The notes beneath the pieces were generated by a model, which was given only the letters and a program-made list of their open reading frames with translations, was not told the origin of the DNA and did not search any database. The position numbers and the translations under genes are program-made. Below, piece by piece: positions 1 to 64,000 of a DNA stretch of 64,000 bases (the stretch's first letter is position 1; each line of letters opens with the position of its first letter). This stretch comes from Stella humosa. GTDB taxonomy: Bacteria > Pseudomonadota > Alphaproteobacteria > ATCC43930 > Allostellaceae. The stretch is taken from positions 4,508,001-4,572,000 of the forward strand of contig NZ_AP019700.1 of assembly GCF_006738645.1 (NCBI RefSeq), given 5' to 3'.

Positions 1-1
1 C

Positions 2-2131
<2,130 letters not shown>

Positions 2132-2138
2132 CGGAAAC

Positions 2139-2164
2139 GGCAGCCCAAGGAACCCTGGACTGCC
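2139..2164. terminator. weak hairpin between convergent ligA and aminopeptidase
   Basis: Imperfect inverted repeat (10 of 12 arm positions pair, starting GGCAG and ending CTGCC) in the 53-base gap between two convergent genes. There is no clear T-tract on either strand, so factor-independent termination is only a suggestion from position. Confidence 0.3.
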
Positions 2165-2184
2165 GCCCGTGCGTGCTTCGACTG

Positions 2185-4056
2185 CTAGGCGCTACCTGCC
2201 AGCGGCCGGGTGACGGCATCCAGCCAACGGCCCGTTTCGCCATCGACCAGCGGGCCGATCTCGGCGCGAACGCGGGCATGGTAGGCATCGAGCCAGCCGC
2301 GCTCGGCCGGTGTCAGCAGGTCGAGGTCGACCAGATCGCGGTCGATGGGGGCCAGCGTCAGCGTCTCGAAGCCCAGCATCGGCCGCTCGGCGCCCGGCAG
2401 CACCACCGGCACCACGGTCACCAGGTTCTCGATCCGGATGCCGAAGGCGCCGGTCTTGTAGTAGCCGGGCTCGTTGGAGACGACCATGCCCGGGCGCAGC
2501 GCCACGGTGGAGCCGGCCTTGGATATCCGGTGCGGCCCTTCATGCACCGACAGGTAGCTGCCGACGCCGTGGCCGGTGCCATGGTCGAAATCGACGCCCA
2601 CCTGCCACAGGGCCTGGCGCGCCAGCACGTCGATCTGGGCGCCGGTGGTGCCGCGCGGGAAGACGGCGGTCGCGATCGCGATGTGGCCCTTCAGCACGCG
2701 GGTGAAGCGGTCGCGCATCTCGGCCGTCGGCTGGCCGACGGCGATGGTGCGGGTAACGTCGGTGGTGGCATCCGGATACTGCCCGCCCGAATCGACCAGG
2801 TAGAGTTCCCCCCGCCCCAGCTTGCGGTTGCTGCGCGGCGACGCGCGGTAGTGGACGATCGCCCCGTTCGGCCCGGAGCCGGAGATCGTGGGAAAGCTGG
2901 CATCGCGATAGAGCGCGCTCTCGGCCCGCAGCGCGCGCAGCCGCTCCACCGCGTCCAGTTCGTCGATCCCGTGGCCGGCATTGGTGGCGAGCCAGGCGAG
3001 GAAGCGCACCAGCGCGATGGCGTCGCGGCGATGGGCGGCCCGGAAGCCCGCGATCTCGACCGGGTTCTTGCAGGCCTTGGGCAGCATGCAGGGATCGTCG
3101 CCCGAAATGGCCGTGCCGCCGGCCGCCGCGATGCGGTCGAAGACCCAGGACGGCGCCGATGCCGGGTCGGCCAGGACCCGGCCGCCGCCGCGGACCAAGG
3201 CATCCAGCGCCGGGCCGAAGCCGGCCGGCGGTGCCACGCGCACGCCATTGCCGAGATGGGCCGCCATCTCCGGACCCAGCTTGCGCTCGTCGACGAACCA
3301 GTCGACCTGGCCGTCGCGATGCAGCACGGCGAAGGACAGCACGAAGGGCGTGCAGGGCACGTCGCCACCCCGGACATTCAGCAACCAGGCAATGGAATCG
3401 GGCGCCGACAGCACGACGGCATCGGCGCGCGTGCCCGCCAGAAGGTCGGCGATGCGCAGCCGCTTGGCCGCCGCCGTCTCGCCGGCATGGACCAGCGGGT
3501 GGGGATGGGCCAGTGCGGCCGGCGGCCCCGGCTGGTCGACCCACACCGCATCGAGCGGATTGCCGTCGACCGCGACCAGGGTGCCGCCCGCCGCCTCGAC
3601 CGCCGTCTTCAGCCGCGCCACCTGGGCCGGGGTATGGAGCCAGGCGTCGTAGCCGACGCGCTCGCCCGGCTGGAGAAGCTGGGCCAGCCAGTCGCCCACC
3701 GGCTCGTCGGCGACGTGGCGGGGGGCCAGCAGGTCGGCCGGCACCTCGTCGCGCACCTGCAGCGTGTAGCGCCCGTCGACGAAGATGGCCGCCGCCGACC
3801 GCAGCACCACCGCCATGCCGGCCGAGCCGGTGAAGCCCGTCAGCCAGGTCAGCCGCTGGGCCCGCGGCGGCAGGTACTCGCCCTGGTGCTCGTCGGCCAG
3901 CGGCACGACGAAGCCGGCCAGCCCGCGCGCGGCCAACTCGGCCCGCAGCAGTTCCAGCCGTGCCGCGACGACCGCCGCCGACCCGGGGGCGACGGGGGCA
4001 ACCGGCGCGGGATCGCCCGCGGGGCGGCCGGCTGGGGTCGAAACCTGATCCTGCAT
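2185..4056 (-). CDS. Xaa-Pro aminopeptidase, M24B family
   Basis: Predicted cytosolic metallopeptidase that removes the N-terminal residue from peptides with proline in second position. An N-terminal creatinase-like domain precedes the pita-bread catalytic domain. The five metal ligands fall where expected: D422 in LVDSGG and the Asp about 11 residues later in TTDVT, His in GHGVGSYLS (about residue 500), Glu in NEPGYY and Glu in RIEN. The start was set at the ATG giving MQDQVSTP, making 623 residues, close to the usual 600. A longer in-frame version would add 63 low-complexity residues. The gene converges on ligA. Confidence 0.93.
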   Translation of the reverse strand: MQDQVSTPAGRPAGDPAPVAPVAPGSAAVVAARLELLRAELAARGLAGFVVPLADEHQGEYLPPRAQRLTWLTGFTGSAGMAVVLRSAAAIFVDGRYTLQVRDEVPADLLAPRHVADEPVGDWLAQLLQPGERVGYDAWLHTPAQVARLKTAVEAAGGTLVAVDGNPLDAVWVDQPGPPAALAHPHPLVHAGETAAAKRLRIADLLAGTRADAVVLSAPDSIAWLLNVRGGDVPCTPFVLSFAVLHRDGQVDWFVDERKLGPEMAAHLGNGVRVAPPAGFGPALDALVRGGGRVLADPASAPSWVFDRIAAAGGTAISGDDPCMLPKACKNPVEIAGFRAAHRRDAIALVRFLAWLATNAGHGIDELDAVERLRALRAESALYRDASFPTISGSGPNGAIVHYRASPRSNRKLGRGELYLVDSGGQYPDATTDVTRTIAVGQPTAEMRDRFTRVLKGHIAIATAVFPRGTTGAQIDVLARQALWQVGVDFDHGTGHGVGSYLSVHEGPHRISKAGSTVALRPGMVVSNEPGYYKTGAFGIRIENLVTVVPVVLPGAERPMLGFETLTLAPIDRDLVDLDLLTPAERGWLDAYHARVRAEIGPLVDGETGRWLDAVTRPLAGSA

Positions 4057-4131
4057 CGCTGAACTCCGAAACGCGCCGGGGGTGCCTTCGAACCTAGGGG
4101 GCGCCCCGCCGCGACACAAGGCTTGCGCCAA

Positions 4132-4150
4132 CTGCATTGCTGCAATGCAG
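4132..4150. promoter_or_regulatory. perfect inverted repeat, candidate operator
   Basis: CTGCATTG-CTG-CAATGCAG, a perfect 8-base inverted repeat with a 3-base centre. It lies between the start of the minus-strand aminopeptidase and the plus-strand DUF1127 gene, about 85 bases from each. The position suits a regulator site serving either promoter. No matching regulator gene is nearby and no convincing -35/-10 pair was found. Confidence 0.4.
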
Positions 4151-4235
4151 CATATGAGATGGTTAACCCGACAGGATCGCTTACCTTTATCAGCATCAGG
4201 ACGGGGACAATGGCCCCGCCAGACAGGAGGTAGCG

Positions 4236-4583
4236 ATGAACACAATGATGTCTATTCAGGAGGTTGAGGCTAAGGCCCGGCAGATGCGGGCGGAAGCCTT
4301 CGGTCGGACGCTGTCGGGGATCGCCCGGCTGACGCTTGCTGCACCGCGGAAGATCGGCAAGCTGCTGGGCGCCTGGTCGGTCCAGCGCCGCGCCTACAAC
4401 GAGCTGATGTCGCTCGATGATCGCCAGCTTCGCGACATGGGCCTGGCCCGCAGCGAGATCCCGGCCGTTGTCGCCGGCACCTTCGCCCCCGACTCGTTCC
4501 GCGTCGAGCCCGCCGCCGGTTCCACCGCGCAGGGTGCCAACGCCAACGAGCTGAAGCAGGCCGACCTGCGCCGCGTCGCCTGA
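4236..4583 (+). CDS. DUF1127 domain-containing small protein
   Basis: Small protein of 115 residues with a C-terminal DUF1127 segment at about residues 50-80 (WSVQRRAYNELMSLDDRQL, then RDMGLARSEI). This is the usual pattern of an arginine-rich helix, 'LDDRQLRDMG', then 'R-S-E-I'. Short DUF1127 proteins in alphaproteobacteria have been linked to phosphate, nitrogen and RNA metabolism. This one is longer, with an extra lysine/arginine-rich N-terminus and a polar C-terminal tail. A near-perfect AGGAGG ribosome-binding site lies 5 bases before the ATG, suggesting strong translation. The cellular role here is unknown. Confidence 0.85.
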   Translation: MNTMMSIQEVEAKARQMRAEAFGRTLSGIARLTLAAPRKIGKLLGAWSVQRRAYNELMSLDDRQLRDMGLARSEIPAVVAGTFAPDSFRVEPAAGSTAQGANANELKQADLRRVA

Positions 4584-4597
4584 GCCGATCGGCCCAT

Positions 4598-4810
4598 ATG
4601 CAGACGCGCTACGCGCCCAACCGTCTCGCCAGGACCTGGCTGACGGTGCTCGATACGCTGTTCTGGTTGCCTTCGCGCCTTCTGGCGCTGGCAACCGGAG
4701 CGGCGGGTCGGGAGGCCTATACGACCGGCACGGTTCGGCCGGCCAACGACAACATGGCCATCCTGGCCGCCAACGCCGCCAACTCCAACATTCCCCGCCG
4801 CCTCGCCTGA
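4598..4810 (+). CDS. small hypothetical protein
   Basis: A 70-residue reading frame 14 bases after the DUF1127 gene and on the same strand, so probably co-transcribed. The N-terminal half is amphipathic with a hydrophobic stretch at about residues 17-35 (LTVLDTLFWLPSRLLALAT). The C-terminal half is rich in Ala and Asn (ANDNMAILAANAANSN). No family was recognised and there is no strong ribosome-binding site, so its reality rests on context, size and the lack of a better frame. Confidence 0.5.
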   Translation: MQTRYAPNRLARTWLTVLDTLFWLPSRLLALATGAAGREAYTTGTVRPANDNMAILAANAANSNIPRRLA

Positions 4811-4833
4811 CCGGCCCCCTTCGCGGAGGGCAG

Positions 4834-4850
4834 CGCCGGCCAGGCCGGCG
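4834..4850. terminator. GC-rich hairpin between convergent genes
   Basis: CGCCGGCC-A-GGCCGGCG, a perfect GC-rich inverted repeat in the 50-base gap between the plus-strand small protein and minus-strand prmA. Position suggests a bidirectional transcription barrier. There is no T-tract on either side, so an intrinsic terminator is unproven. Confidence 0.35.
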
Positions 4851-4860
4851 GGGACGACGT

Positions 4861-5730
4861 CTACTTGCGCAGTACCAGCGTGTGCCAGCCACCGATGGGA
4901 ATGCGCCGCTCCAGCCGCAGCCCCTGGCGCCGATAGGCGCTCAACACCTGGCGTTCCTGCCAGTGCAGCAGGCCGGAGAGCACCACCACCCCATTGGACG
5001 ACAATACCCGGCTGATCGGCCGCGCCATGCGCGCCAGCGGCCGGGCCAGGATGTTGGCGAAGACCAGGTCATGGTTGCGCCGCCCGCGCCAGCCCGATGG
5101 CGACAGCCCGTCGGCCACGTCCACCCGCACCAGCGACGACACCCCGTTCAGGTGGGTATTGACCCGCGCCACCCGGACCGACTCGCGGTCGAGGTCGGTC
5201 GCGGCCACCGGCACGCGCCACACCTTGGCCGCCCCCATCGCCAGCACGCCCGTGCCGGTGCCGACATCGAGCGGCCGGCGCCGGCGGCCGCGCGCCGCCA
5301 GCCGGTCGAGCGCCAGCAGGCAGCCGCGCGTCGTCGCATGCTCGCCAGAGCCGAAGGCGGTGGCGGCATCGACCATCAGCGACACCGTGCCGGGCGGCCC
5401 CGGCGGCAGGTGCGAGCCGTGCAGGTGAAAGCGGCCGACGCGGATGGCGGGGAAGGATTCGCGCAGCCGCGACATCCAGTCGACATCGGCCTCGCGCGAG
5501 ATCTGCGGCGCCGGCAGGGTCTCGCCGGACGCCAGCGCGGCCAGGGCCAGCACCGCGTCGAGCGTGCCACGGTCGGGCATCTCCTCGGCATGCAGCACCA
5601 GGCGCCAGTCGCCGCCGGGCGTCAGCTCGAAGGCCGACAGGGCCTCGCCCAGCGGTTCCATCGCGCGGGCCACCGGTTCGGCGGCCGCCGCCGGCACGAC
5701 CAGTTCAACCCGCCAGGCGGTCTGCGGCAT
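4861..5730 (-). CDS. prmA: ribosomal protein L11 methyltransferase PrmA
   Basis: SAM-dependent enzyme that methylates lysine and N-terminal amines of ribosomal protein L11. The 289-residue length is typical. The hallmark segment FGSGEHATT is at 126-134, the SAM-binding motif DVGTGTGVLA at 155-164, and the post-motif FANILARPL appears further on. The first 26 bases overlap the end of pcp, so translation of the two is probably coupled. Last gene of the apparent phosphotransferase-uvrD-pcp-prmA transcription unit. Confidence 0.93.
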   Translation of the reverse strand: MPQTAWRVELVVPAAAAEPVARAMEPLGEALSAFELTPGGDWRLVLHAEEMPDRGTLDAVLALAALASGETLPAPQISREADVDWMSRLRESFPAIRVGRFHLHGSHLPPGPPGTVSLMVDAATAFGSGEHATTRGCLLALDRLAARGRRRRPLDVGTGTGVLAMGAAKVWRVPVAATDLDRESVRVARVNTHLNGVSSLVRVDVADGLSPSGWRGRRNHDLVFANILARPLARMARPISRVLSSNGVVVLSGLLHWQERQVLSAYRRQGLRLERRIPIGGWHTLVLRK

Positions 5731-6334
5731 GGAATTCTCCGATCGCGCTGGCGAGGGTCTGGATGATGATGCGGGCCGCCCGGCACTGCGCCTCGGCCGC
5801 CAGGGCGCCCGCTTCCGGGGGCAGCGGCGGCAGATGGACGAAGCCGGCCGGGATCGTGCTGCCGATCGCCGTCAGGCGGTGGCGCGCGACATAGAAGAAG
5901 TGGTTGCAGAGAAAACCGCCGGCATGGTTCGACTGGCGCACCGGCAGGCCGGCATCGGCGAGCGCCGCCTCCATCGCCGCCAGCGGCAGGGTCGAGCGAT
6001 AGGCGGCCGGGCCATCGGGATCGATCGGGATGCCGCGGCGATAGGCACCCGCATTGTCGGCCGTGGCCGTGTCGTCGATGTTGACGGCGAAGCGCTCCAG
6101 GTTGATCGCGTCGCGGCCGCGCGCCAGGCCGAAACAGACGACGGCCGCCGGACGGATCTCGTCGATCGCCGCCAGCAGCTCGCGGCCGGCCGTGTCCCAC
6201 ACCACGTCGATCAGGCGCGTCGCGAGCGCGACCCCGGGCACGCCCGCGGCCGCCAGATGCTCGACCACGATCGCCGACGGGTTGTCGGCCAGCCCGGCGA
6301 AGGGCGTGAAGCCGGTGACCAGGATCGGTCTCAT
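5705..6334 (-). CDS. pcp: pyroglutamyl-peptidase I
   Basis: Cytosolic cysteine peptidase (family C15) that removes N-terminal pyroglutamate from peptides. At 209 residues it matches the family. The catalytic triad is visible: E80 in INLERF, C143 in GGFLCNHFFY and H167 in GFVHLP. The N-terminal GFTPFAG loop is also typical. It starts 13 bases downstream of uvrD and overlaps prmA at its 3' end. Confidence 0.93.
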   Translation of the reverse strand: MRPILVTGFTPFAGLADNPSAIVVEHLAAAGVPGVALATRLIDVVWDTAGRELLAAIDEIRPAAVVCFGLARGRDAINLERFAVNIDDTATADNAGAYRRGIPIDPDGPAAYRSTLPLAAMEAALADAGLPVRQSNHAGGFLCNHFFYVARHRLTAIGSTIPAGFVHLPPLPPEAGALAAEAQCRAARIIIQTLASAIGEFHAADRLAG

Positions 6335-6347
6335 GCGAGTGCCCTTG

Positions 6348-8645
6348 TCATGCCTGGCCGGCCTGCTCGGCCGGCTGCACGAAGCTGTGGATCACGCTCT
6401 TCTCCCCTGCCTTGTCGAAGCGGATCGACAGCTTGTCGCCGTCGACCGCAGTCACGTCGCCATAGCCGAACTTGGCATGGAACACCCGGTCGCCGCGCTG
6501 GAACGGCACCTTGGGTGCCGCCCGCGGCGCCACCGTGCGCGACTTGCCTTCCAGCACCATCGGCGGCGGGCGCGACGGCGTCGGCGCCACGTCGCCGCGC
6601 GGCTGGCTGGCAGCATAGCTCCAGCGCGGCTCGGCCGCACCGCCGGCGCCGAAGCCCGTCTGGAACCCGCCCGAGCCGTAGAGCCCCTGGTCGGCCGTCA
6701 GCTCCACCATGTCCTTGGGCAGCTCGTCGACGAAGCGGGACGGGATGGCGGCCGTCCACTGGTTGTAGATGCGCCGGTTGGCGGCGAACGAGACATAGGC
6801 GCGCCGCCTGGCCCGCGTCAGCCCGACATAGGCCAGCCGCCGCTCCTCCTCCAGCCCGGCCGTGCCCTTCTCGTCCAGGGCGCGCGGGTGGGGGAACAGC
6901 CCCTCCTCCCAGCCCGGCAGGAAGACGCAGTCGAACTCCAGCCCCTTGGCGGCGTGCAGCGTCATCAGCGTCACCATCTCGCCGCCGCTGGCGTCGGCAT
7001 TCTCCATCACCAGCGACACATGCTCGAGGAACCCGGCCAGGTTCTCGAACTCGGCCATGGCGACCACGAGTTCCTTCAGGTTCTCCAGCCGGCCGGGCGC
7101 GTCGGGCGAGCGGTCGGCCTGCCACATGCGGGTATAGCCGGACTCGTCCAGCACCGTGCGGGCGACGTCGGTATGGGGCTGGTCGGCCGCCATCCGGCGC
7201 CAGCGGTCGAGATCGTCCAGGAAGAGGCCCAGCGCCTTGCGCGCGGCCGGCTTCAGTTCGCCGGTCGCCCCATCGGCGACCAGGCCGGAGGCCGCGGCCG
7301 TCATCGAGGCGCCCTGGCCGCGGGCGCGCTGGTGAACGGCGCGCAGGGCCACGTCGCCCAGGCCGCGGCGCGGCAGGTTGACGATGCGCTCGAACGCCAG
7401 GTCGTCGTCGGGCTGGTGGACCAGGCGCAGATAGGCCAGCGCGTCGCGGATCTCCTGGCGCTCGTAGAAGCGCGGGCCGCCGAAGACGCGGTAGGCCACG
7501 CCCAGCTTCAGCAGGCGCTCCTCGAACTCGCGGGTCTGGAAGCCGGCGCGGACCAGGATCGCCATCTGCGACAGGCCGGTGCCGTCACGCTGGCGGGCCT
7601 CGATCTCCTCGCCCACCCAGCGCGCCTCGGCCTCGCCGTCCCACAATCCGTGGATGCGCACCCGCTCGCCGCCGCTGGACTCCGTCCACAAGGTCTTGCC
7701 CAGCCGGCCCGCATTCTTGGCAATCAGGCCGGACGCGGCGGCCAGGATGGGCGCGGTCGAGCGGTAGTTCTGCTCCAGCCGGACGATGCTGGCGCCGGGA
7801 AAGTCCGCCTCGAAGCGCAGGATGTTGCCGATCTCCGCACCACGCCAGCCATAGATGCTCTGGTCGTCGTCGCCGACGCAGCACAGATTGCGATGCTCCT
7901 GCGCCAGCAGGCGCAGCCACAGGTACTGGGCGACGTTGGTGTCCTGGTACTCGTCCACCAGCAGGTACTTGAAGCGGCGGTGGTACTCGGCCAGCACCTC
8001 GGGCCGGGTCAGGAACAGGGTCAGGTTGTGCAGCAGCAGGTCGCCGAAATCGACCGCGTTCACGGTGCGCAGGCGCTCCTGGTACTGCTCGTAGATGCGC
8101 AGCAGCTTGCCGCCCGCGACCTCGCCCACCGCCTCGTCGCCCGGCACCTGGGCCGGGGTAAGGCCGCGGTCCTTCCAGCGCTCGATGGCGCCCAGCACGG
8201 TGCGCGGAGGCCAGCGCTTGTCGTCGATGCCCTCGGCCTGGAGCAACTGCTTCACCAGGCGAAGCTGGTCGTCGGTATCGAGGATGGTGAAGTTCTGCTT
8301 CAGCCCGACCAGTTCGGCGTGGCGGCGCAGGATGCGGGCGGCGACCGAATGGAAGGTGCCGAGCCACAGCCCCTCGACCGCGTCGCCGATCATGTGGCCG
8401 ACGCGCTCGCGCATCTCCCGCGCGGCCTTGTTGGTGAAGGTGACGGCCAGGATCTGGCTGGGCCAGGCCCGCCTCGTCAGCAGGATGTAGGACAGGCGCG
8501 CCGTCAGCACCCGCGTCTTGCCGGTCCCGGCGCCGGCCAGCACCAGCACCGGGCCGTCCACCGTCTCCACCGCCGCGCGCTGCGCGGGGTTGAGGTTGGC
8601 GAGCCAGGGCGGGCCTGCGGTGGGAACTGCGGGGGATTCAGGCAT
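6348..8645 (-). CDS. uvrD: UvrD/PcrA-type DNA helicase
   Basis: Superfamily 1A 3'-5' DNA helicase acting in excision repair, mismatch repair and removal of stalled complexes. Walker A AGAGTGKT is at 37-44, Walker B appears as VDEYQDTN, and motif III as DDDQSIYGWRGAE. Downstream motifs TLHAAKGLEF and VGLTRAR are also present. At 765 residues it is of full length. The C-terminal segment includes a Tudor-like tail (GDRVFHAKFGYGDV) seen in PcrA/UvrD proteins that contact RNA polymerase. It starts 30 bases after the phosphotransferase gene. Confidence 0.95.
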   Translation of the reverse strand: MPESPAVPTAGPPWLANLNPAQRAAVETVDGPVLVLAGAGTGKTRVLTARLSYILLTRRAWPSQILAVTFTNKAAREMRERVGHMIGDAVEGLWLGTFHSVAARILRRHAELVGLKQNFTILDTDDQLRLVKQLLQAEGIDDKRWPPRTVLGAIERWKDRGLTPAQVPGDEAVGEVAGGKLLRIYEQYQERLRTVNAVDFGDLLLHNLTLFLTRPEVLAEYHRRFKYLLVDEYQDTNVAQYLWLRLLAQEHRNLCCVGDDDQSIYGWRGAEIGNILRFEADFPGASIVRLEQNYRSTAPILAAASGLIAKNAGRLGKTLWTESSGGERVRIHGLWDGEAEARWVGEEIEARQRDGTGLSQMAILVRAGFQTREFEERLLKLGVAYRVFGGPRFYERQEIRDALAYLRLVHQPDDDLAFERIVNLPRRGLGDVALRAVHQRARGQGASMTAAASGLVADGATGELKPAARKALGLFLDDLDRWRRMAADQPHTDVARTVLDESGYTRMWQADRSPDAPGRLENLKELVVAMAEFENLAGFLEHVSLVMENADASGGEMVTLMTLHAAKGLEFDCVFLPGWEEGLFPHPRALDEKGTAGLEEERRLAYVGLTRARRRAYVSFAANRRIYNQWTAAIPSRFVDELPKDMVELTADQGLYGSGGFQTGFGAGGAAEPRWSYAASQPRGDVAPTPSRPPPMVLEGKSRTVAPRAAPKVPFQRGDRVFHAKFGYGDVTAVDGDKLSIRFDKAGEKSVIHSFVQPAEQAGQA

Positions 8646-8675
8646 GGGTCCTCGAATGGTATAGCACTGGCGCCG

Positions 8676-9719
8676 TCACGGCGCGGGCAGCGGATCGGGT
8701 CCCAGCCACTCCGCCCGCACCGCTTCCACCATGGCGTCGGTGAAGAATTGCCGGACGCGTCCGCGGATGTGGTCGGCCAGGCCCGCATCGAGGGCCGCCG
8801 CCGACCAGGCAGGGTCGTCGCGCGACAGCACCCACCAGCGGGCGAACCAGCTCATCGACCGCAGCCAGGTCAGCCGCCGCATCGGCCGCACCCAGGGCCG
8901 GAGCGCATTTCCCAGGTCGGCCGGCAGTTCAGCCAGCCAGGCCCGCTCGAAGGCCAGGATGTCGGCGGCGCCGACCGGGGTGGCATCGGGCGCGCTCCAC
9001 AGGACCGAGGTGGCCAGGGTGACGTGGGCGATGTCGATCGCGGGCGTGCCGTAGAGCGCCTTTTCGGCATCGACGAACATCGCCCGCCCGTCACCGGCGA
9101 TAAGGAAGTTGCCGGGATGGGTGTCGGTGCCGACCAGGGTGCGCGGCGCCGGGGGATGCGGCGGCGCAGCGACGAGCGCTGCCGCCCAGGCGCATTCCGC
9201 GTCCAGCGCCGCACGCACCGCCGCACTGGCGGGCGCCGCGGCGAAATGGACGGCCTGCCCCTGGATCACGGCCCAGGTGCCGGCGACCGGGTCGGTATGG
9301 TCGACCAGCGGGGCGCGCTCGGCCGGCACCGGCAGGCGATGGATGGCGGCCAGCGCCGTGGCGATGGCCGGCAGGTCGGCCGGCACGCGCGCCGGCCGGC
9401 CGGCAACGTCCTCCACCAGCAGGGCCCCCATCGGCAGGCCACAGCCCGGCTCGATCACGCCGGCCAGCCGGGGGGTGGCGCCGCTGGCCGCCAGCCGCCG
9501 GAAGCATTCCGCCTGGTAGAGCAGGTTGTCGCGGGCGGCCATCGCCATCTGGCTCACCCGCGGCACCCGGGCCAGCAGGCCCGTACCCAGGATGCGGACA
9601 TGGTCGTGCGCCACCCCGCCCGCCGCCAGCGGCGACAGCGCGTCCGGCGCCACCCCCGCCATGCCGGGCAGGCGGACGATGGCAGCGTGCAGGCGGTCGA
9701 GATCGACGATCAGCGGCAA
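8676..9719 (-). CDS. aminoglycoside-phosphotransferase-like kinase
   Basis: APH/choline-kinase fold protein of 347 residues with unknown substrate. The Brenner-type catalytic segment reads GTDTHPGNFL, so the catalytic Asp and the Asn five residues later are kept. The usual His two residues before the Asp is replaced by Gly. The second metal motif is FVDAEK followed by GTPAIDIAH. The frame starts with TTG; an internal ATG (residue 20) is possible, and neither has a clear ribosome-binding site. First gene of the minus-strand unit that includes uvrD. There is no sign of an antibiotic-resistance role. Confidence 0.78.
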   Translation of the reverse strand: MPLIVDLDRLHAAIVRLPGMAGVAPDALSPLAAGGVAHDHVRILGTGLLARVPRVSQMAMAARDNLLYQAECFRRLAASGATPRLAGVIEPGCGLPMGALLVEDVAGRPARVPADLPAIATALAAIHRLPVPAERAPLVDHTDPVAGTWAVIQGQAVHFAAAPASAAVRAALDAECAWAAALVAAPPHPPAPRTLVGTDTHPGNFLIAGDGRAMFVDAEKALYGTPAIDIAHVTLATSVLWSAPDATPVGAADILAFERAWLAELPADLGNALRPWVRPMRRLTWLRSMSWFARWWVLSRDDPAWSAAALDAGLADHIRGRVRQFFTDAMVEAVRAEWLGPDPLPAP

Positions 9720-9865
9720 GCGCGGCCCCGGCGAGGCAATGGGGGTGAAACGGGAACGGTTGGGATACCGGCTGCCGATGTATGGACGCGGGGCCGCGCT
9801 GGCAACCGAATTCGGCGCGGGCCGCCGGACGCGTCCAGGCCGATGGAGGGGTTAGAGAACGGCGG

Positions 9866-10414
9866 TCAGAGAACCTTGGCCGCCAGGTGCTCCTGCAGGC
9901 GGGGCATCAGCTCCACCAGGTTGCAGGGCCGGTGGCGATTGTCGAGCTGGGTGCGCAGGATGCCTTCCCAGGCATCGCGGCACGCCCCGGGCGACCCGGG
10001 CACGGCAAACAGGTAGGTGCCGCCGGCCACCCCGCCCGTCGCGCGCGACTGGATCGTCGACGTGCCGATCTTGGCATAGCTCAGCCAGCGAAAGAGCTCG
10101 CCGAAGCCGTCGATGCGCTTCTCGAACACCGCCTCGAACGCCTCCGGCGTCACGTCGCGGCCGGTGACGCCGGTGCCGCCGGTCGCCACCACGACGTCGA
10201 TCGCCGGATCGGCGATCCATTCGCGCAACTGGGCGATGATGGCGTCCTGCTCGTCCCGCACGATGCGGCGCACGGCGACATGGTGGCCGTCGCCCGCGGC
10301 CAGTTCGGCCAGCACGTTGCCGGACCGATCGTCGGCCGCCGTCCGCGTGTCGGAGACGGTCAGGATGGCTACATTGACCGCCAGGAACGGCCGCGTTTGG
10401 TCAATCTTCGACAC
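9866..10414 (-). CDS. moaB: molybdenum cofactor biosynthesis protein MoaB
   Basis: MogA/MoaB-fold protein of molybdopterin metabolism (adenylylation step in MogA-like members). Motifs TVSDTR (19-24) and TGGTGVTGRD (78-87) are the expected substrate loops. The start was placed at the GTG giving VSKIDQTRPF, because GAGGGAG lies 5 bases upstream and the resulting 182 residues fit the family; upstream starts would add about 26 non-conserved residues. The start overlaps the end of the transglycosylase gene by 14 bases, implying translational coupling to a gene unrelated in function. Confidence 0.9.
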   Translation of the reverse strand: MSKIDQTRPFLAVNVAILTVSDTRTAADDRSGNVLAELAAGDGHHVAVRRIVRDEQDAIIAQLREWIADPAIDVVVATGGTGVTGRDVTPEAFEAVFEKRIDGFGELFRWLSYAKIGTSTIQSRATGGVAGGTYLFAVPGSPGACRDAWEGILRTQLDNRHRPCNLVELMPRLQEHLAAKVL

Positions 10415-12254
10415 GGGCTCCCTCGGTGCTGGCGATGGACGGACGCTGCGCATCCTCGCCCGAGCCATACACCGGCCATTGCCCGGCGGCAACGGCGTCC
10501 AGGCTGGCCGTGCGGTCGCCCAGCCGGCGCTGGTAGATCCACATGGCCGACACCACCCGCTCGACGAACTGCCGCGTCTCGGCGGTCGGGATCGCCTCCA
10601 TGAACAGCAACGGGTCGTCGTTGTGGCGGATCTCGGACAGCCAGCGCGTCACCCGGCCGATGCCGCCGTTGTAGGCCGCGACGGTGAAGATGATGTTGCC
10701 GCGGATCGGATCCTGCTCCAGCAGGTGGCGGATATAGCGCTGGCCGACGGCAAGGTTGACGCCGGGGTCGTGCAGGTCGCGTCCGCGCAGGCTGTCGGGG
10801 CCGATGAAGGCCGCCGTCTTCGGCATGATCTGCATCAGGCCCAGGGCACCGGCCGGGCTGACCAGATGCATGCGGAAGTTGGATTCCTGCTTGATGATGG
10901 CGAACATCAGCGCCCGGTCGACGGTGAACCCACCCTCCGGCGCCCAGCGCGGCATCGGGTACATGGCATCGTCGAACAGCGCACCCTCGGCCTCGCGGAT
11001 GGCGGCCGTGATGCGCGGCACCGCCCGGCGCAGGCCGGCGGTGCGGGCAAACGCCACAACCGAGTCGGCGACCGCCGTCGGGGCCGCCCGCGCCAGCGCC
11101 ACCAGCTCGTCGATCGCCAGCGCCGGCTCGCCCACCTCGACCAGCGCGATGGCGCGCCGCATGGCGGGAATGCCGATCAGCCGGTCGACCTCGATCTCGG
11201 GCCGGTCGGTGCCCTCGCCATAGGCGGCGAGGTTGCCCAGTTGCCGGCTGGCGAGCTGGCCGTAGAAGGTGGTCGGATGGTCGGCCGCCTGGCGCAAGGC
11301 CGCCTGCATGGCGTCCCCCGCGCCCAGCGCCCGATGGGTGCGGGACGCCCAGAAGGCGGCCGCCGCCGTCATCCAGCCCGACAGGTCGGGCGCGCGAGCG
11401 ACCGCCTCGAAATGCTGGCGGGCGATCTCGTGCCGCCCCAGGCGCCAGGCCGACAGGCCGGCGAACCAGCGCGCGACCACGGGCCCCTCGCCGTCCAGCG
11501 GCACCAACTCGACCGCGCGCTCGTCGCGGCCGGCGAAGAAGGCAAAGCGGGCGATGTCGCCCAGGACCAGGATGCGGTCGGCCTCGGCCAGGCCGCGCTT
11601 CTCGCCCGCCGCCAGCACCTTGCCGGCGCCCTCGAAATCGCCCTTGCCCAGCAACTGGCGGACACGCTGGCGGACGGCCGACATGCGGCCGCGCTCCTCG
11701 CGGGGGCGATCGAGCATGCCGACGGCCGGCTTGGCGTCGCCGGCTTCGGGCAGCGCGCTCGAATCGAACAGGTCGAGCATGCCGTCGACGACCGGCGCCT
11801 CGACCCCGGGCGGGGCCGGGTTGCGGCCACGACGCTTCATGGTCAGCGTGTGGATGGTGCGGGCCGACGGCAGGTCGGCATAGAGCTTCATCCAGTCGAA
11901 CAGCTCACGATAGCTCGACCGGTAGTCGCGGTGCAGCAGGCGCTCGGCCTGCAGGTGCCCCATGACGATCTCGTTGGCGATGGACGATGCGGCCTTCTCC
12001 GCTTCGGCGAACGATCCATCGCGCATCAATGCAAAAGCCCGACGATACCGCTGGACGTCGGCCGCCCCCAGAACGCGGGGAAGACCGTACTCTCCTCGCC
12101 GCTCCGATGCGTGGGGCACCAGGGCAGCGGACTGCGTATCATCCGGACGGGCGGATACTGGCCCCGAGACGAGCAACACACCGGCGGACAGCGCAAGCGC
12201 CGCCATCGGCCGGTGCCAGCGCGCCGGGGGGGCCGCGGACAGGTAACCGGACAT
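10401..12254 (-). CDS. soluble lytic murein transglycosylase (Slt family)
   Basis: Periplasmic enzyme that cleaves the MurNAc-GlcNAc bond of peptidoglycan to give 1,6-anhydro products. A signal peptide spans about residues 1-36 (hydrophobic MAALALSAGVLLVSG, then cleavage near ARPDD). A long superhelical TPR-like region follows. The C-terminal SLT domain has catalytic E457 in KQESNF, then GALGLMQIMP and AAYNGG. The ATG giving MSGYLS was chosen (617 residues); a TTG 12 codons upstream is the alternative. Confidence 0.9.
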   Translation of the reverse strand: MSGYLSAAPPARWHRPMAALALSAGVLLVSGPVSARPDDTQSAALVPHASERRGEYGLPRVLGAADVQRYRRAFALMRDGSFAEAEKAASSIANEIVMGHLQAERLLHRDYRSSYRELFDWMKLYADLPSARTIHTLTMKRRGRNPAPPGVEAPVVDGMLDLFDSSALPEAGDAKPAVGMLDRPREERGRMSAVRQRVRQLLGKGDFEGAGKVLAAGEKRGLAEADRILVLGDIARFAFFAGRDERAVELVPLDGEGPVVARWFAGLSAWRLGRHEIARQHFEAVARAPDLSGWMTAAAAFWASRTHRALGAGDAMQAALRQAADHPTTFYGQLASRQLGNLAAYGEGTDRPEIEVDRLIGIPAMRRAIALVEVGEPALAIDELVALARAAPTAVADSVVAFARTAGLRRAVPRITAAIREAEGALFDDAMYPMPRWAPEGGFTVDRALMFAIIKQESNFRMHLVSPAGALGLMQIMPKTAAFIGPDSLRGRDLHDPGVNLAVGQRYIRHLLEQDPIRGNIIFTVAAYNGGIGRVTRWLSEIRHNDDPLLFMEAIPTAETRQFVERVVSAMWIYQRRLGDRTASLDAVAAGQWPVYGSGEDAQRPSIASTEGARVED

Positions 12255-12358
12255 CAATTGCCCAATAAGGGGGCGGTTCCATGCCCGCAAGCAAAATCGA
12301 CCCGCCCAGACGGAATTTTCTGTGGAAAACTCTCATAACCGATTGTTTTCCCGGTGTT

Positions 12359-13183
12359 TCAATCCGGAGTTATCAGACGTGCCTGGATCGAAAGCAAATC
12401 CCGCCACGCGTCCCGCTTTCTGGCGGGCGTCCGCAACAGGAATGCGGGATGGAATACACACATCGCATCGATCGTTTTATTGCCCTCGTCTGTCCGATAC
12501 TGGTGCCATCGGCCACGGAGCTTCATGATGCCCTCGCTGCGGTCCAGCATCGTGGACGCAGAGACACCACCGACGAACACGAGGATCGCCGGGTCGACCA
12601 GGGCGACGTGCCGGCGCACGAAGGGCAGGCACATCGCGATTTCGGCCGCGGTCGGCGTGCGGTTGCCGGGCGGTCGCCACGGCAGGATATTCGTAATGTA
12701 GGCGGAATTGCGGTCGAGCCCGATCGCCCCCAGCATCCGGTCGAGCAGCCGGCCGCTGACGCCGACGAAGGGCTTGCCCTGCCGGTCCTCGTCGGCGCCC
12801 GGCGCCTCGCCGATCACCATGACGCGGGCGGCCGGGTTGCCGTCGGCGAAGACGGTGTTGGTCGCGGTGCGGCGCAAGGCGCAGCCCTCGAACGCTTCCA
12901 TCGCCGCCTGGAGCTGGGCCAGGTCCATGGCGGCGGCCGCGACATCGGCCGACGTCGCCCCCACGGGCAGCGCCGCGACCGGCCCCGGCCGGCGCATCGG
13001 CAGGACGGTGGATGGCCCCGGCTGGACGGCCGCGGGCGGACGCGCCGCCGCCGGCCCGGCCGGCTGGACAGCAGGCGCGGGCGGCCTGACCGCGGTGCGG
13101 TCGGGCGCGGTTTCGCCGATGGCCTCGTCGGCACCGATCGCGATCTGCCATTGCAGCAGGGCCAGAGCTTCTTCCGGACGCAT
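12359..13183 (-). CDS. uracil-DNA glycosylase, family 4
   Basis: Removes uracil from DNA as the first step of base excision repair. The family 4 motif [17 protein letters not shown] runs from residue 125, and the second active-site motif is HPAFLL at 245-250. A proline/alanine-rich low-complexity linker (about residues 25-85) separates a short N-terminal helix from the enzyme core, which begins at [13 protein letters not shown]. Members of this family usually bind a 4Fe-4S cluster. Only a few cysteines (C101, C185, C242) are seen here, so the cluster is uncertain. Divergent from the ETF-QO gene, 73 bases away. Confidence 0.9.
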
Positions 13184-13256
13184 GGTGCAAGCCTAGCATT
13201 TGCCGTATTTCTGTGACAGAAGCGCGGCTTCGCTCAACCTGTCGGAGGTCCCCTGC

Positions 13257-14891
13257 ATGCAGCGCGAGGCGATGGAGTATGACGTCGTGGTTGTCGGCGG
13301 TGGCCCGGCCGGGCTGACGGCGGCGATCCGGCTGAAGCAGCTCTCGGCCGAACGCGGGCATGAGCTTTCGGTATGCGTGATCGAGAAGGGCTCCGAGATC
13401 GGTGCCCACATCCTCTCGGGCGCCGTGCTGGAGCCGCGGGCGCTGAACGAGTTGTTCCCCGACTGGCAGGAGCGCGGCGCGCCCCTGAACACGCCGGCCG
13501 GCGACGACCGTTTCCTGTTCCTGACCAAGAATGCCGCGCGCCGCCTGCCGACGCCGCCGCAGATGAACAACCACGGCAACTACATCGTCAGCCTGGGCAA
13601 TGTCTGCCGCTGGCTGGCGACCCAGGCCGAGGCGCTGGGCGTCGAGATCTATCCGGGCTTCGCGGCAGCCGAAGTCCTCTATGACGAGGATGGCGCCGTC
13701 GTCGGCGTCGCCACCGGCGACATGGGCATCGGCCGCGACGGCAAGCCGACCGACGCGCACGAGCCGGGCGTCGAGCTGCGCGGCCGCCAGACCATCTTCG
13801 CCGAGGGCGCGCGCGGGTCGCTGACCAAGACCTTGTTCGCCCGCTTCGCGCTGCGCGAGGGCGTCGATCCGCAGACTTTCGGCATCGGCATCAAGGAGCT
13901 GTGGGAGGTCGACCCGGCCGTGCATCGCCAGGGCACGGTCATCCACACCATCGGCTGGCCGCTCGACTACAAGACCTATGGCGGCTCGTTCCTCTATCAC
14001 CTGGAGAACAACCAGGTGGCGGTCGGCTTCGTCATCGGGCTCGACTACTGGAACCCCCATCTCAGCCCGTTCGACGAGATGCAGCGGTTCAAGACCCACC
14101 CCGAGATGCGCCCGGTCTTCGAGGGCGGGCGGCGCATCGCCTATGGCGCGCGCGCGATCAACGAGGGCGGGCTGCAATCCATCCCCAAGCTGACCTTTCC
14201 GGGCGGCCTGCTGGTCGGCTGCACGGCGGGCTTCCTCAACGTGCCCAAGATCAAGGGCACGCACACGGCCATGAAGTCGGCGATGCTGGCGGCCGAGGCG
14301 GTCTATGACGCGCTGTCGGTCGAGAACGGCCCGCGCGAGGTCACGGCCTATCCCGAGGCAGTGCGGCGAAGCTGGATCTGGGAAGAGCTGCATGGCGTGC
14401 GCAACATCCGCCCGTCCTTCCGCCATGGGCTCTATGGCGGGCTGGTCTATTCCGCGCTCGATACCTATCTCTTTCGCGGCAAGGCCCCCTGGACCCTGCA
14501 CCACCATGCCGACAACGAGTCGCTGAAGAAGGCAAGCGAGGCGCCGAAGATCGCGTACCCCAAGCCCGACGGGAAGGTCAGCTTCGACAAGCTGTCCTCG
14601 GTGTTCATCTCGAACACCAACCATGAGGAGGACCAGCCGGTCCATCTTCAGTTGCTGGACCCGGCGGTCGCGATCTCGCACAATCTGGCGCTCTACGACG
14701 CGCCGGAGACGCGGTACTGCCCGGCCGGCGTGTACGAGATCGTGCGCGATGGCCAGGACGGCGCGCCAAGGATGCAGATCAACGCGCAGAACTGCGTCCA
14801 CTGCAAGACGTGCGACATCAAGGATCCAACCCAGAACATCAACTGGGTGGTACCGCAGGGGGGCGGGGGTCCCAACTATCCGAACATGTGA
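13257..14891 (+). CDS. electron transfer flavoprotein-ubiquinone oxidoreductase
   Basis: Membrane-bound iron-sulfur flavoprotein passing electrons from ETF (fatty-acid, amino-acid, sarcosine-type dehydrogenases) to ubiquinone. FAD motif [10 protein letters not shown] lies near residue 15. The C-terminal 4Fe-4S cysteines are in CPAGVYE and [15 protein letters not shown], and the family ending [10 protein letters not shown] is present. The start is at MQREAMEYD because GGAGG lies 8 bases upstream, giving 544 residues. No etfAB genes are nearby. Confidence 0.96.
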
Positions 14892-14903
14892 GGATCGCAC
14901 GCG

Positions 14904-16733
14904 ATGCCTGTTGCCCCGACCTCCATCCCCGGCCGGCCCGCGGCGTTCGCCCCGCAGGCTTCCGCCAGGCAGCGCCTGACGATCCGTGCGCGCGGCTTCT
15001 GGCTCGGCCTCGCGGGCAGCGCGCTGCTGGCGGCCTCGCCGGGCGTGGCCTGGTCCGCCGGCGAGCAGGCGGCCCTCGACCCCGAGATCGCGGCCGCCAT
15101 CGACGCGGCCGGCAAGACCCCGGGCAAGACGGCGACCGGCGCCTACCTGGCCGGCTTGCATGCCCAGCGCCAGCATCAGTACGGCATCGCGGCCGACTTC
15201 ATCCTGGAGGCGCTGACCGCCGACCCCGACGAGGCGACGCTGCGCATGCGCGCCTTCCAACTGCTGGTGAGCGAAGGGCGCACGGTGGAGGCAGCGGGCC
15301 TAGCCAAGGGCATTGCCGTCGACAATCCCGGCGCCGGCCTGGCGAACCTGGCCCTGACGGTCGACGCCATCGGCCGCGGCGACACGGCGGCCGCCCAGGC
15401 CTTCCTGGAGCGCATGCCGGACGGCGGCATCAACCGCCTCGTGGTGCCCCTCATCCGCGCCTGGATCCAGGCCGAGGCCGGCCGCGTCGACGCCGCCCTG
15501 GCGGCACTGGAGCCGCTGCGCCAGCAGGCCGCCCTGAAGACGGTGATCGCGCTGCAAAGCGCGCTGATCCTGGATCGCGCCGGCCGCGCCGACGATGCGG
15601 CGGCACGCTACAAGCTGGCCGACCAGGGCGGGGCGGGCAACCTGCGCCTGGCCCGCCTGCACATCAACTTCCTGCTGCGGCAGGGCAACTTCGCGGGTGC
15701 CGAGGACGTCGCCCGACGCTTCGCCGAGGCGACCGGCGAGCCGGAGCTGCTGGCGGGCGAGAACGCGCAGATCGCCGCCCGCAAGCCTGGCACGCCGCCG
15801 ATGGTCGGCGATTCCAAGGCCGGGCTGGCCGAGGCCCTGTTCGACGTGGCGACCGCCGCCAACCAGCCGCAGTCGCGCGACCTGGCCCTCATCGTCACCC
15901 GCCTGACCCTGTCGCTCAACCCCGACCATACGCTGGCGCGGATGCTGCTGGCCGACCTGCTGGAGGATTACGACCGCTACGACGCCGCCCGGCAGGCCTA
16001 TCTCGATATCGGCACCGACTCGCCGTTCCACTGGTCGGCGCGCCTGCGCGCCGCCAGCGCGCTCGACAAGCTGGAGCGCACAGACGAGGCCGTGGGCGAG
16101 CTCAGCCGGCTGGTCGAGGAACGCAAGGACCGGCCCGAGGCGGCCCTGCGGCTGGGCGACATCCTACGCGCGCGCTCGCGCTTTCCCGATGCAGTGGCCG
16201 CCTACGATACCGGGCTGGGCCGCATCGAGCGCATCGAGCCGCGCCACTGGTCGGCCATCTATTCGCGTGGCATCGCGCTCGAACGGTCGAAGATCTGGGA
16301 CCGGGCCGAGGCCGATTTCCTGAAGGCGCTGGAGCTGCAGCCGGACCAGCCCTACGTCCTCAACTACCTGGCCTATAGCTGGGTCGACCGCGGGCTTAAC
16401 CTGGAGCGCTCGCTCGGCATGCTGCGCAAGGCAGTCGAGCTGCGGCCCGAGGACGGCTACATCGTCGACAGCCTGGGCTGGGTCATGTACCGCATGGGCC
16501 GCTTCGACGAGGCGACCGAGCAACTGGAGCGCGCCGTCGAGCTGCGCCCGCTCGACCCCGTCATCAACGACCATCTGGGCGATGCCTACTGGCGCACCGG
16601 CCGCCGGCAGGAGGCGCGCGTGCAGTGGCAGCGCGCGCTTACCCTGAAGCCCGAGCCCGACCAGGTGGCCCCGATCGAGGCCAAGCTGTCGCGCGGGCTC
16701 GATGCCGCGGCCAAGCCGGCGAATGGCGGCTGA
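14904..16733 (+). CDS. secreted tetratricopeptide-repeat protein
   Basis: A 609-residue protein with an arginine-containing N-terminus and hydrophobic stretch (FWLGLAGSALLAASPG) ending near residue 55, consistent with an exported lipoprotein-free signal. The remainder is helical repeats. The best TPR copies lie in the C-terminal third (YVLNYLAYSWVDRG, DGYIVDSLGWVMYRMGRF, PVINDHLGDAYWRTGR), a pattern found in many alphaproteobacterial cell-envelope TPR proteins. Likely a periplasmic scaffold, with no direct functional clue. It overlaps the ispE start by 11 bases. Confidence 0.8.
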   Translation: MPVAPTSIPGRPAAFAPQASARQRLTIRARGFWLGLAGSALLAASPGVAWSAGEQAALDPEIAAAIDAAGKTPGKTATGAYLAGLHAQRQHQYGIAADFILEALTADPDEATLRMRAFQLLVSEGRTVEAAGLAKGIAVDNPGAGLANLALTVDAIGRGDTAAAQAFLERMPDGGINRLVVPLIRAWIQAEAGRVDAALAALEPLRQQAALKTVIALQSALILDRAGRADDAAARYKLADQGGAGNLRLARLHINFLLRQGNFAGAEDVARRFAEATGEPELLAGENAQIAARKPGTPPMVGDSKAGLAEALFDVATAANQPQSRDLALIVTRLTLSLNPDHTLARMLLADLLEDYDRYDAARQAYLDIGTDSPFHWSARLRAASALDKLERTDEAVGELSRLVEERKDRPEAALRLGDILRARSRFPDAVAAYDTGLGRIERIEPRHWSAIYSRGIALERSKIWDRAEADFLKALELQPDQPYVLNYLAYSWVDRGLNLERSLGMLRKAVELRPEDGYIVDSLGWVMYRMGRFDEATEQLERAVELRPLDPVINDHLGDAYWRTGRRQEARVQWQRALTLKPEPDQVAPIEAKLSRGLDAAAKPANGG

Positions 16734-17595
16734 CGTCCGCCGCCCGCGCACCGTTCGCGAAGCTGCCCCGGCCAAGGTCAATCTCTTCCTCCACCTCGTC
16801 GGCCGGCGGCCGGACGGCTACCACCTGCTGGATGGGCTGGTGGCCTTCACCGCGTTCGGCGACCGGGTGGAGGTGACACCGGCCGACGACCTGTCGATCG
16901 CGGTCGACGGCCCGTTCGCGGCCCAGGTTCCGGCCGATGGCAGCAACCTTGCCCTGAAGGCGGCCGTTGCCCTGCGCGACCTGGGGCCATCGGGCGAAGG
17001 CGCTCATATCCGACTGGAGAAACGGGTGCCGGTTGCGGCCGGCCTGGGTGGCGGGTCGGGCGACGCCGCCGCCGTGCTGCGCGCTCTCACCCGGCTGTGG
17101 CGCTGGCCGCGCGACCATGACCTGCATGACCTGGCCGCCAGCCTGGGCGCCGACGTGCCGATGTGCCTGGCAGGAATGCCGGCCCGGATCGCCGGCATCG
17201 GCGACCGGCTCAGCCCTTGCGCCAGCTTTCCCAGCCTGCCGATCCTGCTGGTGAATCCCGGTGTTCCCTTGGGCACGCCCGAGGTGTTCCGGGCGCGAAA
17301 GGGCGACTGGCGGCCCGCCCTGCCCGCCTTTGCGACCGATGACGCCGACGGGCTGCTGGCAGCGCTGGCCGACACCCGCAACGACCTGACCGACTCGGCC
17401 CGCGTGCTGGCACCGTCCGTCGGCACGGTGCTGGAACGGCTCACCGCCGCGCCGGGTTGCCGGCTCGCCCGCATGTCCGGCAGCGGCGCCACCTGCTTTG
17501 GCCTCTTCCCCGATGCGGGCGACGCCACCCGCGCCGCCCGGCGGCTGCGGCGGGAGCAGCCGGGCTGGTGGGTGGCGGCGACGCGGCTGCGGTAG
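16723..17595 (+). CDS. ispE: 4-diphosphocytidyl-2-C-methyl-D-erythritol kinase
   Basis: GHMP kinase of the MEP isoprenoid pathway, phosphorylating the 2-hydroxyl of CDP-methylerythritol. The N-terminal substrate motif PAKVNLFLHLVGRRPDGYH is at about residues 13-31, and the ATP-binding loop PVAAGLGGGSGDAAA is near residue 103. The ATG giving MAADVRRP overlaps the end of the TPR gene, and 290 residues is the normal size. It ends 20 bases from the convergent EI gene. Confidence 0.95.
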   Translation: MAADVRRPRTVREAAPAKVNLFLHLVGRRPDGYHLLDGLVAFTAFGDRVEVTPADDLSIAVDGPFAAQVPADGSNLALKAAVALRDLGPSGEGAHIRLEKRVPVAAGLGGGSGDAAAVLRALTRLWRWPRDHDLHDLAASLGADVPMCLAGMPARIAGIGDRLSPCASFPSLPILLVNPGVPLGTPEVFRARKGDWRPALPAFATDDADGLLAALADTRNDLTDSARVLAPSVGTVLERLTAAPGCRLARMSGSGATCFGLFPDAGDATRAARRLRREQPGWWVAATRLR

Positions 17596-17615
17596 ACGGG
17601 GCGAGGCGCCGGCCG

Positions 17616-19376
17616 TCAGAGCGACGCGTTGAAGTGCTCGACCAGGACCATGACGTGGGCCGCGTCGTGGGCCGCGACCGAGCGAGCGGCCAGCGTCTGG
17701 GCCTCGGCCACGTCGACGGCGCGCAGGCGCTCCTTCACCCGGGGCAAGCTGCCGGGCGACATCGACAGCTCTCGCAGGCCCAGGCCCAGCAGCAGGGCGG
17801 TGTAACGCGGATCGCCCGCGATCTCGCCGCAGACGCTGATGGGGATCCCCCGCTCGCGCGCCGCCGTCACCGCGAACACGATGAGCCGTAGGACCGCCGG
17901 GTGGAACGGGTTGTAGAGGCTGGCCACCTGCTCGTCGCTGCGGTCGATCGCCAGCGTGTACATGGTGAGGTCGTTGGTGCCGATGGCGAAGAAGTCCGAA
18001 TGGTCGGCGAGCGCGTCCGCGCCCAATGCCGCCGCCGGCGTCTCGATCATGGCGCCGATGGGCGGCAGCGGGTCGGCGATGGCGACACCCTGGCGCCGCA
18101 GGCGCCGGGCGGTGCGCTGGATGATGTTGCGCGCCTGGCGCATCTCGCCGACCGAGGTCAGCATCGGCAGCAGGATGCGGATGCTGCCATGGGCACCGGC
18201 GCGCAGGATGGCCGCCACCTGCGTCTCGAACAGGCGCGGCACCTTCAGCGAATAGCGGATGGCGCGCAGGCCGAGCGCCGGATTGGGACCTTCCGGGAAA
18301 TGCGCGGCCAAGGCCGGCGCCCGCTTGTCGCCGCCGATGTCGAGCGTGCGGATGGTGACGGTGCGGCCGTCCAGCCCCTCGACCACCGCGCGCAGCATCT
18401 CGTACTGCGCGTCCTCGTCGGGCAGGTCCTCGCGGTTCATGAACTGGATCTCGGTGCGTAGCAGGCCGACCCCGTCCGCCCCCAGCGCGCGCGCCTCGTC
18501 CACCTCCGCCGGCAGGTCGATGTTGGCGTTGAGCGAGATCGCCACGCCGTCGTCGGTGATGGCCGGCAGGGCCGCGACCGCGACCAGCCGGCGGCGCTGG
18601 CGGGCCAGGGCCGCCCGGCGGCGGCGGAAGGCGGCCAGCGTGTCCGGCCCCGGATCGAAGACGACCTGGCCGTCGACCCCGTCGACGACGACGATGCTGG
18701 CGCCGGCCGCGGCATCGAGCAGGCCGCGCACGCCCAGCACGGCCGGCAGGTGCAGGGCTCGCGCCATGATCGCGGTATGCCCCTCGACCCCGCCGACGGC
18801 CGCCGCGAAGCCCAGGATGCGGGCCGGGTCCATCAGGGCGGCATCGGCCGGCGTCAGCTCCTCGGCCAGCACGACGGAGCCGGTCGGCACGCGGGCGAAA
18901 GAATGGTAGGCGGTCTGCGTCAGGTGGCGCAGCACCCGGTGGCCGGCGCCGCGGACATCGTCCACGCGCGAGCGGATGGTCGGGTCGGCGATGGCCGAGA
19001 AGCTTTCGACGATGGCCGCCAGCTCGGTCTCCAGCGCCGCCTCGGCATTGATCCGGTTCTCGCGGATGCGGCGGTCGACGCCGCGCACCAGGCGCGAGCC
19101 GGACAGCATCTGGCGGTGCACCTCGAGCAGGGCGACGGCTGCCTCCTGCGCCGATTCGGGCAGCATCTCGGCCCGCGCGCGCAGCTTGTCGATCTGCAGC
19201 AGGGCGGCATCGACCGAGCGGTGGAAGCGCAGGCGCTCGTGCTCCAGCTCGGCCGTCGGGATGGAATAGGCGGTGACGGCGACGATGCCCGGATCGTGCA
19301 GATAGACCGGGCCGATGGCGATGCCGGGCGAGACCGGCAGGCCCGTCAGGGTGCGTTCGGCGCGGTCAGTCTTCAT
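17616..19376 (-). CDS. ptsI: phosphoenolpyruvate-protein phosphotransferase (Enzyme I)
   Basis: Autophosphorylates from PEP and passes the phosphate to HPr. The phospho-accepting histidine is H200 in GGVEGHTAIMAR (usual GGxxSHTAIxAR). The PEP-binding C-terminal barrel carries LRTEIQF, DIGGDK and the active-site Cys in SVCGEIAGD. At 586 residues it lacks the GAF domain of PtsP. It overlaps HPr by 11 bases and is the last gene of the hprK-rapZ-EIIA-HPr-EI unit. No EIIB/EIIC permease is nearby, so the chain probably regulates rather than imports sugar. Confidence 0.95.
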   Translation of the reverse strand: MKTDRAERTLTGLPVSPGIAIGPVYLHDPGIVAVTAYSIPTAELEHERLRFHRSVDAALLQIDKLRARAEMLPESAQEAAVALLEVHRQMLSGSRLVRGVDRRIRENRINAEAALETELAAIVESFSAIADPTIRSRVDDVRGAGHRVLRHLTQTAYHSFARVPTGSVVLAEELTPADAALMDPARILGFAAAVGGVEGHTAIMARALHLPAVLGVRGLLDAAAGASIVVVDGVDGQVVFDPGPDTLAAFRRRRAALARQRRRLVAVAALPAITDDGVAISLNANIDLPAEVDEARALGADGVGLLRTEIQFMNREDLPDEDAQYEMLRAVVEGLDGRTVTIRTLDIGGDKRAPALAAHFPEGPNPALGLRAIRYSLKVPRLFETQVAAILRAGAHGSIRILLPMLTSVGEMRQARNIIQRTARRLRRQGVAIADPLPPIGAMIETPAAALGADALADHSDFFAIGTNDLTMYTLAIDRSDEQVASLYNPFHPAVLRLIVFAVTAARERGIPISVCGEIAGDPRYTALLLGLGLRELSMSPGSLPRVKERLRAVDVAEAQTLAARSVAAHDAAHVMVLVEHFNASL

Positions 19377-19653
19377 CGAAGCCCGCCGCCACCAGGCGGG
19401 CCAGGGCCTCGACCGCCATCTCCGCGCCCTCGCCGCAGGCCGACACCGACAGCTCGGTCCCCGGACCGGCCGCCAGCATCATCAGGCCCATGATCGAGAC
19501 GCCCGAAACCCCGGTGCCGCTGCGGCAGACCGTGACCTCGGCATCGAAGGTGGCGGCCAGCTTCACGAACTTGGCGGCGGCCCGCGCATGCAGGCCGCGC
19601 TTGTTGACGATGAGGACGCTGCGGCGGGCGGTGCCCATGGCGACGGCGCTCAC
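19366..19653 (-). CDS. ptsH: phosphocarrier protein HPr
   Basis: Small carrier accepting phosphate from EI and donating to EIIA. The phosphohistidine is H22 in NKRGLHARAA, and the HprK target serine is S53 in SGVSIMG. The start is the GTG that forms GTGA with the EIIA stop, with GAGGG just upstream; an ATG five codons later is possible. 95 residues is slightly longer than the usual 88-90. Ser and His sites together imply control by the HprK encoded three genes upstream. Confidence 0.94.
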   Translation of the reverse strand: MSAVAMGTARRSVLIVNKRGLHARAAAKFVKLAATFDAEVTVCRSGTGVSGVSIMGLMMLAAGPGTELSVSACGEGAEMAVEALARLVAAGFDED

Positions 19654-20054
19654 CGGCCCTCGGACAGCAGTTGCGAGGCGACGTTGATATATTTGCGTCC
19701 CGCCTCCTGGGCGCTGGCGACGGCGGGCTGCAGCTTGGCGGTGGCCCGCACCGAGGCCAGCTTGATCAGCATCGGCAGGTTCACGCCGGCGATCACCTCC
19801 ACCCGGTTGGGCTCCATCACCGAGATGGCGAGGTTGGACGGCGTGCCGCCGAACATGTCGGTCAGCAGGACCACGCCGGCCCCCGCCTCGACCGTCCGGA
19901 TGGCATCGATGATGTCCTGCCGCCGCCGTTCCATGTCGTCTTCGGGGCCGATGCACACGGCGGCGATGTTCGTCTGCCGCCCGACGACATGCTCCAGGGC
20001 CGCGACGAACTCGTCCGCCAAGCGGCCATGGGTCACGAGAACCATTCCAATCAT
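19650..20054 (-). CDS. PTS EIIA component, mannose family
   Basis: 134-residue EIIA-Man domain; the phospho-accepting histidine is H9 in MVLVTHGRLA. The DMFGGTPSN segment is typical of the fold. In alphaproteobacteria this protein forms the terminal acceptor of a soluble phosphorelay with HPr and EI, without a dedicated permease. It overlaps HPr by four bases and starts 33 bases after rapZ ends. Confidence 0.93.
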   Translation of the reverse strand: MIGMVLVTHGRLADEFVAALEHVVGRQTNIAAVCIGPEDDMERRRQDIIDAIRTVEAGAGVVLLTDMFGGTPSNLAISVMEPNRVEVIAGVNLPMLIKLASVRATAKLQPAVASAQEAGRKYINVASQLLSEGR

Positions 20055-20087
20055 GAATTTCTTACCGTTCGGCGGGACGGCCGGGCG

Positions 20088-21044
20088 TCAGGATGCACGG
20101 TCGACGTCGCGATGGTGAAGGCGGGCTGGCATGCCGGTGGCGGCCAGCCAGGCCGAGAGCCGCTCGGCGCAGTAGACGGAGCGATGCTTGCCGCCCGTGC
20201 AGCCGATGGCGATGGTCAGGTAGCTCTTCCCCTCATGGGCATAGCGCGGCAGCAGCGGCGCCAGCCAGCCGGTCAAGCCGTCGAAGAAGGCCGCGAAGTC
20301 CGGGTCGGCTGCCACCCGCGCGCCGACGGCCGGGTCGCGGCCGGTCAGCGGCCGCAAGACCGGATCATAGTGCGGATTGTCGAGGAAGCGGACGTCGATC
20401 ACCAGATCCGCCTCCCTGGGCAGGCCCTGGCGGTACGAGAAGGACATGACCGAGATCGCCAGCCTGGGCGCCGCGTTGAGCGCGAAATGCCCTTCCAGGA
20501 TGCGCTTCAGTTCGGCTGGCGGCAGGGCCGTGGTGTCGAGCACCAGGTCGGCGCGGCGGCGCAGCGGCCAGACGATCTCGCGCTCGCGGCGGATACCGTC
20601 CAGCACCGGCCGGTCGACCGCCAGCGGGTGGCGCCGCCGGGTCTCGGTGAAGCGGCGCCCCAGCACCTCGTCCTCGCAGTCTAGAAAGAGGAGCGTGATG
20701 CGCCGGCCGCCCTCGGACGCGATGCGGTCGAGCAGGGCCAGCGACGTGGGGGTGGCGAAATCGCGGGTGCGTACGTCGATGCCGATGACCATCGGCCGGG
20801 GCGCCGGCGCATCGGCATGCAGCAGGCCGGCCAGCAGGGCCAGCGGCGGGTTGTCGACCGCCTCGTAGCCCAGGTCCTCCAGCGCGCGGAGTGCCGTCGT
20901 CCGGCCGGCGCCGGACAGGCCGGTGACGATCACCACCCGCGGGCGATCATCCTGCTCCCCATCGAAATCCGGGCGCGATTCGACCGCACGACCAGTATCG
21001 GATGGGTCGTTGTCCCGGGTCATGGAGAGGGCCTGCCCGCTCAT
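20088..21044 (-). CDS. rapZ: RapZ/YvcJ-family nucleotide-binding protein
   Basis: RNase adapter family; in E. coli RapZ directs RNase E to GlmZ and so tunes amino-sugar synthesis, but no such target is known here. The P-loop reads GLSGAGRTTAL, with Arg where many NTPases have Lys, as I recall for other alphaproteobacterial members. The C-terminal domain contains AIGCTGGKHRSV, a strong family signature. The ATG giving MSGQAL was used (318 residues); a later ATG giving MTRDN is possible because neither has a clear ribosome-binding site. It lies 16 bases after hprK. Confidence 0.92.
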   Translation of the reverse strand: MSGQALSMTRDNDPSDTGRAVESRPDFDGEQDDRPRVVIVTGLSGAGRTTALRALEDLGYEAVDNPPLALLAGLLHADAPAPRPMVIGIDVRTRDFATPTSLALLDRIASEGGRRITLLFLDCEDEVLGRRFTETRRRHPLAVDRPVLDGIRREREIVWPLRRRADLVLDTTALPPAELKRILEGHFALNAAPRLAISVMSFSYRQGLPREADLVIDVRFLDNPHYDPVLRPLTGRDPAVGARVAADPDFAAFFDGLTGWLAPLLPRYAHEGKSYLTIAIGCTGGKHRSVYCAERLSAWLAATGMPARLHHRDVDRAS

Positions 21045-21060
21045 GGCGGCGGCATTATGG

Positions 21061-21495
21061 TCAAGCGAGGCTGGCGACGGCAAGACGCACCTTGGCCGCA
21101 GCGGAAACGGCAAAGGGATCGAGCCGCAGCACGGGCACCGTCACGCCCAGCAGTTCGCGCGACTCCGGCGTCGGCAAGCGCTCGATGGATTGGGGCGGCG
21201 TCGTGACGACGACGAGCCGCAAGGCCACTTCTTCCACATACGGAAGCTGGACGATGCCGAGGCCACGCACCTCCAGCAGGCCGGCGATCGAGGCCGGCAC
21301 GCGGGCGACGAGGCCCGCCTCCCGCCGCTCCACCAGCGTCTGGTCGTCGGCCACCAGGCGGGCCCCAGCGTCAATCAGCCGCAGCGCCAGGTCGGACTTG
21401 CCGCCCCCGCTCGGCCCCTCGATGGCCACACCGGCACGGCCGATGGCGACCGTGGTGGCGTGGAGCCGGGTTGCGTCTTGCATCGGATCGGCCAT
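21061..21495 (-). CDS. hprK: short HPr kinase/phosphorylase
   Basis: Bifunctional kinase/phosphorylase predicted to modify HPr on serine. The P-loop is GPSGGGKSDLA and the signature LEVRGLGIVQLP follows. At 144 residues it has only the catalytic C-terminal domain, which is normal for alphaproteobacteria and not a truncation. The start giving MADPMQDATRL was chosen; the second methionine (MQDATRL) is an alternative. First gene of the phosphorelay unit. The usual two-component partner genes upstream (chvI/chvG type) are absent and a DUF4394 gene lies divergently instead. Confidence 0.88.
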   Translation of the reverse strand: MADPMQDATRLHATTVAIGRAGVAIEGPSGGGKSDLALRLIDAGARLVADDQTLVERREAGLVARVPASIAGLLEVRGLGIVQLPYVEEVALRLVVVTTPPQSIERLPTPESRELLGVTVPVLRLDPFAVSAAAKVRLAVASLA

Positions 21496-21616
21496 GGCGG
21501 CGCACTCTAGGCCTTCGGCCGGCGTTCGTCTGCGGGACATGCTCTTCCGGGAACCGCGCCGCGGGTTGTACGTTCCCGCAAGGGCTCCTGCCCTTTCAAC
21601 CCTCCGGGTACCGCAA

Positions 21617-22375
21617 ATGGCACGCAACCCCGCCGGTCACGCCGTCCTCGCCCTTGCCCTCGGCGTTCTGGCGTACGCGCCGGCCATGGCGGCCGACCTC
21701 GTCGTCATTACCGACCGCGGCGAGTTCCTCCAGTTCAGCGACGCCGACCCGCGCATCACCGTGCGCCGCGACGTGCAGGGCAGCGGCCTGCCGCTCGTCG
21801 GCATCGACGTGCGGCCGGCCGACGGGCGACTCTACGGCCTCGATCGTGGCGGCGGCATCCATGTGATCGACTCTGGGACAGCGGTCGCCACCTTCCGCGC
21901 CCGGCTGTCGGTCGACCTGGCGCCGGCCGCCCACTATGTCGTCGATTTCGACCCGGTCGACGACCGGCTGCGCATCGTCGGCGCCGGGGGGCAGAACCTG
22001 TCGGCCGATGTCGAGACGGGTGCAGCCGTGGTCCATGCCGCCGCGCCGCCCGGCATCACGGCGGGCGCCCACGCGACACCGGGTGCCGGCGAGGCCCAAC
22101 CCCGCTTCTTCGTGTTCGACCGCGCGCGCGACACCTATGGCCGCCTCGACCCGGTCGCCGATGGCGTGCTGCGGCCGGTCGTGCAGGCGCCCGGCATCGC
22201 CCCGGACGCAGCCGACATCGGCCAGGACGGGGGCCGGCCCAAAGGGTGGTCGGTCATCAACAACATCCTGCATTTCTTCGACGTCGAGACGGGCGCCGCC
22301 AGTGCCGTGCAGGCGATCGGCACCGGCGCCACCGGACGGGCCGGGCGGATCATCGACATCGCCGTCCTGCCGTAG
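21617..22375 (+). CDS. exported DUF4394 domain protein
   Basis: 252-residue protein with an N-terminal signal peptide ([19 protein letters not shown], cleavage near residue 25). The body contains repeated beta-propeller-like pieces such as [26 protein letters not shown] and [12 protein letters not shown], which match the DUF4394 pattern. Function is unknown; the family is thought to be extracytoplasmic. The start is at MARNPAGH, 121 bases from the divergent hprK. Confidence 0.82.
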
Positions 22376-22393
22376 CATCGCCGAGGGCCCCTC

Positions 22394-22415
22394 GCCCGCA
22401 TGACAGGCGGGCGGG
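22394..22415 (+). terminator. possible terminator after the DUF4394 gene
   Basis: GCCCGC and GCGGGC arms (six pairs) with a seven-base loop, followed by a GGGG then only three T residues, 18 bases after the stop codon. Weak as an intrinsic terminator. Confidence 0.35.
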
Positions 22416-22461
22416 GTTTCGATATTGCTTCTGCGCCGCCGCGACGCAGGATCCCCGAAAC

Positions 22462-23499
22462 ATGACCGACCCCGCCGCCCTGCCTACCCGCTTCGCCGAC
22501 GTCGAAGCGGTGGAGGAGTTCATGACCCGGCCGAGTGCGGCCCTGGTCGCCGACCTGGCCCGCGCGCCGGGCGACATCCTGATCCTGGGGGTGGGCGGCA
22601 AGATGGGGCCGACCCTGGCGCGCCTGGCCAAGCGCGCCGCACCCGACCGCCGCGTCGTCGGCGTCGCCCGCTTCAGCGAGCCGGGCCTGCGCCAGCGGCT
22701 GCAAGGCTGGGGCGTGGAGACGCTGGAATGCGACCTGCTCGACCGCGACGCGGTGATGGCCTTGCCGCGCCTGCCCAACGTCATCTTCATGGCGGGGCGC
22801 AAGTTCGGCTCGTCGGGGGCAGAGGACCTGACCTGGGCCATGAACGTGCTGGTGCCGGCGACGGTGGCCGAGGCGTTCCGGGAATCCCGGATCGTCGCCT
22901 TCTCGACCGGCTGCGTCTATCCCTATGTCGACGTGCTGACCGGCGGGGCGACCGAGGACATGGCGGCCGTGCCGCCGCCCGGCGCGTATGCCGCCACCTG
23001 CGTCGGGCGCGAGCGCATGTTCGAGTATGGCAGCCGGCGCTGGGGCACGAAGGGACGGCTCTTCCGCCTGAACTACGCAATCGATACCCGCTACGGCGTG
23101 CTGCACGATGTCGGCCGCAAGGTGCTGGCGGGCGAGCCGGTCGATGTCACCATGGGCCATGTGAACGTGATCTGGCAGGGCGATGCCAACAGCCAGGCCC
23201 TGCGCTGCCTGGCGCATGCGACCGACCCCACCTCGCCCATCAACGTCACCGGGCCGGAGACGGTCAGCGTGCGCGCGCTGGCCCACGCCTTCGGCCGGCG
23301 CTTCGGTCGCAAGGCGATCGTGACCGGGGCGGAGGCGCCCACGGCCTGGCTCAACGACGCCTCGCTGGCGGCGGGCCTCTTCGGCTATCCCACCGTGCCC
23401 CTCGACGCCATGGTCGGCTGGGTCGCCGAATGGCTGGCGGCCGGCGGCGCCTCGCTCGACAAGCCGACCCATTTCGAGACGCGGGATGGCAAGTACTGA
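22462..23499 (+). CDS. NAD-dependent epimerase/dehydratase family protein
   Basis: 345-residue extended short-chain dehydrogenase/reductase. The Rossmann motif [11 protein letters not shown] lies near residue 40. The usual catalytic YxxxK is not obvious: the S/T-rich strand [16 protein letters not shown] is followed by [16 protein letters not shown], where Tyr is followed by Cys rather than Lys four residues on, so the chemistry may be atypical. The C-terminus resembles sugar-nucleotide epimerases. The substrate is not known. It overlaps the following GNAT gene by 14 bases. Confidence 0.8.
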
Positions 23500-24337
23500 C
23501 CCCCGGCCGCTGCGGCCGGACGATGCCGCGGCGCTGACCGGCCTGTCGGCCGAGGCCGGCTGGAACCAGAACGCCCAGGACTGGCGCGTCATCCTGGAAC
23601 ATGGCGGTGGCGAGGGCATCTTCGACGGCGCCGGCCGGCCGCTCGCCAGTGCCTGCGCCGTGCCGCTGACCGCACGCAGCCAGTGGATCTGCATGGTGCT
23701 GGTGACGCCGGACGCGCGCCGCCGCGGCTATGCCACCCACCTGATGGCCCGCCAGATCGCCGGCATCGAGGCCGCCGGCCGGGTGCCCGGACTGGACGCG
23801 ACCGAACTCGGCCGCCCGGTCTACGAGAGGCTGGGCTTCCGCCCGCTCTTCTCCCTGTCGCGCTACCGCGCCGCCGACCCGCGCTGGTGGCCGGTCGACC
23901 CGGGGACCGAGCTGCGGCCGATCACACTAACCGACCTGGACGCACTCGCCGCCTACGATGCCGAAGCAACCGGCAGCGACCGCGCCTTCCTGCTGACCCA
24001 CCTGGCCCAGCGGATGCCGCAGGCCGCCTGGCTCGCCCACCAGCAGGGCCGCATCGCCGGCTTCGCGCTCGCCCGCGACGGGCTGAAGGCGACCGGCATC
24101 GGCCCGCTGGTCGCCGACACGTCCGCCGTCGCCGCCGCGCTCGCCGCCGCCGCCGGCCGCACGCTGGCCGGGCCGGTCGTGATCGACGTGCCAGACGCCG
24201 CCACCGCCTTCGTCGCGCGGCTGGCCGATGCCGGCTTCATCCGCGAGCGCGGCTTCACCCGCATGGTCCGCGGCGCCGACGCCGCGCTGGACCGGACGGC
24301 CGCCCTCTACGCGCTGGCGGGGCCGGAGTTCGGGTAG
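23486..24337 (+). CDS. two-domain GNAT acetyltransferase
   Basis: 283-residue protein with an N-terminal GNAT domain whose acetyl-CoA loop reads [15 protein letters not shown] (about residues 73-87). The second half (about 145-283) resembles the C-terminal acetyltransferase-like domain of YitH-type proteins. The substrate is unknown. The start lies within the end of the epimerase gene (14-base overlap), so the two are likely co-translated. Codon use is like its neighbours. Confidence 0.82.
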
Positions 24338-24363
24338 CCTCTCACCGGCAAGGGGGGCCGCGC

Positions 24364-25008
24364 ATGTTCGATGCCTTCGCCACCATCCTGGACTGGCTTG
24401 GAATCGCGGTATTCGCGACGACCGGCGCCCTGGTCGCCTCGCGCAAGCAGATGGACATCTTCGGCTTCGTCCTGCTGGGAACCGTGACCGGCATCGGCGG
24501 TGGGACGATCCGCGATACGCTGCTCGGCATCCTCCCGGTCTTCTGGGTCACCAACCCCGCCTATCTCGTCGTCTGCGTGGTCGTATCGAGCACGACTTTC
24601 TTCTTCGCCCACGTTCCCCAGTCGCGCTACCGGCTGCTCCTGTGGTTCGACGCGATCGGCCTGGCCGTCTTCGCGGTGACAGGTGCCGAGACGGCGCTGG
24701 CCACCGGCGTCGACCCCATCGTCGCGGTCGGTATGGGGGTGGTTACCGCCACCTTCGGCGGGATCCTCCGCGATCTGCTCGGCGGCGAGAGCCCGGTCGT
24801 CCTGCGGCGTGAGATCTACGTGACCGCGGCACTCGCCGGGGCCGCCCTTTTCGTCGGCATGTCGACGGCGGGCACACCGCGCGAAATCGCCCTGACGAGC
24901 GGCGTCGTGTCGGCGGCCGCCATCCGCTTTGCCGCGATCCGCTGGAACTGGTCCCTGCCCCGCTACCGGCCGCGACCGGGGCGCGGGATGGACGAGCTCG
25001 ATCCCTGA
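24364..25008 (+). CDS. TRIC-type/UPF0126 membrane channel protein
   Basis: 214-residue integral membrane protein with about seven hydrophobic segments, arranged as two three-helix repeats plus a last helix. The family signature GTVTGIGGGTIRDTLLG and its repeat copy GVVTATFGGILRDLLGGE are both present. Bacterial members (YicG/YadS group) are trimeric channels for K+ or, in some cases, glycine. The start has AAGGGGGG upstream. It faces the phosphonopyruvate hydrolase gene with 17 bases between stops. Confidence 0.88.
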   Translation: MFDAFATILDWLGIAVFATTGALVASRKQMDIFGFVLLGTVTGIGGGTIRDTLLGILPVFWVTNPAYLVVCVVVSSTTFFFAHVPQSRYRLLLWFDAIGLAVFAVTGAETALATGVDPIVAVGMGVVTATFGGILRDLLGGESPVVLRREIYVTAALAGAALFVGMSTAGTPREIALTSGVVSAAAIRFAAIRWNWSLPRYRPRPGRGMDELDP

Positions 25009-25025
25009 CGCCCGCGGTCCCGACC

Positions 25026-25898
25026 CTACCGCAGGTACCGCTCCTCCTGCGCCTTCATCTCCGCCACGCCCTGCACCGCGAAGACGCGCTCGGTCGGGGC
25101 GATGGCGCCTTCCACGCCCAGCACGCCACCGTCCGCGCGGATGCGGCGGAAGGTGTCGGTCAGGGCCTGGGTGATCGCGCGCACACCATGGTTGCCGTAG
25201 ATGACCAGCTTCACCTTGCCCAGCGCTCGGATGCGTTCCTCGGTCATGTCGGGATAGGCGGTGGGCACCAGGACGAGCGGAATGGTGCCGTCCCAAGCCT
25301 CGACGAAAGCGACGATCTCGTCCGGGGTCTTGCGCTTGGAGTGGATCAGGATAGCGTCCGCACCCGCCTTCTCGTAGGCGCGCGCCCGCATCAAGGCCTC
25401 CTCCTGGCCAAGGCCGGCGATCAAGGCCTCGGTGCGGGCGATCACCAGCAGATCGGGATCGCGACGGGTTGCCACGGCGGCCGCGATCTTGCCCTCGAAC
25501 TCGGCCACGCGGACCAGTTCCTGGCGGCCGCCGGCCAGCAGGCTGGTGTCCTTGGGAAAGGTCTTGTCCTCGATCACCAGGGCTGCCACGCCGGCCGCCT
25601 CATACTGGCGGGTGGCGTGGATGACGTTGGTGGCATTGCCGAAGCCCGTATCGATGTCGGCCACCACCGGGATGCCGATGGCGGCATCCATGAAGCGCGT
25701 CATGTCGAGATGCTGGGTCATCGTCACGATGCTGGCGTCGGGCACGCCCATGGCGGCCGACAGCTCGAAGCCGCTGGCCCAGATGCCGTCGAAGCCGGCC
25801 TCCTCGGCCAGGCGGGCGCCCAGCGGGTTGTGGGCGCCGATGATGGCGGTCAGCGGCTTCTGCGCCAGCTTGGCGCGGAAGGTGGCTCGCTTGGACAT
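25026..25898 (-). CDS. pphA: phosphonopyruvate hydrolase
   Basis: Member of the isocitrate lyase/PEP mutase superfamily predicted to split phosphonopyruvate into pyruvate and phosphate. It is 290 residues, the length of the characterised Variovorax Pal2 enzyme as I recall it. Active-site residues line up: D54, D81, D83, E110, K116, R155 and H186. The discriminating residue in EDKTFPKDTS is T118, where PEP mutases have Asn, which fits hydrolase rather than mutase. The start is the ATG giving MSKRATF, with GAGGA upstream. Last gene of a minus-strand series with an acyl-CoA synthetase 19 bases upstream. No transaminase or phosphonate transporter is in view. Confidence 0.82.
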   Translation of the reverse strand: MSKRATFRAKLAQKPLTAIIGAHNPLGARLAEEAGFDGIWASGFELSAAMGVPDASIVTMTQHLDMTRFMDAAIGIPVVADIDTGFGNATNVIHATRQYEAAGVAALVIEDKTFPKDTSLLAGGRQELVRVAEFEGKIAAAVATRRDPDLLVIARTEALIAGLGQEEALMRARAYEKAGADAILIHSKRKTPDEIVAFVEAWDGTIPLVLVPTAYPDMTEERIRALGKVKLVIYGNHGVRAITQALTDTFRRIRADGGVLGVEGAIAPTERVFAVQGVAEMKAQEERYLR

Positions 25899-25917
25899 GG
25901 GGCAATGGTCCTCGGGT

Positions 25918-27537
25918 TCAGATCTTGCGGGCGTGGCCCTGCCAGTAGCCGGCACGGACGAGATGGCGCTGGATCTTGCCCGTCTCCATGCGCGGCAGGG
26001 TGGCCACGAAATCGACGCGGCGCGGCACCTTGAAGTCGGCGATGCGGCCGCGGCAGAAGGTGCGGATCTCCTCGGCCAGCGCCGGCGAGGCGGCCTGCCC
26101 CTGGGCCAATTGTACGACGGCCACGACCTCCTCGCCCCATTCCTCGTTGGGGGCGCCGACGGTGGCCACGTCCTGCACGGCCGGGTGCTGGTGCAGGACG
26201 GCGTCGATCTCGGCCGGGTAGATGTTGACCCCGCCCGAGATGATTGTCTCCGCGCTGCGGCCGGACAGGAAGAAATAGCCCTCAGCGTCGGTGTAGCCGA
26301 CATCGCCCATGGTGAACCAGTCGCCGGCCCAGGCGGCCGCCGTCTTGGCCTCGTCCTTGAAGTAGACGAAGCGCTTCTCGGGCGCGGTATAGACGAAGAT
26401 GCGGCCCGACTGGCCGGGCGGCAGCGCGCGACCGGCCTCGTCATGCACCTCGACCTGGCAGCCCTCGGCCGGCCGGCCGATGCTGCCCGGGCGGGCCAGC
26501 CACTCGTGCGAGTCGATGAATGTGCCGCCGCCCTCAGTGCCGGCGTAATATTCGTAGAGGACCGGCCCCAGCCAGTCGATCATCGCCTGCTTGACCGCGG
26601 GCGAGCAGGGGGCGGCCCCATGCAGCACCCAGCGCAGCGACGACAGGTCGTGGCGCCGCCGTTCCGCCTCCGGCAAGGCCAGCAGGCGGTGGAACATCGT
26701 CGGCACGACGTGGGTGTGGGTGATCCGGTGGCGCTCCACCAGCGCCAGCGTCTCCTCCGGCGACCATTTGTCCATCAGGTGGACGCCGACCCCGTTGTTG
26801 AGCGGAAGCTGCAGGTTCAGCCGCAGGGGAGCCGCGTGATAGAGCGGCCCCGTGTTCAGCGCCAGGTCCTCGCCCGGGCGGATCGCCGCCGACTTCAGGA
26901 TCGCCGCCAGCAGCTCTAGCGGGGAATGGATGCGATGCACGCCCTTGGGCCGCCCCGTCGTGCCCGAGGTGTAGAGCATCGACGAGCCCAGCACCGGGTC
27001 GTCGATGTCGCCCGACGGCTGGCCGCCCAGCGCGCGGTCGTAGGATTCGAAACCGGGCAGGCCTTGGCCCAGCGCCAGCTTCGTGGCATCCGGCAGGACC
27101 GCCGCCAGCGCGCCGGCAACGGCGGCAAAGCGCGGGTCGGCCACCAGCACCTTGGCCTCGCAGTCGCGCACGACATAGGCCGCCTCGTCGGCCACCATGT
27201 GCCAGTTGAGCGGCGTCACCCGGAAGCCGGCGCGCAGGCCGGCATAGATGACCTCGACGAATTCCGGGCGGTTCGGCGCCAGGAGGGCGATGGCGTCGCC
27301 CGGCTGCAAGCCGCGGCCGCGCAGGAAACGGACGAGCTGGTTGCAGGCGGCGTTCAGCTCGCCGTAGCTGCGCCGGCCGAGCGGCCCGTCGATGGCCAGG
27401 CGAGAGGGCGCCTGGGCGGCATGGACGGCGATGTGCATGCCGGTCTTGGCCGCCTCCGCCAGCGGGCTGGCCGGCAGCGCGGAGGCGGGCTGGGATGCAG
27501 TAGCCGGGGCGGCCTGGGGCGTTTCTGTCTCGTTCAT
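25918..27537 (-). CDS. AMP-forming acyl-CoA synthetase
   Basis: ANL-superfamily ligase of 539 residues activating a carboxylic acid through an acyl-adenylate to a CoA thioester. Phosphate loop YTSGTTGRPKG (about residue 180), hinge motif GDVGYTDAEGYFFLSGR, and the C-terminal catalytic Lys in METGKIQRHL are all present. The start is the ATG giving MNETETPQ, with GGGAGGG upstream; longer forms are unlikely. The acid is unknown. Its position between a GNAT/TPP enzyme pair and phosphonopyruvate hydrolase suggests a small catabolic set. Confidence 0.88.
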   Translation of the reverse strand: MNETETPQAAPATASQPASALPASPLAEAAKTGMHIAVHAAQAPSRLAIDGPLGRRSYGELNAACNQLVRFLRGRGLQPGDAIALLAPNRPEFVEVIYAGLRAGFRVTPLNWHMVADEAAYVVRDCEAKVLVADPRFAAVAGALAAVLPDATKLALGQGLPGFESYDRALGGQPSGDIDDPVLGSSMLYTSGTTGRPKGVHRIHSPLELLAAILKSAAIRPGEDLALNTGPLYHAAPLRLNLQLPLNNGVGVHLMDKWSPEETLALVERHRITHTHVVPTMFHRLLALPEAERRRHDLSSLRWVLHGAAPCSPAVKQAMIDWLGPVLYEYYAGTEGGGTFIDSHEWLARPGSIGRPAEGCQVEVHDEAGRALPPGQSGRIFVYTAPEKRFVYFKDEAKTAAAWAGDWFTMGDVGYTDAEGYFFLSGRSAETIISGGVNIYPAEIDAVLHQHPAVQDVATVGAPNEEWGEEVVAVVQLAQGQAASPALAEEIRTFCRGRIADFKVPRRVDFVATLPRMETGKIQRHLVRAGYWQGHARKI

Positions 27538-27613
27538 GGACCGCCCTCCCAGCGGCGGGGCCATTCTGCTCGGGCGCGGGGGGCCGAGGCAAGGCACCCG
27601 CCGGCACGATCGC

Positions 27614-28066
27614 TCAGGGCAGCGCGCGCTCCATCAGGATCTCACGGCCGATCATGCCGCGCTCGACGAATCCGGTCGAGCGATAGAGGGTGATGGCACC
27701 CGCATTCTCTGGGTGGACGCCGATACGGACGGTGCCCCGGGTTGGCCAGGAGGCCCGGATAGCGGCCAGCGCCGCCAGCACGGCGGCGCGGCCATAGCCC
27801 CGCCCCTGCCGCCGCCGGTCGATCATCAGGCGATAGATCCAGGGGCACGAATCGTCGCGGTCCAGCGCCCACATGACGAACCCCACCAGGGCCGGGCCGC
27901 AGCGCACCGCGCGGGGCACGCATTCCGGCAGGGCATAGGCCAGCGCCAGCGAGGTCGCGTTGTCGGCCACGAACCGGCGCTGGTCGCGCGCGGTCCGCAG
28001 CGCCAGGACGTCGTCCAGATTGTCGCGGCTGATCGCCTCGAGTTGGATCGCCGGGGGTCGCCTCAC
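27614..28066 (-). CDS. GNAT family N-acetyltransferase
   Basis: 150-residue single-domain acetyltransferase. The acetyl-CoA pyrophosphate loop is RRRQGRGYGRAA (about residues 84-95). The Asn/Tyr of the C-terminal part is in HPENAGAITLYRSTGF, with Tyr a possible general acid, as in spermidine acetyltransferase-like enzymes. Its ATG overlaps the stop of the thiamine-diphosphate enzyme (ATGA), so translation is coupled. Substrate unknown. Confidence 0.88.
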   Translation of the reverse strand: MRRPPAIQLEAISRDNLDDVLALRTARDQRRFVADNATSLALAYALPECVPRAVRCGPALVGFVMWALDRDDSCPWIYRLMIDRRRQGRGYGRAAVLAALAAIRASWPTRGTVRIGVHPENAGAITLYRSTGFVERGMIGREILMERALP

Positions 28067-29667
28067 CCGCGCAGCGCCAGCATCTGGTCGAGATAGCCGT
28101 CGGGCGCCACGGCCGCGTCGACCAGGGCCGGGCCGGTGCCCGCGAACGCCGCGTCGAGCGCTGCGCGATAGCTGGTGGGGTCATCCGCGCGATAGCCACG
28201 CACGCCAAGGCCACTAGCGACGGCGGCGAAATCGACCGCCCCCAGTTCCACCCCGTCGCGCCGCATCTGGCGGTGCTGCTGCTTGATGTCGATGAGCGAC
28301 AGGGATCGGTCGTTGAAGACGACGACGACGATGCGGGCACCCGTCTGGGCCGCAGTCGCCAGTTCGCCCAGCCCCATGGCCAGCCCGCCATCGCCGGTGA
28401 AGGCCACGACCGGCCGGTCGGGCTCCGCCAGCGCGGCACCGATCGCGGCCGGCAGCGCGAAACCCATGGTCGACAGGCCGTTGGAGATCAGGAGGTCGCG
28501 CGGACGCCGCGCCCGCCAGAGGGCGGTGGCCGAGAACATGTGCGCCCCGGCATCGACGGTGGCCCGAGCATCCAGGCCCGCCGCGTCGGCTGCCGCCTGG
28601 GCGCCCAGTACCAGGTCGGGCGGGGTCAGCCGGCCGCCGCCGGTCCAGGCGATCCGCGCCAGCATCGCCTGGCGCAGCCGGGCGATCGCATCGGCCTGCC
28701 AGCCGGAGCGGCCGGCCCCCTTGGCCAGCGCGGCCAGCGCGGCGGCGGGCGTGCCGTAGAGGCCGGCGGCCGGGTCGATATAGCGCAGGGGAAAGGGCTG
28801 GCGCGCCACCTCGATCACCGGCGCCGCATAGCGCCAGGGCTGCGGGATCAGTTCCACCGGGTCGAGGCCGGCCAGGATGATCAGGTCGGCGGCGGCGACC
28901 GCCGCCGCCTCCAGCGAGCCGCCGGTGAAGAGCCCGACATAGGCCGGGTCGTCGTCGGCGACCACGCCCTTGGCCTTGTAGGTGACGAGTGCCGGGGCAC
29001 CAGTTGCGACGGCAAAGGCTCGGACGGCGGCTGCCAGCGCCGGGTCGGCGGCGGCCTCCAGCCCGCACAGCAGGATCGGCCGGTGGGCGCCGGCGACCAG
29101 GTCGCGTGCGGTCGCCAGGGCACCCTCGTCGGTCGCTTCGGCAGCGAATGGGATCGGCTCGGCCGCCGCCACGTCGCGGCGCGCGGCATCGCCGGTCACG
29201 TCGAAATGGACGACGCCGGCCGGGGCCGCCATCGCCCGGTCGAGCAGGCGTTCGACATCGTGCCCGGCATCTTCGCCGTCGAGCCGGCTCGACCCCTTGG
29301 CGATCGGCGCCAGCAGGGCCGAATGCTCGAAGAACTGGTGGCTGACGAAGCGGCGATGCTCGGGCGTGAAGCCGTCGGAGATGACGCAGAGCGGCGCCCG
29401 CTCCAGTGCCGCGCAGGCAATGCCGTTGACGGCGTTGGCCAGCCCCGGCCCCCGCGTGGTCAGCACCACGCCGGGCGCGCCCGTCACCTCCGCCGTGGCA
29501 AGCGCCATCAGCGCCGCCCCGGTCTCGTGCCGCGCCAGGACGAACTCGATGCCGCAGGCCGCCGCCGCGGCGATCGCATCCAGGCTGGTCTCGCCCCCGG
29601 GCACGCCGAAGATGCGGCGGACGCCGCGGCGGGAAAGCGATCGGATCAGCGCATCAAGAGGGGTCAT
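28063..29667 (-). CDS. thiamine-diphosphate-dependent enzyme, acetolactate synthase-like
   Basis: 534-residue member of the TPP decarboxylase/acetolactate-synthase family. The cofactor-activating glutamate is E48 in LARHETGAALMA. The TPP/Mg motif starts FTGDGGLAMG and ends VFNDRSLS in the last third. The middle domain looks non-catalytic (FAD-like fold). The start giving MTPLDALI was used. Related groups include acetolactate synthases, sulfopyruvate and phosphonopyruvate decarboxylases. The true substrate is not decided by sequence, but a partner that cleaves phosphonopyruvate downstream makes an oxo-acid decarboxylase role reasonable. Confidence 0.85.
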   Translation of the reverse strand: MTPLDALIRSLSRRGVRRIFGVPGGETSLDAIAAAAACGIEFVLARHETGAALMALATAEVTGAPGVVLTTRGPGLANAVNGIACAALERAPLCVISDGFTPEHRRFVSHQFFEHSALLAPIAKGSSRLDGEDAGHDVERLLDRAMAAPAGVVHFDVTGDAARRDVAAAEPIPFAAEATDEGALATARDLVAGAHRPILLCGLEAAADPALAAAVRAFAVATGAPALVTYKAKGVVADDDPAYVGLFTGGSLEAAAVAAADLIILAGLDPVELIPQPWRYAAPVIEVARQPFPLRYIDPAAGLYGTPAAALAALAKGAGRSGWQADAIARLRQAMLARIAWTGGGRLTPPDLVLGAQAAADAAGLDARATVDAGAHMFSATALWRARRPRDLLISNGLSTMGFALPAAIGAALAEPDRPVVAFTGDGGLAMGLGELATAAQTGARIVVVVFNDRSLSLIDIKQQHRQMRRDGVELGAVDFAAVASGLGVRGYRADDPTSYRAALDAAFAGTGPALVDAAVAPDGYLDQMLALRG

Positions 29668-29762
29668 CGCCGGCGAACGTCCATCTGGGGGGGATTGCAC
29701 CTGGCCTGGGAACCAGGCTCGATCGCAGCCTACAGCCAAATCCCGCCGAGGGGAGATCGCCG

Positions 29763-30116
29763 ATGCCGCCCGCCACCCGCAACCTTCTGGATCCGGGCGT
29801 CACCTCGCCCGCGGCCGAGGTGACGGAGCCCCTGCTGGCCGCCGCCGGCGTCCGGCTGGAGCGCATCCTGTCGCTGGGCCAGGCCTCGCCGCCCGGCTTC
29901 TGGTACGAGCAGGCGGAGGACGAATGGGTGGCGGTCCTCGCGGGCCGCGCCCGCCTCACCATCGCGGGCGAGCCGGCCGACCGCGAGTTCGGCCCCGGCG
30001 ACGCCATCTTCCTCCCGGCCGGCTGCCGCCACCGCGTCGCCTGGACGGACCCCGACCAGCCGACGGTCTGGCTCGCCCTGTTCATCGACGCCGCCCTTGG
30101 GGTACGGTCGACGTAA
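29763..30116 (+). CDS. cupin domain protein
   Basis: 117-residue single cupin barrel, typical of small metal-binding proteins with unknown ligands. Motif 1-like FWYEQAEDEWVAVLAGRARLT keeps a Glu but lacks the first two His. Motif 2 is GDAIFLPAGCRHRVAW with the His of the second metal site. A GAGGGGAG ribosome-binding site lies just upstream. Divergent from the TPP-enzyme gene by 95 bases. Confidence 0.82.
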   Translation: MPPATRNLLDPGVTSPAAEVTEPLLAAAGVRLERILSLGQASPPGFWYEQAEDEWVAVLAGRARLTIAGEPADREFGPGDAIFLPAGCRHRVAWTDPDQPTVWLALFIDAALGVRST

Positions 30117-30132
30117 TGACGTCATATATACT
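30116..30132 (+). promoter_or_regulatory. palindrome and -10 element of toxin-antitoxin promoter
   Basis: ATGACGTCAT, a perfect 10-base palindrome at 30116-30125, is followed at once by a TATACT -10-like box (30127-30132). The antitoxin GTG is 31 bases further on. This is the usual place for an antitoxin operator. The -35 region is not convincing. Confidence 0.4.
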
Positions 30133-30162
30133 CGCCACTTATCCGACGCAGGAGGGGCCGCA

Positions 30163-30438
30163 GTGAAGGAAGCCGTCTTTACGATGAAGCTCGAGCCCGC
30201 CTTGCGCGACGAGTTCATGGCGGAGGCCAAGGCCGTCGACCGGCCCGCATCCCAGATCATGCGCGACCTGATGCGCGATTTCATCCAGGAGCGTCAGCAG
30301 GCAAGAGAGTATGACGAATTCGTTCGCTGCAAGGTTGCAATCGCACTTGCGTCGATGGAGGATAGTGGGGGTATCCCCCATGAAGAGATCGAGGCGGAAG
30401 CTGCCGCATGGCGCGCCGAGGTGCTGAACGAGAATTGA
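30163..30438 (+). CDS. antitoxin of a RelE/ParE-type module
   Basis: 91-residue protein with an N-terminal ribbon-helix-helix-like segment (VFTMKLEPALRDEFMAEA, then RPASQIMRDLMRDFI) expected to bind the operator and a C-terminal acidic arm to hold the toxin. It starts at GTG with GGAGG seven bases upstream. A longer in-frame version would take in the promoter region. Stop TGA forms TTGA with the next gene's start. The local sequence is less GC-rich than its surroundings, which suggests transfer. Confidence 0.82.
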   Translation: MKEAVFTMKLEPALRDEFMAEAKAVDRPASQIMRDLMRDFIQERQQAREYDEFVRCKVAIALASMEDSGGIPHEEIEAEAAAWRAEVLNEN

Positions 30439-30719
30439 GAGTCGTTTGGTCCCGGGCAGCGAGCGAAGACCGGCGGACCATTCGAAACCACATCAAAGCC
30501 GACAGCCCACAAGCTGCCATTCGGATGGATGGCATACTTGTGGCGGCAGCCGGATGGTTGGCCCATCACCCGGAAATAGGCCAACCGGGCCGAATCAGTG
30601 GCACCCGAGAGTTCGTCCAGCACCCCAGCTACCGACTGGTCTACTCGGTAGAGGGCCAAATGGTCGTTGTGCTGGCCGTCATCCATACGGCGCGGTCATG
30701 GCCGCCCGGGCAAAGCTGA
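30435..30719 (+). CDS. RelE/ParE-family toxin
   Basis: 94-residue toxin of the ParE/RelE superfamily (gyrase poison or mRNA interferase; not decidable here). Typical pieces are RVVWSRAASEDRRTIRNHI near the N-terminus, GTREFVQHPSYRLVYSVEG in the middle, and VVVLAVIHTARSWP at the end. A TTG start overlapping the antitoxin stop in TTGA is favoured because the family normally begins right before this RVVWS segment. An ATG nine codons earlier (30408) is possible. The catalytic residue was not assigned. Confidence 0.82.
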   Translation: MRVVWSRAASEDRRTIRNHIKADSPQAAIRMDGILVAAAGWLAHHPEIGQPGRISGTREFVQHPSYRLVYSVEGQMVVVLAVIHTARSWPPGQS

Positions 30720-30733
30720 CCACGACGCTCTGG

Positions 30734-30970
30734 TCACGTCCGGAAGTACGGCTCCACCGTGCCCTTCAGCTTCATCGTCAGCGGGTGGCCGTGGCGATCG
30801 ACGGTCTTGCCGACCGCGACGCGGACCCAGCCCTCGCTGACGCAATATTCCTCGACGTTGGTCTTCTCGACACCGTTGAAACGGATGCCGATGCCGCGTT
30901 CGAGGAGGGCCTCGTCATAGTGCGGGCTGGCGGGGTTGTTGCAGAGCCGGTCGGGCGGGGTATCGGTCAT
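30734..30970 (-). CDS. DUF3297 family protein
   Basis: 78-residue protein matching the DUF3297 pattern of short proteins common in proteobacteria. Conserved pieces are DRLCNNPASPHYDE, RGIGIRFNGVEKTNVEEYC, and the ending MKLKGTVEPYF. Function unknown. It starts 11 bases after the gamma-glutamyltransferase stop, so it is the last gene of the aldehyde dehydrogenase-GGT unit. It faces the toxin gene across 14 bases. Confidence 0.85.
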   Translation of the reverse strand: MTDTPPDRLCNNPASPHYDEALLERGIGIRFNGVEKTNVEEYCVSEGWVRVAVGKTVDRHGHPLTMKLKGTVEPYFRT

Positions 30971-30981
30971 GTCGGTATTCC

Positions 30982-32673
30982 TCAGCTCTTGGGACGATCG
31001 GGCCAGAAGCGGACCTTGGCGCGGGCAAGACCGCCCGCCACGCCGATCGGGGTGCCGTCGGCGCGCCAGCAGGCGGCGCCAGTCAAAGTGCCATCCTCGC
31101 CGAAGGCGATGGCGTTCATGCCGCCGGCCACATGGGGCATGGCGGCGACTTCATGGCCGCGGGCCGCCAGTTCGGCGCGCACGGCCTCTGGCACGGCGTC
31201 CTCGACCTCGACTGGGCCGCCCTGGGTCCACAGGCGCGGCGCCTCGACCGCCTCCTGCAGCGCCATGCCGTGGTCGACCAGGTTGACGACCGCCTGCATG
31301 GCCGAGCCGAAGATGCGCAAGCCGCCCGGCAGGCCCAGTGCGAAGGCGGGCTTGCCGTCCTTCAGCACGATCAGCGGCGACATCGAGCTGGTGACGCGCT
31401 TTCCGGGTGCGATCGACTGGGTGAAGCCCGGATGCGGGTCGAACAGGTACATGTAGTTGTTGGGGATGATGCCGGTGCCGGGGATGACGAAGCGGGCGCC
31501 GAACAGGCTGTTGATGGTCTGCGTCGAGGCGACGACGTTGCCGGCGCCGTCGGCCACCGTCAGGTGGGTGGTGTTGGCCGATTCCGACGGGACGACGCCC
31601 GGCCCCCAGACCTGGCTGCGGGCCATGTCGATGCGACCCCGGCGCTCGGCTGCGTAGTCCTTGTCGATCAGGCGGTCGACCGGCACTGGCGTGAAGGCCG
31701 GGTCGGCGGTCGCCACCTTGCGGTCGGCGAACGCGATCTTCAGGACCTCGGCCAGCAGGTGCAGGGTGTCGGCGCTGCCGAAGCCCTTGGCGCCGATGTC
31801 GAAGCCCTCGAGGATGTTCAGCATCTGCACGATGTGCACGCCGCCCGACGATGGTGGCGGCGGCCCGATCACCTCGAACCCGCGATAGGTGCCGCGCACC
31901 GGCTGGCGCTCGATCGTGGCATAGCCGGCGAGATCGGCCATCGACAGGATGCCGCCCGCGCGGGCGAAATGATCGGCGATGATGCGGCCGAGCGCGCCGC
32001 CATAGACGGTGCCCGGCCCCTCCTTGGCGATGGTCCGCAGCGTCTCGGCATAGTCGCCCATCACCAGCCGCGAGCCGGCCGTGATCGGCAACCCGCCCGG
32101 CAGGAAGAGGGCTGCGATCCCCGGGTCGAGCGCCAGGTCGGGGGCGGCGTCGGACGCGCATTCCCAGAGATAGGGCGTGGTGCGGAAGCCGCGCGAGGCG
32201 TGGCGGATGGCAGGCTCCATCACGTCGGCCAGCGGCATGGTGCCGAAGCGGGCCAGCGTCTCGCACCAGGCCATCAGGTTGCCCGGCACGCACACCGCGC
32301 GCGGGCCGACCGCGTTCTGGCGCCCCTCGGTGTCGAGATAGTTGGGCAGCTTGTCGGAAACCGGGCGATAGAGGTCGGGCGTGGCCGCGGCTGGGGCATA
32401 GGCCTGGCCGTCGATCACCCGGTGGGTCCCGTCGGACAGCCGGATATGGGCCATGCCGCCGCCGAGAATGCCGACCATCATCGGCTCCACGACAGTCAGC
32501 GTGAAGAAGGAGGCGATGGCGGCATCGACGGCGTTGCCGCCGGCCGCCAGCATCTCCGCCCCCGCGGCCGAGGCCAGCGGGTGGTTGGTCACGACCATGC
32601 CGCGGGTGCCCGTGGCCGGGCGCTTCTCGCAGGCAAAGCTGGTCCCGGCGCGGGCGCGCCATCCGTCGGTCAT
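30982..32673 (-). CDS. gamma-glutamyltransferase
   Basis: Ntn-hydrolase that transfers or hydrolyses gamma-glutamyl groups (glutathione and relatives). The precursor self-cleaves before the catalytic threonine, here T368 in NTTHLTVADGAGN. Small-subunit motifs GGLRIFG and the large-subunit GTRGMVVTNHPLAS and PPPPSSGGVH are present. At 563 residues it is full-length. No clear signal peptide is seen at the N-terminus, so a cytosolic enzyme is possible, unlike the secreted E. coli one. AGGAGAG precedes the ATG. It starts 28 bases after the aldehyde dehydrogenase. Confidence 0.92.
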   Translation of the reverse strand: MTDGWRARAGTSFACEKRPATGTRGMVVTNHPLASAAGAEMLAAGGNAVDAAIASFFTLTVVEPMMVGILGGGMAHIRLSDGTHRVIDGQAYAPAAATPDLYRPVSDKLPNYLDTEGRQNAVGPRAVCVPGNLMAWCETLARFGTMPLADVMEPAIRHASRGFRTTPYLWECASDAAPDLALDPGIAALFLPGGLPITAGSRLVMGDYAETLRTIAKEGPGTVYGGALGRIIADHFARAGGILSMADLAGYATIERQPVRGTYRGFEVIGPPPPSSGGVHIVQMLNILEGFDIGAKGFGSADTLHLLAEVLKIAFADRKVATADPAFTPVPVDRLIDKDYAAERRGRIDMARSQVWGPGVVPSESANTTHLTVADGAGNVVASTQTINSLFGARFVIPGTGIIPNNYMYLFDPHPGFTQSIAPGKRVTSSMSPLIVLKDGKPAFALGLPGGLRIFGSAMQAVVNLVDHGMALQEAVEAPRLWTQGGPVEVEDAVPEAVRAELAARGHEVAAMPHVAGGMNAIAFGEDGTLTGAACWRADGTPIGVAGGLARAKVRFWPDRPKS

Positions 32674-32701
32674 CGGAACTCTCCTAAAGGCGAACTGGCA
32701 A

Positions 32702-34093
32702 TCAGGCCGGCAGGCGGAAATGGAACGACTTGGGCCGGGTCAGGTGCTCGTAGCCGACCCGCGACAGGGTGCAGCCGCGGCCGGAATCCTTGACCCCGGT
32801 CCAGGCCAGCGACGGGTCGAGATAGTCGCAGCGGTTCATGAACACGGTGCCCGTCTCGAGGCCGTCGCCGATGCGGGCGGCCGCTTCCACGTCGCGGGTG
32901 AAGATGGCGGCCGTCAGCCCGTAGCGGCTGTCGTTCATCAGGTGCTGCGCCTCGTCGTCGCCCGACACTTTCATGATGCCGACGACGGGGCCGAACGTCT
33001 CCTCGTTCATCACCCGCATCGAATGGTCGACGCCGGTCAGGATCTGCGGCGCCAGGTAGGGGCTGCCGGCCCGGTCGGCCGGGAACGCCCGGGGATCGAC
33101 CAGGGCGCGCGCGCCCTGCACCACCGCCTCGGCGGTCTGGGCGCGCACGAAATCGGCCGCGGCCGTGCGCACCATGGGGCCGAGGTTGGTATCGGCCTTG
33201 GTCGGGTCGCCCAGGCGATAGGTGCCGGTGAGCGCGACGGCCGCCTCGACGAAGCGGTCATGGATGGCGGCGTCGACATAGATGCGCTCGATGCCGCAGC
33301 AGGACTGGCCGGAATTGAAGAAGGCGCCGTCGACCAAGGTCTCGACCGCCTGGTCGAGGTCGGCATCGGCGCGGACATAGGCGGGGTCCTTGCCGCCCAA
33401 CTCCAGCCCGGCGCCGACGAAGCGGTCCGACAGCGCCTTCTGCACCGCGGCACCGCCCGCGACCGAGCCGGTGAAGCAGACGAAGGCGACGCGGCTATCG
33501 CGGATCATCCGCTCCGTGTCGCCATGGGACAGGTGGATGTGCTGGAAGACGCCGTCCGGCAGCCCCGCCGCGCGCATCGCCGCAGCATAGCGCTCTGCCA
33601 CCAGCGGCGTCTGGTGGGAGTGCTTCAGGATGACGGTGTTGCCCGCCGCCAGTGCCGGGATGATGGCGTTGACCGAGGTCAGGAAGGGATAGTTCCAGGG
33701 GGCGACGACGAAGACCACGCCCAGCGCCTCGCGCCGGATCCAGCGGTCGAAGCCGGCCTTTTCAGCCGGGCGGATGTCGGCCAGGGCGGCGGGTGCGGCA
33801 TCCAGCATGAAGCGGGCGCGCTCCTCGAACCCGCGCAGTTCGCCCGGCGACTGGCCGATCGGCCGGCCCATCTGCCAGGTCAGTTCCTCCGCGGCCCCCT
33901 CGCGCCCGGCCAGCAGCGCATCGACCGCGGCCGCCAGCAGCGCCTGCCGGCGGTCGAGCGGGGTCGCCTTCCAGCCGGCCGCCGCCCTGGCCGCGGCGGC
34001 CAGGGCCGCCTCGATCTCGGCGCCGCCGCCCAGCGGTCGCTCGCAATAGACCCGGCCATCGACCGGGCTGATCGTCTTCAGTACGTCTGCCAT
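32702..34093 (-). CDS. NAD(P)-dependent aldehyde dehydrogenase
   Basis: 463-residue aldehyde dehydrogenase. Catalytic cysteine C265 (GQSCCG) and general base E231 (LELGGKDP) are in place. The cofactor signature FTGSVAGG is at about 208 and the APWNYPF motif near 131. The length is near that of succinate-semialdehyde-type dehydrogenases, but the substrate is not fixed by sequence. Co-transcription with gamma-glutamyltransferase could point to gamma-glutamyl or amino-aldehyde catabolism, which is inference. Confidence 0.9.
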   Translation of the reverse strand: MADVLKTISPVDGRVYCERPLGGGAEIEAALAAAARAAAGWKATPLDRRQALLAAAVDALLAGREGAAEELTWQMGRPIGQSPGELRGFEERARFMLDAAPAALADIRPAEKAGFDRWIRREALGVVFVVAPWNYPFLTSVNAIIPALAAGNTVILKHSHQTPLVAERYAAAMRAAGLPDGVFQHIHLSHGDTERMIRDSRVAFVCFTGSVAGGAAVQKALSDRFVGAGLELGGKDPAYVRADADLDQAVETLVDGAFFNSGQSCCGIERIYVDAAIHDRFVEAAVALTGTYRLGDPTKADTNLGPMVRTAAADFVRAQTAEAVVQGARALVDPRAFPADRAGSPYLAPQILTGVDHSMRVMNEETFGPVVGIMKVSGDDEAQHLMNDSRYGLTAAIFTRDVEAAARIGDGLETGTVFMNRCDYLDPSLAWTGVKDSGRGCTLSRVGYEHLTRPKSFHFRLPA

Positions 34094-34169
34094 TCCATCG
34101 CCTGCACTTGCGCCGGCGCGGGATGTTAGTGGAGTGCGGGCCGCCGTGCCATCCGAATGGCAGGGCGCC

Positions 34170-35078
34170 CTATTCGGCGACGAGGCGCTGGCGCCGCTGG
34201 CGGGGCCGGATCGTCCGCGGCAGCGACAACAAGGTCATCGCCAGGCCGCCCGCCAGGACATACCAGGCCGGGCGGAAGCCGTATTCGATGTCGAGGTTGG
34301 CGGCCAGCACCATGCGCGGGTCGGCCCCGGTGGCAAGCGCGATCCAGGTCGCCTCGCCCAGTGCTGCCAGCACCGCGACGCCCACCGACAGCAGCACCAG
34401 CCGCAACGGTGAGCGACCGATGTCGAGCCGGACCGACAGCAGGCGATAGGCCATCAGCCAGAAATAGAAGGCGGCCAGCAGCGTCGGCTCCGCCTCCGGC
34501 AGCTTGAACTGCATCGACTGGTGCAGGATCGCCAGCGCGCCGATCAGGTAGGCGGACTTGTGCAGCATCCGCCAGCGCCGCCCGCCCAGGCGCTTCACCA
34601 TGGCGTCGGTCGAGGTGACGGCCAGTGCCGTCAGCAGCGCCAGCCCGACGAAGCCGATCGTCAGGTAGGTGCGCAACACGATCTCGGTCGCCACCCGCAC
34701 CAGGTCGAACTTCTGGTCGAGGATGTAGGCCATCAGGTGGAGCGCCACATAGACGAAGGCCGTCACCCCCACCATGCGCCGCACCAGCAGGATCGGCGCC
34801 CAGTCGACGATGCGGCGCAGCGGCGTGACCGCGAGCGACAGCACCAGGATGCGGATGGCCCAGGCCCCCGTCTCCTCGATCAGGAACTCGGTCGCCAGGG
34901 CCGAATAGCGTCCCATCTGCAACTCGGCCAGGATCCACAGGCCGGGCGCCACCAGCCCCGCCAGGGTCAGGGCCTTGAAGGCCGAGAAACGCCCCGCGCG
35001 GTCGCGCCAGGGTGCCATCGGCAGGCGCTGCCAGAGGCTGGCCGGGAAGTCGGATCGGGGCTGGGTGCGGGTTGTCAT
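34170..35078 (-). CDS. msrQ: MsrQ-like haem membrane protein
   Basis: 302-residue integral membrane protein of the ferric-reductase-like family. MsrQ supplies quinone-derived electrons to the periplasmic methionine-sulfoxide reductase MsrP. Haem-ligand histidines are in YVALHLMAYI and in RRWRMLHKSAYLIGALAILH. It is about 90 residues longer than core MsrQ, with an N-terminal extension and one or two extra C-terminal hydrophobic segments. No msrP lies nearby. It starts 47 bases after the transglutaminase gene, with no clear ribosome-binding site. Confidence 0.82.
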   Translation of the reverse strand: MTTRTQPRSDFPASLWQRLPMAPWRDRAGRFSAFKALTLAGLVAPGLWILAELQMGRYSALATEFLIEETGAWAIRILVLSLAVTPLRRIVDWAPILLVRRMVGVTAFVYVALHLMAYILDQKFDLVRVATEIVLRTYLTIGFVGLALLTALAVTSTDAMVKRLGGRRWRMLHKSAYLIGALAILHQSMQFKLPEAEPTLLAAFYFWLMAYRLLSVRLDIGRSPLRLVLLSVGVAVLAALGEATWIALATGADPRMVLAANLDIEYGFRPAWYVLAGGLAMTLLSLPRTIRPRQRRQRLVAE

Positions 35079-35125
35079 GGCGATTCTTGTACAATGCGGG
35101 TGCCGCCGCCGCATTTCACGCCCGA

Positions 35126-36046
35126 TCACGATCGCGTCGGCGGTTCCTTGGCCGAGGCCTTGGCCAGTTCGTCGAGCGGCGCCACGTCGACTCCCACCTC
35201 GATCGTATGGTCGCGGCCGCCGACGACGACGCCGTTGATGGGCGCCACGTCGCCATAGTCGCGGCCCCAGGCCAGCGTCACGTGGCCCACCCCCGGCAGC
35301 ACGTCGTTGGTCGGGTCGAGATCGACCCAGCCGATCGGTGGGCACCAGACCGCGAACCAGGCATGGCTGGCGTCCGCGCCCACCAGCCGGGGCATGCCCG
35401 GCGGCGGCATCGTCAACAGGTAGCCGCTGACATAGCGCGCCGGCAGGCCCAGCGCGCGCAGGCAGGCGATGCCGACATGGGCCAGGTCCTGGCAGACGCC
35501 GGCGCGGATCTCGAACACCCGGTCGACCGGGGTGGTGGCGTCGGTGACGGTGGTGTCGTAGCGGAAATCGGCGTGGATGCGCGCCATCAGGTCGATGGCA
35601 CCGGCCAGCACCGGCCGCCCCGCCGGGAAGCTCGGCCGGGCATAGACCGACAGGTCGCCTGCCGGGTTGACCAGCGGGGAATCGAACAGGAAATCGACCG
35701 CCGCCATCGCCTCGGGATCGACCGGCGCCTCCAGCGCGCCTCGCACGCGCTCCCACGGCCAGGTCGCGGCCGGGTCGGGCGGCGGGAAGGCGGCCTCCGC
35801 CACCCGGCTTTCGGCCATGATCTCCAGCGTGGTGTGCGGGTCCTCCAGCGTCAGCCATTCCGCGATGTTGCCGAAGGCATCGAGCCGGCGGGTGCGGCGG
35901 GTCGGCGGCGGATCGACCGTGACGGTGCTTTCGTCCACCCGCTGGCGCGCCGTCGGGCGCGGGATCAGGTGCAGGAGATGCTGCGACTGCGCCACCGGCT
36001 GGAGGTAGCGATAGGTCGTGCGATGGCGGACCCGATATTCCATCAT
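35126..36046 (-). CDS. transglutaminase-like protein (small)
   Basis: 306-residue protein with an N-terminal beta domain (about 1-150, common to bacterial transglutaminase-like enzymes) and a papain-fold core. The triad is C185 (RAGVCQDLAH), H228 (DASHAWFAV) and D244 (DLDPTND). Likely a cysteine protease or amide-forming/removing enzyme in the cytosol. The ATG overlaps the stop of the ATP-grasp gene by four bases, and a second transglutaminase lies two genes upstream, defining a conserved three-gene module. Confidence 0.9.
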   Translation of the reverse strand: MMEYRVRHRTTYRYLQPVAQSQHLLHLIPRPTARQRVDESTVTVDPPPTRRTRRLDAFGNIAEWLTLEDPHTTLEIMAESRVAEAAFPPPDPAATWPWERVRGALEAPVDPEAMAAVDFLFDSPLVNPAGDLSVYARPSFPAGRPVLAGAIDLMARIHADFRYDTTVTDATTPVDRVFEIRAGVCQDLAHVGIACLRALGLPARYVSGYLLTMPPPGMPRLVGADASHAWFAVWCPPIGWVDLDPTNDVLPGVGHVTLAWGRDYGDVAPINGVVVGGRDHTIEVGVDVAPLDELAKASAKEPPTRS

Positions 36047-38601
36047 GCCGTCTCGCCGCGCGGGGCAGACCCGGTGCGCCGCCGCGGCGACGGCCGGAAA
36101 TAGCGATCGGACAGCCCGTCCGAAAGCCCGACCAGCCCGGCGCCGATGGCATCCGCCAGCGCTCCCACCCCGGGCCGGCCGCCATCGGCCGCGCGCTCGA
36201 CCAGGGCCATCGGGTCGGTCGCGCGCAACTTGGCCAGCAAGGGCTGGATGCTGGTGTCGGCCATCTGGCCGGCGCCGGCGGGGCTGTCCTGCAGCTCGGC
36301 CATGTGCCGGGCCAGCGTGGCGATCTGGAAGCCGGCCGAGCGCGGGTTGGCCTCGTCGAGCAGCAGCAGGTCGAGCACCGGGGCGGCCTGGAAGGTGCCG
36401 AGATAGCGGTAGCGATAGGTCATGGCGCTGTCGGCGATCTCCAGCGCCATCTGCATGCGCTCGACCGCCCCCTCGCCGCCCGCGCCCAGTAGCTGCCGGG
36501 CGATCCAGGCCGCAGCCACGCCGCGCTCGATGCGCCGGCCGAGATCGAGGAAGAGCCAGTTCGGCCCGCGCGTCATGTTTTCGGCCGACAGGCCCGACAG
36601 TGCGGCCGATCGGCGGATCAGCACGTCCAGGCGCGCCGCCAGGGCGGCCAGGTCGCCGGGCGGCGGATCGTCGTCGGCGGTCAGCGCCAGGATGCTGCGC
36701 CAGGTGTCGAGCGACAGGCGGTCGCGGACCGACCAGGCGGTGCGGCGCACGCCCAGCAGCGTGCGCATCAGCCCATGGGGGTGGGCGCGGTCGCCGACCA
36801 GGGCCAGCATCTCGCGCGTCAGGGCGGCACCGTCGCCGCCATCGGCCGCGGCCGACGCGGCCTCGGTCGCCTGGGCATAGGGCACGAGCAGCCGGCGCGC
36901 CAGGTCGGGCGCGCCGCCGACCCCGGGTCCGGCATCGTCGCCCAGGCGGCCGGCGACCGCCCTGACGACGCGGGCCAGGCCCTCCGCCCGCTCGGCATAG
37001 CGTCCAAGCCACAGCAGGTTGTCCATGGCGCGGCTCGGCGCCTCGTCGCCGATGCGCCGGATCGGCAGGGGCTCGACCTTGGAGCGCAGCAGGCTGAAGC
37101 GTTCGGCCGGCGCGTCGGAGACGACCCAGATGTCCTTGCCGGCCGCCCCCGACTGCATCGAGAGCGTCGCGCGCTCGCCGTCGCCCTGGCCGACGCGGGC
37201 GAGCCCGCCCGGCAGCACGACATAGCCGGCCGGCGTCCAGGCGGCGAAGACGCGCAAGGCCACGGGGCGCGGCACCAGCCGGGTCCCGACCAGGGTCGGC
37301 GCCAGGCAGGGCGGCATCACCTCCTGCACCACCAGGCCCGCCCCCCGCCGCTCCATGTCGGCGGCCAGGCGCTGGCGCCGGGCGCGGTCCAGTTCGGCCC
37401 CCAGCCGCGCGGTCGAGCCGCGGGCGAAGAGCGGCAGCGTGTCGAAGGCGTCGCGCACGACCGAACGGTCGAGGGCCGCCAGGGCCGCGGACCGGCCGGC
37501 CGCCGTGCCGCACCAGTGGGTGGGCACGCCCGGCAGCTTCAGCTCCTCGTCCAGCAAGGCACGGCAGAGGTCGGGCAGGAAGGCCGCCATGGCCGGGCTT
37601 TCGACCACGATGCCGCCCAGCGGGTTGGTCAGCACGACGCGTCCGGCGCGCGCGGCCTCCACCAGTCCGGGCACGCCCAGCGAGGAATCGGCCTTCAGCT
37701 CCAGCGGATCGCAGAACAGCGAATCGACGCGCCGCATGACGATGTCGACCCGTTGCAGGCCGTTCAGCGTCTTCAGGAAGACGTCGCCGTCATGGACGGT
37801 CAGGTCGTCGCCCTCGACCAGCGACAGGCCGAGATAGTTCGCCAGGAAGGCATGCTCGAAATAAGCCTCGTTGTGCGGCCCGGGCGACAGCAGCACGCCG
37901 CGCGGCCGGTCGCCCCGGGCGAGCGCCGCCAGCCCTGCCTTCATCGACTGGAAGAATGAGGCCAGGCGCAGGACATGGCCATCGCGGAATGGCTCGGCGA
38001 AGGTCTGGCTGACGACGATGCGGTTCTCCAGCGCGTAGCCCATGCCGCTCGGCGCCTCGACGCGGTCGGCCAGCACGGTCCAGGTGCCGTCCGGCCCACA
38101 GGTCAGGTCGGCGGCATAGAGCTGCACATGGACCCCACCCGGCGGGTCGATGCCCAGCAGCGGGCGCAGGAATTGCGGGTGCCCGGCCGTCAGGTGCGGC
38201 GGCAGCCGGCCGTCGGCAACCAGCCGGCGCGGGCCGTAGATGTCGGCCAGCAGGGCATTGGCCAGGCGCGCCCGCTGCACCACGCCCGCCTCGATCCGCG
38301 CCCATTCGCGGCCGTCGAGGATGAAGGGCAGGATGTCGAGCTCCCACGGCCGGGCCTCGCCGCCGGCATCGTCATAGACGTTGTAGGTGACGCCGTTGTC
38401 GCGGATCAGCCGGCGCACGCCCTGGTTACGGCGGGTGACCTCTGCCGCGTCGATGCGGGCCAGTTCGGCCAGCAGCGGCCGCCATTGCGGGCGCACCGAC
38501 CCGTCGGCCGCGACCATCGCGTCGTGGCGCCCGACCGGCCGCGGATAGGATGCCATCGACCCCACGGCCGCACTCTCGATCAGCTTCGGGTCACCGGCCA
38601 T
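36043..38601 (-). CDS. fused circularly permuted ATP-grasp / alpha-E protein
   Basis: 852-residue fusion. The first about 500 residues are a circularly permuted type-2 ATP-grasp domain (old DUF404/407), with signatures such as RRNQGVRRLIRDNGVTYNVY, LLSPGPHNEAYFEHAFLA and EGDDLTV. From about residue 530 comes an all-helical alpha-E domain (DUF403), starting AMDNLLWLGRYAERAEGLAR. In many bacteria these are separate genes. Comparative genomics predicts that such ATP-grasp proteins ligate amino acids or peptides through an acyl-phosphate, with transglutaminases cleaving or finishing the product. The substrate is unknown. Confidence 0.9.
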   Translation of the reverse strand: MAGDPKLIESAAVGSMASYPRPVGRHDAMVAADGSVRPQWRPLLAELARIDAAEVTRRNQGVRRLIRDNGVTYNVYDDAGGEARPWELDILPFILDGREWARIEAGVVQRARLANALLADIYGPRRLVADGRLPPHLTAGHPQFLRPLLGIDPPGGVHVQLYAADLTCGPDGTWTVLADRVEAPSGMGYALENRIVVSQTFAEPFRDGHVLRLASFFQSMKAGLAALARGDRPRGVLLSPGPHNEAYFEHAFLANYLGLSLVEGDDLTVHDGDVFLKTLNGLQRVDIVMRRVDSLFCDPLELKADSSLGVPGLVEAARAGRVVLTNPLGGIVVESPAMAAFLPDLCRALLDEELKLPGVPTHWCGTAAGRSAALAALDRSVVRDAFDTLPLFARGSTARLGAELDRARRQRLAADMERRGAGLVVQEVMPPCLAPTLVGTRLVPRPVALRVFAAWTPAGYVVLPGGLARVGQGDGERATLSMQSGAAGKDIWVVSDAPAERFSLLRSKVEPLPIRRIGDEAPSRAMDNLLWLGRYAERAEGLARVVRAVAGRLGDDAGPGVGGAPDLARRLLVPYAQATEAASAAADGGDGAALTREMLALVGDRAHPHGLMRTLLGVRRTAWSVRDRLSLDTWRSILALTADDDPPPGDLAALAARLDVLIRRSAALSGLSAENMTRGPNWLFLDLGRRIERGVAAAWIARQLLGAGGEGAVERMQMALEIADSAMTYRYRYLGTFQAAPVLDLLLLDEANPRSAGFQIATLARHMAELQDSPAGAGQMADTSIQPLLAKLRATDPMALVERAADGGRPGVGALADAIGAGLVGLSDGLSDRYFRPSPRRRTGSAPRGETA

Positions 38602-38672
38602 CCGGCCGCGCCCCGCCGGATCCGCAATGTTGGGTCATGACGATGCCTTGGCACTTCCTTCAGCCGGCGGGG

Positions 38673-41600
38673 TCAGTGGAAGCGCCGGAGATCGAGGGTC
38701 AGCGGAAAATCGGGATGGATGTCGGGCTGGCCAGGATCGAAGCGCCCGCCCGTCAGGCCGAACGGCTCGAACCGGGCAAGGCGCCGGCCCTCCGCCTCGT
38801 AGGCATTGACGGGAACGGTGGTGTAGTTCCGCCCACCCGGATGCGCAACATGATAGGTGCAGCCGCCGACCGCCCGTCCGCGCCAGGCGTCCCACAGCTC
38901 GATCACCAGCGGCCCGTGCGGCGGGATGGTCGGGTGCAGGCTGTGCGGCGCCTGCCAGGCGCGGAACCGCACGCCCGCCACCGCCTCGCCGCGGCGGCCA
39001 GTGGAGGTCGCGGGCGCCGGCCGGCCGTTCACCAGGATGCGATGGCGCTCGGGCACGAAGCCTACGGCCTTCACCTCCAGCCGCTCGACCGTGCTGTCGA
39101 CATAGCGCACGGTGCCGCCCGCCGCCCCTTCCTCGCCCATGACGTGCCAGGGCTCCAGCGCCTGGCGCACTTCCAGCCGCACCCCCTCGGCATCGACCGT
39201 GCCGAACAGCGGGAACCGGAAGGTCCAATGCGGCCGGAACCATTCGGGGTCGATCGGGAAGCCGGCCTCGCGCAGGCCCGCCACCACGTCCTGCAGGTCG
39301 GCCCAGACGAAGTGCGGCAGCATGAAGCGGTCGTGCAGGGCCGTGCCCCAACGCACGGGCGGCTGGCGATAGGGCTCGCGCCAGAACCACGCGACCAGCG
39401 CCCGCAGCAGCAGCGACTGGGCCAGGCTCATCTCGGCGTGCGGCGGCATCTCGAAGGCGCGGAACTCCACCAGACCCAGCCGGCCGGTCGGGCCGTCGGG
39501 CGAATAGAGCTTGTCGATGCAGATCTCGGCCCGGTGGGTGTTGCCCGAGACGTCGATCAGCAGGTTGCGGAAGATGCGGTCGACCAGCCACAGCGGCATC
39601 GGCTCGCCGCCCGGCTCCCGCACCTGGGCAAAGGCGATCTCCAGTTCGTACAGCGAATCCTGGCGCGCCTCGTCGATGCGCGGCGCCTGGCTGGTCGGGC
39701 CGATGAAGAGGCCCGAGAAGAGGAACGACAGCGACGGGTGGTTCTGCCAGAAGGCGACCAGGCTGCGCAGCAAGTCGGGCCGGCGCAGGAACGGGCTGTC
39801 GGCCGGCGTCGGCCCGCCCAGGACGATGTGGTTGCCGCCGCCGGTGCCGGTATGGCGCCCGTCCACCAGGAACTTCTCGGTGCCGAGCCGGCTGAGGCGG
39901 GCCTCCTCGTAGATGGCGCGGGTCACCTCGACCTGCTGGCGCCAGCTATGGGAGGGATGGATGTTCACCTCGATCACGCCCGGGTCCGGCGTCACCTTGA
40001 TGACGTTGAGGCGCGGATCGGCCGGCGGCGAATAGCCCTCGATATGCAGCGCCACGTCGATCTCGGCCGCGGCGTCCTCGATCGCGGCCACCAGGTCCAG
40101 ATAATCCTCCGCCGTCTCGGTCGGCGGCATGAACACGCACAGGCGGCCGTCGCGCGGCTCGATGGTGAGCGCGGTGCGGACGCTGAGGCCCTCGACCGGC
40201 TGTTGCTGCTCGACCTGGGCCACGCGCGCCTGCCAGTCCGGCCCGCGGGCGGCACCGCTCAGATAGGGCTGGCGCGCTGCGTCGGGCGCGGGCAGCGGCG
40301 GCAACTGCTCCATCGGGTCGCGGGGGATGACGTGCGGATAGAGCTGCGGCTCGATCCAGGGCAGCGAGGCGATCGGCAGGCGGAAGCCGACGGGCGAATC
40401 GCCCGGCACCAGCAGCACGCGGCCGCGGCGGAGCGCCCAGCGCTCCGAATGCCAGCGGCGGCGCTTGTCCGGCGCGTTCCAGCGCTGCACCGGCAGCACG
40501 AAGCCGACCGGCGTGCCCAACCCGCGGTCGAAGACCCGGACCAGGCGCTGGCGTTCCTCGGCATCCTCAAGCTTGGACTCGAACGGATCGACATTGGCCG
40601 GCAACGCCTGCTCGCGCGCCAGGTAGTGCCAGGGATCCTCGAAGGCCGGCATGGCGCAGTCGGGGTGGATGTCGAGCCGGCGGGCGACGGCGCGCGCCAA
40701 CTGGCCGGCATCCTCGGCGGTCACGGCGCGGGCCTCGGCCTCGCGGGCCACGCGGGCCGGGTCGCGCCACAGCGGCATGCCGTCGCCGCGCCAGTAGAGC
40801 GCAAAGGCCCAGCGCGGCAGGCTCTCGCCCGGATACCACTTGCCCTGGCCGTAATGCAGCATGCCGCCGGGGGCGAAGCGGTCCATCAGGCGGCGGACCA
40901 GGTCGTCGGCGAACACCCGCTTGGTCGGCCCGACGGCGGCGATCGTCCACTCGGCCGCCTCCATGTCGTCGACCGCGACGAAGGTCGGCTCGCCACCCAT
41001 GGTCAGGCGCACGTCGCCCGCCGCCAGCATGCGGTCGACGGCATCGCCGACGCGGTCGATGGCATCCCACTGCTCGGGCGTGTAGGGCCGGGTGACGCGC
41101 GGCGCCTCGTCGACGCGGGCGACCGACATCTCGAAGTCGAACGTCACCTCGCAGGGCTCGACGCCGCCGCTGATGGGGGCCGCTGCCGTCGGATCGGCCG
41201 CGCAGGCAAGCGGGATGTGCCCCTCGCCCGCGAACAGCCCGGAGGTCGCGTCAAGCCCGACCCAGCCCGCGCCCGGCAGGTAGACCTCGCACCAGGCATG
41301 CAGGTCGGTGAAGTCGTGGTCGGTGCCCGACGGGCCGTCGAGGGCCTCGACATCGGGCTTCAGCTGGATCAGGTAGCCCGACGCAAAGCGCGCGGCCAGG
41401 CCCAGATGGCGCAGGAGCTGGACCAGCAGCCAGGCGGAATCGCGGCACGACCCGGCCGCGCGCTCCAGCGTCTGGTCCGGGGCCTGGATGCCCGGCTCCA
41501 TGCGGATCAGATAGGTGATGTCTCGGGCGATGCGGGAATTGAGGTCGAAGAGGAATCCGGTAGTCTGCTTCTCCTCACGCGGGATGGCCGCCAGGTATTC

Positions 41601-41984
41601 CTGGAAGCGCGGCCCGCACTCCGCCCGATGCAGGTAGGGGGCAAGGTCGGCCGCCAGCTCGGGCTCGTAGGCGAAGGGGAAGTTCTCGGCCGCCGGCTCC
41701 AGGAAGAAGTCGAACGGGTTGATCACCGCCAGTTCCGCCACGAGATCGACCGCGACCGTCAGATGGTCGGTCTTCTCCGGCACGACGACACGGGCCAGCC
41801 AGTTGGACTGCGGGTCCTGCTGCCAGTTCAGGAAATGGTCGGCCGGCTCGACCTTCAGCGAATAGGCCAGGATCGGCGTGCGGCAATGCGGCGCCGGGCG
41901 CAGGCGAATAACTTGGGCCCCGAGCCCGACCGGGCGGTCGTAGCGATAGCGGGTGACGTGGCGGATGGCGGCGCGGATTGTCAT
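38673..41984 (-). CDS. DUF2126 protein with transglutaminase domain
   Basis: 1103-residue protein. An N-terminal transglutaminase-like module (1-280) carries C180 ([10 protein letters not shown]), H229 (DLHAWCEVY) and D245 (LDATSG). The following region of about 800 residues is DUF2126, with conserved stretches such as [22 protein letters not shown] and [13 protein letters not shown]. The size matches the family's usual 1,100 residues. First gene of the four-gene minus-strand unit ending in the MsrQ-like gene, with only 71 bases before the ATP-grasp gene. Expected to process peptide-like products, but no member's substrate is known to me. Confidence 0.9.
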
Positions 41985-42085
41985 GGGCGCGCAGTATGGG
42001 ACTTGTGCGGCATCGGCCCTACCGGAAATTGTGACGAAACCGCTGCATCATCCGTGCCGGGACAATGATCGGCGCTTGGCCAGAC

Positions 42086-42114
42086 TTGAATTGAATATCG
42101 CCTAGCGATATATA
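42086..42114 (+). promoter_or_regulatory. promoter with operator-like inverted repeat in the spacer
   Basis: TTGAAT (42086-42091), 17-base spacer, TATATA (42109-42114). A perfect inverted repeat ATATCGCCTAGCGATAT (arms ATATCGC/GCGATAT, centre CTA) occupies 42095-42111, filling the spacer and touching the -10 box. A +1 about seven bases after the -10 box would fall at the ATG (42120), giving a leaderless message. The likely repressor is the downstream HTH protein. Confidence 0.55.
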
Positions 42115-42119
42115 CAGAC

Positions 42120-42524
42120 ATGGCCGATGAACCGATGTTCCGGCTGATGGGCTACCATCGGCGCCGGTATCGCCTAGCGAATGGCTGGAGCATTCGCTTT
42201 CGGATCATCTCTACCCTGGCTTCCACCGGCCGGCCGCACGGGATCAAGTATGCGTTCACCCTGCATGATACGGACGGCCTGCGGCTGCTGGGGTTTGACA
42301 ATGCCCATGGGATTCCACGCGCCGAAACCTATGACCATCGGCATCCGTTTCGCCGATTGACCGACCTGAAGGCATACGAGTTCAGGAGTGCGGATGATCT
42401 GATCTGTGATTTCTTTGCCGCCGTCGAGCGCGCCTGCCGGCAGGAGGGCGTCCCGTTCGAGGTCGATGCCGAGGAGATCGAGCTAGAAGCGGAGGACGAG
42501 AGTGAACCGGAAGAGCCTCGATGA
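42120..42524 (+). CDS. TumE-like (DUF6516) putative toxin
   Basis: 134-residue protein resembling the TumE/DUF6516 family of toxin-like proteins. The family-like core is GIKYAFTLHDTDGLRLLGFDN followed by TYDHRHPF, and the rest of the N-terminal half is a beta-rich, arginine-rich piece. The last 19 residues are strongly acidic (AEEIELEAEDESEPEEP). There is no ribosome-binding site before the ATG; a leaderless start is likely, or initiation at the Met of MFRLMGYH. Overlaps the HTH gene by 23 bases. Toxicity is untested. Confidence 0.62.
   Translation: MADEPMFRLMGYHRRRYRLANGWSIRFRIISTLASTGRPHGIKYAFTLHDTDGLRLLGFDNAHGIPRAETYDHRHPFRRLTDLKAYEFRSADDLICDFFAAVERACRQEGVPFEVDAEEIELEAEDESEPEEPR
42168..42180. 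repeat. second copy of the operator core inside the toxin gene
   Basis: TATCGCCTAGCGA recurs exactly, 72 bases downstream of the first copy at 42096-42108, inside codons 17-21 of the toxin gene. The spacing is close to seven helical turns. It could be a second repressor site that allows DNA looping or roadblock, or a chance repeat. Confidence 0.45.
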
Positions 42525-42858
42525 CCTGCGCGAGGAAATGCGGGCCGTGGCACGTGGTGATCGTCAGCCAGGTGCGCTGCCCGCCGCCCCGTTGCTGGCG
42601 GCATTGTCTAGGGAAGCGCTCGATCTGCTGGGCGTGATCCTGCGCGATCGGCCTACCAGTGTCTCGGAACTGGTGGCGCTCTCCGGGCGGGCCCAGCCGA
42701 ACGTGTCGCGATCGCTGCAATCGTTGGCAGGCCACGGGCTGGTCCGGCTGGTGCGGCAAGGGCGGGAGATCCGCCCGCAAGCAATGGTGAGCGTTCTGCG
42801 AGTGGACTTGGCGACTGGGACCTACGAGGTAACACCGGCCCCAGACGCCGCGGCGTGA
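42502..42858 (+). CDS. HTH regulator/antitoxin partner of the TumE-like gene
   Basis: 118-residue protein with a MarR/ArsR-like winged helix-turn-helix at about residues 35-85 (LLGVILRDRPTSVSELVALS, then RAQPNVSRSLQSLAGHGLV). The rest is a helical tail. A GTG start is preceded by GGAGG six bases upstream within the toxin gene, which supports coupled expression. The toxin-first order is as found in TumE-TumA modules. Expected to bind the inverted repeats at 42095-42111 and neutralise the toxin; both are inferences. Confidence 0.7.
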   Translation: MNRKSLDDLREEMRAVARGDRQPGALPAAPLLAALSREALDLLGVILRDRPTSVSELVALSGRAQPNVSRSLQSLAGHGLVRLVRQGREIRPQAMVSVLRVDLATGTYEVTPAPDAAA

Positions 42859-42890
42859 GAAGGGCCGAGCGGGCCTTGCGATACGACAGG

Positions 42891-42918
42891 TTCATCCTGA
42901 CCTGAGAAATTCTATAAG
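42891..42918 (+). promoter_or_regulatory. possible promoter of the sulfotransferase gene
   Basis: Weak -35 TTCATC (42891-42896), 16-base spacer and good -10 TATAAG (42913-42918), 45 bases before the sulfotransferase ATG. Confidence 0.3.
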
Positions 42919-42963
42919 CTGTCTCCTGCCGCCGGAAACCAGGCGAGGGAGGGGGGACAGGGC

Positions 42964-43869
42964 ATGGCTGCGATCGCTTGGCCGACGAAGACGCGCGAGT
43001 TGCACAACCACCATTTCGACAGCACCGTCTGGAACGACTTCCGCTTCCGCGACGACGACGTCGTCATCGCGACCTATGCGAAGTCCGGCACCACCTGGAC
43101 GCAGCAGATCGTGGGCCAGCTCATCTTCGGCGGTGCCGAGGACGTGGCCATCGCCGAAATGTCGCCCTGGCTCGACCTGCGCGTGCCGCCGGCAGCCGTG
43201 AAATACGAGGCGCTGGAGGCGCAGGCGCATCGGCGCTTCATCAAGACCCATCTGCCGGTCGACGCCCTGCGCTACTCGCCCGCCGCCAAGTACATCTACA
43301 TCGTGCGCGACGGGCGGGACGTCGTCTGGAGCATGTACAACCACCACGCCAACGCCAACGCCCTCTGGTACCAGGTGCTGAACGACACGCCGGGCCGGGT
43401 CGGCCCGCCGATCGAGCCGCCGACCGGTGACATCCGGCAGTATTTCCTGGACTGGCTCGACCGCGACGGCCACCCGTTCTGGTCGTTCTGGGACAATGTG
43501 CGGAGCTGGTGGGACATCCGCGCCCTGCCCAACCTGCTGCTCGTCCACTATGCTGACCTGAAGCGCGACTTGCCGGGCAGCATGCGGCAGATCGCGGCCT
43601 TCCTCGATATCGCCATCGACGAGGACCGCTTCCCGGCCCAGGTCGAGCACTGCACCTTTGCCTGGATGAAGGCCAATGCCGCGCGCAGCGCCCCGCTGGG
43701 CGGCGTCTTCTGGGACGGCGGCGCGGAGGTCTTCATCCACAAGGGCACCAACGGCCGCTGGACCGACGCGCTGACCGCCGACGACATCCGCCGCTACGAG
43801 GAGACGGCACTGGCACGCCTGGGGGCCGAGGGGGCGGCGTGGCTGGCGAACGGCCGCGGCGGCGGGTGA
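42964..43869 (+). CDS. sulfotransferase family protein
   Basis: 301-residue cytosolic PAPS-dependent sulfotransferase fold. The 5'-phosphosulfate loop TYAKSGTTW is at about residues 37-45, the 3'-phosphate helix starts YIVRDGRDVVWSMYNH (about 106), and the third motif FIHKGTNGRWTD lies near the C-terminus. Substrate unknown; such enzymes modify small alcohols, phenols or glycans. A strong purine-rich GGGAGGGGGGA ribosome-binding site is present. It ends one base from the Mrp G stop on the other strand. Confidence 0.88.
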   Translation: MAAIAWPTKTRELHNHHFDSTVWNDFRFRDDDVVIATYAKSGTTWTQQIVGQLIFGGAEDVAIAEMSPWLDLRVPPAAVKYEALEAQAHRRFIKTHLPVDALRYSPAAKYIYIVRDGRDVVWSMYNHHANANALWYQVLNDTPGRVGPPIEPPTGDIRQYFLDWLDRDGHPFWSFWDNVRSWWDIRALPNLLLVHYADLKRDLPGSMRQIAAFLDIAIDEDRFPAQVEHCTFAWMKANAARSAPLGGVFWDGGAEVFIHKGTNGRWTDALTADDIRRYEETALARLGAEGAAWLANGRGGG

Positions 43870-43870
43870 C

Positions 43871-44239
43871 CTACCCCCGCTCCTGCGGGCCGGGCGCCGG
43901 CTTCTCCGCCAACGGGTTGCGCCCCTCCAGCCTGTCCCGGTAGAGCGTCGCCTGCACCAGCAGCAGCAGCGTGACCGGCGTGGTGACGGTCACGAATATG
44001 CCGATCAGGATCTCGTGCACCACCGGGCGGGTCTGGCTCAGCGAGAAATAGAGGATCGACGCGCTCAGGATGCTGGCCATCCCGAGCGTGGCACCCAGGG
44101 TCGGCGCATGCACGCGGTCGTAGAAGCTCTTCAGCCGCAGCAGGCCGAGCGAGCCGATGAGGGCCAGGCTGGAGCCGATCAGGACCAGCGCTGCCACCAG
44201 GAGTGCGGCCCAGGCGGGAATGTCGTGCAGCGCCGTCAC
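43871..44239 (-). CDS. mrpG: Mrp antiporter subunit G
   Basis: 122-residue membrane protein, last gene of the Mrp Na+(K+)/H+ antiporter operon. Three hydrophobic helices, with the family signature [20 protein letters not shown]. It starts in a four-base overlap with mrpF. The C-terminal tail after the third helix is charged. In the complex, G packs near F and A; its separate role is not known. Confidence 0.93.
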
Positions 44240-44517
44240 TCGATCACCTCGCCCCGCATCAGGAACTTCGCCAGCGCCACGGTGGCGACGAAGCCGAGCA
44301 GGCCGATCACCAGGGCCGCCTCGAAATAGAGCGTGGTGCCGGAACCGATGCCGAAGACCAGCAGCAACAGCATGGAATTGACGTAGAGCGCGTCCATCGC
44401 CAGGACGCGGTCCTGCGCGCGCGGGCCGCGCAGGATGCGGAAGGCAGCGGCCGCCATCGCCAGCGCCAGGAAGAGCTGGCCCACGGCCAGCGCGAAAAGC
44501 AGGACCGATCCGCTCAT
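44236..44517 (-). CDS. mrpF: Mrp antiporter subunit F
   Basis: 93-residue subunit with three transmembrane helices. Family sequence [18 protein letters not shown] is present after the first helix, followed by a central [21 protein letters not shown] helix segment. It overlaps mrpE by four bases and mrpG by four bases, so expression is coupled. Confidence 0.93.
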
Positions 44518-44999
44518 TCGAAAATCTCCATCAGCAGCCGCTCGTAGCGCCGTTCGATGATGGCCTCCCAGTCGTCGCTGTCGACGAGGTCGAGCACATG
44601 GATCACGAGCGTGCCCGCGGCCGGGTCATAGCTGACCCAGCAGGTGCCGGGCGCGGCGGTGAGCATGCAGGCCAGGGCGGCCAGCCCGTAGGGCGAGCGC
44701 ATCCGCAGCCGGATGCGCGCGAAGCCGGAGGTCTGGCGCCGGTCGTTCTGCAGGATGACGCGGGCCACGTTGATGTTCGAGCGCACCACGTCGACGACGA
44801 AGATGCCGATCAGCCGTACGATCGCCCATGGCCGGCCGATGCGCATGGCCGGCGTGTCGAGCCGTGTCATCAGGTGCGGCCCGATCACGCCCAGCACCGC
44901 CCCCAGCAGCAGATGCCCGGGCGACACGCTCTGGTTCAGCAGCAGCCACAGCGCCATCAGCAGCAACGACGCCAGCGGCGACGGCAGCCACCGGGTCAT
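44514..44999 (-). CDS. mrpE: Mrp antiporter subunit E
   Basis: 161-residue subunit with two or three N-terminal membrane helices and a soluble C-terminal domain. Recognisable pieces are [15 protein letters not shown] and [14 protein letters not shown]. The ATG giving MTRWLPS overlaps the mrpD stop by four bases. MrpE is required for assembly or stability rather than directly for transport in studied systems. Confidence 0.92.
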
Positions 45000-46633
45000 G
45001 GGCCGACCCCGCCCCGGCCAGGCGCCGCCGGCGACAGGACGGTGCCGACATAGGGGCCCGATCCGTGCAGCCCGGCCGCCGTCGCCTGCATGAAGCGCAT
45101 CGCCGGCCCGGCCTGGAGCGTGAGGGCGACGCACAGGAACAGCAGTGCTGCCACCGGTGCCAGCTCGATCACCCGGACGCGCGGCACGTCGCGCTCGATC
45201 ACGGCCCAGAAGGAGCGGATGCCCGCGCGCACCATGGCGAGCAGCGTGACGAAGCCCGACACCAGCAGGACGGCCGTGAGGATCCAGGCCTCGAGCGAGA
45301 CGGGAACCCCGCTCTGCACCCGGCCCCAGTCCAGCAACGCGGCCAGGATCGCGAACTTCGCCACGAAGCCCGACAGCGGCGGCAGGCCGGACACCAGGAT
45401 CGCGCAGGCGATGAAGGCGATGCCCAGCACCGCCAGTATCGCCGGCACGGCGACACCGGCCTCGCCCTCCTCGCCCGGCTTCTCCTCGCCATCCAGGCCG
45501 TAGGCCTCCAGCGTCACGGCGATGAGGTCGTCGGCCGGCGTGCGCCCGCGCTCGGCCAGCTCGATCAGCAGGAAGAAGGCGCCGGTCGCCAACGTCGAGC
45601 TGGCGAGATAGTAGAGGGACGGCCCCACCGTTCCCGGATGGTCGGCCCCCAGCACCGCCAGCAACGTGCCCGAAGAGACCAGCACGCTGAAGCCGGCGAG
45701 CTTGGCCAGATCCTGCGAGGCGAGCATCCCGACCATCCCGAAGAGCACCGTCGCGATGCCGCCGACGAGGAGCCAGTACTGCCCGAAGAGGGCCAGCTCG
45801 CCGCTTTCCGGGTCGGTCAGCAGGAAGCCCAGGCGGAGCACGACGTAGATCCCGATCTTGGTCATGATCGAGAACAGGGCAGCCACCGGCGCCCCCGCCG
45901 CGGCGTAGGTGCCGGGCAGCCAGAATCCCAGCGGCCACATCGCCGCCTTCACGAGAAAGGCGACGCCCAGGATGCTGGCGCCGATCTCGAACAGGGCGCG
46001 CTCGCGAACGGCCAAGCCGGGGATACGGGCAGCGAGGTCGGCCATGTTGAGCGTGCCCGCGGCGCCATAGATCAAACTGACGCCGATCAGGAAGACGAGT
46101 GCCGCCACCAGGTTGATGGCGATGTAGTGCAACCCCGCCCGGACGCGGGCATAGCCCGAGCCGTGCAGCGCCAGCCCGTAGGAGGCCGCGAGCAGGACCT
46201 CGAAGAAGACGAACAGATTGAACAGGTCGCCGGTCAGGAATGCGCCGTTCAGCCCCATCAGCAGGAACTGGAACAGGGGATGGAAGAAGCTGCCGGCCCC
46301 GTGCCAGCGCGCGAGCGAGAAGACGAGCGTGGCACAGCCCAGGATCGCGGTCAGCAGCAGCATCAGGCTGGAAAGCCGATCGGCCACCAGCACGATGCCG
46401 AACTGCACCGGCCAGTCGCCCAGCCGATAGACCCGGACGGCGGCGGCGGCGGTTTCCGCGTCCGCGCTGGTCGCCACCAGGCGGACGGCGATGGCCAGCA
46501 GGCCGAACGTCGACAGGATGCTGAGAAGAGCCGCCGCATTGCGGTTGCGCCCGTCGAACAGCAGCATCAGGCCGCCGGCGACCAGCGGCAGGATGATGGG
46601 TGCGACGACGATGTGATCGGCCAGCGTCATCAT
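44996..46633 (-). CDS. mrpD: Mrp antiporter subunit D
   Basis: 545-residue homologue of complex I NuoM/NuoN, one of two proton-channel-like subunits. Multiple helices, with conserved signatures FFEVLLAASYGLALHG (key Glu in an early helix), LVKAAMWPLGFWLPG (lysine helix) and GGIATVLFGMVGMLASQDL. Starts in a four-base overlap with mrpC. Involved in cation/proton exchange and pH or salt homeostasis. Confidence 0.93.
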   Translation of the reverse strand: MMTLADHIVVAPIILPLVAGGLMLLFDGRNRNAAALLSILSTFGLLAIAVRLVATSADAETAAAAVRVYRLGDWPVQFGIVLVADRLSSLMLLLTAILGCATLVFSLARWHGAGSFFHPLFQFLLMGLNGAFLTGDLFNLFVFFEVLLAASYGLALHGSGYARVRAGLHYIAINLVAALVFLIGVSLIYGAAGTLNMADLAARIPGLAVRERALFEIGASILGVAFLVKAAMWPLGFWLPGTYAAAGAPVAALFSIMTKIGIYVVLRLGFLLTDPESGELALFGQYWLLVGGIATVLFGMVGMLASQDLAKLAGFSVLVSSGTLLAVLGADHPGTVGPSLYYLASSTLATGAFFLLIELAERGRTPADDLIAVTLEAYGLDGEEKPGEEGEAGVAVPAILAVLGIAFIACAILVSGLPPLSGFVAKFAILAALLDWGRVQSGVPVSLEAWILTAVLLVSGFVTLLAMVRAGIRSFWAVIERDVPRVRVIELAPVAALLFLCVALTLQAGPAMRFMQATAAGLHGSGPYVGTVLSPAAPGRGGVGP

Positions 46634-46965
46634 TCGCCCTTCGGCCCGTCGACATGGTCGCTTCGCGTCAGGCCGCGCGAGGCGAGCAGGACGACGAGGA
46701 AGAGCGCGGTCATGGCGAAGCTGATGACGATGGCGGTCAGCACCAGCGCCTGGGTCAGCGGATCGGCATAGCCCGCGATGTCGCCGCCGGGGGCGAGGAC
46801 GGGCGGGGCGCCGACCCTGAGCCGCCCCATGCCGAAGATGAAGAGATTGACGGCGTAGGACAGCAGCGAGAGACCGAGGATCACCTGGAAGGTGCGGGGC
46901 CGCAGCAGCAGCCAGATCCCCGATCCGGCCAGCACGCCGATGGCCAGCGAGACGACCAGTTCCAT
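46630..46965 (-). CDS. mrpC: Mrp antiporter subunit C
   Basis: 111-residue NuoK-like subunit with three transmembrane helices. Conserved features are GSGIWLLLRPRTFQVILGLS, NLFIFGMGR, and DPLTQALVLTAIVISFAMTA in pieces. The ATG at 46965 shares one base with the mrpA stop (TGATG), typical of the operon. Confidence 0.93.
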   Translation of the reverse strand: MELVVSLAIGVLAGSGIWLLLRPRTFQVILGLSLLSYAVNLFIFGMGRLRVGAPPVLAPGGDIAGYADPLTQALVLTAIVISFAMTALFLVVLLASRGLTRSDHVDGPKGE

Positions 46966-49895
46966 CAGTCGCGCCCTTCGCCGGCGCCGCCGTCGCCCGC
47001 TTGCGCGGCGGCGGCGCGATGGACCCGGAGCGACTGGTGGGCGAGCGCGATCAGAATCAGCACGGTGGCGCCGAGGACCAGCGAGAACACCCCGAAGTCG
47101 AACAGCAGCGCGCTGGCCAGCGGAACCTGTCCCAGCCAGGGAATGTCGGCATAGGCGAATGCCGTCGTCAGGAACGGTCGCCCGAACCCCCATGCGCCGG
47201 CACCGGTGGCGGCCGCGGCCAGCAGGCCGATGCCGATCCAGCGCACGGGCAGGACCCGCAGCCGGTCCTCCACCCAGCGGACCCCGCCCGCCATGTACTG
47301 CAGGATGTAGGCGATGGCGAAGGTGAGCCCGGCCACGAAGCCGCCACCCGGCAGGTCATGACCGCGCAGGAAGAGGAACATCGCCATCATCGCGATCACC
47401 GGAAACAGCAGGCGCATGATCAGGCCGGGCACCAGCATGTAGTGGGCGGAGATCGGCTCCCCGCCGCCATTCTCGTAGCGGTCGACGTCGAAACGGTTCT
47501 GGAATCGCTTCTGCGCCGGCAGGTCGATGCTGTCGCGGGCGGGCCGGAACCGGCGCAGCAGCGCATAAACCGTGATCGCCACCACGCCCAGGACGGTGAT
47601 CTCGCCCAGCGTGTCGAAGCCGCGGAAATCGACCAGGATGACGTTGACGACGTTGCGTCCGCCACCTTCGGTATAGGCGCGCTCCAGGAAGTTGCCGGAG
47701 ATGCTGCCGGTCAGCGGCCAGATCATCACCATGTAGGACAGTGCGGCCAGGCCGGCACCGCCCGCGACGGCGATGACGAGGTCGCGGGCCCGCCGCAGCC
47801 GCGCATAGACCGTCAACCCGGGCAGGATGCCCTCGATGCGGATGGGCAACCAGCGCAGGCCGAGCAGCAGCAGCACCGTCGTCACGATCTCGACCAGGAG
47901 CTGGGTGAGGGCCAGGTCGGGTGCCGAGAACCAGGCGAAGGTGAGGCAGGTCGCCAAGCCAGTGCCACCCGCCAGGATGATCGCGGCCAGGCGATGGTAC
48001 TTGGCCAGGTAGGCGGTCCCCAGCGCACACGCCCCCCCGATGACCCAGACCAGCGCGAAGCCGGCGTCGATGCCCTGCGGCCAGGCGAGATCCAGCGGCA
48101 CGGGTCGGACCGCCAGCGACCACAGCGCCGCCGCGATCGCCACGACGATGAGGAGGCGCATCTGCGGCTGCAGCCGGACCGTGCTGATCGCGTGCTCGAG
48201 GTCCCTTGCCCAGCGCCACGACAGGACGACGATGGCGCGCTCGAAGATGCGCTTGCCCGTCAGGTTGCGCAGGCCGGGCGCGCCGTCGATGTTGCCGGAC
48301 AGGTAGCGCAGCATCGACAGGTAGAGGACGATGCCGCCGCCGAGCGCCACGAAGCTCATGAAGAGGGCCGGCGTGAAGCCGTGCCAGACGGCCAGGCTGT
48401 ATTCCGGCGTCTGCGCGCCCAGGACCGGCTCCACGGCCATGGCGAGGAAGCCGCCGACCGTATGGGTCGGCACGATCCCGACCAGCAGGCAGGTGAGGAC
48501 CAGGGCCGCCACCGGCAGCAGCATCCAGCGGACCGGGTCGTGCGGCTGGCGTGGCAGGTCGGTCGCGCGCGGGCCGAAGAAGACCTGATGGATGAGGCGC
48601 AGCGAGTAGGCGACGCTGAACATGCCGGCCACGGTCGCGATGTAGGGCAGCGCGTGGTCGAGGGCCGTGTCGACATGGTCCTCGATCGTCTCGGTGAAGA
48701 ACATCTCCTTCGACAGGAAGCCGTTCAGCAGCGGTACGCCCGCCATCGACGCGGCCGCGACCATCGCCAGCGCCGCGGTGATCGGCATGGCGCGATAGAG
48801 GCCGCCCAGCCGTCGCACGTCGCGCGTGCCGGCCTCATGGTCGATGATGCCGGCCGCCATGAAGAGCGACGCCTTGAACGTCGCATGGTTCATGATGTGG
48901 AAGATCGCGGCCACCGCCGCCAGCGGGCTGCCGAGGCCCAGCAGCAGCGTGATAAGCCCCAGATGGCTGATGGTCGAATAGGCCAGCAGCCCCTTCAGGT
49001 CCTGCTGGAACATCGCCAGGAAGGCACCGACCAGCAGCGTCGTGACGCCGACCGGCGCCAGGACCCAGAACCAGTATTCATGCCCCGCCATCGCCGGCCA
49101 GAGCCGCGCCAGCAGGAAGACCCCGGCCTTCACCAGGGTGGCCGAGTGCAGGTAGGCCGAAACCGGCGTCGGCGCGGCCATGGCGCGCGGCAGCCAGAAA
49201 TGGAAGGGGAACTGCGCGCTCTTGGTCAGCGCGCCGATCGCCACCAGGACCAGGGCGGCCGGGTAGTAGGAATGGCCGACGATCCGGGGGCCGGACGCCA
49301 GCACCACGTCGAGATCGTAGCTGCCGACGATGTGGCCCAGCACCAACATGCCGGCTAGCAGGCAGAGCCCGCCCGCCGCAGTCACCGTGAGCGCGATCCG
49401 CGCGCCCTCGCGCGCGCGCTGGTTATGGTGCCAGTAGCCGATCAGCAGGAACGAGAAGAGGCTCGTCAGTTCCCAGAAGAAGACGATCTGGATGAGGTTG
49501 CCCGACAGCACGATGCCCAGCATCGCGCCCATGAAGGCGAGCAGGAACGAGAAGAACCGCGGCACCGGGTCGGTCGGCGACATGTAGTAGCGCGCATAGA
49601 GGACGACGAGCGCCCCGATGCTGGACAGCAGGACGACGAAGCTCCAGGCCAGGCCATCGAGCCGCAGGACGAAATTGAGCCCGAATTCCGGCAGCCACTC
49701 GAGTTCCGCGCGAATGGCCTTATGGTCGGCAACCGCTGGCTGAAGAAATGCCGCAATGCCGAGAATGCTCAGTGCAATACCGCCGGCTAGCCAAGCTTCG
49801 GCGTTGCGGGCGTTGGTGGGTAGGAAAGCGGCAATAAAGCTGCCAATGAAGGGTAAGATGATAATGCAAGTGAGGAACAGGACATCGACGGACAT
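46965..49895 (-). CDS. mrpA: Mrp antiporter subunits A and B fused
   Basis: 976-residue NuoL-like subunit, with a B-subunit domain at the C-terminus (from about residue 770, starting MLVPGLIMRLLFPV then LPGGGFVAGLTFA). The N-terminal part has the antiporter core, with signatures FWELTSLFSFLLIG, LTKSAQFPFHFWLP and HSATLVKAGVFLLARL. No separate mrpB follows, consistent with the alphaproteobacterial PhaAB-type fusion. It is the first gene of the six-gene operon. No clear ribosome-binding site precedes the ATG; the nearest purine run (GAAAGG) is about 15 bases upstream. The leader is AT-rich. Confidence 0.93.
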   Translation of the reverse strand: MSVDVLFLTCIIILPFIGSFIAAFLPTNARNAEAWLAGGIALSILGIAAFLQPAVADHKAIRAELEWLPEFGLNFVLRLDGLAWSFVVLLSSIGALVVLYARYYMSPTDPVPRFFSFLLAFMGAMLGIVLSGNLIQIVFFWELTSLFSFLLIGYWHHNQRAREGARIALTVTAAGGLCLLAGMLVLGHIVGSYDLDVVLASGPRIVGHSYYPAALVLVAIGALTKSAQFPFHFWLPRAMAAPTPVSAYLHSATLVKAGVFLLARLWPAMAGHEYWFWVLAPVGVTTLLVGAFLAMFQQDLKGLLAYSTISHLGLITLLLGLGSPLAAVAAIFHIMNHATFKASLFMAAGIIDHEAGTRDVRRLGGLYRAMPITAALAMVAAASMAGVPLLNGFLSKEMFFTETIEDHVDTALDHALPYIATVAGMFSVAYSLRLIHQVFFGPRATDLPRQPHDPVRWMLLPVAALVLTCLLVGIVPTHTVGGFLAMAVEPVLGAQTPEYSLAVWHGFTPALFMSFVALGGGIVLYLSMLRYLSGNIDGAPGLRNLTGKRIFERAIVVLSWRWARDLEHAISTVRLQPQMRLLIVVAIAAALWSLAVRPVPLDLAWPQGIDAGFALVWVIGGACALGTAYLAKYHRLAAIILAGGTGLATCLTFAWFSAPDLALTQLLVEIVTTVLLLLGLRWLPIRIEGILPGLTVYARLRRARDLVIAVAGGAGLAALSYMVMIWPLTGSISGNFLERAYTEGGGRNVVNVILVDFRGFDTLGEITVLGVVAITVYALLRRFRPARDSIDLPAQKRFQNRFDVDRYENGGGEPISAHYMLVPGLIMRLLFPVIAMMAMFLFLRGHDLPGGGFVAGLTFAIAYILQYMAGGVRWVEDRLRVLPVRWIGIGLLAAAATGAGAWGFGRPFLTTAFAYADIPWLGQVPLASALLFDFGVFSLVLGATVLILIALAHQSLRVHRAAAAQAGDGGAGEGRD

Positions 49896-49975
49896 AACCG
49901 ATAAGAGAACCTTTCGACCGAATTATCGCATTCTAGCCTTACGCAGTGTCTCCTATTATGGTTGAATTCCTGGGC

Positions 49976-50019
49976 AAAAAGCAATGGGCACGGCCTCCCT
50001 CGCGGGAAGCCGTGCCCAT
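49976..50019 (-). terminator. intrinsic terminator of the substrate-binding protein gene
   Basis: Perfect 11-base stem (ATGGGCACGGC / GCCGTGCCCAT, 49984-50019) with a 14-base loop. On the minus strand it is followed by a TTTTT run at 49980-49976 after three spacer bases. It sits 40 bases after the stop of the ABC substrate-binding gene and separates that unit from the mrp operon. Confidence 0.85.
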
Positions 50020-50058
50020 CGTTCTGGGCGGCGTGGCGGCCGCGGCCGCCCCGATCGA

Positions 50059-51627
50059 CTATCGCGCCGGGCTGGCGTGGGTGGCCATCGTCCACTCGTC
50101 GGCGCGCGGCGTGTAGGCGATGCCCTTGCGGGTGGCGACCGCCGTCATCTGGGTGTGCAGCGCGATGATGGCGCCGTCTTCCACGGCCGCACGCATTGCC
50201 CCCTGCATCAGCGACAGGCGCTGGGCGGCATCCATGGTCGTGGTCGCCGTCTCGATCTTCTGGTCGACCTCGGCCGAGGCGTAGGCCCCGAAATTGTAGG
50301 CGCCGTAGCCGCGGGGCGCGTCGATCGAATGCAGCAGGCCGGTCAGCGCGCCCGACGAATCGCCGGTGGACGAGCTGCCCCAGCCGAGCAGCATCATCGG
50401 CAGCTCGGACTTGCCCGTGCGCACCTTGGTGAAGAAGACGTTCGAGGGATAGGTCTCGACCTTCATGGCGATGCCCGCCCGCGCCCACATCTGCGCCAGG
50501 GCCTGGCAGATGGCGGCATCGTTGACGTAGCGGTCGGTGGTGCAGGCGACCGTCATGCCGAAGCCGTCGGGCCAGCCTGCCTCGGCCAGCAGCGCCCGGG
50601 AGCGGGCGAGGTCGAAGGGCGGCACGGCGATCGCCGGGTCGTAGCCGAAGAAGCCCTGCGGCACGAGCTGGCCGGCGGGTGCGGCGAAACCCTCCATCAC
50701 CCGGTCGACCAGGGCCGGCCGGTTGATCGCCAGCGACAGCGCGCGGCGCACGCGGGCATCGCGCAGCGGGTTGCGGTCCAGCGCCTCGCCCGCCTTGGTG
50801 GTCAGCCCGGCCATCGTGTCCGGCCCGACGTTCGGCACCAGATAGATCACCCGGTCGGACGCGCGGGTGAAGAGGGCCGAGCGGGCGTCCGACTTCAGTC
50901 GCGGCAGGTCGGCCGTCGGCACGTAGTCGATCATGTCGACATCGCCCGCCAGCAAGGCCGCCACCCGCGCGGCCGGGTTGGGGATGAAGCGGAAGGTCAC
51001 CTTGTCCCAGGCCGGTGCGGGCCCGCGATAGTCGGCATAGCGCTCCAGCTCCAGCCGCTCGCCGCGGGCATAGCGCACGAAGCGGTAGGGGCCGGTGCCG
51101 ATGGCAGCCTTGCCCGAGGCGAAGTCGGCCGGCGTCGCATCGGCGGCTGCCTTGTGCGAGACGATCGACATGATCGTGAACTGGCTGGGCAGGATCGGGT
51201 TCGGCTTGTCGGTGCGGAAGATCACCGTGTAGGGGTCGGGCGCCTCCGTCGAGACGACCGAGCGCAGCGCGCCGGTATAGGCGCTGGGGTTGTTCGCCAG
51301 CGCCGGTACCCGGCGGACGGTGAACTGCACGTCGGCGGCGGTGAATTCCTGCCCGTCATGGAAGCGCACGCCGCGCCGCAGCTTGAATTCCCAGGTCGTG
51401 TCGTCGAGCGCGCGCCAGCTTTCGGCCAGGCCGGGGATCGGCTGGGAATCCGAATCCCGCGCGACCAGCGGCTCGAACATGTGCTGGGCATAGGCCATGT
51501 TGGTCGAGAGATAGAGGAAGTGCGGGTCGATCGAGGGATCGAAGCGCGCCCCCACGGTAAGGTCGGCCGCCGCCGCCGGGCCGGCCAGGGCGGCCGCGAT
51601 CGCGACCGCCGACAGAAACTTGCGCAT
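50059..51627 (-). CDS. ABC transporter substrate-binding protein (peptide/nickel type)
   Basis: 522-residue periplasmic binding protein of solute-binding family 5. Signal peptide MRKFLSAVAIAAALAGPAAA is cleaved near residue 20. Family sequences include HMFEPLVARD, KLRRGVRFHDGQEFTAADV, and AIGTGPYRFVRY. The start is the ATG giving MRKFLS, with GAGGGG upstream. Ligand probably a peptide-like compound. No permease or ATPase genes adjoin, so it may serve a distant transporter. It lies four bases downstream of the M19 gene. Confidence 0.9.
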   Translation of the reverse strand: MRKFLSAVAIAAALAGPAAAADLTVGARFDPSIDPHFLYLSTNMAYAQHMFEPLVARDSDSQPIPGLAESWRALDDTTWEFKLRRGVRFHDGQEFTAADVQFTVRRVPALANNPSAYTGALRSVVSTEAPDPYTVIFRTDKPNPILPSQFTIMSIVSHKAAADATPADFASGKAAIGTGPYRFVRYARGERLELERYADYRGPAPAWDKVTFRFIPNPAARVAALLAGDVDMIDYVPTADLPRLKSDARSALFTRASDRVIYLVPNVGPDTMAGLTTKAGEALDRNPLRDARVRRALSLAINRPALVDRVMEGFAAPAGQLVPQGFFGYDPAIAVPPFDLARSRALLAEAGWPDGFGMTVACTTDRYVNDAAICQALAQMWARAGIAMKVETYPSNVFFTKVRTGKSELPMMLLGWGSSSTGDSSGALTGLLHSIDAPRGYGAYNFGAYASAEVDQKIETATTTMDAAQRLSLMQGAMRAAVEDGAIIALHTQMTAVATRKGIAYTPRADEWTMATHASPAR

Positions 51628-51631
51628 CCCC

Positions 51632-52675
51632 TCAGACTCCCCTGTTCGCCGGCCGCCACACCTGGCGGGCCACCCGCATCCAATTGCCGCCCAGAATGCG
51701 GCGCACGTCGTCATCGCCATACCCGGCCGCCGACAAGGCATCGGTCAAAGGCGGCACCTGCTCGGGCTGAAAGAACTCCGGCACCCGGGCGCGGTCGTAG
51801 CCGCTGCTGGCCGGAAACCGCTGGGCGGTGCCGCGGATCAGCACGTTGGTCAGCGTTTCCGGATCGTAGACGAAGTCGAGCCCGAGGCCGACATGCTCCG
51901 GCCCGACCAGGTCGAGGCAGTAGCGCATGTGGCGCAGGAACAGCTCCACCGTCGGCGGCCCGCCCAGGAAGAGGTCGAGCCCGTTGATGCCGACCACGCC
52001 GCCCGACGCCGCGCATGCCCGGATCTGGTCGTCGCGGATGTTGCGCTCATGCTCGAACATCGCGCGCGGGTTGGAGTGCGAGAAGATGACGGGCGCGGTC
52101 GACGCCTCGATCGTGTCGAGCGAGCTGCGATATCCCACATGCGTCACGTCGACGATCATGCCGACGCGGTTCATCTCGGCCACCAGCGCCAGGCCGAAGC
52201 GGCTGAGGCCGGCATCGGTGCGCTCGTGGCAGCCGTCGGCCGCCAGGTTGCGCATGTTGTAGGCGAGCAGCATGTGGCGGATGCCGAGGTCGTAGAACAG
52301 TTCGACGTTCTCGAGCTTGCCGTCGAGCGGGTTGCAGCCCTGGAAATGAAAGGCGATGGCGAGCTTGCCCTCGGCCTTGGCGCGTTCGATGTCGGCCGCG
52401 GTGTCGACCAGCACGAAGCGGTCCGGCCGCTCCAGGAAGAAGCGCCGCTCCTTGGCGAGCGAGGCCATCGCCTCGGCGAAGGGCGTGCGGTCCTGGGCCA
52501 CGGTCAGCGAGACCATGCCGTAGCCGCTGTCGATCAGGCGATCGAGGGTGCCCGGCTTCAGCTCCGCGCGCTGGGCGTAGTCGCCCCAGGGCATGGTCAT
52601 GTCGACCACGATCGCATCGCGGTGCAGCGCCGACAGCGTCGGGGATGGTACTGAGGCAGACGCGATTGCGCTCAT
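51632..52675 (-). CDS. divergent M19-family dipeptidase-like protein
   Basis: 347-residue TIM-barrel protein of the renal (membrane) dipeptidase family. The second metal-site segments are kept: DVTHVG, FSHSNPRA, GLDFVYD. The usual N-terminal HxD (DGHND) is replaced by DMTMPWG, and the bridging Glu appears as Gln (FHFQGCN). This argues for one metal, or for loss of peptidase activity. GAGGAG precedes the ATG giving MSAIAS. Co-transcribed with the substrate-binding protein and divergent from the CocE gene. Confidence 0.82.
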   Translation of the reverse strand: MSAIASASVPSPTLSALHRDAIVVDMTMPWGDYAQRAELKPGTLDRLIDSGYGMVSLTVAQDRTPFAEAMASLAKERRFFLERPDRFVLVDTAADIERAKAEGKLAIAFHFQGCNPLDGKLENVELFYDLGIRHMLLAYNMRNLAADGCHERTDAGLSRFGLALVAEMNRVGMIVDVTHVGYRSSLDTIEASTAPVIFSHSNPRAMFEHERNIRDDQIRACAASGGVVGINGLDLFLGGPPTVELFLRHMRYCLDLVGPEHVGLGLDFVYDPETLTNVLIRGTAQRFPASSGYDRARVPEFFQPEQVPPLTDALSAAGYGDDDVRRILGGNWMRVARQVWRPANRGV

Positions 52676-52701
52676 GGCCGCTCCTCGTTGTCGAGGAACC
52701 G

Positions 52702-52713
52702 TACAGTGCTGTA
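52702..52713. promoter_or_regulatory. short inverted repeat in the divergent M19/CocE promoter region
   Basis: TACAGTGCTGTA (arms TACAG/CTGTA, centre TG) lies about midway between the two divergent start codons (52675 and 52755). A regulator such as the TetR protein encoded downstream could bind here, but no second copy was found. Confidence 0.3.
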
Positions 52714-52754
52714 TGGAAATTCGGCAAGGACGCTTTCGGGAGGGGAATCGCGCG

Positions 52755-54590
52755 ATGTCGGACAGCTCCAAGGGGTCGCCCGCCTGGACCATCAGCCCGG
52801 CCGAATACCTGGCTGGCCGGGCGAAGACCGCGACCGGCGGGATCGAGCGGCGCTCGCTCTACGTCGCCGCGCGCGACGGGGTGCGGTTGGCGGTCGACAT
52901 CCACCTGCCGGCCGGCGAGGCGGCGGTACCGCGGCCGACCATCGTGCTGTTCACCCCCTATTATCGCCGCTTCCGCCTGAACGAAGGCACGCCGGCCGCC
53001 GTCGAGGCCAGCCCCAGCTATGCCGTCTATCGCGATTTCTTCGTACCCTACGGCTATGCCGTAGCGATCGTGGACGTGCGCGGCACCGGCGCCTCGTTCG
53101 GCGCGCGCGAGGGCTTCCGTTCGCCGACCGAGCGGCTGGACTACTACGACGTGGTCGATTGGATCGCCCGCCAGCCCTGGAGCGACGGGCAGGTCGGCAT
53201 CACCGGCATCTCCTATGTGGGTGCTGCGGCCGACTTCGCGGCATCGACCGGCCACCCGGCGATCAAGGCGGTGATGCCCACCTTCTCGGTCTGGGACACC
53301 TGGGGCGACATGTTCTACCCGGGCGGCCTGCTCTATATCGGCATGATCGGCGGCTATGGCCGCATGATCGAGGCGCTCGACCTCGATCGGCGCGACGTGC
53401 TGCAGGAGTTCCCCTATTTCGCCGGCCCGCACTATGCCGGCCCCGCCCCGGTCGACGACGATCCGGACGGCACCGACGTGGCCGCCGCGATTGCCGAGCA
53501 CGCGGCCAATTTCGACACCACCGCCTTCGTGACGCAGTTGACGGCGCGCGACGCGGCCTTCGCCCACGACCCGGCCTTCAAGGCGACAACGGTGGCGCCG
53601 CGCACCTACCTGTCCGGCATCCGGCCGGAACTGCCGCATTACGGCGTGTCGGGCTGGATGGACGGGGCGGCCTACACCAACGGGGCGGCCGGGCGCTTCA
53701 ACGCCCTGCCCAACCCCGAGAAGCGGCTGCTGTTCGGCCCGTGGGACCATGGCGCGCGGACCAATGTCAGCCCGGCACGCGTCGGCGCCCGCCCGCGCTT
53801 CGAGATGAATGCCGAGATGCTGCGCTTCTTCGACCAGCATCTGGCCGGCATCGACACCGGCCTGCCGGCCGAACGCCCCGTCCATTACTTCACGATGATC
53901 GAGGAGGCCTGGAAGGCGTCCGACACCTGGCCGCCGGCGGCATCGTCGCAGACCTGGCACCTGGCCGACGGCCAGGCGCTGGCCGTGGCCGCGCCCAACA
54001 GCGACGGCGCCGACCAGTACCGGACCGACCACGGCATCGGCACCGGCCGCAACACCCGCTACGAGCGCATCGCGGGCCAGCCGGTCGAGGAATACTATCC
54101 CGACTGGCACGGCCGCGACGGGCGCATGGCGGTGTGGACCAGCCCGGTGCTGGAGGCCGAAACCGAGGTGACCGGCCACGCGCTGGCCCGCCTGTGGATC
54201 GCGTCCGACGCCGAGGATGCCGGCATCATCCTTTATCTGGAGGATGTGGGACCGGACGGGCAGACCCGCTACGTCACCGAGGGGCGGCTGCGCGCGCTCT
54301 TCCGCAAGACGGCGCCCGCGCCCGCCGACTATCCCCATACCGGCCCCTGGCACCCGATGGGGGTGGCCGATGCCGAGCTGCTGACGCCGGGCGAGCCGAC
54401 CCTGCTGGAGATCCCGCTGATGCCGACATCCTGGCTGTTCCGGGCGGGGCACCGCATCCGCCTGGCCCTGGCCGGCGCCGACCGCGATCACCTGGCCCGG
54501 CTGCCGTTCGGCAAGTCCCCCCTGCTGACCATCCTGCGCGGGCCGGACCGGCCGTCCGCCCTGACCTTGCCGGTGATGCCGCGCAGTTGA
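52755..54590 (+). CDS. CocE/NonD family hydrolase
   Basis: 611-residue alpha/beta hydrolase of the CocE/X-Pro dipeptidyl-peptidase (S15) type. Nucleophile S153 in GITGISYVGAAA. The oxyanion tyrosine is in LFTPYYRRF, and VRGTGAS is typical. The C-terminal jelly-roll begins around residue 430. Substrates range from esters to amides and cannot be read from sequence. The ATG giving MSDSSKG has GGGAGGGG upstream. Its last 103 bases overlap the 3' end of the antisense TetR gene. Confidence 0.88.
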   Translation: MSDSSKGSPAWTISPAEYLAGRAKTATGGIERRSLYVAARDGVRLAVDIHLPAGEAAVPRPTIVLFTPYYRRFRLNEGTPAAVEASPSYAVYRDFFVPYGYAVAIVDVRGTGASFGAREGFRSPTERLDYYDVVDWIARQPWSDGQVGITGISYVGAAADFAASTGHPAIKAVMPTFSVWDTWGDMFYPGGLLYIGMIGGYGRMIEALDLDRRDVLQEFPYFAGPHYAGPAPVDDDPDGTDVAAAIAEHAANFDTTAFVTQLTARDAAFAHDPAFKATTVAPRTYLSGIRPELPHYGVSGWMDGAAYTNGAAGRFNALPNPEKRLLFGPWDHGARTNVSPARVGARPRFEMNAEMLRFFDQHLAGIDTGLPAERPVHYFTMIEEAWKASDTWPPAASSQTWHLADGQALAVAAPNSDGADQYRTDHGIGTGRNTRYERIAGQPVEEYYPDWHGRDGRMAVWTSPVLEAETEVTGHALARLWIASDAEDAGIILYLEDVGPDGQTRYVTEGRLRALFRKTAPAPADYPHTGPWHPMGVADAELLTPGEPTLLEIPLMPTSWLFRAGHRIRLALAGADRDHLARLPFGKSPLLTILRGPDRPSALTLPVMPRS

Positions 54591-55185
54591 TCCGGCATCT
54601 CGAAGCCCGTCAGCACCCGGTAGTAGAAGGGCAGCAGGTCGAGCCGGCGCTGGCGCGATTCGCGGATCGCCAGCGCGTAGTAGCCGACCTGGTGAAAGTA
54701 GGCGACGCGGGCACGCACGAAGGCATCTTCGCCGGCAAACCCGAGGTCGGCGAAGATCGCCGCCAGCAGGGCGATGCGCCGCTCGTCGATCCGGCCGACG
54801 GCGGTCGCCGCCGACGGGTCGTGGCGGGCCCAGTCGCGCACCGCCGAGTCGTAGGCCGGGCTGAAGGCGACCTCGTCGATCCACAGGCGGATCAGGGCGA
54901 CCAGCTTGGCATGGCCGTCGCTGCCCGCCTGGGCCACCGCCTGCTCCATCGGCGCGGTGTTGGTCGCCTCCCAATGGGCCAGCAGGGCGGTCAGCAGTTC
55001 CGCCCGGTCGGCGAAATGCCAGTAGAAGCTGCCCCGGGTCACGCCAAGGTCGGCCGCCAGCCGGTCGACCTTGACCCCGGCGACCCGCCCGCCACCAAGG
55101 CATGGCGCGCCGCATCCACCCAGTCGCCGCGCGCCAGCGGCCCCGCCCGATCGGCCCCTTCCCGCGTTCCCGCCCTGCGGACCAT
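54488..55185 (-). pseudogene. frameshifted TetR-family regulator
   Basis: The 5' part, from the ATG at 55185 (MVRRAGTREG... to ARHALVAGG), and the downstream part (VAGVKVDRLAADLGVTRGSFY then WHFADRAELL) together make a standard TetR DNA-binding domain, but they lie in different frames. A single C is missing from a C-run at 55084-55086 (plus strand). The upstream frame ends about 50 codons in. The C-terminal ligand domain is intact down to 54488. Either a recent inactivating mutation or a sequencing error. An internal GTG start at 55042 would give only a headless protein. It is divergent from soxB and probably governed it or the CocE/M19 pair. Confidence 0.82.
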
Positions 55186-55242
55186 CCTCGTTCCCTTCGC
55201 CACCCGGCTAGCCTAGAGTCCTGGACGAAAACGGAAACCCCC

Positions 55243-56499
55243 TTGCCCCGCCTCGCATACTCCGCCCTTTCCCTGCTCCGCCAGGGGCTTGCTCGCCATC
55301 GCGGCTGGCAGCCGGTCTGGCGCATGCCGGAACCCAAGCCGCGCTATGCCGCGATCGTGGTCGGCGGCGGCGGCCATGGGTTGGCGACCGCCTACTACCT
55401 GGCGCGCACCCACGGCATCACCGACGTGGCGGTGCTGGAGAAGGGCTGGCTCGGCGGCGGCAATACCGGCCGCAACACCACCGTGGTGCGTTCCAACTAC
55501 TACTTCCCGGCGAGCGGCGCGCTCTATGACCTGGCACTGAAGCTGTACGAGGGCCTGTCGCGCGAGTTGGATTTCAACGTCATGCTATCGCAGCGCGGCA
55601 TGCTGATGCTGGCCCACAGCCACCACGACATGGAGTTCGCGCGGCGCACGGCCAATGCGATCCGGCGCAACGGCATCGACTGTCAGTTGCTCGACCGTGC
55701 GGCCGTCGCGCGGCGTGTGCCGATCCTCGACATGTCCGGCGATGCCCGCTTCCCGGTCCTGGGCGGCTATCGCCAGGCGCGCGGCGGCGTCGCCCGGCAC
55801 GATGCCGTCGCCTGGGGCTATGCCCGCGGCGCCGACCGGCTGGGCGTCGACATCATCCAGAACTGCGAGGTGGGCGGCTTCCTGACCGAGGGCGGCCGCA
55901 TCGTCGGCGTCGAGACCTCGCGCGGGACGATCCGGGCGGACCGCGTCGGCCTGGCGGTCGCCGGCCATTCCGGCGTGCTGGCGGCCAAGGCGGGGTTCCG
56001 CCTGCCGATCACCAGCCACGCGCTGCAGGCCTTCGTGTCCGAGCCGGTGAAACCGATCATCGACGAGGTGGTGCTGTCGCCGGCCACCGGCGTCTATGTC
56101 AGCCAGTCCGACAAGGGCGAGCTGGTACTGGGCGGCGGGCTCGACCTGCACCCGTCCTATTCGCAGCGCGGCAACCTGCCGGTGGCCGAGAACGTGCTGT
56201 CGGGCCTGGTCGGCATGTTCCCCTGCTTTGCCAACCTGCGCCTGATGCGGAGCTGGGGCGGCATCGTCGACGTCGTCCAGGATTCGAGCCCGATCATCGG
56301 CCCGGCCCCGGTCGAGGGCCTCTATCTCAATTGCGGCTGGGGCACGGGCGGCTTCAAGGCGATCCCGGCCGGCGGCACGCTGCTGGCCCATGTCATGGCG
56401 ACCGGCGAGCAGCACCCCATCGCCCGCCCCTTCGGATTGGAGCGGTTCGCCAGCGGGGCGCTGGTCGACGAGGCCGCGGCCTCCGGGATTCCCCACTGA
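55243..56499 (+). CDS. soxB: sarcosine oxidase subunit beta
   Basis: 418-residue flavoprotein subunit of heterotetrameric sarcosine oxidase. FAD motif GGGGHGLATA (41-50). Covalent FMN attachment is predicted at H186 in ARHDAVAWG. A TTG start is proposed because the family begins RYSAFSLLR-like right there, and the upstream in-frame ATG would add 47 non-homologous residues that overlap the regulator. No clear Shine-Dalgarno. The substrate is sarcosine, oxidised to glycine with folate accepting the one-carbon unit. Confidence 0.93.
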   Translation: MPRLAYSALSLLRQGLARHRGWQPVWRMPEPKPRYAAIVVGGGGHGLATAYYLARTHGITDVAVLEKGWLGGGNTGRNTTVVRSNYYFPASGALYDLALKLYEGLSRELDFNVMLSQRGMLMLAHSHHDMEFARRTANAIRRNGIDCQLLDRAAVARRVPILDMSGDARFPVLGGYRQARGGVARHDAVAWGYARGADRLGVDIIQNCEVGGFLTEGGRIVGVETSRGTIRADRVGLAVAGHSGVLAAKAGFRLPITSHALQAFVSEPVKPIIDEVVLSPATGVYVSQSDKGELVLGGGLDLHPSYSQRGNLPVAENVLSGLVGMFPCFANLRLMRSWGGIVDVVQDSSPIIGPAPVEGLYLNCGWGTGGFKAIPAGGTLLAHVMATGEQHPIARPFGLERFASGALVDEAAASGIPH

Positions 56500-56777
56500 T
56501 GCTGCTGATCCCCTGCCCCTGGTGCGGCCCGCGCGACGAGGCGGAATTCCGCAGCGGCGGCGAAAGCCACATCGTCCGGCCCGACCCCGATACCGCCGAC
56601 GATGCGACCTGGGCCGCCTATCTCTACGATCGCGACAATGTCCGCGGGCCCGGCTACGAGCGCTGGCTTCATCGCCACGGTTGCGGGCGCTGGTTCAACG
56701 TCGCCCGCGACACCGTCACGCATGAGATCCAGGCCGTCTATCGCATGACCGACCCAAAGCCGGTGGCCGGCGAATGA
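56499..56777 (+). CDS. soxD: sarcosine oxidase subunit delta
   Basis: 92-residue zinc-binding subunit. Ligands are C6 and C9 (CPWCGPRDE) and H60 and C62 (HRHGCGRWFN). One-base overlap with soxB (TGATG) and four-base overlap with soxA, so the operon is tightly coupled. Confidence 0.95.
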   Translation: MLLIPCPWCGPRDEAEFRSGGESHIVRPDPDTADDATWAAYLYDRDNVRGPGYERWLHRHGCGRWFNVARDTVTHEIQAVYRMTDPKPVAGE

Positions 56778-59656
56778 GCGGCCATCGCCTGCGCATCGGC
56801 GGCCGCATCGACCGCGACCGGCCGCTCGGCTTCCGCTTCGAGGGCCGCTCGCTGGTGGGGTTCGCTGGCGACACGCTCGCCTCGGCCCTGCTGGCGTCGG
56901 GCGTCTCGATCGTCGGCCGCAGCTTCAAGTATCACCGTCCGCGCGGCCTGTTCGCGGCCGGGCCGGAAGAACCCAATGCCATCATCCAGCTCGGTCCCCG
57001 GCCCGACCTGAAAGCGACCCAGGTGCTGCTGGAAGAAGGGCTGGAGGCCGGGCCGGTCAATTGCTGGCCGGGCAGCCGCTTCGATGCCGGCGCCGCGATC
57101 GGCCTGGCCAAGCGGTTCCTGCCGGCCGGCTTCTACTACAAGACCTTCAAGTGGCCGGACTGGAACTGGTGGGAGCCGCTGATCCGGCGCGCCGCCGGCC
57201 TGGGCCGGGTCGACCCGACGGCGAGCGCCCCCGAGGGCCAGCGCCGCAGCCTGCATTGCGACGTGCTGGTGATCGGCGCCGGGCCGGCCGGCATGGCGGC
57301 CGCACTCGCGGCCGGGGCCGCCGGCCTGCGGGTGGTGCTGGCCGAACAGGACCGGCTGCTGGGCGGCTCGCTGCTGGTCGACCGCGGCGAGATCGACGGC
57401 ATGCCGTCCGACCAGTGGCTGGAACGGGCCGAGGCGACGCTGGCCGCCCGGCGCGAGACCACCATCCTGCGGCGGACCACCGTCCTCGGCTGCTACGACC
57501 ACGGGCTGGTCGCCGCCGTGGAGCGCGAGCGCATCGTCTGGAAGATCCGCGCCGCCCGGGTCGTCGTCGCGACGGGCGCCATCGAACGCCCCATCGCCTT
57601 CCAGGACGACGACCGGCCCGGCGTGATGCTGGCGGGTGCCGTACGCGCCTACCTGAACCGCTGGGCGGCTGCCGCCGGCCGCCGCCTGGTCCTCTTCACC
57701 AACAATGACGAGGCCTATCGCACCGCCATCGACTGGCGGCAGGCGGGGCTGGACGTGGCGGCCATCGTCGATGCCCGGCGCAGCACCGAGGGCGCGCTGC
57801 CGGATGCCGCGCGTGCGGCTGGAATCAGGATCGTCACGAACGCGACGCTGGATCGCGCGCTGGGCCGTGGCCGGGTGCGCGGCGTCGTCCTGCGCGACGG
57901 CACCGGCAAGACCAGCCACATCGACTGCGACACCGTCGCCGTGTCGGGCGGGCGCGACCCCGCCGTAGCCCTTTTCGTGCAGGCCGGCGGCAAGCTCGCC
58001 TGGCAGGACCAGATCGCGGCCTTCGTGCCGGGCGACGGCGGCTACACCACGCCTGTCGGGGCGGCAGCCGGCCTGTTCGGCCTGGGCAGCGCGCTGGCCC
58101 ACGGCCATGCCGCGGGCCTGGCCGGCCAGACGGTCCCCGACATCCTGCCGCCCGCGGCAGAGGATGCCGCGCAGGGCACCATCCTGGCCTTGTGGCATGC
58201 CGGTGGCGACCCGGCGCGGAGCTGGGTCGACCGGGCGAGCGACGTCACCGTCGCCGATGTCGGCATGGCCGCCGGCGAGGGCTATGTCTCGGTCGAGCAC
58301 TACAAGCGCTACACCACCAGCGGCATGTCGCCCGACCAGGGCAAGTCGAGCGGGGTGCTGGCCCTGTCGCTGCTGGGCCGCGCGACGGGCCGCGTGCAGG
58401 CCGATGTCGGCACCACCCGCTTCCGCCCGCCCTGGGACCCGGTGCCGATCTCGGCCCTGGTCGGCGCCGACCGCGGCCAGCGGCTGCGCCCGGTGCTGCA
58501 CCTGGCCGCCCACGACCGCCACGCCGCGCTCGGCGCCGCGTTCGAGGAATATGGCGGCTGGATGCGGCCCGCCTGCTATCCCGCCCCAGGCGAAGGGCGC
58601 GAGGCCGCGATCCGGCGCGAGGCCGCCGCCGTGCGCGCCGGCGTCGGGCTGTTCGACGCCTCGCCGCTCGGCAAGATCGACGTGCGCGGGCCCGATGCCG
58701 GCCGCTTCCTCGACCGCATGTACATTCACCGCCTGTCCACCCTGAAGCCGGGCCGCCTGCGCTACACGCTGGCCGCCAACGAGGCCGGCATCGTCCAGGA
58801 CGACGGCGTCGTCGCCCGCCTCGGCCCGGACCGCTTCCTGGTCGGCACCACCAGCGGCGGTGCCGTACGCATGGCCGAGGCGTTCGAGGAATGGCTGCAA
58901 TGCGAATGGGTCGACCTGGAGGTCTTCGTGACCCCGGTCACCCAGCAATGGGGCGTGGTCAACCTGGCCGGGCCGCAGGCCCGCGCACTGCTGGCCGCGG
59001 CCGGCACCGACATCGAGCTGGAGACCGCCGCCTTCCCGCACATGACCTTCCGCGAGGGGCTGGTCGCCGGCATCTCGGCCCGCGTCTCGCGCGTCAGCTT
59101 CACGGGCGAGCTGTCCTACGAGGTGGCGGTGCCGGCGGGCCGCACGGCCGAGCTGTGGGATGCCCTGACCGCCGCGGCCGGCCCCGCCGGCATCGCCCCG
59201 CCGGTGCCGTTCGGCATCGAGGCGCTGATGGTCCTGCGCATCGAGAAGGGCTACCTGCATGTCGGCGCCGACACCGACGGGACGACCTATCCGGCCGACT
59301 GCGGCTTCGGCGATGTCGTGGCCAAGCGCACCGACGACTTCGTCGGGCGGCGGTCGATGCGCCGGCCCGATGCCGTGCGCGACGGTCGCCTGCAGCTGGT
59401 GGGCCTGCTGCCGGAGGCCGCCGACGCCAAGCTGGCGGCCGGCGCCCACATCGTCGCCGCCGACGAGGGCAGCGACGGCCATGTCTCGTCGGCCTGCTGG
59501 AGCCCGGCGCTGGGCCGGTCGGTCGGGCTGGCGATGATCCGCAACGGCCGCGCGCGGCTGGACGAGACGGTGACGGTGGACGATCTGGGCCGGCGGCTGC
59601 GAGCGCGCATCGTCCGCCCGGTCTTCGTCGACCCGGACGGGACGCGCCTGAAATGA
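56774..59656 (+). CDS. soxA: sarcosine oxidase subunit alpha
   Basis: 960-residue subunit. The N-terminus carries a ferredoxin-like/folate-type piece (RSFKYHRPRGLFAAGPEEPN). A Rossmann NAD/FAD site follows at about residue 167 (VIGAGPAGMAAAL). The C-terminal third is a GcvT-like tetrahydrofolate domain (FDASPLGKIDVRGP then EGLVAGISARVSRVSFTGELS in parts). The usual size is about 970-1,000, so it is complete. It makes 5,10-methylene-THF in the folate site. ATGA overlap with soxG. Confidence 0.95.
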   Translation: MSGHRLRIGGRIDRDRPLGFRFEGRSLVGFAGDTLASALLASGVSIVGRSFKYHRPRGLFAAGPEEPNAIIQLGPRPDLKATQVLLEEGLEAGPVNCWPGSRFDAGAAIGLAKRFLPAGFYYKTFKWPDWNWWEPLIRRAAGLGRVDPTASAPEGQRRSLHCDVLVIGAGPAGMAAALAAGAAGLRVVLAEQDRLLGGSLLVDRGEIDGMPSDQWLERAEATLAARRETTILRRTTVLGCYDHGLVAAVERERIVWKIRAARVVVATGAIERPIAFQDDDRPGVMLAGAVRAYLNRWAAAAGRRLVLFTNNDEAYRTAIDWRQAGLDVAAIVDARRSTEGALPDAARAAGIRIVTNATLDRALGRGRVRGVVLRDGTGKTSHIDCDTVAVSGGRDPAVALFVQAGGKLAWQDQIAAFVPGDGGYTTPVGAAAGLFGLGSALAHGHAAGLAGQTVPDILPPAAEDAAQGTILALWHAGGDPARSWVDRASDVTVADVGMAAGEGYVSVEHYKRYTTSGMSPDQGKSSGVLALSLLGRATGRVQADVGTTRFRPPWDPVPISALVGADRGQRLRPVLHLAAHDRHAALGAAFEEYGGWMRPACYPAPGEGREAAIRREAAAVRAGVGLFDASPLGKIDVRGPDAGRFLDRMYIHRLSTLKPGRLRYTLAANEAGIVQDDGVVARLGPDRFLVGTTSGGAVRMAEAFEEWLQCEWVDLEVFVTPVTQQWGVVNLAGPQARALLAAAGTDIELETAAFPHMTFREGLVAGISARVSRVSFTGELSYEVAVPAGRTAELWDALTAAAGPAGIAPPVPFGIEALMVLRIEKGYLHVGADTDGTTYPADCGFGDVVAKRTDDFVGRRSMRRPDAVRDGRLQLVGLLPEAADAKLAAGAHIVAADEGSDGHVSSACWSPALGRSVGLAMIRNGRARLDETVTVDDLGRRLRARIVRPVFVDPDGTRLK

Positions 59657-60180
59657 GCATCCGCATCGAGGCACGCGACCTGCGCATCGCCGAGGCGCCC
59701 GCCTGCCGCCGGCTGCTGCTGCGCGCACGCGCCGACGACGCCGTCTTCGCCGACGAAGTGCGCTGGGTCTTCGGCATCCGCCCGCCGGCCCTGCCCTGTA
59801 CGGCAACCGAGAACGAGCATGCCCGCTGCCTTTGGCTCGACCCCACCTGCTGGCTGGTCGAATCGGGCGACCGCGAGGCCGAGCTGGCGTTCCAGCGCCT
59901 GGCGCCGATCGAGGTCACCGACGCCCGCCTGGTCCTGACCGTCGAGGGCCGCCGCGCCCGCGACCTGCTGGCGGTCGGCACCGGCATCGACCTGCATCCC
60001 GCCGCCTTCCCGCCTGGGCGGGTGGTGCGCACCCTGTTCGGGCGGCTGGGGGCTACGCTATATCTGGCCGACGCTGCCCCGTTGCTGGTCGCGCCGCTGT
60101 TCCACCTGCACGTGGACCGCGCCGCCGAGCGCTGGCTGGCCGACTGGCTGGCAGCGGCGGTGCGGGGATTGGACCTGTAG
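59653..60180 (+). CDS. soxG: sarcosine oxidase subunit gamma
   Basis: 175-residue subunit of the GcvT-like fold. Family-type pieces include CLWLDPTCWLVESGDREAE, VLTVEGRRARDLLAVGTGID and GATLYLADAAP. Four-base overlap with soxA. No glyA or purU follows, unlike many sox operons; a FemAB-like gene begins 12 bases later. Confidence 0.93.
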   Translation: MSIRIEARDLRIAEAPACRRLLLRARADDAVFADEVRWVFGIRPPALPCTATENEHARCLWLDPTCWLVESGDREAELAFQRLAPIEVTDARLVLTVEGRRARDLLAVGTGIDLHPAAFPPGRVVRTLFGRLGATLYLADAAPLLVAPLFHLHVDRAAERWLADWLAAAVRGLDL

Positions 60181-60192
60181 CATACGGGCGCG

Positions 60193-61095
60193 ATGATCTT
60201 CGACGAAGTCGCCTATCTCCAGACGCTGTCGCATATCGGGCCCGCATGGCGGCCAACGGCCCTGCCCCATGCGGTCCTGCTGCGCGACATCCCCGGCACC
60301 GCCCTGCGGGACGTGCTGGGGCCGTGGCCCTACGCCACCGCCCCCGACCCCGCGGGCCTGCCGGCAGCCCTGGCGGAAATGCGGGCGGCGGGCGTCGTCA
60401 GCTTCACCGGGATGGTCCGGCCGGGTGCCGGGACGGACCCCGCCGACTATGCCGGCGAGGGCACGCGGATGGCCCTGCTGAAGCCGCATTTCGTGATCGA
60501 TCCGGCCGCCGGCCCGCCCGCGCCCAGCGCCCGCACCCGGCGCAACGTGGCGCTCGGCGCGCGGCACTGGTCGATCGACGAGGCGCCCGACCGGGCCGAA
60601 GCGGCAGGGACGGCCGACCGGCTGCATCGGGCGCTCCAGGCGCGGCGACGGATGAGTGCCATGACGCGCATGCCGCCCGGCCATTTCGCGGCCCTGCTGG
60701 CGATCCCCGGCATCCACGCCCTCGTGGCCCGCGCCGGCACGGCCATCGGCGCCATGATCATCGCCGCGCGCGAGGCCGAGGAGACGCACCTGCTGCATTT
60801 CCTGGTCGACGAAGACGCCATCGCCACCTGCCCGTCCTATGCGCTGATGGCCCATATCGGCGAATCCTGGCGCCATCGCGGCCCGGTCTACATGGGCGGC
60901 ACGCCGGACGGGCCGGACGGGCCCGGCGTCGCGCGCTTCAAGGCGCGCTGGGCAAGCGGCACCCGACCGACCTTCCTGCTGACCGCCATCGTCCAGGACG
61001 ATATCTACCGCCGGCTGGCAGGCGACGACGGGGACAGCGGCTATTTCCCCGCCTATCGCCGCCCCGGCGCCACCATCGGGGCGCCACCGCCATGA
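60193..61095 (+). CDS. FemAB/GNAT-like acyltransferase, hypothetical
   Basis: 300-residue protein of unknown function. The C-terminal half resembles the FemAB/BioF2-type GNAT fold: a helical start GHFAALLA..., central FLVDEDAIATCPSYALMAHI, then YMGGTPDGPDGPGVARFKARW, which is like the ending 'GG...G..RFK' of those aminoacyl-acyl transferases. The first half shows no clear domain. It starts 12 bases after soxG and overlaps the glycosyltransferase by four bases, so probably part of the same transcript. Peptidoglycan- or glycan-modifying activity is an inference. Confidence 0.5.
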   Translation: MIFDEVAYLQTLSHIGPAWRPTALPHAVLLRDIPGTALRDVLGPWPYATAPDPAGLPAALAEMRAAGVVSFTGMVRPGAGTDPADYAGEGTRMALLKPHFVIDPAAGPPAPSARTRRNVALGARHWSIDEAPDRAEAAGTADRLHRALQARRRMSAMTRMPPGHFAALLAIPGIHALVARAGTAIGAMIIAAREAEETHLLHFLVDEDAIATCPSYALMAHIGESWRHRGPVYMGGTPDGPDGPGVARFKARWASGTRPTFLLTAIVQDDIYRRLAGDDGDSGYFPAYRRPGATIGAPPP

Positions 61096-62060
61096 GCCAA
61101 CTGGAGCTTCTGCTCGACCGGCCGGGCGACGGCACGCCCGAGCTGTCGGTCCTGATGCCGGTGCGCAACACCGAGTCGCTGGTGGGCGCGGCGGTGTCGT
61201 CCGTCCTCGACCAGCAGGGCTGTATCGCCGAGATCCTGATATCGGACGATTGCTCGACCGACGGCACGCCCGAGGCGGTGCGTCGCACGGTCGAGGGCTG
61301 GCGCGGCCGCCACCATGTCCGCGTCCTGCGCAGCCGCGAGCGGCTGGCGATCGACCATCTGGGCGCGCTGGTCGACGCCTCCACCACCGGCTTCCTGGTC
61401 CAGGCCCATGGCGACGACGTCTCGCGGCAGGGGCGGCTGGCCACCCTGCTCGCCATCCACCGCGATACCGGGGCCTCGCTGGTCACCAGCAACGTCACCT
61501 GGCGAACGCCCGATCGCACCTTCGACGAGCCCGCGCCGGCCGGAGTGGCGGAGGGCTGGATCGCCCGGGCGCAGGTCCTGACGCCGCAGTCGAACCTCAT
61601 CTGGGGCGCCCGTCTCGGCCTCGACCGACGCATCTTCACGCACTTTCCCCGCCTCGATTCGGCCCATCTGCCGATCGGCCATGACGGCTTGCAGTCCCTG
61701 CGCGCGCTGCTGCTTGGCGGCGCCTGGTACTGCCCCCGGCGGCTGCTGATCTGCGGCCGGCACGAGAACCAGTGGTCGCGCCGGCTGTGGGACAACAGCC
61801 TGCCCGCGGCCCGGCAGTTCGGCTACTCGCTGAACCGATTGGGGATCATGCGCGCCATGCTGCGCGACATCGAGTACGCCCAGGCCCAGGCGGTCATCCC
61901 GGCCGCGCGGCTGACCGAGGTGCGCGGCCCGGTGCGCCGGGTCCTGTTCCTGCTGCTCGATGAACTGATGGATGCCCGCGACCGACTGCGCCGGGCCGGC
62001 CGCGATCCGGTGTGGGTGACGGAAGCCGAACTGGCCGATGCCAACCGGGCCGAGCGTTAG
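61092..62060 (+). CDS. glycosyltransferase family 2
   Basis: 322-residue GT-A enzyme. The opening LSVLMPVRNTESLVGAAV, the SDDCSTDGT motif and the following HGDDVSRQGRL region carry the nucleotide-sugar aspartates. The C-terminal part has a Lys/Arg-rich amphipathic tail but no clear membrane helix. Start overlaps the FemAB-like gene by ATGA. Sugar and acceptor unknown; last gene of the sox-linked set. Confidence 0.85.
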   Translation: MSQLELLLDRPGDGTPELSVLMPVRNTESLVGAAVSSVLDQQGCIAEILISDDCSTDGTPEAVRRTVEGWRGRHHVRVLRSRERLAIDHLGALVDASTTGFLVQAHGDDVSRQGRLATLLAIHRDTGASLVTSNVTWRTPDRTFDEPAPAGVAEGWIARAQVLTPQSNLIWGARLGLDRRIFTHFPRLDSAHLPIGHDGLQSLRALLLGGAWYCPRRLLICGRHENQWSRRLWDNSLPAARQFGYSLNRLGIMRAMLRDIEYAQAQAVIPAARLTEVRGPVRRVLFLLLDELMDARDRLRRAGRDPVWVTEAELADANRAER

Positions 62061-62116
62061 CCCCACCGCGCCAGGCGCCAACGTGCGCGCCTGGGCGAAG
62101 CGCGGAAGCAGGGCGA

Positions 62117-62144
62117 TTGACTCCCGCCGCATCCTGACTATAGT
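62117..62144 (+). promoter_or_regulatory. strong sigma-70-type promoter of rplU-rpmA
   Basis: TTGACT (62117-62122), 16-base spacer and TATAGT (62139-62144), close to consensus and 64 bases upstream of the rplU start. The best promoter in the window. Suits high expression of ribosomal protein genes. Confidence 0.72.
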
Positions 62145-62208
62145 GCCGCGCTTCCGGGCGGTCCGCAGGGGTCGCCCGCAATCATTGTCGAGACGAGCCT
62201 AACTGGCC

Positions 62209-62520
62209 ATGTACGCAGTCATCCGAACCGGCGGCAAGCAATACAAAGTCGCCAAGGACGACGTTATCGTCGTCGAGAAGCTCGAAGCCGAACCCGGCTC
62301 CGCGATCACGATCGGCGACGTGCTGATGGTCGGCGGCGAGGCTGGCGTCACCGTCGGCAGCCCGCTGGTTGCCGGTGCCGCCGTCACGGCTGAGGTCGTG
62401 AGCCAGGGCAAGGGCGAGAAAGTCATCATCTTCAAGAAGAAGCGGCGCCAGAATTATCGCCGCAAGCGTGGGCATCGCCAGATGCACACGGTCTTGAAGA
62501 TCACCGGCATCGCCGCCTGA
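62209..62520 (+). CDS. rplU: 50S ribosomal protein L21
   Basis: 103-residue protein that binds 23S rRNA near L20. Begins [18 protein letters not shown], and the basic signature [20 protein letters not shown] is at about residues 75-94. Ends KITGI. Its ribosome-binding site is weak, but the order rplU-rpmA-obgE is near universal. Confidence 0.98.
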
Positions 62521-62533
62521 CGGAGTAGTCACG

Positions 62534-62809
62534 ATGGCACACAAGAAAGCAGGCGGTAGCTCCCGCAACGGCCGCGATTCCGCCGGCCGACGCCTTGGCG
62601 TGAAGCGTTTCGGCGGCCAGCATGTGCTGGCCGGCAACATCCTGGTCCGCCAGCGCGGGACGAAGTTCCACGCCGGCGAGCATGTCGGGATGGGCCGCGA
62701 CCACACGCTGTTCGCCCTGACGGACGGCCATGTCGCGTTCGGCATCCATCACGGCAAGACCCTGATCTCGGTGGTCCCGGTCGCGATCGAGGCGATGCCG
62801 GCCGAGTAA
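62534..62809 (+). CDS. rpmA: 50S ribosomal protein L27
   Basis: 91-residue protein near the peptidyl-transferase centre. Starts [16 protein letters not shown] with the conserved [11 protein letters not shown] segment. Ribosome-binding site GGAG about nine bases before the ATG. 13 bases after rplU. Confidence 0.98.

Positions 62810-64000
<1,191 letters not shown>

Follow-up and report, generated by a model that had tools for sequence, protein, structure and literature searches.

Does the gene for phosphonopyruvate hydrolase (PPH, PalA) in Stella humosa belong to a four-gene operon for a new metabolic route, or did some of its neighbours come to lie beside it by chromosome rearrangement? The DNA analyzed here, referred to as the window, is a stretch of 64,000 nucleotides (G000:C1:4508001-4572000) within a 5.83-Mb single-contig genome (G000). 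In the window, genes for a thiamine-diphosphate (TPP) enzyme, a GNAT acetyltransferase, an AMP-forming acyl-CoA ligase and PPH all lie on one strand (Table 1). A sequence-only reading had described them as an unusual operon and, since PPH seemed to be coupled to the three other enzymes, had suggested a new route for a phosphonate or a related oxo acid. We compared the window genome with three other Stella genomes (G001, G002 and G003), whose PPH loci are L010, L009 and L011, respectively. Genes in the neighbourhoods were called with a codon-usage gene caller (GC-rich DNA).

Table 1 Features of the PPH locus in the window of Stella humosa
Feature	Position in the window	Strand	Evidence and remarks
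PPH (PalA), 290 aa	25026..25898	-	TIGR02321 score, 2dua alignment, active-site residues
AMP-forming acyl-CoA ligase, 539 aa	25918..27537	-	PF00501, PF13193; paired with PPH in 4/4 Stella
Ligase leader, promoter-like TTGCCT-N18-CAGAAT and GGGAGGGCGG ribosome-binding region	27538..27595	-	alignment of four Stella leaders
Rearrangement junction, TPP/GNAT block versus ligase/PPH block	27595..27612		blastn homology ends, ~17 bp apart
GNAT acetyltransferase, 150 aa	27614..28066	-	PF00583; adjoins TPP orthologue in L125
TPP enzyme, 534 aa, three-domain, acetolactate-synthase-like	28063..29667	-	PF02775, PF02776, PF00205

Identity and distribution of the hydrolase

The PPH protein passes the curated PPH model TIGR02321 with 395.3 bits (cut-off 374.4) and fails the PEP mutase model TIGR02320 with 275.4 bits (cut-off 319.55). 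Its top match among solved structures is the Variovorax enzyme (2dua, 366.6 bits over residues 1-290), and PEP mutase structures rank behind it with 298 bits (Streptomyces) and 231 bits. An alignment of 89 rows shows D54, D81, D83, E110, K116, T118, R155 and H186 all retained and aligned with those of 2dua; T118 is part of the motif EDKTFPKDTSL. At position 118 the PPH rows have Thr nearly throughout, with Ser in three of them (L041, L052 and L080), and both PEP mutases (1m1b and 5unc) have Asn. Due to the support from the curated models and from residue 118, we assign the protein to PPH and not to the PEP mutases or C-C lyases. The sequence-only reading, which had called PPH from T118 in EDKTFPKDTS together with the seven other residues, is thereby corroborated, and the identification is firm at the sequence level. 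In the whole genome G000, ten proteins match the PEP-mutase/isocitrate-lyase superfamily, one of which passes the PPH cut-off.

Compared with PalA of Variovorax sp. Pal2 (PDB 2DUA, 2HJP, 2HRW; TIGR02321), the window protein aligns end to end and has the same active-site residues including Thr118, while R188 is replaced by Lys, the residue also found in PEP mutases and in the majority of PPH relatives. The locus differs from that of Variovorax in having no adjoining palB, palR or palCDE-type transporter.

A single scan of genome contigs returned 328 relatives of PPH, and the best 80 of these 328, with 57-92% identity, were kept. In the order to which the window belongs, 11 of 43 genomes passed the TIGR02321 cut-off, all four Stella genomes among them. 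A review counted palA in 201 IMG genomes (PMC10574752), so that, with the 328 relatives from our scan, PPH can no longer be described as known from only a handful of bacteria. Most likely what is new here is the genus and not the enzyme, which is a known one of phosphonate salvage; Stella joins the genera carrying phosphonopyruvate hydrolase.

Two halves of the gene row meet at a rearrangement junction

Within the row, the GNAT gene has a GTG start that overlaps the stop of the TPP gene by 4 bp, 76 bp separate the GNAT stop from the ligase start, and 19 bp separate the ligase stop from the PPH start. A generic promoter and terminator scan found nothing, including no terminator in the 76-bp gap between GNAT and ligase. 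Given the length of this gap and the terminator result, transcription may read through from TPP-GNAT into the ligase gene in the window strain.

The other Stella genomes show a different arrangement and agree among themselves at this point. In L009-L011, a ligase 78-91% identical to that of the window lies directly upstream of PPH, and the TPP and GNAT genes are missing from these loci. Orthologues of the TPP enzyme are encoded elsewhere in all three genomes (83% identity in G003, 80% in G001 and 71% in G002): at 4.45 Mb with PPH at 0.58 Mb in G001, at 0.71 Mb with PPH at 4.45 Mb in G003, and on a contig separate from that of PPH in G002. The orthologues share with the window their surroundings of gamma-glutamyltransferase and aldehyde dehydrogenase genes. 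In blastn comparisons, homology to the PPH loci L009-L011 stops at 27594-27595 and that to the TPP-GNAT locus in L125 starts at 27612, which places the junction downstream of the GNAT stop and upstream of the ligase leader.

In the other Stella genomes, an ABC substrate-binding gene lies upstream of the ligase. In the window strain, homology to this gene starts at G000 position 4,577,398, ~41.8 kb from the ligase and in the same orientation. The ABC transporter is accompanied in the other Stella genomes by genes that by eye are PhyH-like and Gfo/Idh-like, and it keeps these neighbours ~42 kb away in the window strain. For this reason we regard it as no more than a candidate phosphonate importer. 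The arrangement is most simply explained by a segment of ~42 kb sitting between the ligase and the ABC gene in the window strain, with one of its ends between GNAT and ligase. Judging from these homology ends, the position of TPP/GNAT beside ligase/PPH is the result of a chromosome rearrangement that separates the window strain from its three relatives.

The four genes on one strand thus exist as the sequence-only reading had described them; their interpretation as an operon is not confirmed, since its TPP/GNAT and ligase/PPH halves meet at the junction. The four-gene neighbourhood is not kept in related genomes, and among the four Stella genomes the linkage of TPP enzyme and PPH is private to the window strain. 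The claimed coupling of PPH to the TPP enzyme and the acetyltransferase is not supported, because in three Stella genomes the TPP orthologues are either remote from PPH or on a different contig and the junction lies between the two blocks. The idea of a new route, which rests mostly on this coupling, loses most of its basis with it. The comparison of four genomes removes a misleading operon, half of the apparent cluster being there through rearrangement.

A further break was observed nearby, at 30101-30734, where both the L124 and the L125 homology are interrupted. This region holds two small overlapping open reading frames on the forward strand (30163-30438 and 30408-30719) that by eye look like a ParDE-type toxin-antitoxin pair and seem to be private to the window strain.

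The ligase-PPH pair and its leader

Ligase and PPH are adjacent on the same strand in all four Stella genomes, separated by 13-26 bp, and form a tight two-gene unit. The leaders of the four ligase genes keep a promoter-like element, TTGCCT-N18-CA[G/C]AAT, and GGGAGGGCGG, with a variable spacer, and the box is placed just inside the ligase side of the junction. The window box has 8 of 12 matches to the sigma-70 consensus, a score under the threshold of the generic scan, and we therefore regard it as a conserved promoter candidate and not as a mapped promoter.

The ligase carries both AMP-binding domains, PF00501 and PF13193. The acyl-CoA synthetase models PRK12406 and FadD4 are its best family models and cover most of its length, but it scores 438.6 bits on the first (cut-off 701) and 428 bits on the second (cut-off 850), and the other nearest NCBIfam models, acyl-CoA synthetases too, are likewise missed. 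Within the order, the ligase is found almost only in Stella. Outside Stella, a few Alphaproteobacteria carry relatives of it (42-57% identity) that have no PPH close by, some of them beside genes that look by eye like genes of acyl-CoA metabolism. In these data the pairing of ligase and PPH is hence confined to Stella, and most PPHs have no ligase neighbour. The coupling of PPH to a CoA ligase that had been proposed for the window is accordingly real as a gene pair in four of four Stella genomes and restricted to this genus. The ligase yielded no feature specific to phosphonates.

Source of phosphonopyruvate

A PalB-type aminotransferase gene lies within 200 bp of PPH in 28 of 85 loci, which is a lower bound as some PPH loci end at contig ends. 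No such gene was found by PPH in the window or in the other Stella loci; the nearest homologues are unlinked, and no adjacent PalB was found in the relatives from the order that were examined. The statement that the locus is without a transaminase is hence locally true, yet it describes a common state among PPH loci. PPH without a neighbouring transaminase is indicated as common, and therefore surveys that count palAB pairs would miss many. A survey listed 50 palAB clusters in 19,425 complete genomes (PMC8154272).

The Stella PPH falls into one group (support 94/93) with seven further PPHs that have no PalB nearby, one of which, L015, is on a short contig. Another PPH of this group, in the sister-clade locus L012, is 71% identical and has beside it, on the opposite strand, phnE and phnC, both over their cut-offs, and a gene for a PhnD-like binding protein (L012:10001-14341), an arrangement that speaks for a phosphonate role of the clade of the Stella PPH. 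In two metagenome-assembled genomes, a gene resembling NAD-binding dehydrogenases follows PPH on the opposite strand (L013:8900-9802 and L014:10876-11547); that of L013 has no NCBIfam match.

The genome G000 encodes two aminotransferases with 56% identity to rhizobial PalB, one of which was scanned and is of the aspartate-aminotransferase type. Transamination between phosphonopyruvate and phosphonoalanine is documented for PnaA, a member of the aspartate-aminotransferase superfamily (PMC11867202). By analogy, the aspartate-aminotransferase-like genes of G000 could supply phosphonopyruvate. Compared with the palAB pathway, which combines the transaminase PalB with PalA, the window shares the PalA step and the PalB-like genes are encoded elsewhere, whereas its neighbourhood has no transaminase and instead a CoA ligase upstream.

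Proposed role of the locus and alternative explanations

We propose, with a probability of roughly 0.8 for the combination, that PPH is active as a hydrolase, that ligase and PPH form a unit, that the aminotransferase is remote and that the TPP enzyme and GNAT are unrelated neighbours. PPH would hydrolyze phosphonopyruvate to pyruvate and phosphate, like the Variovorax enzyme. The ligase-PPH unit is probably transcribed from the conserved leader of the ligase itself. Phosphonopyruvate would probably either derive from phosphonoalanine through an aspartate-type aminotransferase encoded elsewhere or be imported as such. The TPP enzyme and GNAT would have become neighbours on the PPH side by rearrangement, and we assign them no role in this pathway. 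An ordinary organic or fatty acid is the most likely substrate of the ligase; if so, its link with PPH would be one of shared expression and not a demonstrated shared pathway.

Several other explanations were weighed. A PEP mutase or another lyase of the superfamily would have the same fold and many of the same residues, and the match of 298 bits to the Streptomyces PEP mutase is in keeping with such an enzyme. Thr instead of Asn at position 118 and the TIGR02320 score under the cut-off speak against it, as does the lack of an adjoining Ppd-like mutase-coupling gene, which distinguishes the window from L168 of G042, a genome of the same order. There, a PEP mutase with the motif EDKLFPKTNS scores 379.3 bits on TIGR02320 (L168:3795-6634). 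With biosynthesis by PEP mutase and Ppd, as in L168, the window has in common the superfamily and, by chance, a nearby TPP enzyme; it differs in Thr118 and in its TPP enzyme, which is of the three-domain acetolactate-synthase-like type and not a Ppd. The scores on the two models, Thr118 and the difference from L168 led us to reject a PEP mutase or phosphonate biosynthesis cluster, and it is very unlikely that the window protein is a lyase of this kind instead of a hydrolase. A single operon of all four genes for a new route, in which the TPP enzyme would use phosphonopyruvate or an oxo acid resembling it, is very improbable as well. The common strand, the 4-bp overlap of TPP and GNAT genes, and the 76-bp gap to the ligase in which no terminator was found would fit such an operon, but three other Stella genomes show no linkage of TPP enzyme and PPH, and the join of GNAT and ligase coincides with the homology junction. 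Moreover, the TPP enzyme is under the cut-off of every listed NCBIfam model, and blastp against a real Ppd gave one significant piece of 35.4 bits (residues 369-522). As this similarity is confined to the C-terminal TPP domain and does not extend over the full length, we dismissed the TPP enzyme as a phosphonopyruvate decarboxylase.

The pairing of ligase and PPH could be a sign of a shared pathway. A dedicated pathway would mean that the phosphonate is first activated or that the ligase handles an acyl part, for example of an acylated phosphonoalanine or a phosphonolipid. The tight spacing of the adjacent genes in all four Stella genomes and the near-confinement of the ligase to Stella within the order are consistent with this. 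We nevertheless consider it unlikely, as the ligase has relatives of 42-57% identity with no PPH in their vicinity, the majority of PPHs have no neighbouring ligase, and the ligase shows no phosphonate-specific feature. It is likewise unlikely that the pair is a dedicated two-gene module dealing with an acid or acyl-linked phosphonate, with the CoA ligase in the usual place of palB and an undescribed entry to phosphonopyruvate hydrolysis as the outcome. Shared expression of PPH with a ligase for an ordinary acid remains our preferred reading of the pair.

Other phosphonate loci

The PEP mutase of L168 is fused to a part resembling sugar nucleotidyltransferases and adjoins a phosphonopyruvate decarboxylase, so that this is a phosphonate biosynthesis locus. 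The C-P lyase marker phnJ is present in three of the four Stella genomes, including G000, and had no match in G002. In G000 it lies at C1:2934733-2935548 within a C-P lyase region (L170:6599-12269, G000:C1 about 2,932,598-2,938,268), and its neighbours look by eye like phnG to phnM. Outside the window, G000 also holds a complete phnY-phnA-phnW set over curated cut-offs (L169:4394-8256, G000:C1 about 1,298,393-1,302,255), near which L169 carries an ABC transporter and a gene of the ICL/PEP-mutase superfamily.

Follow-up and report, generated by a model that had tools for sequence, protein, structure and literature searches.

A one-base frame break within the helix-turn-helix of a tetR gene in the deposited genome of Stella humosa, and a candidate operator for its TetR group

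The tetR locus and its two reading frames

The window analyzed here is a stretch of 64,000 nucleotides from the genome of S. humosa ATCC 43930 (G000; AP019700; one contig of 5,832,650 bp), a star-shaped bacterium from soil. It contains tetR (minus strand, 54488-55185) between soxB and a CocE/NonD hydrolase gene, the latter being divergent from a gene of the M19 dipeptidase family (Table 1). The relatives from the same genus with which it was compared were S. vacuolata (L033), Stella sp. ATCC 35155 (L034), and the metagenome-assembled genome SJ646 (L035). Called from the ATG at 55102, the soxB ORF is too long; the TTG at 55243 is probably the conserved start and leaves a gap of 57 bp to tetR. 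At the opposite end, tetR and CocE overlap by 103 bp, with the final ~35 TetR residues antisense to CocE.

Table 1. Genes and sequence features around tetR (window coordinates)
Feature	Position	Strand	Evidence
M19 membrane dipeptidase family gene, predicted target	51632..52675	-	PF01244, 283 bits
Candidate TetR operator GTACAGTGCTGTAT between M19 and CocE	52701..52714	.	motif scans; same place in L033-L035
CocE/NonD hydrolase gene, predicted target	52755..54590	+	TIGR00976, 353 bits; PF02129 and PF08530
tetR/CocE 3' ends, tail-to-tail antisense overlap	54488..54590	.	ORF coordinates
Frame B: remaining HTH plus the TetR ligand-binding part, up to stop codon 54488	54488..55086	-	translation; PF00440 positions 16-47; identity to Stella orthologues
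GTG, first ATG/GTG/TTG of frame B	55040..55042	-	ORF list
Junction: C-rich stretch, window one base short of relatives	55084..55093	.	MAFFT alignment with 3/3 genus relatives; C runs listed
Frame A: TetR N-terminus, ATG 55185 to ...ARHALVAGG (HTH helix 1 region)	55084..55185	-	translation; alignment to the intact N-termini of L033-L035
Degenerate operator-like site between tetR and soxB (4 of 12 positions mismatched)	55213..55226	.	motif scan
soxB (sarcosine oxidase beta family), divergent from tetR, TTG start probable	55243..56499	+	TIGR01373, 645 bits; tblastn extents in relatives

In the deposited sequence, translation of tetR gives two frames, with the switch within the helix-turn-helix (HTH). 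Frame A, from the ATG at 55185, reads MVRRAG...WVDAARHALVAGG and ends at a stop codon 14 codons past ALVAGG; alone it has no Pfam match, being too short. Frame B reads VAGVKVDRLAADLGVTRGSFYWHF... and continues until the stop at 54488, with no stop codon and no second frame break downstream of the junction. In the ORF list, frame B has no ATG, GTG, or TTG ahead of the GTG at 55042, and because this first start is inside the HTH, a product begun there would be without HTH helices 1-2.

An earlier note had claimed, from the sequence alone, that this regulator is broken by one missing base inside its DNA-binding domain, and had proposed a comparison with orthologues. That comparison bears the claim out: both TetR halves share one frame in three of the three genus relatives, giving a continuous frame through the HTH where the window has two, and a MAFFT alignment of the DNA shows that the window lacks a single base at the junction. 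The break is therefore not a matter of chance in reading the frames, and the frameshift is confirmed as real in the deposited sequence. The placement of the missing base as a C of the run at 55084-55086 was somewhat over-precise, since the alignment, although one base short there, gives the gap no unique position inside the C-rich stretch 55084-55093 (plus strand).

Like the TetR/AcrR-family repressors (PF00440; AcrR, MtrR, and TtgR), the gene has an HTH profile above the Pfam cut-off and is associated with a palindromic, here putative, site in divergent promoters; unlike them, its frame is broken within the HTH. The TetR_N match on frame B (PF00440, 32.8 bits with a cut-off of 24) covers profile positions 16-47 of 47 only, and among the 21 TetR_N matches in the S. 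humosa genome it is the only one starting past profile position 4. The C-terminal ligand-binding region has no Pfam family above the cut-off. Matches to the NCBIfam models for MtrR (29.6 of 280 bits) and AcrR (25.5 of 271 bits) are far under their cut-offs, and the nearest solved structure, 4uds MbdR, is a weak match (E 1.9e-5). No second homologue of tetR was found in the S. humosa genome at E<=0.001 (1 match).

Each same-genus genome contains one orthologue, with identities of 79% (G001), 77% (G002), and 87% (G003). In the wider set, 76 of 80 homologous loci have an open frame and a start codon 15 or more residues upstream; the four exceptions are L052, L054, and L055, which are without such a start and match the query only from a late position, and L100, which lies at a contig end. 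Outside Stella, the homologues mostly cease matching near TetR residue 160. Two homologues of proteobacterial type, L086 and L040, come from metagenome-assembled genomes whose records bear the titles Exiguobacterium profundum and Candidatus Planktophila lacus; either the labels may be mistaken or the bins may be of mixed origin.

A candidate operator and its predicted targets

A new element of this analysis is the palindrome ATACAG-N2-CTGTAT, a putative operator of the TetR group. Within the 290-bp block upstream, 27 of the 80 homologues have it with two or fewer mismatches and 15 with one or none, while 300 draws of permuted half-sites reached maxima of 7 and 2, respectively. Over the 80 loci, 36 sites lie in the 27.8 kb upstream of tetR and 31 in the 907 kb elsewhere. 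The motif is not general to the whole set, because 53 of the 80 loci have no site in the upstream block. Outside Stella it is tied to soxB more than to M19/CocE. Of the 20 loci whose SoxB match has at least 45% identity, 14 have a site ~65 bp or less from the start of that match.

In S. humosa, the best candidate lies at 52701-52714 in the promoter gap shared by the divergent M19 and CocE genes. In a scan of the whole genome, it was the top-scoring site and the only one with a single mismatch, and two-mismatch sites were about as numerous as in the reversed control. The case for this site rests on its conservation, because the chance expectation for so loose a pattern is 0.63 in the window alone. 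Its counterparts have 1 mismatch in L033, 1 in L034, and 2 in L035, and none of the three complete Stella genomes has a second site with one or fewer mismatches.

On the sox side, the closest match to the palindrome between tetR and soxB departs from it at 4 positions in the window, at 7 in S. vacuolata, at 3 in ATCC 35155, and at 1 in the metagenome-assembled genome. Four or fewer mismatches were also found in 69 of 2000 random 90-bp blocks, a count in which 25 of the 2000 had no readable match. As a side observation, TetR is intact in all three relatives, yet the sox-side candidate operator is near perfect in the metagenome-assembled genome but weaker in ATCC 35155, and S. vacuolata has none.

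Neighboring sox or CocE/M19 genes had both been suggested in the earlier note as possibly constitutive. Because the site is conserved at M19/CocE and degenerate on the sox side, M19 and CocE are the better predicted derepressed targets in S. humosa, and sox the weaker. This choice of target in Stella is our own deduction, since elsewhere the motif is linked more with soxB.

Age and origin of the break

A disrupted copy in S. humosa beside intact orthologues in close relatives is the pattern of a recent pseudogene. The remaining protein shows little sign of decay. Against a profile of 37 non-Stella homologues, frame B scored 224.8 bits over residues 1-160, compared with 218.7-221.3 bits for the intact sisters. 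Amino-acid replacements on the S. humosa branch exceeded those on the S. vacuolata branch by 8 to 1 with L034 as the outgroup (p=0.039) and by 10 to 3 with L035 (p=0.092), and none of the 12 tests on six neighboring genes fell below 0.05; with 14 relative-rate tests in all, the tetR signal would fall away under correction. A codon-model branch test gave omega of 0.084 versus 0.036 (p=0.088 for four taxa and 0.23 for three); these are rough estimates, given that synonymous changes on the S. humosa branch approach saturation. The replacement excess weakly hints at a real relaxation of selection on the S. humosa side, and the profile, rate, and codon data together fit a very recent loss, perhaps following slight relaxation, or no loss. 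An old pseudogene free of constraint, which the slight excess of replacements might favor, is very improbable and was rejected on the profile score, which equals or betters that of the intact sisters, and on the codon model, which rejects neutral evolution of the S. humosa branch (p=0.0016); the downstream part, with neither a stop codon nor a second break, also argues against it. Still less credible, to the point of being negligible, is a functional product made by an internal start or by programmed frameshifting. From the GTG at 55042 onward, frame B is open, but a protein begun there could not bind DNA as a normal TetR does, and programmed frameshifting was rejected because the relatives read in one frame and need no shift.

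The earlier note had left recent loss and assembly error side by side, and the intact sister genes, the undecayed downstream half, and the survey of assembly quality keep both in place. If the consensus is in error, the gene is intact in the cell and the deposited sequence dropped a base in a G+C-rich stretch. The undecayed downstream half of TetR and the intact candidate operator favor this, as does the local GC of the junction (0.77 in 100 bp, 88th percentile). Furthermore, the assembly method for S. humosa was not that of its sisters: 25,819 Nanopore reads (mean length 3,340 bp) were assembled with Canu, and the result was circularized and polished with Pilon, while the two sister genomes are Unicycler hybrids with far more Nanopore data (PMC6687932; raw reads of S. 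humosa, DRA008500). From the figures in that report, we computed a Nanopore depth of ~15x for S. humosa and of about 170x and 130x for the sisters. An indel left over in the consensus must therefore be taken seriously as an alternative. In contrast, the total coverage of S. humosa is 140x (PMC6687932) and must therefore be mostly Illumina, used in polishing; annotated CDS per Mb, computed from the table of the same report, are nearly equal in the three Stella genomes (953, 945, and 947); and the weak amino-acid excess on the S. humosa branch also counts against an error.

Nor was there a clear excess of frame breaks in S. humosa over the two sister genomes in the stretches surveyed. An intrinsic scan for frame switches covered 384 kb of S. 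humosa and 400 kb of each sister, with 12 candidates in S. humosa, 10 in S. vacuolata, and 12 in ATCC 35155; the one of the 12 S. humosa candidates that was read, at window position 25886, is an ordinary gene junction. A three-way homology survey comprised 113 gene tests for S. humosa (60 against genes of S. vacuolata and 53 against genes of ATCC 35155, with two tests for many genes), 110 for S. vacuolata, and 126 for ATCC 35155. S. humosa had the most raw candidates (9, against 3 and 5, respectively), all of which were judged to be over-long ORF starts, eight from reading the sequence and the ninth, the start region of M19/CocE, from the ORF list; in each sister, one raw candidate was read. 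Both surveys miss the tetR break itself, owing to the short N-terminal piece and an over-long sister ORF, and they therefore bound the general error rate with limited sensitivity, the homology sample bounding the rate of breaks only to a few per cent of genes. The splits from a first syntenic survey were not used, too few genes being shared (16-35 per S. humosa comparison). The single-base break in an otherwise intact conserved gene resembles frameshift pseudogenes and the gene-fragmenting errors of long-read assemblies (e.g., PMC12007338), and differs from them in that the surveyed stretches have no clear general excess. On balance, a recent true loss and a consensus error are about equally likely, and the error falls just short of an even chance in our estimate.

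A possible TetR regulon linking soxB with peptide hydrolases

The reading that we propose is one of very recent loss. A TetR-type repressor would ancestrally have bound ATACAG-N2-CTGTAT palindromes, and its main surviving site in Stella would be the divergent M19-dipeptidase/CocE promoter. The loss of one base from the cell's own HTH sequence would have destroyed the repressor very recently in S. humosa ATCC 43930, and M19 and CocE would then have been freed from repression. As a whole, this explanation could equally well be right or wrong. On its own, such a single-base break is an ordinary event for one regulator gene. It serves mainly as a warning that the database sequence of S. humosa should be checked against reads at tetR, and the intact relatives give a concrete candidate operator and predicted targets for an uncharacterised TetR group tied to sarcosine oxidase and peptide hydrolases.

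Known sox regulators such as SoxR and SouR/GbdR are sigma54-linked or AraC-type. In Pseudomonas, the sarcosine oxidase genes are regulated by SouR and GbdR. In Bacillus thuringiensis, SoxR with sigma54 is reported as a sox regulator (PMC4941409). The regulator described here resembles SoxR and SouR/GbdR in its link to sarcosine oxidase genes and differs in being of the TetR type, with its best Stella site at M19/CocE. Among the papers listed in literature searches for a TetR regulator of sox, none was recognised as a description of this system. More tentatively, and with somewhat less confidence than in the very recent loss itself, a proteobacterial TetR regulon with the operator CCATACAG-N2-CTGTATGG may join soxB with M19 dipeptidase, CocE, a POT symporter, and TonB receptors, perhaps for the use of N-methylated or sarcosine-containing peptides; in Stella, the sox-side site would have eroded and the M19/CocE site stayed, before S. 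humosa lost the repressor. In other bacteria, palindromes resembling the operator also precede a gene for a POT oligopeptide symporter and genes for TonB-dependent receptors (L057:6639, L057:8427, L046:6784, and L049:8955), hinting at a wider peptide-uptake regulon.
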